From positions 1 to 22,282 of the IMG/VR virus record IMGVR_UViG_3300009024_000079: 22,282 nt of DNA; one strand, 5' to 3'. The position numbers were made by a program, and so were the translations under genes. How positions within the stretch are numbered: position 1 is the stretch's first letter; every line of letters begins with the position of its first letter. This document shows positions 1 through 22,282 of this stretch, in pieces. The notes under the pieces are model-generated. The model searched no databases. It worked only from the letters and a program-made list of their open reading frames with translations, and was not told where the DNA came from. The DNA is from a virus.

Positions 1-359
1 ATGGCGTCGCCAGACGGCTTGCCAAAATATCTTGCTGGGTCTTTGAGGCACAGTAGCTTATATACTATATAGCTACATGCTACAGTAGATGTAAAGTCTT
101 TACCGCTACCCTTTCCAAGCTGCAGGATAACCTCATTCTTTGTATACTTCTTGTAGTACCTAGCCCCCTCTTCAGCACCCATTATCTGTTCTAGGTCTTC
201 TTGCTTATAGATCTGGCTCATGGCCTCTACAATGTCATACTGCACCTGTGATAGTGGTGGTTGGCCAAGAAAGTCTTCACCCTCTACGAATGTTTTAGCG
301 TCTACGGGTATTTCTGCAAATGGGCTATCCTGAAGTGCTTCTAAAAAGTCATCAAACAT
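1..359 (-). CDS. terL: Terminase large subunit, N-terminal part (runs off window)
   Basis: This is the ATPase/nuclease motor that packages DNA into the prohead; only its first 119 codons are visible. The ATG at 359-357 shares one base with the stop of the upstream gene (TAATG), which indicates translational coupling. A P-loop is seen at residues 82-88 (GKGSGKD) followed by FTST, with a hydrophobic strand VILQL just before it, as in the N-terminal ATPase domain of large terminases. The residue after the P-loop lysine is Asp rather than Ser/Thr. The 81 residues before the P-loop fit the usual N-terminal adaptor segment. Position right after a small HTH protein (probable TerS) supports the call. 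Walker B and the RNase H-like nuclease domain lie outside the window. A different P-loop ATPase is possible but less likely. Confidence 0.85.
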   Translation of the reverse strand, partial: MFDDFLEALQDSPFAEIPVDAKTFVEGEDFLGQPPLSQVQYDIVEAMSQIYKQEDLEQIMGAEEGARYYKKYTKNEVILQLGKGSGKDFTSTVACSYIVYKLLCLKDPARYFGKPSGDA

Positions 360-889
360 TACTCGCTCACAATCGTAACTGTTTCTCCAGGCTTTGTAGC
401 ACGTGATAGCCTACGCATAATTTCATCACGAATCTCTGGGTGCTCCGATGCGATGTCCTTTAGGATTTCAATTAGGGCCTGCTGCCTCTCTTCAATTGCA
501 ACCATCTCTTCAGCCATCTCTTTATTCTCTAGCAGGCCAGCCTTTTGTAGCATATCAATCCTCGTACGCTCAAGATCCATTACTAGCTTAATGCCTGCTG
601 TCTTTGCCCCCAGGTTGGCTACTGTGGTAGCTTCATCTATTACTTCGTATGCCTTTTGAATAAGCTTACTGTAGTGTGTGTCTGCTCCAACAAGGGCTTC
701 CTTAGCTCTTGCACGAATAGCTGCATTGTCGGATGCCATTGCTCGCCACTCATTAATATATGATACAACCTTTTGTCTTGGTAGTGCAAGCTCTTTAGAA
801 ATCTGGGTCTCTGGTGTACCAGCCAAATATTTTTCAACTACCCTGTTTACTTGATCAAGGTGCTCTACTGTTAAGTCTTCAAACGACAC
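359..889 (-). CDS. terS: Probable terminase small subunit (HTH protein)
   Basis: This is probably the DNA-recognition subunit of the packaging terminase. I chose the GTG at 889-887 (176 residues): it has AGAGG seven bases upstream and overlaps the previous gene by only 11 bases, while the frame's farther start at 979 would force a 101-base overlap. From the GTG, residues about 25-50 look like a helix-turn-helix (ETQISKELALPRQKVVSYI), followed by a long helical part rich in Glu, Lys and Ala (residues about 60-155), as expected for oligomerising TerS proteins. It ends in TAA shared with the terL start. The TerS call rests on the HTH and its place immediately before terL; the sequence itself is not diagnostic, and another small DNA-binding protein is possible. 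Confidence 0.7.
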   Translation of the reverse strand: MSFEDLTVEHLDQVNRVVEKYLAGTPETQISKELALPRQKVVSYINEWRAMASDNAAIRARAKEALVGADTHYSKLIQKAYEVIDEATTVANLGAKTAGIKLVMDLERTRIDMLQKAGLLENKEMAEEMVAIEERQQALIEILKDIASEHPEIRDEIMRRLSRATKPGETVTIVSE

Positions 890-1163
890 GCTTGGCCCTC
901 TTTCCTCTTTGTGGAATACGCTTGATACGGTCTTCCTTAAATGCACGGAACTGCTGTGCCTTGCCCCTAAATATCTCAAAGCAGTCTACCCACTGTGAGC
1001 CAGTTAGATCGTTTGTAGTAATTCCTACAAACTTAAACTTAGTTCCGTACTCACCTTTAACTTTAATAATGTCGCCTGCTTCAATGGGGAACCCATTAAC
1101 TTCCATGTATGGAACTGTTGTTAGGTTATTTGGTTCTACGTGTACCCTCTTGCGTCTTCCCAT
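879..1163 (-). CDS. Small basic protein of unknown function
   Basis: 94 residues. A GGGAG Shine-Dalgarno sits about six bases before the ATG. Both ends are basic (MGRRKR at the start, GKRAKR near the end), and the centre alternates short hydrophobic strands with Gly (GDIIKVKGEYGTKFKFVGI), which suggests a small beta-barrel of the SH3 kind, possibly nucleic-acid binding. There are no Cys pairs, signal peptide or membrane segment. It lies directly upstream of the probable small terminase and overlaps its GTG start by 11 bases, so it may be co-translated with the packaging genes. I do not recognise a named family. Confidence 0.75.
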   Translation of the reverse strand: MGRRKRVHVEPNNLTTVPYMEVNGFPIEAGDIIKVKGEYGTKFKFVGITTNDLTGSQWVDCFEIFRGKAQQFRAFKEDRIKRIPQRGKRAKRVV

Positions 1164-1173
1164 TCTGATCTCC

Positions 1174-1329
1174 CTATCCCTCTGTCTTTGTTATTGAAAT
1201 TATTTTATTGCATTTGCTACAAGTCTCGTACGTGTTACCAGTATATGGGCATGATGCAGTCACGACATCTTCATGGGCACACCTACGCTGTCTTGCTTTT
1301 GTAGATAGTATCGTAATAAAACTAATCAT
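1174..1329 (-). CDS. Small zinc-ribbon-like protein, 51 residues
   Basis: The ATG at 1329-1327 opens a 51-codon frame ending in TAG at 1176-1174, ten bases before the next start. It has a CxH pair (C17, H19), then C27, and a CxxC pair (C37, C40), spacing typical of a treble-clef or zinc-ribbon site. The basic segment KARQRR precedes the first ligand. The ribosome binding site is weak (GACGG region), so the exact start is uncertain, but the frame fills the gap between two other genes without leaving non-coding sequence. Probably a small nucleic-acid-binding or protein-docking zinc protein; no specific role can be read. Confidence 0.6.
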   Translation of the reverse strand: MISFITILSTKARQRRCAHEDVVTASCPYTGNTYETCSKCNKIISITKTEG

Positions 1330-1332
1330 CGA

Positions 1333-1488
1333 CTACCGTCTCGACTTTCTTAGTCCAAACTTTGCCAGGTAAACATAGATAGTTTCAATACTGGCTCCGC
1401 ACTCTTTTGCAATCTGCTCTGGAGTCTTTTTGTCTATGTGGTATCTTTTCTTTAACCAAACTTCTGATGTATATAGTTTAGCAGCCAT
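1333..1488 (-). CDS. Small helix-turn-helix protein, 51 residues
   Basis: An ATG at 1488-1486 opens a 51-codon frame ending in TAG at 1335-1333. The protein starts MAAKLYTSEVWLKKRYHID, then has a clear HTH of the homeodomain-like/resolvase-tail type: KTPEQIAKECGASIETIYV, followed by a basic end (FGLRKSRR). The layout (Trp/Leu first helix, EQIAKECG helix 2, turn, SIETIYVYL recognition helix) fits sequence-specific DNA binding. It begins three bases after the RuvC-like gene. It could be a small transcription regulator or a terminase-associated DNA-binding factor. A strong Shine-Dalgarno is not visible. Confidence 0.7.
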   Translation of the reverse strand: MAAKLYTSEVWLKKRYHIDKKTPEQIAKECGASIETIYVYLAKFGLRKSRR

Positions 1489-1491
1489 GTC

Positions 1492-2046
1492 TTAGTCTGT
1501 CAACCCCTTCAACTTATCTATATTATTTACAGCATAATGACCAATTCCAATCGCATCTGAAACGTCATTGTCTGTTACGATTTTATCATAGTTAATCTCA
1601 ATAAGCTTTATAGTCCTATTCTTTCTTACGGACCGCTCGTTATTTTTGTACCAAGATTTGCTTTTGCCTGGGTTCTCGGACATCAGCTTAAACTTTTCTT
1701 CCTTGGTTAAAGCCTTGTTTCCCAAATAGTTTTGCCACGTAATTGGTGGAACAGACACAGCCTTTTTGATTCCCGAAGAAATTGCTGCACCAACTATTGA
1801 TCCTTGTACCAGGGTTAGGTCCAGCAGGGTCTTGGGGCTATTCAGGAATACTACCTGCTCAATAACTATATAGTCTACATCAAAGATCTCAAAGATTGCC
1901 TGTGTTTTCCTAGCTGCGTCGCCAACCTTCTCAAAAGCATTATCCCCAGAGAAATTTATCTTTCCATACTTAATTAATTGATCATCGTGAAAGATGGCAA
2001 AGGCCATACTGTTAGTACTAGCATCAATAGAGCAGATCTTATTCAT
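1492..2046 (-). CDS. ruvC: RuvC-like Holliday junction resolvase (RNase H fold)
   Basis: 184 residues, close to bacterial RuvC (about 170). The three acidic motifs of the RNase H-like fold are in order: IDAS with D8 near the N-terminus, YIVIEQ with E63 at the end of a strand, and a C-terminal DVSDAIGIG with D161 and D164. The DA-I-x-G-H pattern near the end is typical of RuvC-type resolvases. It would cut branched DNA from recombination or concatemers before packaging. The start overlaps the upstream zinc-ribbon gene by eight bases. A basic stretch (NNERSVRKNRTIK, about 135-147) may bind DNA. Whether it resolves four-way junctions or acts as a broader nuclease cannot be read from sequence. 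Confidence 0.85.
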   Translation of the reverse strand: MNKICSIDASTNSMAFAIFHDDQLIKYGKINFSGDNAFEKVGDAARKTQAIFEIFDVDYIVIEQVVFLNSPKTLLDLTLVQGSIVGAAISSGIKKAVSVPPITWQNYLGNKALTKEEKFKLMSENPGKSKSWYKNNERSVRKNRTIKLIEINYDKIVTDNDVSDAIGIGHYAVNNIDKLKGLTD

Positions 2047-2326
2047 CTTTACCCTTTATGATGCCCTTGATTTCTCGCAGAGCTCTAGATACGTCTTGTG
2101 GGTTAACGAGACATTTCTCACAAAGTACCTCGTCATTGTATGCCGAGAGTCTTGACTGGCAAGCTTTACACAGCCTAACCTTTCCCAGTTTACGAGAGCG
2201 TCTTGTTATTGCATAACGTTCTGCAATTTTCTCCTTAGTCGCTTCTTCTCGACATTCTGGAGAACAGTATATCTGGTAAGATATCTTAGTGGTAAATGGT
2301 AGGCTACACCATTGACAGTTTTTCAT
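2039..2326 (-). CDS. Double zinc-ribbon protein
   Basis: 95 residues with two likely metal sites. The N-terminal one is C4-x2-C7 paired with C21-x3-C25 (YCSPEC); the second is LCKAC (C53, C56) paired with LCEKC (C69, C72). Between them is a basic helix (KEKIAERYAITRRSRKLGK). The C-terminal residues (VSRALREIKGIIKGKDE) are helical. A good ribosome site (GGAG, seven bases) precedes the ATG. It overlaps the end of the Cas4-like gene by 23 bases and the start of the RuvC-like gene by eight, so the three are probably co-translated. Likely a DNA- or protein-binding accessory factor of the nucleases; enzymatic activity is not evident. Confidence 0.75.
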   Translation of the reverse strand: MKNCQWCSLPFTTKISYQIYCSPECREEATKEKIAERYAITRRSRKLGKVRLCKACQSRLSAYNDEVLCEKCLVNPQDVSRALREIKGIIKGKDE

Positions 2327-3104
2327 CTATAGGCTCCAAGGAATTGATCTTAACGACTCCCTTGCCAGCCTCATCACAAGTTGCCCTAATCGGACATGTC
2401 TTGCAAATCTTTGAATTAGATCTATAGTTTTTCTCGGGCAGGGTTCTATCGACCCATGCCTTTCTGACCGTTCTCATCCAATCAAATGCCTGGTTTACCC
2501 ACCGTACATAATAGTCATTGATTTCTACTGGAAGTATCAGTAGCTCATGATTGTTTTTGTTTTCATAAATAAGGACAGCTTCTGTCTTATTCAGAATCTT
2601 CATATAAATAAGTAGTTGGATTAGGTGATACTTTGCTGGCTTACCTGCAGCCTTGCGGTACTCAAATGCTTCCATTGGCATTGTCTTAATCTCACCAAGT
2701 AGCTCTTTGCCCTCCCAATTAAGCATTACGTCACCGTAACCAAAGATTGGCGGGTCTTCGCTAATTACCTTGAACTCAGAGTCAGCCAGGAAATCGTCTA
2801 CGTTTCCCATGGCTTCCTGAATACGCTCGTGAGACTTAGTGCCAGCGGTCATGTTTGCACCACCGTATGCGTCTGCGTTGTCTTCAAAGGTGGTGCCGTC
2901 AAATGCTAGGTACCAGTATCTTGGACATTCCCCATGGCTAAATGCAATTGTGCTTGGAGCAAAAGACTTTTTCTGTTGGTGTTTTGCAACACGCTTAACA
3001 GTATAGCCAGACTTAATCTTTTCTATCAACTGATCAGTGTCAAGAAAGGATGCCTTCTTTGCTTCATGCTTTAGCATTACTTCGCTTAATAGATTTTTTG
3101 CCAT
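2304..3104 (-). CDS. Cas4-like PD-(D/E)XK nuclease with Fe-S cysteines
   Basis: 266 residues. It carries the Cas4/RecB nuclease signature: GTKSHE (H92), GYGDV (D125), GEIKT (E138-x-K140) and Q163 in LIQLLIY, plus four cysteines placed as in [4Fe-4S] members (C60, then C234, C237, C243). Such enzymes degrade single-stranded or duplex DNA ends. In a phage lacking any CRISPR array the expected use is DNA end processing for recombination or replication, beside the RecA-like and resolvase genes. The N-terminal 50 residues are basic and of unclear role. No ribosome site is obvious before the ATG, which lies six bases after the previous gene, suggesting coupling. All catalytic residues are intact. 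Confidence 0.88.
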   Translation of the reverse strand: MAKNLLSEVMLKHEAKKASFLDTDQLIEKIKSGYTVKRVAKHQQKKSFAPSTIAFSHGECPRYWYLAFDGTTFEDNADAYGGANMTAGTKSHERIQEAMGNVDDFLADSEFKVISEDPPIFGYGDVMLNWEGKELLGEIKTMPMEAFEYRKAAGKPAKYHLIQLLIYMKILNKTEAVLIYENKNNHELLILPVEINDYYVRWVNQAFDWMRTVRKAWVDRTLPEKNYRSNSKICKTCPIRATCDEAGKGVVKINSLEPIDEKLSMV

Positions 3105-3110
3105 GTTGTG

Positions 3111-3431
3111 TTAGCGAGTTATATACTTTAGGGCTGCCACAAGATCCTTGATGGACTCTGCTGCTGTATAGTATATGTTCTTCTTCGCTCTATCTCCCTT
3201 ATCTACATTTGTCATCCAAGTCGCCTTGAATGACATTTTGGCTGCAATTGCTTGCAGGCGAACAATTTCAAGAGTAGCAACCTGAATTGGAATGTCTGGC
3301 CTTACGATAAGCTTAGCAATCATAGTTAATGCCTGCGTAAGCTCTTCGTCCTGCATAAATTCTGAGATCTCTGCAAGACCATTTACCATTTCTAATGTTG
3401 TCTTCTCTTCTTTTACTTCTTGTTCCACCAT
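3111..3431 (-). CDS. Small helical protein of unknown function
   Basis: 106 residues, predicted mainly alpha-helical: an acidic N-terminus (EQEVKEEKTTLEMV), a central helical hairpin (EELTQALTMIAKLI and VATLEIVRLQAIAAKM) and a C-terminal helix (IKDLVAALKYITR). There is no cysteine, signal peptide or membrane segment. It is preceded by a TGGTATAAT motif whose hexamer ends three bases before the ATG, instead of a normal ribosome site, and it follows the exonuclease gene whose stop lies inside that motif. Its place between an exonuclease and a Cas4-like nuclease hints at an accessory role in DNA metabolism. I do not recognise a family. Confidence 0.75.
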   Translation of the reverse strand: MVEQEVKEEKTTLEMVNGLAEISEFMQDEELTQALTMIAKLIVRPDIPIQVATLEIVRLQAIAAKMSFKATWMTNVDKGDRAKKNIYYTAAESIKDLVAALKYITR

Positions 3432-3434
3432 ACT

Positions 3435-3443
3435 ATTATACCA
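3435..3443 (-). promoter_or_regulatory. TGGTATAAT motif before helical unknown gene
   Basis: Full extended -10-like sequence overlapping the exonuclease stop codon; the hexamer ends three bases before the ATG of the 106-residue gene. A TTGTAA lies 15 bases upstream (4 of 6 matches to the -35 consensus, short spacer). The very close ATG means a conventional start at +7 would fall at or after the start codon, so it may instead be a translation or processing signal. Confidence 0.4.
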
Positions 3444-4044
3444 CGAACTCGCCGTTTACAATGTTTTGCTTGTCTTTGCTAGTGACACTAGCCTTGCCAA
3501 CAAACCATGGTAGCAGGATATCATATAGATCAATCAGAAGGTTTACATCTTGGATCTGGTACTTCTTCATCTCTGCCCAGGCCTTTGGGTCACCTGCCAT
3601 ACAGTTAATCCATAGCTTGAATCCTGAGTGCTTTACCTTTGCACCAACGCCAAGCTTTTGTGCAACATAGTCTAGCTTGTTAGATGGGAACTGAAAGTTA
3701 GCCTTAACAATACTCATTAGGTCAAGGTCCTTGACTGGTGATGGTGGAGTGAAACCATTCTCTAGGAATTCACGATTGATGTGCTTGTGGTCAAATGCCG
3801 CTGAGTTCCAGCCAACTAGAACATCGGCCTCTTCCATTAGAGCGTGTAGCTCTTCTAGCATTACCCTGTATCCGTCGTGGTGCACAGACTTAAAGATAAC
3901 TTTCTTTGTGCCACCCCACCTTGCGCCAAAGCAAAGCATTGTTGTTGGCTCAATAATTTGGTCTATGCTTACGTTCTGATCCCATAGACCCCAAACATAA
4001 GCTTTAATTGGTGTAGTCTCAATATCTAAATACAGTGTCTTCAT
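3436..4044 (-). CDS. DnaQ-like 3'-5' exonuclease
   Basis: 202 residues of DEDD-type exonuclease. The ExoI motif is LDIET (D7, E9), ExoII is VGWNSAAFD (N80, D85), and ExoIII is YQIQD (Y162, D166), which makes it a DEDDy enzyme. It has no polymerase domain attached. The C-family polymerase is encoded about 1.4 kb upstream in the same operon, so a proofreading role in trans is plausible, as DnaQ does for DnaE in bacteria; a separate DNA-processing role is equally possible. The start shares its last base with the stop of the resolvase-like gene (TAATG), implying coupling. The stop codon TAA lies inside a TATAAT motif ahead of the next gene. Confidence 0.87.
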   Translation of the reverse strand: MKTLYLDIETTPIKAYVWGLWDQNVSIDQIIEPTTMLCFGARWGGTKKVIFKSVHHDGYRVMLEELHALMEEADVLVGWNSAAFDHKHINREFLENGFTPPSPVKDLDLMSIVKANFQFPSNKLDYVAQKLGVGAKVKHSGFKLWINCMAGDPKAWAEMKKYQIQDVNLLIDLYDILLPWFVGKASVTSKDKQNIVNGEFVV

Positions 4045-4334
4045 TATTTTTTGCTTTCTTCTATTAGTTGTTCTAGTAAACCTAATTCAATTATGGCCAG
4101 CCTAGTCTTCCTATTGGTCTCTCCCAATACTACGACAATTGCTGGGTCATTCTTATTCTTCATGGCATCGGTGGTGGCCTTGGCCCAGTTGTCCTGGTTT
4201 ACTGTAAACCCTTTAGGATATTCCTTAAAGTCTACAGTAAAGTTTTCCCAAGTAGCGTCACCCTTCTTTGTGCCACGACCGCTATTCTTAATAGCCTTGG
4301 CACCTAGACGACTAGTTTCTGATCTCTCGCTCAT
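4044..4334 (-). CDS. Resolvase-like PD-(D/E)XK endonuclease
   Basis: 96 residues from the ATG at 4334-4332. The frame extends to a GTG at 4391, but that would deepen the overlap with the upstream zinc-ribbon gene to 80 bases and add a tail unlike the family. Seen: an N-terminal helix with E6 (SERSETSRLG), a Gly/Lys loop then GD (D26), a strand pair with D35-x-K37 (VDFKEY), and a later hydrophobic strand PAIVVVLG. This order resembles small archaeal-type Holliday junction resolvases and phage VRR-like nucleases, with Asp in place of the usual Glu of E-x-K. It probably cuts branched DNA. A second junction-cutting candidate (RuvC-like) lies 2 kb downstream. Confidence 0.65.
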   Translation of the reverse strand: MSERSETSRLGAKAIKNSGRGTKKGDATWENFTVDFKEYPKGFTVNQDNWAKATTDAMKNKNDPAIVVVLGETNRKTRLAIIELGLLEQLIEESKK

Positions 4335-4497
4335 AGTCCTGTTTCTTTTTCTTAACACCCAAGGATACCATGGATACGTGCTTTTGTCCACACATCCAGG
4401 TGATTTCTTTTGTTTCTGGATAAAGCCTAATACTTGTAACTATTTCTTTACAGGTGTGACAAGGAAACTTTCCCTGAAATATCTCGTACCTAGCCAT
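4312..4497 (-). CDS. Small zinc-finger protein, 61 residues
   Basis: Visible ligands are C13 and C16 (FPCHTCKEI) and C36 plus H40 (WMCGQKH), a one-site zinc ribbon on two beta-hairpins. The C-terminal third is highly charged (VKKKKQDYEREIRN). AAGG lies nine bases before the ATG, and the start overlaps the recA stop by eight bases. The far end overlaps the resolvase-like gene by 23 bases. Most likely a small nucleic-acid-binding accessory protein in the recombination operon; no enzymatic motif is present. Confidence 0.75.
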   Translation of the reverse strand: MARYEIFQGKFPCHTCKEIVTSIRLYPETKEITWMCGQKHVSMVSLGVKKKKQDYEREIRN

Positions 4498-5497
4498 TTA
4501 GTTTTGCCTTAATACTTTCTTGTAACTCTGGGTTATCACGAACATGCGTTACAAATGCATCCCTACCCTGAACCTTATTGCCATCTGGTAGGATATACCA
4601 TGCACCAGTTCTCTCAACATACCCCATCATTTCCGCTGTATCTACCAGGTCACCAATGTCATCAATTCCGATCAGGTCTCCCCTAAACATAAAGTCATAC
4701 TCGCCAGACTCTCCTGGAGCTGACGTCTTAGAGTTCTGAACTTCCCAGCGTACTCTACGGCCCACCTTTTGCTCAATAAGCTTGTCTCCAACCTTAATCT
4801 TTCTCTTCACCGCATTGTTGTCAGACGATGATGAGAATAGCTTTACAATAGTTGATGAGAAGAACTGCGTTGCGTTACCGCCAGTAGGAACTGACTGAGT
4901 ATACATTGCAGTAATATTGTTACGTGCCTGTGAGATAGCAACAATAAGTGCTGGCTTCTCCTGGTTGTTAGCGTAGTTAATCATCATCCAAGCATGCTTT
5001 AGGTCTTTAGACTCTGATCCAATCTGCTTGGTCTTGTCTAGTTCCTTTAGCTCTGTAGAGTCCTTCTCAAAGTATACCGCTGGTAGTAGCGAGCTTATAG
5101 AATCAATTACGACCATATCAACGCCTGCGTGCAAGAGAGCAACTACAACATCGACCATGTCGTTAATACTTCTGGCCTCGGAGTAGATTAGCTGAGAGGT
5201 ATCTACCCCTAGCTTCTCTGCCCACTCTTGGTCATAGGACATCTCTGCGTCTACCCATGCACAAAGCTTTCCTTCTTTTTGTGCCATACCAATTGTCTGC
5301 AAGCAAAGCGAAGACTTTGCACTAGACTTACTTCCCCATAAAAGAACTTGTCTTCCATATGGAAAGCCTCCACCTAAAGCAGCATTTAAGCCTGGGCTAG
5401 GTGTGGGCTGAAACTCGGTCTTAATGCCTACAGCAGGCCCTAGACGCTTTCTGATCTTTGGATCTAGCATCGCTAGAGCTTCATCAATTGTTGTCAA
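4490..5497 (-). CDS. recA: RecA-like recombinase
   Basis: 335 residues, the length of bacterial RecA. The start is TTG at 5497-5495, supported by GGAGG six bases upstream; the next in-frame start is an ATG nine codons later. Seen: P-loop region at 55-62 (GSKSSAKS), DAE with E85 as candidate catalytic glutamate, and Walker B MVVIDSIS (D132). SQARNNI and QFFSSTIVKL match the L1 and L2 neighbourhoods of RecA. It would form filaments on single-stranded DNA and catalyse strand exchange during recombination-dependent replication or repair. The glycine before the P-loop lysine is Ala, a departure from the consensus G-x4-G-K-[ST]. It overlaps the polymerase gene by 14 bases. Confidence 0.9.
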   Translation of the reverse strand: MTTIDEALAMLDPKIRKRLGPAVGIKTEFQPTPSPGLNAALGGGFPYGRQVLLWGSKSSAKSSLCLQTIGMAQKEGKLCAWVDAEMSYDQEWAEKLGVDTSQLIYSEARSINDMVDVVVALLHAGVDMVVIDSISSLLPAVYFEKDSTELKELDKTKQIGSESKDLKHAWMMINYANNQEKPALIVAISQARNNITAMYTQSVPTGGNATQFFSSTIVKLFSSSSDNNAVKRKIKVGDKLIEQKVGRRVRWEVQNSKTSAPGESGEYDFMFRGDLIGIDDIGDLVDTAEMMGYVERTGAWYILPDGNKVQGRDAFVTHVRDNPELQESIKAKLNG

Positions 5498-8400
5498 TTA
5501 CATCCTCCAATATAACGGTTCCATCTTTTGTTTTTCCTAGAGAGAAGCTATAGGAGCTACCCTCTTTAATCTTCATATATGCCTTTGGAAAGGCAGTCGG
5601 AAATACTGTGACTGGGTGCAGACTTCTTGAAGAGTCTGCCAATGTTAGCGTTGCCATCTTCTTTCCAGCTTTTGTAATCCTTGGCTTAAACGATACAACA
5701 TATAGCTCATCTTCCTTGAATGGAAGAGTCTTATAGTTTAAGTATTTAATCAGTGACGATTCTTGCTTGCCAACCTGATCAACTGGTATAGCGTTTACGA
5801 TTCTGTTATCGCTACACAATAAGATATAAGTCCTACCAGTTTCAATAGTTGTTTGCTCATCATCAAAAATGCTTATGCTTCCAGTCTTATCTAGGATCTC
5901 TACCCTGGACCAGCCCTGGCCTCGCTTGATGTTCTTAACCATTCCCATTAATATGAACGCACCCTTTTCCTCAAACTCTTCCACGTCATTCATGAATGCG
6001 TGATAGTGCTGTGGAACAGATATGTTGAACTCTGGTAGGTTTAAGAACTCGTATAGGTTCTCTCGAATCTCCTGATCATTCCTAGGATTATCTGGGAATG
6101 TTGCTGCACCAATAACTCTTAGTGCTTGGAGAGATCTGCTGTTCACTCCGCTACCCTTTTGGAATACGAACTCTTCAATCTCTTTGTATGAGCTAAATGG
6201 TCGCTCCTCCATAAACTTGCCTGCAATGTTGTCGGATATGTACTTAATGCCAGTTAGCCCGAAGCGAATACCCTTGCCCTCAATTTTAAAGTCCATGTCT
6301 GAGTCATTAATATGTGGCAGCTTAATGCTAATGCCCATACGCTTTGCCTCAATAAGGTACTCTGTTCTAGCATCCTTATCCTTCTCATTCTTGAGAATAG
6401 AGTACATAAACTCTAGGGGATAGTATGCCTTAAGCCAAGCAGTCCAGTAAGATAGTGTGGAGTATGCTACAGCGTGTGACTTGTTAAATGAATATCCTGC
6501 GTGGGCCTCAAAGTCATGCCACAGATCAGTGGCTACGTTAGGAGACAGGAATCTTGATGCACCCTGGACAAACCTCTCCTTGAATACGTCAAACTCTTTT
6601 GCATCCTTTTTCTTACCAATAATCTTACGAACCTTGTCGGCTTCTGCCATTGACATACCGCCAAGCTCTGTACAGGCCTGCATAACCTGTTCCTGGTATA
6701 GAATACACCCATAGGTCTCTGCTGTAAAGGCCTTCATTACCTGGTGGTGGTAGCTAATGTTCTGCTTACCGTGCTTTCGAGCAATGTAGTCTTTACCAAT
6801 AGTATTAGCAGCACCTGGACGAACCAAAGCGTTAGAGGCTGCAAGCTCTGCAAAGTTCTTTACACCCATCTTTACCAATAGGTTTGTATAGGGAGTTGCT
6901 TCACACTGAAAAACACCCTTTGTAAAGCCGTCAGAGAGCATCTGATAGACTTTGGTGTCTTCCATGTCTACAGATAGCAGGTCAATTTTCTTGCCCTCAC
7001 GCTCCCCTATAATGGTCAGGGTGTCCTTTAGAACACTTAGGGTCTTTAGTCCTAGAGCATCAATCTTAATAAGACCAATCTGCTCTGCCTCTGTCATATC
7101 TACCGCAACTACTGGGATTCGCTCTTTGTTTCCTGGAGATGTCCTAGTTTCCATTGGAGCAAACTTAAAGATAGGCTGCTTGGATGTAACAACACCAGCA
7201 GCGTGGATACCAGTACCACGAATCCTACCACGAAGCAAGTCCCCATACTGCTCAATTTCTGGGTACTTCTCCCTGAATTCACGTGTCTGTTTAGATGTGC
7301 AGTACTCGTCCCAAGTGTCCACAAGCTTTAGAACCTTGTTGACGTCAGTTAGCGGTATGTGTAGTGCACGTGCAATGTCTCGCACAACACCTTTATCCTT
7401 GAACTGCAAGAATGTAGCAATAGAAGCAACGTGCTTGTACTGTCTAACTAGATAGTCTTTAACTTCTTCACGACGGGTGTCCTGAATATCAGTGTCGATA
7501 TCTGGGAAGTCATTACGTTCTGGATTAATAAAGCGGAAGAATAGCAGTCCATGCACAATGGGGTCAATGTCTGTAATTCCTAGAGCATAGCATAGCAATG
7601 ATCCTGCAGCAGATCCACGTCCTGGACCTACCATGATACCCTGCTTCTTTGCCCAGGCAATCATGCTTCTAACCACCAAGAAGTATGGACCAAAGTTCTT
7701 ATCCTTGATTACTTTTAGTTCTTCATCTAGTCGTGCAAGGTACTCATCAGTGTGTACGTTTCGTTCTTTCAAGCCAGCGACGGCTAGTTCATACAACTCT
7801 CCATCTGGATTTTGATACTGCACAGGCAACAAGTCTAGGTGATCTTTGATGTCATAGTCCTGGATGCTGTCTGCAATTGTTCTTGTGGCTTCGTACATAT
7901 CTTCACGGTCAATGCCCTGGGCCTTCATTGCGTTGTGCATCTCTTCATCGGATAGCAGGTGAATGTCAAACTTGTTGAAGGACATCTGTCTGTCTGCACC
8001 GTATAGGTAATCTAGACGGTCCATCAGGTTGTCATGCTTCTTTGACTTTTCGTATGTAGCGTCCTTCTCAACCTTATTAGCATAAGAGTTAAGAATAAGT
8101 TTAAGTTCCTGGATTTCTTTCTGTCCAGCATCGGAATGGTGGCAGTCTGGGGTTACTACGGGTGTGACCCCGTACTCATCTGCAAGGGCAAGCAACTGAT
8201 TGTTGACCTCTGCAGGATTGTGTGGCATTACCTCGATGTAGTAGTCTTCACCGAATACACGCTTGTGCCATTCAATAATACGCTTAGCTTCTGCTAGCTC
8301 TTCTGCCTCAATAGCTTTTGCTAGGGCACCAGAGAGGCACCCAGAAGTGACGATTAGTCCCTCTGAGTACTTCTCTAGCACCTCATAGTCAATACGTGGC

Positions 8401-8762
8401 TTCTTAAAGAACCCCTCAGTCCAAGCAATTTCATTTAGCTTGTTAAGGTTCTCCAGTCCAACCTTGTCCTTGGCGAGGATGACTATATGGTTATAAACCA
8501 GGTCTAACAGACCATCCCTTACATCATTGGCACGCTGATCAAAGCGGTCCTGTGTAATATACCCCTCAACACCAAGGATTGGCTTAATGCCCTTTTCTTT
8601 TGCAGCACGGTAAAACTCTCTGTGACCAGACAGCGAACCATGGTCTGTAATAGCAATAGCAGGCATACCCAGTTCCTGGGCACGGTCTACATACTCTTGT
8701 GGTGTGGCAATGCCATCAAACAATGAGTAGTGTGTGTGAACGTGTAAGCCAATGTATGTCAT
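5484..8762 (-). CDS. dnaE: DNA polymerase III alpha-type (C family, PHP domain)
   Basis: 1092 residues, a full-length DnaE-type replicative polymerase. The PHP domain (about 1-215) keeps candidates for all nine metal ligands: H7, H9, D16, H41, E66, H92, C141, D205, H207. The polymerase core follows: GPGRGSAAGS (about 378-387), the palm Asp cluster in PDIDTD (420-425; D423 and D425 match the E. coli catalytic pair by alignment) and the third Asp at D568 (IKIDALGL). A helix-hairpin-helix region is near 870-890 and an OB fold near 930-970. The intact PHP site suggests intrinsic exonuclease activity. The gene follows the SSB gene by 11 bases and overlaps recA by 14. It would replicate the phage genome; no clamp or clamp loader is visible, so host DnaN may be used. 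Confidence 0.95.
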   Translation of the reverse strand: MTYIGLHVHTHYSLFDGIATPQEYVDRAQELGMPAIAITDHGSLSGHREFYRAAKEKGIKPILGVEGYITQDRFDQRANDVRDGLLDLVYNHIVILAKDKVGLENLNKLNEIAWTEGFFKKPRIDYEVLEKYSEGLIVTSGCLSGALAKAIEAEELAEAKRIIEWHKRVFGEDYYIEVMPHNPAEVNNQLLALADEYGVTPVVTPDCHHSDAGQKEIQELKLILNSYANKVEKDATYEKSKKHDNLMDRLDYLYGADRQMSFNKFDIHLLSDEEMHNAMKAQGIDREDMYEATRTIADSIQDYDIKDHLDLLPVQYQNPDGELYELAVAGLKERNVHTDEYLARLDEELKVIKDKNFGPYFLVVRSMIAWAKKQGIMVGPGRGSAAGSLLCYALGITDIDPIVHGLLFFRFINPERNDFPDIDTDIQDTRREEVKDYLVRQYKHVASIATFLQFKDKGVVRDIARALHIPLTDVNKVLKLVDTWDEYCTSKQTREFREKYPEIEQYGDLLRGRIRGTGIHAAGVVTSKQPIFKFAPMETRTSPGNKERIPVVAVDMTEAEQIGLIKIDALGLKTLSVLKDTLTIIGEREGKKIDLLSVDMEDTKVYQMLSDGFTKGVFQCEATPYTNLLVKMGVKNFAELAASNALVRPGAANTIGKDYIARKHGKQNISYHHQVMKAFTAETYGCILYQEQVMQACTELGGMSMAEADKVRKIIGKKKDAKEFDVFKERFVQGASRFLSPNVATDLWHDFEAHAGYSFNKSHAVAYSTLSYWTAWLKAYYPLEFMYSILKNEKDKDARTEYLIEAKRMGISIKLPHINDSDMDFKIEGKGIRFGLTGIKYISDNIAGKFMEERPFSSYKEIEEFVFQKGSGVNSRSLQALRVIGAATFPDNPRNDQEIRENLYEFLNLPEFNISVPQHYHAFMNDVEEFEEKGAFILMGMVKNIKRGQGWSRVEILDKTGSISIFDDEQTTIETGRTYILLCSDNRIVNAIPVDQVGKQESSLIKYLNYKTLPFKEDELYVVSFKPRITKAGKKMATLTLADSSRSLHPVTVFPTAFPKAYMKIKEGSSYSFSLGKTKDGTVILEDVIDNN

Positions 8763-8773
8763 CTAAGTAATTC

Positions 8774-9427
8774 CTACCAGTCAATGTTGGTAGAAGTTAC
8801 AGATGGTGCATCAAACCCGAAGAAGAATGACTCTTGCTCTGGGTAAGGCACCTCTCGGACAACCTTTTCTAGGTTGTGTAGCTCATACTCGCCCCATGCA
8901 AATGGTTCTGAGTCTGGGCTAGTAGGAATAAGAGTATAGTTAGTCTCGGTTCCCTGGCCATTGCGCTTTAGCTTCCAGCCAAGGTTTGAGATGCTTCCAG
9001 TCTCTAGTGCATACTCACGAATAGTGTTAAACGAAGACTGCTTGCTAACACCCTGCGACCACACGGCAATGTATGGGTCTTCTAGACCATCATCCACTAG
9101 CACGTTGCAGTAGAAACGTAGGCGTGCTCTCCAGCCAGCCTTTGGCTCCTTGCGGGCCATCTCGCAACCAAAGCAGCGGCCCTCTGTGTCCTGAGTACAG
9201 GCAGCCTTACGCTTGTAGTCTTTTGGATTAGTGTGCTCTGCAATAACTACAGACAGACCACGGTCTTCTGAATAGTGTGCAGAGTCTGTGTCTAGCTCTT
9301 CGACAAAACGGATCTTTGCAGACTGTCCGTCAACTAGCTTTACCCATCGGACCTTTGGTCCGTTTGATTCATATTTTGGCTTATCAAGTAATGCGTTGAT
9401 ATCTTTTAGCCCTTTGATTACGCTCAT
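8774..9427 (-). CDS. Single-stranded DNA-binding protein, gp32-like with zinc site
   Basis: 217 residues. A likely zinc site is formed by H65, C77, C85 and C88; T4 gp32 uses H64, C77, C87 and C90, so the layout is close. Around it are basic and aromatic residues expected for an OB-fold binding strand (GWRARLRFYCNVLV, about 98-111). The protein ends in NIDW, an acidic-aromatic tip reminiscent of the protein-docking tips of SSB and T7 gp2.5, though a long acidic tail is absent. A strong ribosome site (AGAAGGA) precedes the ATG. It is sandwiched between primase and polymerase, which fits coating the lagging-strand template. The gp32-like assignment rests on the zinc pattern and context, not overall identity. 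Confidence 0.85.
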   Translation of the reverse strand: MSVIKGLKDINALLDKPKYESNGPKVRWVKLVDGQSAKIRFVEELDTDSAHYSEDRGLSVVIAEHTNPKDYKRKAACTQDTEGRCFGCEMARKEPKAGWRARLRFYCNVLVDDGLEDPYIAVWSQGVSKQSSFNTIREYALETGSISNLGWKLKRNGQGTETNYTLIPTSPDSEPFAWGEYELHNLEKVVREVPYPEQESFFFGFDAPSVTSTNIDW

Positions 9428-9451
9428 TATTTTCCTTCTTTTATTGGTTTA

Positions 9452-10396
9452 TTAGTTTAACATAGAGGCGATGGACTTGTCAAATGAAACCTCAAGATTT
9501 TTTATATCATCATTTGACATGTCGCCTATGTCTTTATATTCTTTATTTAGTTGTATTACGGATACACGAGAGCCAAGCTTTTTAATTATCCTGTCTTTCA
9601 TGTTACCGCCTGCTTCATCATTGTCTGCAATAACAATAATGTCATTGAAGTATTTTTGAAGTAGATCTGTTTGTATATTGGACACGTTAGAGCCCAGGGT
9701 CGCTACCGCTGGAAATCCACACTGGTCCAATCTAATTGCATCAAAGGATGACTCGACAACGTACACCCTGCTGGAAGTCTTTACTCTATGTAGATTAAAC
9801 AAGGTCTTTGCTTTAGGAAGGCCTGGGGTATTCTTAAAGTCCTTGCCCTCGATAGACCTTCCAACAAAACCAACTGGCAGGCCGTCTGGAGCATGTACTG
9901 GTATAGTAACCATGTCTTGCTTTTCTGAAAATCCAAGAGAAAACTTTCTTACAGAATCTTCTGTAATTTGTCTACCAGTATAGTATCTCATTGCTCTTGG
10001 AGATGCCAAGGCGTCTGAGCTAAGTCTTTTTATTAATAGCTCATCAAATGCCTTGTACTCTGGCTTTTCAACCAATGCCTTTTGAATTTCATCGGATAGG
10101 TTGGTCTGAACCTCTTTGGACTTAATGAATCTTGCTGCCTCGAAGTAGGTTCTTCCAGTAACGTGCATCACTAGCTCGTGTAGGTCTGCAATCTTGTGGC
10201 AGGCAAAGCAGAAGAAGGTTCCCTTAGACTTGTCTACTTCTCCAGCAGGAGTTCTGTGATTAGGGTGAAATGGGCAGAATAGTAGGAAGTCAACATCAAT
10301 CTCGCCCTCTATTGTGAGGCCGCTTCCTGTGAGAATACGTTTAATCTGCTCTGAGGAGTATGTATGACCGTTGTCCCGTCTATTCCCTCTATCCAT
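9452..10396 (-). CDS. dnaG: DnaG-type primase
   Basis: 314 residues, shorter than bacterial DnaG (about 600) because it lacks the C-terminal helicase-binding domain. The N-terminal CHC2-type zinc finger is C41-P-F-H44 with C63-F-A-C66. The TOPRIM domain shows E215 in VVESSFDAI and D258-x-D260 in ADNDEAGG. It makes RNA primers for lagging-strand synthesis alongside the helicase encoded just upstream. The ATG at 10396 is the only NTG codon in frame before the zinc finger, so the 88-base overlap with the preceding gene appears real. The next gene is the SSB, 24 bases on. Confidence 0.92.
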   Translation of the reverse strand: MDRGNRRDNGHTYSSEQIKRILTGSGLTIEGEIDVDFLLFCPFHPNHRTPAGEVDKSKGTFFCFACHKIADLHELVMHVTGRTYFEAARFIKSKEVQTNLSDEIQKALVEKPEYKAFDELLIKRLSSDALASPRAMRYYTGRQITEDSVRKFSLGFSEKQDMVTIPVHAPDGLPVGFVGRSIEGKDFKNTPGLPKAKTLFNLHRVKTSSRVYVVESSFDAIRLDQCGFPAVATLGSNVSNIQTDLLQKYFNDIIVIADNDEAGGNMKDRIIKKLGSRVSVIQLNKEYKDIGDMSNDDIKNLEVSFDKSIASMLN

Positions 10397-10641
10397 TCGC
10401 TCTTCTTCTTTCCTACGTATATTCCATGTAATGATAATTCAAATGTAAAGTTTTCTGACTTGCTATTATATTCTATCGTAAAATCTGGTTCTATGTCAAG
10501 CCTTATTGCGTACCCAGAAAGTCTCATTTCTGATCTGAGAAGTCTTTCGTACTCATATCTCAGTCTAGCAATTGATGAGTCATCATATATGACTCCGTCA
10601 ATTCCAAACCTTTTGATCGGCTTGTGATGGTATGTATCCAT
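10309..10641 (-). CDS. Small protein of unknown function between helicase and primase
   Basis: 110 residues. It begins MDTYHHKPIKRFGIDGVIYDD, has a helix rich in Arg/Leu/Glu (about 23-42, IARLRYEYERLL), a beta-rich middle (LDIEPDFTIEYN, FTFELSLHGIYVG) and a Gly/Asp turn (GIDGTTVI). The last 29 residues are encoded over the first 29 codons of the primase gene in another frame. There is no cysteine or membrane segment. The ATG is seven bases after a GGTATAAT motif, with AGAGGG between them as a possible ribosome site. Its place suggests a partner or regulator of helicase or primase, but this is only context. Confidence 0.75.
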   Translation of the reverse strand: MDTYHHKPIKRFGIDGVIYDDSSIARLRYEYERLLRSEMRLSGYAIRLDIEPDFTIEYNSKSENFTFELSLHGIYVGKKKSEWIEGIDGTTVIHTPQSRLNVFSQEAASQ

Positions 10642-10648
10642 ACCCTCT

Positions 10649-10656
10649 ATTATACC
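10649..10656 (-). promoter_or_regulatory. GGTATAAT motif before helicase-primase spacer gene
   Basis: GGTATAAT follows immediately from the helicase stop, and its hexamer ends seven bases before the ATG of the 110-residue gene (AGAGGGT between). The base before GG is A, so it lacks the T of the extended -10. No good -35 is seen. Shared octamer with the motifs at 13417 and 3435. Confidence 0.45.
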
Positions 10657-11876
10657 TAGTTATCTTGGAAATCCTTGTATTTGTACCAACCTTTGTCGAA
10701 GTCAGCCTGAATAAGAAATTCCCCCATAAATCCATTACGGTTCTTTCTAAATACACATTCAATAATGTCAGAGTTTGCACCTCTACCCAGAGCAAGTACC
10801 CAGTCGGCGTCGTAAGCGATCTGACGGCTCCAAGCAGTCTGACCTAGGGTTGGCACTGTATCTAGCTTTGTAACGTCATCTGGAGTCGCTGAGGAGATAG
10901 CTATGATAGGTACCTCTTCTGAGATAGCCATAAGCTTTAGCTCACGAGAAAGGTTCTTCATCCTAACAGTCTCGTTCTCGGACTTTTGGTTTGGAGACAT
11001 TAGCTGTAGGTAGTCAACAATTACAAAGTCTGGCTTGTACTGATCAATCTTTCCACGTAGAACAGATGGTGTAACTTCTCCACCAGAATCATTAGAGATA
11101 ATGTGGAACTCTGGCCTGCCCTGAATTTTGGAACCGTGCCACTTTTTAAGGTCATCAATCTCTACCTGGCCAGAACTAAGCTTGCGGTGTGAGAATAGGC
11201 CCTCACCCATAATAGTGAATACACGGTTACGAACTTCTGTCTCTGACATCTCAAGGCTGACAATCATGGGTGTCTTTCCCTGCTTCCATGCCTGTACTGC
11301 AAAGTATAGAGACAACCAAGACTTACCAATACCTGGATAGGCTAGAAATACACCAAGCTGTCCTGGCATAATTCCCGCTGGCAGGTAGTCGTCAAATCCT
11401 GGCATACCAGTTTTAATTCCTGTTGCTCCAAGATCCGCCATCTTTTTTGCATTCTCGTAGTATGCGATAGCTGACTCAAGGTCTGTGGCATCGATGTCTC
11501 TAATTGCAGACGTGTTCTTTTTTAGTGCAGAGGTCTGTCCAATTAGTTTCTCTAGGGCTACGGTAGAGTTGCCATTCTGGACATCTGCTGCTGCATCACG
11601 CAACATTTCCTTAATACTATCATTAAGGTATTCTGACTGAAGCTCTTCTAGATGGTGCTTCGTGGCACCGATACCCTGGACTGGTTGGAAGTCACGGAAC
11701 TTGTCCACTACCAATGATGATGGTGGGACTGAGCCATTCTTTTCTGAGTAGGATCTGATGAACTCCCAGACATCCTTATGGGTTCTAAGCAGATTGTCTA
11801 CGTTAGCCTGCAGTAGTACGTGGACCTGCTTGTCATCAAGTACTGCCGATATTAGCTTTGCTTCTGTATTACTCAC
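10656..11876 (-). CDS. dnaB: Replicative DnaB-type helicase
   Basis: 406 residues, the RecA-fold hexameric helicase of the replication fork. The start is GTG at 11876-11874, overlapping the previous gene by eight bases. An N-terminal helical domain (about 1-130) precedes the ATPase: Walker A AYPGIGKS (179-186, K185), a catalytic Glu candidate in VSLEMSE, and Walker B VIVDYLQL (D288). The QTAWSRQIAYDADWVLALGR segment fits the arginine-finger side of the DnaB core. It unwinds the duplex 5'-3' and would pair with the downstream primase. It is slightly shorter than bacterial DnaB (about 470). The stop TAG abuts a GGTATAAT motif ahead of the next gene. Confidence 0.93.
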   Translation of the reverse strand: MSNTEAKLISAVLDDKQVHVLLQANVDNLLRTHKDVWEFIRSYSEKNGSVPPSSLVVDKFRDFQPVQGIGATKHHLEELQSEYLNDSIKEMLRDAAADVQNGNSTVALEKLIGQTSALKKNTSAIRDIDATDLESAIAYYENAKKMADLGATGIKTGMPGFDDYLPAGIMPGQLGVFLAYPGIGKSWLSLYFAVQAWKQGKTPMIVSLEMSETEVRNRVFTIMGEGLFSHRKLSSGQVEIDDLKKWHGSKIQGRPEFHIISNDSGGEVTPSVLRGKIDQYKPDFVIVDYLQLMSPNQKSENETVRMKNLSRELKLMAISEEVPIIAISSATPDDVTKLDTVPTLGQTAWSRQIAYDADWVLALGRGANSDIIECVFRKNRNGFMGEFLIQADFDKGWYKYKDFQDN

Positions 11877-12177
11877 TTAACCACTTCTTCGCTGCTTGTC
11901 TACGCTGGAGCCTTTCCAGCTTGTCTTGTTCATACTGATTTCTTTTATCCACTATGTCATGTGCATAGTTTGCAAAGTATTTCCATGTAGGATTCTGTGC
12001 TACCTGGAAGTAATAGTCTAGCAGGTCATAGCAGTATTGTAAAGTGTATGACTCAATAAGGGCATCTGCTGCCCACTGCTCTACGTTTAAGTTTGTCTGA
12101 GGTCTTTGCTCATACCGTGCAGTATGTAGCTTACTGTAGCGACTGAGCAAGGAAAACCTCTCCTTGCGGTCAGCCAT
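11869..12177 (-). CDS. Small helical protein next to helicase, unknown
   Basis: 102 residues, largely helical, aromatic-rich (YTLQYCYDLLDYYFQVA, about 44-60) and with a strongly charged C-terminus (KLERLQRRQAAKKWLSE). The N-terminus is basic (MADRKERFSLLSRYSKLHTARYEQRP). The start shares a base with the upstream stop (TAATG), and its end overlaps the helicase start by eight bases, so it is tightly coupled to helicase translation. By position it could be a helicase loader or adaptor, but there is no recognisable loader motif (no P-loop), so this is inference. Confidence 0.75.
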   Translation of the reverse strand: MADRKERFSLLSRYSKLHTARYEQRPQTNLNVEQWAADALIESYTLQYCYDLLDYYFQVAQNPTWKYFANYAHDIVDKRNQYEQDKLERLQRRQAAKKWLSE

Positions 12178-12392
12178 TACTTAGCCTCTAGCTCCGCTGA
12201 AGCTTCCTGTACCTTTTCAGATAGCTTTGACTCTACAAAATTATAAACACGGTCAAATGCTTCTGCTGTGTTTTCGCCTTCACGCTTGTTGTCTTCGATG
12301 CCCAGGTCAATGCGTAGCGATTGGAAGTTGCCTAGATTGAGCGTATAGCCCAAACTTACTGTTACCTTTGTGCTTTCGTTTTCCATACCCAT
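12177..12392 (-). CDS. Small acidic protein, 71 residues, unknown
   Basis: Three short segments are seen: a beta-type stretch (KVTVSLGYTLNLGN), a second strand (SLRIDLGIED) and a charged helix (AEAFDRVYNFVESKLSEKVQEA). The overall charge is acidic. No cysteine, membrane segment or enzyme motif is present. GAGAG lies a few bases upstream of the ATG, and the stop TAA overlaps the next gene's ATG. It sits at the front of the helicase-primase block. I do not recognise a named family. Confidence 0.7.
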   Translation of the reverse strand: MGMENESTKVTVSLGYTLNLGNFQSLRIDLGIEDNKREGENTAEAFDRVYNFVESKLSEKVQEASAELEAK

Positions 12393-12401
12393 TATCTCTC
12401 A

Positions 12402-12950
12402 TTAAATTGATTCGCCCCACACTGGAATGAATCTGCCGTCTTCTGTTCTTGTATAAGTCAGTATACCATCACCCATACGCCTTGTCAACTCTTGAGTTGA
12501 AGGAGTTATATTGTTAGTTATTAACTTATCTCCCCGAGGTCTTCCCATAGAGTAGGATGCTAGTATATCACGAATTTCCCTAACTTGCGACTCAGAATAA
12601 TAACTTCTTACTTGCCAGCCAGTTTCCCCACCTTTTTGAGATCCAGTTGGATGCGGAATCTCTCCACGCTTCATAAGGCTAGGCATATACTTCTTATGCC
12701 TATTTACGAGGTCTGCTGTTTCCCCCACAGTATAAGCTCTTTCACGATTTCTCTTAAAGTCACTAATAAGACAACTTTCAATCTGGTCTTTGATTATGTT
12801 GTATACAGACATAATCCCATTAGCACGGTTTATGTGGTGTGATCTTACTAGGTCTCCGTTTAAGAACCATACCTTTTTGTTACCAGGAATTATTGGGGCT
12901 TCATTATATTCTTCACGGGTGCGATAACCACGCTTTAAATTTGGTGCCAT
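12402..12950 (-). CDS. MerR-like DNA-binding protein
   Basis: 182 residues. Residues about 72-130 read like a MerR/excisionase winged helix: YTVGETADLVNRH (HTH), then MKRGEIPHP, a Gly-rich wing (GSQKGGETGWQVR), then SYYSESQVREIRDIL. The N-terminal part (1-70) is basic with an aromatic strand (KKVWFLNGDLVRSHHI). The C-terminal 40 residues look globular (GDGILTYTRTEDG, FIPVWGES). AGGA precedes the ATG. It lies exactly at the boundary between tail genes and replication genes, so it may act as a switch regulator or origin-binding protein. No effector-binding domain is evident, so a purely structural DNA-binding role remains possible. Confidence 0.7.
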   Translation of the reverse strand: MAPNLKRGYRTREEYNEAPIIPGNKKVWFLNGDLVRSHHINRANGIMSVYNIIKDQIESCLISDFKRNRERAYTVGETADLVNRHKKYMPSLMKRGEIPHPTGSQKGGETGWQVRSYYSESQVREIRDILASYSMGRPRGDKLITNNITPSTQELTRRMGDGILTYTRTEDGRFIPVWGESI

Positions 12951-12959
12951 GGCGTATTC

Positions 12960-13406
12960 CTATAGCTTTGTCGGGACGCCTATAATAATCAAGTTTACGG
13001 CCAAAGACAAGTCTCCAGCAGTATTGTATCTGACCACGCCAGTTACGCTAGATGTGGTAGTTGACTTGATAATGACTGTAACATCTTTACCAGCCGCTGT
13101 ATTTCCAACGTTTACTGGTGTTGCAGTTACAATTGGGGCATACTTAAAATCTTCAAAGTTATACGAGAACTCTTGCTCATTACCAGCACTTACCGTACTG
13201 CTTGTAGCTACCTCTACGTAGCCTCCAATAACCTTACCCTCTGCCGTCTTAACACTCTGCCTTCCAGCAGTTGGCGTATCAATAGTCAGGTAGTTGTATG
13301 AGTTAGTTGACATTTCATCGGATAGGTCATTTACTGCTGACGCTAGCTGATAGATGTATGATAGGTCTAGTGGTTGACCACGCTCAGGTACTGGAATTCT
13401 TGCCAT
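12960..13406 (-). CDS. Minor tail/structural protein, beta-rich
   Basis: 148 residues. The N-terminal helix (LDLSYIYQLASAVNDLSDEM, about 13-32) is followed by a beta-rich, Thr/Val-rich domain (APIVTATPVNVG, DVTVIIKSTTTSSVTGVV, LAVNLIIIGVP). The strand pattern resembles the C-terminal sandwich of gp53-like or H-type-lectin-like tail tip proteins, a weak guess. It is the last of the consecutive tail-type genes. A TGGTATAAT motif ends 10 bases before the ATG and no clear Shine-Dalgarno is seen, so a near-leaderless transcript is possible. Its structural role is inferred from neighbours and composition. Confidence 0.7.
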   Translation of the reverse strand: MARIPVPERGQPLDLSYIYQLASAVNDLSDEMSTNSYNYLTIDTPTAGRQSVKTAEGKVIGGYVEVATSSTVSAGNEQEFSYNFEDFKYAPIVTATPVNVGNTAAGKDVTVIIKSTTTSSVTGVVRYNTAGDLSLAVNLIIIGVPTKL

Positions 13407-13416
13407 AGTAAGATCA

Positions 13417-13425
13417 ATTATACCA
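13417..13425 (-). promoter_or_regulatory. Extended -10-like motif before minor tail gene
   Basis: TGGTATAAT on the minus strand, matching the extended -10 consensus TGnTATAAT. The hexamer ends 10 bases before the ATG of the 148-residue tail gene, and no clear Shine-Dalgarno is seen, so a very short leader is implied. A recognisable -35 at 16-18 bases is absent (GTGTCC at 17). Function is inferred. Confidence 0.5.
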
Positions 13426-13428
13426 TAA

Positions 13429-14154
13429 CTAGATCTCTAGGACACTTGATTTGGCAAAAACAATTTCTGGCCAGTACTTACGTGGGTATGTTCTTGTTTG
13501 AATTGAAACAGAAACTCTTGTATATCCGACGTTCGGTATAGGCATTGAGAAAAAGTTTCCAGATACAGTTGCCTGGTATATATAACTTCCTACACCCTCG
13601 TTTACACCTACCTGAGTAACCCCAGTACCCCAAGCAACGTAGACGTCAAAGTCTTGTAGCGTGGAATTAGCTGGCACGTCCCATGTTGCAGACAATGTTC
13701 CATTTGCTGCTTGAACAAATATACCTTCATCATCTACAGATGCCCTGGATACTGGCGATAGCACATGCTGTGGTGACCAGTGTGAAAGCCTGTTTCTGTC
13801 TTCAGAGACGATTCTGTACCTTACAATGTAGTTGCCATAAGTTGCAGTTACCTCACCGCCAGAAACATAGGTGCTTGAGGTTGATGGCCCCAATATTTGA
13901 AATGTATTAGTGGTAGGTGTTGCATATACGATAACGTTAGTTGCATTAAAGATTACTGGGTCTATACCAGATATTTCTATGGCGTCCCCCGCAGACAATC
14001 CGTGATTCTGTGAAGATGTGTATTCATAAACTCTAGCACCAGTTTCAAGATTTGGCTTGCTAACTGCAGCTGTCAGGGAGAAGGAGCTGCCAGTTGGAAC
14101 GGTCACTGGTGGCAAAGTTCCCTTTGCTATCCTGACCTTTTTAATAGTTGCCAT
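13429..14154 (-). CDS. Minor tail protein with fibronectin III-like part
   Basis: 241 residues. The N-terminal third includes a strand-rich segment ending in HGLSAGDAIEISGIDP, a motif common in phage tail proteins. From about 112 on there is a fibronectin type III-like stretch (YIVRYRIVSEDRNRLSHWSPQH, then SATWDVPANSTLQDFDVYVAW). The last 40 residues are also strand-rich (VSVSIQTRTYP). No enzyme motif. The ATG overlaps the previous stop (TAATG). It is part of the virion tail tip; a role in host contact is inferred from Fn3-like domains in other phage tails. Confidence 0.75.
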   Translation of the reverse strand: MATIKKVRIAKGTLPPVTVPTGSSFSLTAAVSKPNLETGARVYEYTSSQNHGLSAGDAIEISGIDPVIFNATNVIVYATPTTNTFQILGPSTSSTYVSGGEVTATYGNYIVRYRIVSEDRNRLSHWSPQHVLSPVSRASVDDEGIFVQAANGTLSATWDVPANSTLQDFDVYVAWGTGVTQVGVNEGVGSYIYQATVSGNFFSMPIPNVGYTRVSVSIQTRTYPRKYWPEIVFAKSSVLEI

Positions 14155-15281
14155 TATAGAACATCCATTGCAAATCTAAACTCTACTAAGTTGGCAGTAT
14201 TTGACTCTTTTACAATCGGTAGTGCGTTTGAAGTCTTTACCACCGAATATCCTGTAAGACCATATAGGGCATTTACGGTGTTTGTGTTCTCAAACCTTGC
14301 GGCATCGATTGCTACATAAAAGTTTGGATCTGGATCTCCTACGGAATCAAGCACCGAAACATATACCTTTATGATGGATATTGACCCCCAGCTAAACTCA
14401 GCACTTTTTACTAAATCTTGTAGGGTTGAGTTCTTTACGATGTAGCGATTGCTTGTGAGGTCACTAGCAAAAAGCTCTGACTGCAACATTGCATACTGCC
14501 TTGCCTCAGTATTGGCATCTTCAGAAGTAAACTCCAAGATCACACGAACGGTATCTGGTGTTGCTGTATTGTTAAGCTTGTTCATTACAGAGAACGCTAG
14601 CCTTATCTCATCGTTGGCTGAGTTCTTATCTAGATTAATTGAAGTGCCTGTAAGGTGAATGTGTGGGGTGTTTACTGCTGGCACCAGCTCGTCTCCAACC
14701 TTGGAGATCTCGGACATGTCTCCCCGAATAACAACCATGTTGTTGAGGAACCGACATCTCTCATTCCTACTTATTCTAGAAGCGTTGTTCTCAAATAAAG
14801 AATTGTCAGCATTGACGAAGAAGGCAACGCTACCTCCATCGACGATCTCACCTTGGGTAGCTTCATCGTTATTGTCTAATGGCCTGTCAATAGTTGGGAT
14901 AGCTGTTGCTGATCCAAGGACGTGATACTCCCAATTCTCTGTTTGTGCAAATGAGTAAAGGACTCTACTATCATTAGCACCTGCCGATGGGTTTGCTCCT
15001 GCTGAATAGACTCCAACTTCTGTTATCTCGTAGCGCTCTTCGGTGGGCACCTCAGCAGTTAAAACAATCTCTGTAACTCCATTTTCGGTTACATACCCTC
15101 TTGAAACAATTGGTGCTCTAAACATTTCAAAGTCTAAAGACTTTTTTGCAGAGTAGTCTAGCCCACTTGCGGTTGATAGCTGAGCCGATGGACCACAGCC
15201 TGCGGCAATATAAGAGGCATAAGCTGGTGCTTGGCCGATCAAATATTTAGATAAAATGTTTTTTCCAGTTGTAGTAATCAT
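14154..15281 (-). CDS. Minor tail/baseplate-type structural protein
   Basis: 375 residues. The N-terminus (TTTGKNILSKYLIGQAPAYA) followed by a Gly/Ser loop and the strand EERYEITEVGVYSAG (about 80-94) resembles the opening domain of many tail-tip and fibre proteins that attach to the tail. The rest alternates strands and charged loops (RVILEFTSEDAN, IIKVYVSVLD, LVEFRFAMDVL). No catalytic motif or transmembrane helix is seen. AAGGA lies about six bases before the ATG. Structural role is inferred from position and this N-terminal pattern; a receptor-binding part is possible but not shown. Confidence 0.75.
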   Translation of the reverse strand: MITTTGKNILSKYLIGQAPAYASYIAAGCGPSAQLSTASGLDYSAKKSLDFEMFRAPIVSRGYVTENGVTEIVLTAEVPTEERYEITEVGVYSAGANPSAGANDSRVLYSFAQTENWEYHVLGSATAIPTIDRPLDNNDEATQGEIVDGGSVAFFVNADNSLFENNASRISRNERCRFLNNMVVIRGDMSEISKVGDELVPAVNTPHIHLTGTSINLDKNSANDEIRLAFSVMNKLNNTATPDTVRVILEFTSEDANTEARQYAMLQSELFASDLTSNRYIVKNSTLQDLVKSAEFSWGSISIIKVYVSVLDSVGDPDPNFYVAIDAARFENTNTVNALYGLTGYSVVKTSNALPIVKESNTANLVEFRFAMDVL

Positions 15282-15289
15282 ATTAGTCC

Positions 15290-15763
15290 TTAATATATTG
15301 TATCATTTAAAATATCTCCAGATGTCAGAATCTGAACTTCTACCCTCTCATCTGCGCCCATGTTGATTAGATTAATTATAAGATCTCCAGTCCCCTCTTC
15401 AATGTATACTACATTCTGGGTGTCGCCTTCTGGGATCTTGCTCTCAAGTTTGATTGGGAAGCTGTTGAAATAAGTAGTGCTTGGGTTCTGCAAGGATAGA
15501 AGATTTTGAGGAGAATACTGGATGGCTATTGCGGATAGATTTTTGATTGGCCTATAAGCAACTGTCTGGCCATTGACCATATTATGTCTTGCTATATTGA
15601 TTAGCTCTTGGCCAGCTACTGACTCAAAGAGCAAGTCTTCTATAATCCCAACATCTTCTACTCTGTCATTTACGAATAGGTCTGTGGTTGCTGCTTTTAT
15701 GCCTGAATTTGAAGATCCCAAAGATGAGACTGGTACTGGCATGTTTGGAGTTGATTGAATCAC
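15290..15763 (-). CDS. Small virion structural protein, unknown
   Basis: 157 residues from the GTG at 15763-15761, which has GAGG seven bases upstream and overlaps the hub stop (TAGTG). The N-terminus is Ser/Pro-rich (MIQSTPNMPVPVSSLGSSNSG); residues 25-75 look helical (DRVEDVGIIEDLLFESVAGQ, with a hyphen-free run split here), and the rest is beta-rich (VVYIEEGTGDLIINLINMG, VEVQILTSGDIL). It lies between the hub and another tail protein, so it is most likely a tail-tip component. No family is recognised. Confidence 0.75.
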   Translation of the reverse strand: MIQSTPNMPVPVSSLGSSNSGIKAATTDLFVNDRVEDVGIIEDLLFESVAGQELINIARHNMVNGQTVAYRPIKNLSAIAIQYSPQNLLSLQNPSTTYFNSFPIKLESKIPEGDTQNVVYIEEGTGDLIINLINMGADERVEVQILTSGDILNDTIY

Positions 15764-18700
15764 TATAGTACCTCACTTAAGTATAGGGTCATTGACGTAG
15801 ACCCGTCAGCCCTGTCATAAGCTATATTATACACTACAAACCTTGAGCCTTCTGGTCCGACTATGCTAGTACCCTGGGCATCTTTGTAGTTTATGCTTAC
15901 TATATCACCTAGCTGAATTGCAGGGTTTGGGAATATTCTAACACCAACAGACTTTCTTGGCTTTGTGACCTTGCCTAGCATCCAAGACATTAGCTCAAAT
16001 GCGTCGTCCTCAGACTGAACATATTTGGCGTCTAGAGAAAACTCTCTATTGCCATATGTAAGCCTGCTTAATTTTATGTCCTGATAATACTCCTTTGCCT
16101 TTTGGGGTGAGTCTACCAATGGGTCTGCAACAAATTCGTACTCGGAAAAGTCGCTCTTCCTAGAGAAGTAATCGTTTACTGTTAGGTCAGTTGAGGATGA
16201 CTGAGTTATCGTTACGCCGTGAATTGCAAGGTTTGCTCCATCTTCATTAAGAATTAGTGCGGAATCTGTGGCATTAAATACCAAGAACTCTGCCCCATAG
16301 GCACCGCCCATAAAGCCAGAAACTACCAAGTTTTTGACCTTAGAAACATTGTGAACAAGCTTAGAGTATAGAGCTGGATATGCTCTATCATACTTGATGT
16401 TATAGTATGAAGCCTCTCTGAATATAGTTCCAAACTCATCGTAGTATATGTTATACTTTGGAGGCTCAGATGCGCTAATACCGCCGAGGTAGGCCGACTG
16501 CACGAAGCCGCTAATGGCATACTTCTTCAAGGAGTCGCTAGCAGTAATCTGTTTGCCAAAGACTGATTTTACTGGCGTGTCCAACACAAAAGAAGTGTTT
16601 TGAGAATAGTTTGTTCCTAGTGCATATATGTTCTCAAACATGCACCTAGCGGCTCCCCTTACAAACAATGCCATATTGTTATAAACTGGAAGTGGATCTG
16701 TGTCATCAACGACGGCAATTACTCTATTGTTTATGTATAAATAAAATCTTCTAGTGCTTCCGATATTTTCGTATTCTACCGCCAGGTCATATACAGTAGT
16801 TACTTCATCGTCTACACGTCTACTTAGACCAACCATGGTTCCATCGTCTGTAATTATGCCAGCTGAGTTTTGACCCCAAAGTTTTACTGGAACTGCTGCC
16901 TCGTCTTTAAGCAGAGTCCACGCGGTTGTGTCCGAGCCAGCAAAGGTAACCTTGTAGTATCCATTTTCCGAGCTATTGGATTGTGCCGAAAGAAGAAGCC
17001 TATCTCCAACCTGCAATTGATTTCCTAACCATGAGATAGCTCCATTTGAAGATGACCTTAGAACATTTGATGATAGGGTTCCATCTAGATTTGAATCTAT
17101 TAGGTAGTCATAGGATTCGTTTTTTGCTAGCTTATAAAAGATAACATTGTCAACATCGTAGTTCTGATCTGTTAAGGCTGCTATCTCAAAGAAATATCCG
17201 TTGTTGGTGGTTGGGTTTAAGAGCACTCCGAGTCCTCCAGAAGAGGCACCTATAGTTATGCTCTTTTCTGGAGAAGATCCTTCTACGGTATAGTATGTCG
17301 AACTACCAGACGGACTCTGAATTCTATTTGTATCATTAAGTATCTTGCCGACTATCCTGAGTCTAGTTCCAAAGTGGCTGTAGCTTTCTCCAAGATCTTT
17401 TGGAATGTAAGATATAAAGTCTGTGGAAGTTTCGCTGCTCAGGAATGGCTTTCCAGTTATAACCAACGCTGAGGCTTGTACTGTAGCAGAGGATGTTGAC
17501 AATATCTTTGCCTGCTCACCTTCTGGCTGATTATCTAAGGCTAGGTAGTTTTTTATTAGACTAGTTGCTGAAGTTCTCTTGGCTTCAGTATTGCTCAGCT
17601 TTCCAGAACTAGTAGACAATCCAACTGGGCCTGCAACTAATGACATGTCTGCTATTGGTGAGGAGTCAGAGAATAGGTACTTTGAGTTCATTGAGCATCC
17701 ATACATATTGCTTGAGTTTGTCCAGTATGGATCTACCCCAGCATAGTGCTCCACAATCTCTGTACCGAATTGTCCACGACCGTGTTTGGACACTGCTCCA
17801 TTTGAAAGCCTAGTGACTCCGTTAATGACTTCATAGTTAGGCTCAGAGTAGATCCTGATTAGTCCAGTTGGATATATTTTGCCATTAAAAGGTATTTGAG
17901 AAAAATACTTTTCGTACTCTTGCGAGCTACTTATCCAAACGTTTGGACCGCCGTTGGCTACTGACAGACCAGAGACTGTATACTGTACAGCGTCATACTT
18001 TATGATTTCTCCGTTTGCATAGAAGTAGCCCTTATATCTCGATATATAGTAAACGCCCTCTCCAAGATCAACGGTATTGTTTATTAGCTGATTGCCGACT
18101 ACAGTTGGTACATTGCTAGAAAGAGTAGAGTTAATAGGTATTGCAGCCAGTGCATCCTGAGTAGTATCCGATGAGCCATTACGTGTTTTTAATACTGGTA
18201 TCGAAGCACCCTCCCAAAGTATAACTGGTCGATAAATCCAAGACTTATACCTGTCAGTGCTTCCTGCTTGCTCGGTTCCAGAGTACTGTCGCTGTATGTA
18301 TCTGGTAGAATATACAACCTTGCCATTGTTATAGACAAGGTTTTCCTGAGAGCTTATCTCTGCTATATTTGCTAACACCTCTGAAGTCTTAGCGTTTTGA
18401 TATGCACCATCTTTTGAAAAGTCTTTTGAACCATAAAGAACAATGTCGGTAGCTCGATCTTCTTCCGACGGCATTATGTAATTTTTACTCATAACAATAA
18501 AGTTGTTATACTCATCAAAGAACATTGCATATTGGGTTGAGACTGCAAGGTCGCTTAAAACTTCTGCTACCGTTCGGTTTGGCTCTACGTAGAAGTATGG
18601 AATGATAGGGTCAGTATCCGAAGCCAGCCTGACAAAAGAGTAATTAGAAAAGCCAATATTATCTAGCAATGTCGATATTGCATAGCTAAGAGATACGCTA

Positions 18701-20289
18701 GTTATTAGTAGCTCTGGTGCTGTGATTGACTCAAAGTAGAAGAACATGTCTCTCAACTCTAAGGAAACAGACCTGACAGAGTTTTCATATTCTGGGAACC
18801 CGTCAAAGTACATTGTCTTAATTGGCACATAGTAGTCATATGAGTCTACGTCTTTTATAATCTCATGGAACTTTACCTGTAAATTTTGAGATGTATGTGC
18901 TGCGATTATGCTGTTTGTGTTTGTAGAAATAAATGCATTGTCGTAGTCAAAGATGTCTAGTGTGCCAGTGGCTGCTAGAAGTTGTCCGACTGGCATTCCG
19001 CTTACACCAAGATCGGAGGCTGTTCTATTTACAGAGTAAGACGAAACCCTGTCTGATATATTTGCTGCAAGCCTTGGAGACATTTCTATTAGGTCAAACG
19101 TTGCGTCTTGCTTGTTCATGGTTTCAACAACCACTTTGATACCCTGGAGATATTGAAACTCTCGATACTTAATCTTGTTGTCTACATTTTGAAGAAATTG
19201 TGGCGGGTCTACAAATTCTGTTACATACGGTGTCCTATTGTCTACAGACTCATCTGATAGGATCCAGCCATATGATGGCTCGAACGATTGGTATTCTGCT
19301 CCATCCCAGACGTAGTAGGTTCCGTTATCTAGGTCAGATGTCTTAATTAGATAGGCGGCACCTATAAAGTTGTTATCTGGCAAAAGACCAACAGAGGTAA
19401 TAGTGTTTGCAAAGTAAAAGTTATTCTTAAACTCTTCTGGTACCTGTAGGCCATAGGCAATCTCCACATACCCGTCTTCACCAACAACTGGTTGGCCGTT
19501 TAGCCTTACAGAGTTCTCGTCAAACCTGATTGCGTCATTCCAAACACCGTCTTCCAGGTATTGAACTGCCCACCTCAGAGGTGTGGTTTTATTTTCTTCT
19601 CCAAATAGTGGGTCGTCAAAGTTTTGATAGCTATTTGAGAATGGGCCTAGGTCAACAGTGCCGACATTGGTCTGCATCTTTACAACAATTCTGTTTGCTG
19701 GAACCTGGCTTTTATAAACTACATATGGTGAAGCATCGTCTATATAGTGATTTCCGTTTACGGTTGTTGATGCTATACCCCGCTCTACAGATATTCCAGA
19801 TTCGTCAACCTCTGTCCTGTAAGATGTCCAGTACTTAAACTTGTCCTCTTTGTGTGACATGTAGTACCTTGGCCTAGAAGACATGCTTTGGTTAACGTGG
19901 TGAGTAAACTTGTCATTAAAGTACCTGACCTTATTGATTCCAGACCTTGGCCTAAATCTTCCTAGACAGTCTTCTAGTGAGTACAGCAGCTGTTCTTTTT
20001 CTTTTGCCGAAGCAAATACAATAGGAATATCTGAATCATCAAATCCTCCGTCGACAGAGATGTCGGAGTATGTAGCGTCTGTGTAGTAGTTGCCTGCGTC
20101 ATTAAGGTCAAAGGATGATGCTGGATTGCGATAAATAGAGCCAACATCGCTTGTTGGCCTGTACCTATAATTACCAATACGATCTATATTGGTAGCAACA
20201 TTCATGTTCCATTCCAAGACAACTAAAGACTGATTAGTTATAGTGGAAGATGTCTCTAGGTGTTCTTTAAGAATGTCGTTCTCAAACAT
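15763..20289 (-). CDS. Large tail hub/minor tail protein with ConA/LamG-like insert
   Basis: 1508 residues, the third gene of the visible tail module after the tape measure and a Dit-like protein, the usual place of the tail-associated hub (Tal). The region about 400-480 contains RVSSYSVNRTASDLG and GTLDIFDYDNAF, and the C-terminus (about 1440-1508, with RIFPNPAIQLGDIVSINYK) resembles hub barrel domains. Residues about 960-1225 have a jelly-roll feel (SHFGTRLRIVGKI, YFFEIAALTDQN, RRFYLYINNRVIAVVDD, MALFVRGAARCMFENIYALG), typical of concanavalin/LamG-like sugar-binding folds. It probably forms the tail tip and may bind host glycans. AGAAGAGG precedes the ATG. No peptidase or hydrolase motif was found. 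Confidence 0.82.
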   Translation of the reverse strand: MFENDILKEHLETSSTITNQSLVVLEWNMNVATNIDRIGNYRYRPTSDVGSIYRNPASSFDLNDAGNYYTDATYSDISVDGGFDDSDIPIVFASAKEKEQLLYSLEDCLGRFRPRSGINKVRYFNDKFTHHVNQSMSSRPRYYMSHKEDKFKYWTSYRTEVDESGISVERGIASTTVNGNHYIDDASPYVVYKSQVPANRIVVKMQTNVGTVDLGPFSNSYQNFDDPLFGEENKTTPLRWAVQYLEDGVWNDAIRFDENSVRLNGQPVVGEDGYVEIAYGLQVPEEFKNNFYFANTITSVGLLPDNNFIGAAYLIKTSDLDNGTYYVWDGAEYQSFEPSYGWILSDESVDNRTPYVTEFVDPPQFLQNVDNKIKYREFQYLQGIKVVVETMNKQDATFDLIEMSPRLAANISDRVSSYSVNRTASDLGVSGMPVGQLLAATGTLDIFDYDNAFISTNTNSIIAAHTSQNLQVKFHEIIKDVDSYDYYVPIKTMYFDGFPEYENSVRSVSLELRDMFFYFESITAPELLITSVSLSYAISTLLDNIGFSNYSFVRLASDTDPIIPYFYVEPNRTVAEVLSDLAVSTQYAMFFDEYNNFIVMSKNYIMPSEEDRATDIVLYGSKDFSKDGAYQNAKTSEVLANIAEISSQENLVYNNGKVVYSTRYIQRQYSGTEQAGSTDRYKSWIYRPVILWEGASIPVLKTRNGSSDTTQDALAAIPINSTLSSNVPTVVGNQLINNTVDLGEGVYYISRYKGYFYANGEIIKYDAVQYTVSGLSVANGGPNVWISSSQEYEKYFSQIPFNGKIYPTGLIRIYSEPNYEVINGVTRLSNGAVSKHGRGQFGTEIVEHYAGVDPYWTNSSNMYGCSMNSKYLFSDSSPIADMSLVAGPVGLSTSSGKLSNTEAKRTSATSLIKNYLALDNQPEGEQAKILSTSSATVQASALVITGKPFLSSETSTDFISYIPKDLGESYSHFGTRLRIVGKILNDTNRIQSPSGSSTYYTVEGSSPEKSITIGASSGGLGVLLNPTTNNGYFFEIAALTDQNYDVDNVIFYKLAKNESYDYLIDSNLDGTLSSNVLRSSSNGAISWLGNQLQVGDRLLLSAQSNSSENGYYKVTFAGSDTTAWTLLKDEAAVPVKLWGQNSAGIITDDGTMVGLSRRVDDEVTTVYDLAVEYENIGSTRRFYLYINNRVIAVVDDTDPLPVYNNMALFVRGAARCMFENIYALGTNYSQNTSFVLDTPVKSVFGKQITASDSLKKYAISGFVQSAYLGGISASEPPKYNIYYDEFGTIFREASYYNIKYDRAYPALYSKLVHNVSKVKNLVVSGFMGGAYGAEFLVFNATDSALILNEDGANLAIHGVTITQSSSTDLTVNDYFSRKSDFSEYEFVADPLVDSPQKAKEYYQDIKLSRLTYGNREFSLDAKYVQSEDDAFELMSWMLGKVTKPRKSVGVRIFPNPAIQLGDIVSINYKDAQGTSIVGPEGSRFVVYNIAYDRADGSTSMTLYLSEVL

Positions 20290-20290
20290 A

Positions 20291-20944
20291 CTAAACCTCT
20301 TCTAGCGTTACAGATATGTTCCAGAAGTCAAAGTTATTTGCACCACGCTTTTCTACGGAGTAGGTAAAGTCAGAAAAGAACATCTCAACTATCTGATTAT
20401 ACTGCCCTAGGTGTGCGTATGCCGAATCATCATCTCCAAAGGATGAATACTTATCATATGCAAGGTATACCCAGAATGATCCGGAATGATTTTCATACCA
20501 GTTAAGTATCTCTACACCACCAGCACCGCCATCTGTAGTGTACTCAAACTGATTGTTGCCATACATGTCTGACCTTCCAGCTGTAGCGGCGGGGTCTTGG
20601 GATGACTCTATGGCAAAATCTGGTCTAAGGGCATATGATCTAGATGGTAGCATATCCCACGATGTAGAAATAGAAAGTTTATCGGCAACGTGAAAAGATC
20701 TCATTCTTCCATTAATCATTCTTTCACGATTCTCTATACGCTCTATGTCAAAGCTGATTGGGCCACGGTTGTCATCTGATAGGATTATAAAATCGTCGCT
20801 CAGAGTGCCCGAATAGTCTGCACCCACTTCGTATCCCTGTGGTAGGTAAAGCCCGCCCTCTAAGGTTCCTGGGTTGTTTGCCCAAAGCATTGCCTGTGGC
20901 CTAGCATACTTAGTACGCCCAGCCATGTAGTCTGATGTTGCCAT
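20291..20944 (-). CDS. Probable distal tail protein (Dit-like)
   Basis: 217 residues. It lies between the tape measure and hub genes, the place of Dit in siphovirus tail modules. Features are mostly beta-type: ISFDIERIENRERMINGRMR (about 63-82), LSISTSWDMLPS, SGSFWVYLAYDK, VEMFFSDFTYSVEKRG and a C-terminal NISVTLEEV. The region GRMRSFHVADKLSISTSWDML fits the strand pairs of tail ring proteins. No signal peptide or catalytic motif. The ATG overlaps the tape measure stop and AGG lies five bases upstream. The Dit name is based on order; another tail-tube or adaptor protein is possible. Confidence 0.7.
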   Translation of the reverse strand: MATSDYMAGRTKYARPQAMLWANNPGTLEGGLYLPQGYEVGADYSGTLSDDFIILSDDNRGPISFDIERIENRERMINGRMRSFHVADKLSISTSWDMLPSRSYALRPDFAIESSQDPAATAGRSDMYGNNQFEYTTDGGAGGVEILNWYENHSGSFWVYLAYDKYSSFGDDDSAYAHLGQYNQIVEMFFSDFTYSVEKRGANNFDFWNISVTLEEV

Positions 20945-22281
20945 TAGAACCTATTACTCCTAATCCTCTGTGAGTCGATCTGTTTAATTTGTGTCATAAC
21001 CGATCTTGCAATTTGATCTGGGTTTGCATCTGATTTTACATTTACGTTTACACTATAATTATACACTGATTCGCCAGAATATGTTCCAGAGTTTACAGCC
21101 TTCATTTTATCTAGTCCAAAGTTCTGTACTGCATACTTACGCATTACGAACTCTCCTGGAGTAAGCATTGCTGGAACTGTGTCTGTGCCCCTGGCAAATC
21201 CCCCAGCTGCAAAATATTTTGGAACCATTCCACCAGATGATAACGGTATTGAATACTTTTGACCTGGGTATATCAGGTTGGGGTTGCTACCAATAATAGA
21301 CTTATTGGCATTATAGATCTTCTTCCACTGTGAGGCAGAACCATAAAACTTTTTGGCAATTCCAGATAGCGTATCGCCACTCTTTACGGTATATGTTTTT
21401 GTAGTAGGCTCTGCAGCTTCTGGTGCTGGGGTCTGCGTAGGCGTTTCTGCTGGAGTTGGCTCAGTCGGTGTAACTGCTTCTGTAGTGTTGTCACTAAGTA
21501 TCTTATCTGCATCAACAGTGATAGAGGCAGATCCATCTTCACCTATAGTTAGGTCTACGCCTTCGATGGCATTAAATGCATCTATGAGTGACTGCTTATA
21601 TGCATCAGTTTTTGTTATAGCTGCATCTATGTTACCCTCAATAAGTGACCATGCTGTTGCACTCTTGCCAAGATAGTCTAGCTCTTCAATCCGAAGGTCT
21701 CTGGCTTCCTCTGCAATCGTAAGCAATCTTTGATTTGGTTCTATCCTTGACTCTTCAATTTCGGCAATGTTTTTGGTTAAAGTTTCAATTTCTGATTCTA
21801 TCTCTTTTTTGGTTAGAGTCTTTTCTATCTGCTTTCCAGTCTCCTCATCCCATACTTTGAATGTAATCTTTAGGCTTTCTAGTTCTGCCTTGCGAGCCTT
21901 CTCTAGGTTTGTTGACTGTGCATCTCTTGCTCTCTCAGCCCGAAGCTTTCTCTCTTCCCTCTGTGCCTTTGCTGCTGCTGCTAGGTCACCAGAAGCAAGA
22001 GCATCTGCTACATCTAGCTGTGCCCTTGATTGCTCGACTAGTGCCTGGTTTGACTCGTAGATACTGTCTAAAGCTTCCTGCCTTTGATCATACTTATCAT
22101 TTATCTTTGACTCTTCTTCAGAGATTAAAGATAGTCCGTACTGGTAGTCATCTAGAACTACCTGGTCTTTTGCAATTTCTTGCTGAGCTAGCTTAATTGC
22201 ATCTAATGTGTCCTGGTTATCTGCGGTAAACTGTAACTGTATTGCATTTTCCTGAGAACTAAAATAACCCTGAATCTTACT
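20944..22281 (-). CDS. Tape measure protein, C-terminal part with LysM domain (partial)
   Basis: The frame is open from the window edge, so the gene begins outside; 445 residues are visible. The TTG at 21726 is internal, because coding-like coiled coil continues upstream. Visible residues 1-190 are helical and charged ([38 protein letters not shown]). A Thr/Pro/Ala-rich linker (about 270-292) leads into a LysM domain (about 296-346; [18 protein letters not shown] ... [10 protein letters not shown]), then the usual tape measure end ([20 protein letters not shown]). The protein sets tail length and is released at infection; LysM would bind peptidoglycan and help local cell-wall engagement. Confidence 0.9.
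21244..21396 (-). other. LysM peptidoglycan-binding domain within the tape measure
   Basis: About 51 residues with the LysM beta-alpha-alpha-beta pattern: [18 protein letters not shown], then [16 protein letters not shown], then [11 protein letters not shown]. It is flanked by a Thr/Pro linker upstream and the Gly-rich tape measure end downstream. Confidence 0.9.
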
Positions 22282-22282
22282 A

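Follow-up and report, generated by a model that had tools for sequence, protein, structure and literature searches.

Since 2013 it has been debated whether an intact PHP proofreading domain and a separate exonuclease are mutually exclusive (PMC3666897 against PMC3919608 and PMC4731781, in the excerpts available). Escherichia coli Pol III alpha and epsilon pair a C-family polymerase with a separate exonuclease, as does the locus described here, but the available text of PMC3666897 describes an inactive PHP and an epsilon of the DEDDh class with an alpha-binding tail, both unlike the present case. Mycobacterium tuberculosis DnaE1 combines an intact nine-ligand PHP with a separate exonuclease gene in the genome (excerpts of PMC5636811 and PMC4731781), an arrangement shared by our locus; that additional enzyme, a dispensable DnaQ homologue, is DnaQ-like with a catalytic histidine, while the one found here is DEDDy and of B-family type. 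In the literature listings obtained for phages and PHP domains or C-family (DnaE-like) polymerases, no title dealing with the PHP state of phage polymerases was noted.

The DNA analysed (hereafter the window) was a genome fragment of 22,282 bases that constitutes the whole source record; for genes beyond it, records of relatives were searched. Its replication and recombination genes were the following.

10656..11876, minus strand: DnaB-type replicative helicase (profile matches)
9452..10396, minus strand: DnaG-type primase (profile matches)
8774..9427, minus strand: single-strand DNA-binding protein (SSB), phrog_9721 (PHROGs match)
5484..8762, minus strand: DnaE-type (C-family) DNA polymerase, 1092 aa (Pfam, PHROGs, AlphaFold2 model)
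4490..5497, minus strand: RecA/UvsX-like recombinase (profile matches)
4312..4497, minus strand: small 61-aa protein bearing CxxC pairs, encoded between the RecA and resolvase genes
4044..4391, minus strand: Holliday-junction-resolvase-like gene, phrog_2002, adjoining the exonuclease on its upstream side
3436..4044, minus strand: predicted stand-alone DEDDy 3'-5' exonuclease, 202 aa, phrog_403 (profile, motifs and predicted fold)
3111..3431, minus strand: phrog_9818 gene of unassigned function, adjoining the exonuclease downstream and forming the opposite edge of the cassette slot
2304..3104, minus strand: Cas4-like PD-(D/E)XK exonuclease, phrog_1706 (profile matches)
1492..2046, minus strand: RuvC-like resolvase (profile matches)

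The order helicase, primase, SSB, polymerase, RecA, resolvase and Cas4-like gene was shared with the Streptomyces phages Wakanda, BillNye, StarPlatinum and Jay2Jay (Stanwilliamsviridae), and a RuvC-like gene came next after the Cas4-like gene in the three Stanwilliamsviridae phages read that far. Polymerases of the four phages matched that of the window along their full length (49-57% identity) with an intact PHP. By gene order and polymerase identity, the window phage is probably an uncultured relative of these Streptomyces phages, and the genes listed form a tailed phage's block for replication and recombination, the host probably being an actinobacterium. The phrog_403 exonuclease of the window was found in none of the four complete genomes. 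Wakanda and BillNye carried a different RNase_T/DnaQ-like gene elsewhere in the genome, so demand for a second exonuclease may be commoner than the cassette by itself implies.

The polymerase and exonuclease genes, both real and on the minus strand, had the ends given by an earlier sequence-only reading, whose placing of the two in one operon is a fair inference: the genes lie collinearly at short distances, and the ATG of the exonuclease shares one base with the stop of the upstream resolvase gene (TAATG). The polymerase matched phrog_405 (E 0) and the Pfam families PHP (E 2e-48), DNA_pol3_alpha (E 4e-73) and finger (E 3e-45), with the domain order PHP, NTPase/palm, fingers and HhH of DnaE-type C-family enzymes, and all three catalytic aspartates (D421, D423 and D568) were found. 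Its AlphaFold2 model (mean pLDDT 87.7) fitted the DnaE structures of Thermus aquaticus and M. tuberculosis along most of the chain.

The PHP domain occupied approximately residues 1-230, and the retention of all nine candidate metal ligands proposed from the sequence was upheld by alignment: H7, H9, D16, H41, E66, H92, C142, D206 and H208 read as HHDHEHCDH, and the stretches bearing them aligned to the DnaE of T. aquaticus and of M. tuberculosis. Motifs of this type, HHDHEH[C/H]DH, are scored 'active' in the accessible part of PMC12926913, although a complete ligand set does not prove activity and further residues may be required (Barros 2013, PMC3666897, in the text available). Of 253 unique phage polymerases of at least 850 aa, 177 had the full ligand set, and among the 102 dereplicated relatives of the window polymerase the set never varied, those lacking the exonuclease included.

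The exonuclease matched the phrog_403 profile over residues 1-183 (E 4e-69). Since D7, E9, D85, Y162 and D166 were invariant across a 30-row alignment, it belongs to the DEDDy class, and its Exo III motif was YxxxD (Y162, D166), not the epsilon-type DEDDh. The editing exonucleases of B-family polymerases carry the motifs DxE, Nx2-3(F/Y)D and Yx3D, all of which were matched (D7/E9, N80/F84/D85 and Y162/D166). The predicted fold was nearest to B-family polymerase editing domains (Z about 16-17), and all 50 of the fold matches listed were B-family polymerases or complexes bearing their name. By motif and predicted fold, the enzyme is thus an editing domain of the kind found in B-family polymerases, here standing on its own; PHROGs labels its family 'DNA polymerase exonuclease subunit'. 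The proposal of a separate DEDDy exonuclease in the same block was therefore borne out, while its description as 'DnaQ-like' stood at the superfamily level only: epsilon-like DEDDh proteins belong to phrog_192/PF00929, and the DEDDy motif, the B-family-type predicted fold and phrog_403 membership set the enzyme apart from epsilon/DnaQ.

The exonuclease slot lay between the resolvase and phrog_9818 genes, and its occupancy varied. Among the 102 dereplicated polymerase relatives, 32 had the exonuclease and 70 did not, absence here meaning missing from the slot and from the retrieved locus, most records being fragments. A scan with the polymerase alone gave 24 loci with, 41 without and 15 not assessable (80 in total). 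Seven gains or losses were placed on the polymerase tree, at least six of them forced by well-supported branches, and in 50 of the 70 representatives without the exonuclease the resolvase was less than 400 nt from the next edge gene. Ten slot genes of relatives without it comprised one SSB, one sub-threshold cupin and eight matchless genes, so that among those scanned there was no simple replacement by a recognisable exonuclease. The exonuclease is an optional cassette among the recombination genes.

As the exonuclease is gained and lost among relatives whose PHP ligands stay constant, the PHP is likely the central proofreader, with the exonuclease in an accessory role. Taken as a whole, the explanation we favour, and consider reasonably likely, is that the PHP acts as main proofreader and the DEDDy enzyme as an accessory cassette rather than an obligatory epsilon. 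The phage would supply its own DnaE-type replicase, whose PHP domain with all nine ligands would, by analogy with M. tuberculosis DnaE1 and Thermus polymerases, most likely be a working proofreader. The DEDDy enzyme, a putative accessory 3'-5' exonuclease encoded beside the resolvase gene as a free B-family-type editing domain, would most likely trim 3' ends in recombination-dependent replication or offer extra editing in trans, and would not be an obligatory epsilon subunit of the replicase. The two proofreading routes suggested from the sequence thus both have a candidate, an intact-looking PHP and a separate DEDDy enzyme, but they are not equal, the one unchanged in its ligands and the other variable.

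That both proofread together, the PHP taking out lone misincorporated bases and the separate enzyme editing in trans at the same fork, appears rather unlikely. Both genes lie on one strand in one block, the predicted exonuclease fold is that of an editing domain, and M. tuberculosis offers a precedent, as proposed in the available text of PMC4731781, of two exonucleases (polymerase and DnaQ homologue) on one replicase. The two sequences also co-diverge: inside lineages with the exonuclease, exonuclease and polymerase identities co-varied (Mantel r 0.67, with none of 2000 permutations as high), which fits common descent and would fit a working pair too. However, the exonuclease gene is placed among the recombination genes rather than beside the polymerase, 70 of 102 relatives lack it with no change in their PHP ligands, and a docking element was not evident in the enzyme, whose last 19 residues (184-202) had pLDDT below 50 in the predicted structure.

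Phage polymerases with a broken PHP gave a direct contrast. An epsilon-like DEDDh gene lay upstream at 67 of 67 assessable loci with a destroyed PHP (a single clade, counted with aligned starts) and at none of 165 with an intact one. The Pbunavirus and Wifcevirus polymerases (NP3, EC150) are phage C-family enzymes like that of the window, NP3 also in phrog_405, but their PHP ligands are destroyed and an epsilon-like gene stands immediately upstream. These neighbours, together with the structural role of the E. coli PHP (PMC3666897, in part), lend something to the view that proofreading falls mainly to the window exonuclease, as a phage epsilon, with the PHP retained just as a scaffold. We regard this as very improbable: those genes beside broken-PHP polymerases that were tested by profile encoded RNase_T/phrog_192 proteins, a different family from the window exonuclease, and the metal ligands, which a scaffold alone does not need, were invariant even in relatives without the exonuclease. 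PHP identity at matched core identity showed no clear drop in pairs with the exonuclease. The clade of the window phage holds closely related polymerases, PHP-intact where readable, some accompanied by a second exonuclease at the slot and some not, which makes the mutual-exclusion question testable in matched pairs.

Members of phrog_403 also occurred in Microbacterium (up to 64% identity), Arthrobacter and Mycobacterium phages. All six cultured carriers tested for DnaE were without it, two of them having a family A polymerase that itself includes an exonuclease domain, and DnaE was found at none of the 80 loci of more distant metagenome members. An A-family polymerase was present in one of 20 records searched (Arthrobacter phage Boersma) and a B-family polymerase in none of the 20, so the idea that the exonuclease is the lost domain of such an enzyme gained no support from these records. 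A CxxC...CxxC tail was present in 77 of the 80 distant members, while the window form has no such tail or C-terminal zinc finger.

A service in recombination or host-DNA turnover only, never at the replication fork, is possible for the exonuclease, if on the unlikely side; the sequence-only reading had likewise left room for such a role. Genes for RecA, two resolvases and a Cas4-like nuclease surround it in the block, its start codon overlaps the resolvase stop, and the family occurs in mycobacteriophage Bench, in whose whole record no profile of A-, B- or C-family polymerases matched; yet a RecA relative was found at 0 of the 80 distant carrier loci, which rules out a general exonuclease-RecA link.

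The sequence-only reading saw no clamp or loader in the window, which held for PF00712, the one family searched there. The search it suggested for DnaN-like and loader genes, run on relatives' records, gave 0 of 38 for each of PF00712, PF02768, PF13177 and PF00705 (beta clamp, PCNA-type clamp and delta-prime-type loader), with positive controls; the T4-type clamp PF02916 gave 0 of 20, its positive control also being without a match, so that this count carries no weight. The idea of host-clamp use in that reading gained no sequence support: the canonical clamp-binding motif QxxLF, sought between HhH and OB, was not found in the polymerase or in any of 150 relatives, while the same pattern occurred in 61 of 78 cellular DnaE, actinobacterial-type cellular DnaE mostly having it. 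The polymerase may thus contact the host clamp through a different surface or run without one, and the lack of both clamp gene and motif raises the question of how these replicases stay on DNA.

A broader reading, offered as an unlikely but coherent conjecture, is that PHP-intact phage C-family replicases, that of the window included, are clamp-independent and PHP-proofreading, have dropped the motif, and gain and lose a polymerase-agnostic editing domain serving A- and C-family polymerases in trans. If true, the family would be a natural with/without experiment on two proofreaders sharing a fork. The small CxxC-pair protein (4312..4497) was present in most relatives among those listed.

The sequence-only observation of a PHP-intact polymerase accompanied by a separate exonuclease stands. 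The window encodes an ordinary phage DnaE with intact PHP and, as an optional accessory, an exonuclease of B-family type; their pairing is a new combination of known parts, valuable as a natural experiment on whether one proofreader or two are used. The window encompassed an entire virus record of 22,282 bases, itself a fragment, with the following gene order:

minus strand: helicase, primase, SSB, DnaE-type polymerase, RecA-like recombinase
then, minus strand: 61-aa protein, Holliday-junction-resolvase-like gene, exonuclease, phrog_9818 gene
then, minus strand: Cas4-like nuclease, RuvC-like resolvase

An open-ended tail-region protein (20944-22281) contains what looks, on visual inspection, like a LysM segment. 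The closest phage relatives of the polymerase among the matches listed were DnaE-like polymerases of Streptomyces phages (54-57% identity, full length), that of StarPlatinum showing 49% identity. Gene order in the Streptomyces phage Wakanda matched that of the window, except for small extra genes and the absent exonuclease. WhiB matches above cut-off, found in 10 of 14 metagenomic relatives, point to an actinobacterial host and, together with a G+C content of about 42-43%, suggest low-GC actinobacteria.

PHP, NTPase and finger domains were all found in the window polymerase. Its nine PHP ligand positions read HHDHEHCDH, the motif by which PHP is scored as active in a 2026 survey (PMC12926913), and the ligand-bearing stretches were alignable with DnaE from T. 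aquaticus and M. tuberculosis. The predicted model (mean pLDDT 87.7 with a 30-row alignment, and above 90 in the majority of PHP-domain blocks of 10 residues) matched both DnaE structures over most of the chain, and this chain-level comparison brought up no disrupted site that would speak against the intact one proposed earlier. PHP exonuclease activity is predicted.

The exonuclease matched the phrog_403 profile and was rightly described as DEDDy, residues D7, E9, D85, Y162 and D166 being invariant in a 30-row alignment. Of the 32 clade representatives, 31 carried these five as well as N80 and F84, and the remaining one had no Exo III part. Its model (pLDDT 82.9, below 50 at residues 184-202) came closest to the editing domains found in B-family polymerases, with Z scores between 16.1 and 17.3 for 162 to 183 aligned residues, as also obtained with Foldseek. 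A B-family polymerase was found in none of 20 related or comparison records. Epsilon proteins, in contrast to this DEDDy enzyme of predicted B-family-type fold, are DEDDh (PMC3666897).

Presence of the exonuclease varied within the clade of the window polymerase. Among 80 loci retrieved with the polymerase only, it was encoded in 24 and missing in 41, absence being scored only when both edges of the slot (resolvase and phrog_9818 genes) were on the locus; 15 were not assessable. Adding 65 polymerase-bearing loci fetched by the exonuclease query, hence positive by construction, gave 89 with, 41 without and 15 not assessable among 145. With later scans added and dereplication at 98% core identity, 102 representatives were obtained (32 with, 70 without), after 23 of 150 unique clade polymerases were dropped as not assessable. 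The edge genes lay less than 400 nt apart in 50 of the 70 representatives without exonuclease. In some exonuclease-lacking loci (L005, L008, L016, L305, L317, L321), the slot held two or three other genes, with products about 180-290 aa long; the four scanned, from L005, L008 and L317, gave no Pfam match.

A polymerase tree built without the PHP part required 7 exonuclease changes, at least 6 of them forced by well-supported branches, and the exonuclease was missing from deep branches and from Streptomyces phages. Since polymerase identities in the 32 carriers correlated with exonuclease identities (Mantel r 0.67), a single gain followed by several losses would be the simplest history.

The nine PHP ligands were invariant where readable in all 102 representatives (gaps from truncated frames left out), among 38 invariant columns of 230. 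For non-independent pairs at matched core identity, PHP identity was higher between carriers at 0.75-0.80 (0.796 vs 0.692) and 0.80-0.85 (0.789 vs 0.739), and slightly lower at 0.85-0.90 (0.817 vs 0.834) and 0.90-0.98 (0.907 vs 0.925); the exonuclease thus appears to leave no clear sign of relaxed PHP constraint.

Matches to phrog_403 occurred in 1,166 of 50,697 phage records. The nearest cultured carriers were Microbacterium phages (60-64% identity); Pumpernickel and Boersma both encoded a family A polymerase in which an exonuclease domain was itself recognisable. As DnaE was found in none of 6 cultured phrog_403 carriers tested, and phrog_403 in none of 22 cultured DnaE phages tested, the pair was seen only in the uncultured clade among the sample examined; the same phrog_403 search also took in two other phage records, carriers without DnaE. 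Of the exonucleases from 80 more distant loci in metagenomes, 77 displayed a tail with a zinc-finger-like pattern; a family A polymerase was encoded in 17 of these loci and DnaE in none. In the earlier loci, 102 of 105 hits had no tail, three cultured references being set aside.

A different arrangement was displayed by phage polymerases with a destroyed PHP site. Among 253 distinct polymerases from phages, all 850 aa or longer and a sample of the best hits listed, not a census, the nine ligands were complete in 177, destroyed in 69 and unscored in 7. Four of the latter were truncated frames of the window clade (three intact as far as readable, one showing none) and two looked destroyed; the last, the long-flanked frame L271:10001-13105, had ligands that could not be aligned (--N-E-CDH), its N-terminus being possibly split or disrupted. 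Among the matches listed whose upstream flank reached 700 nt or more, an epsilon-like gene preceded 67 of 67 destroyed-PHP polymerases vs 0 of 165 intact ones. In 36 of 68 measured cases, no more than 50 nt separated its stop from the start of the polymerase (maximum 1,580 nt); L178:2898-6343 and L179:2883-6544 are example loci of this often adjoining pair. The epsilon-like proteins of NP3 and EC150, the two family representatives scanned, matched RNase_T and are DEDDh as read from their sequence letters. The destroyed-PHP group formed one clade (1 change on the tree, among the matches listed), and the association therefore counts as one event; this clade may descend from a proteobacterial DnaE with the site already lost. 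The association is in line with a correlation that PMC3666897 reports in bacteria. In phiT1 (L162:4986-8268) and Onyinye (L506:12001-15549), DnaE was annotated as split, its two halves flanking a small reading frame.

The lack of a clamp or loader gene noted in the window was borne out in relatives: PF00712, PF02768, PF13177 and PF00705 matched in 0 of 38 records, a set in which 24 came from cultured phages and were described as complete genomes. A search for a clamp-binding motif, scored as Qxx[LM][FY] past aligned residue 850, recovered it in none of 150 window-clade polymerases vs 61 of 78 DnaE proteins of cellular origin. These 61 shared a single aligned place, where 11 of the other 17 showed an LF- or IF-ended variant. 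It was also found in 0 of 69 destroyed-PHP, 4 of 31 other PHP-intact and 0 of 3 other unscored polymerases. Timinskas and colleagues (PMC3919608) reported a motif in 99% of DnaE1. Because the canonical motif is missing from the clade, the polymerase may either contact the host clamp via another surface or work without a clamp. The cellular clamp-motif region was occupied in the window polymerase by an NLYEYLNLPEF-like stretch (residues about 902-912), largely conserved in the clade.
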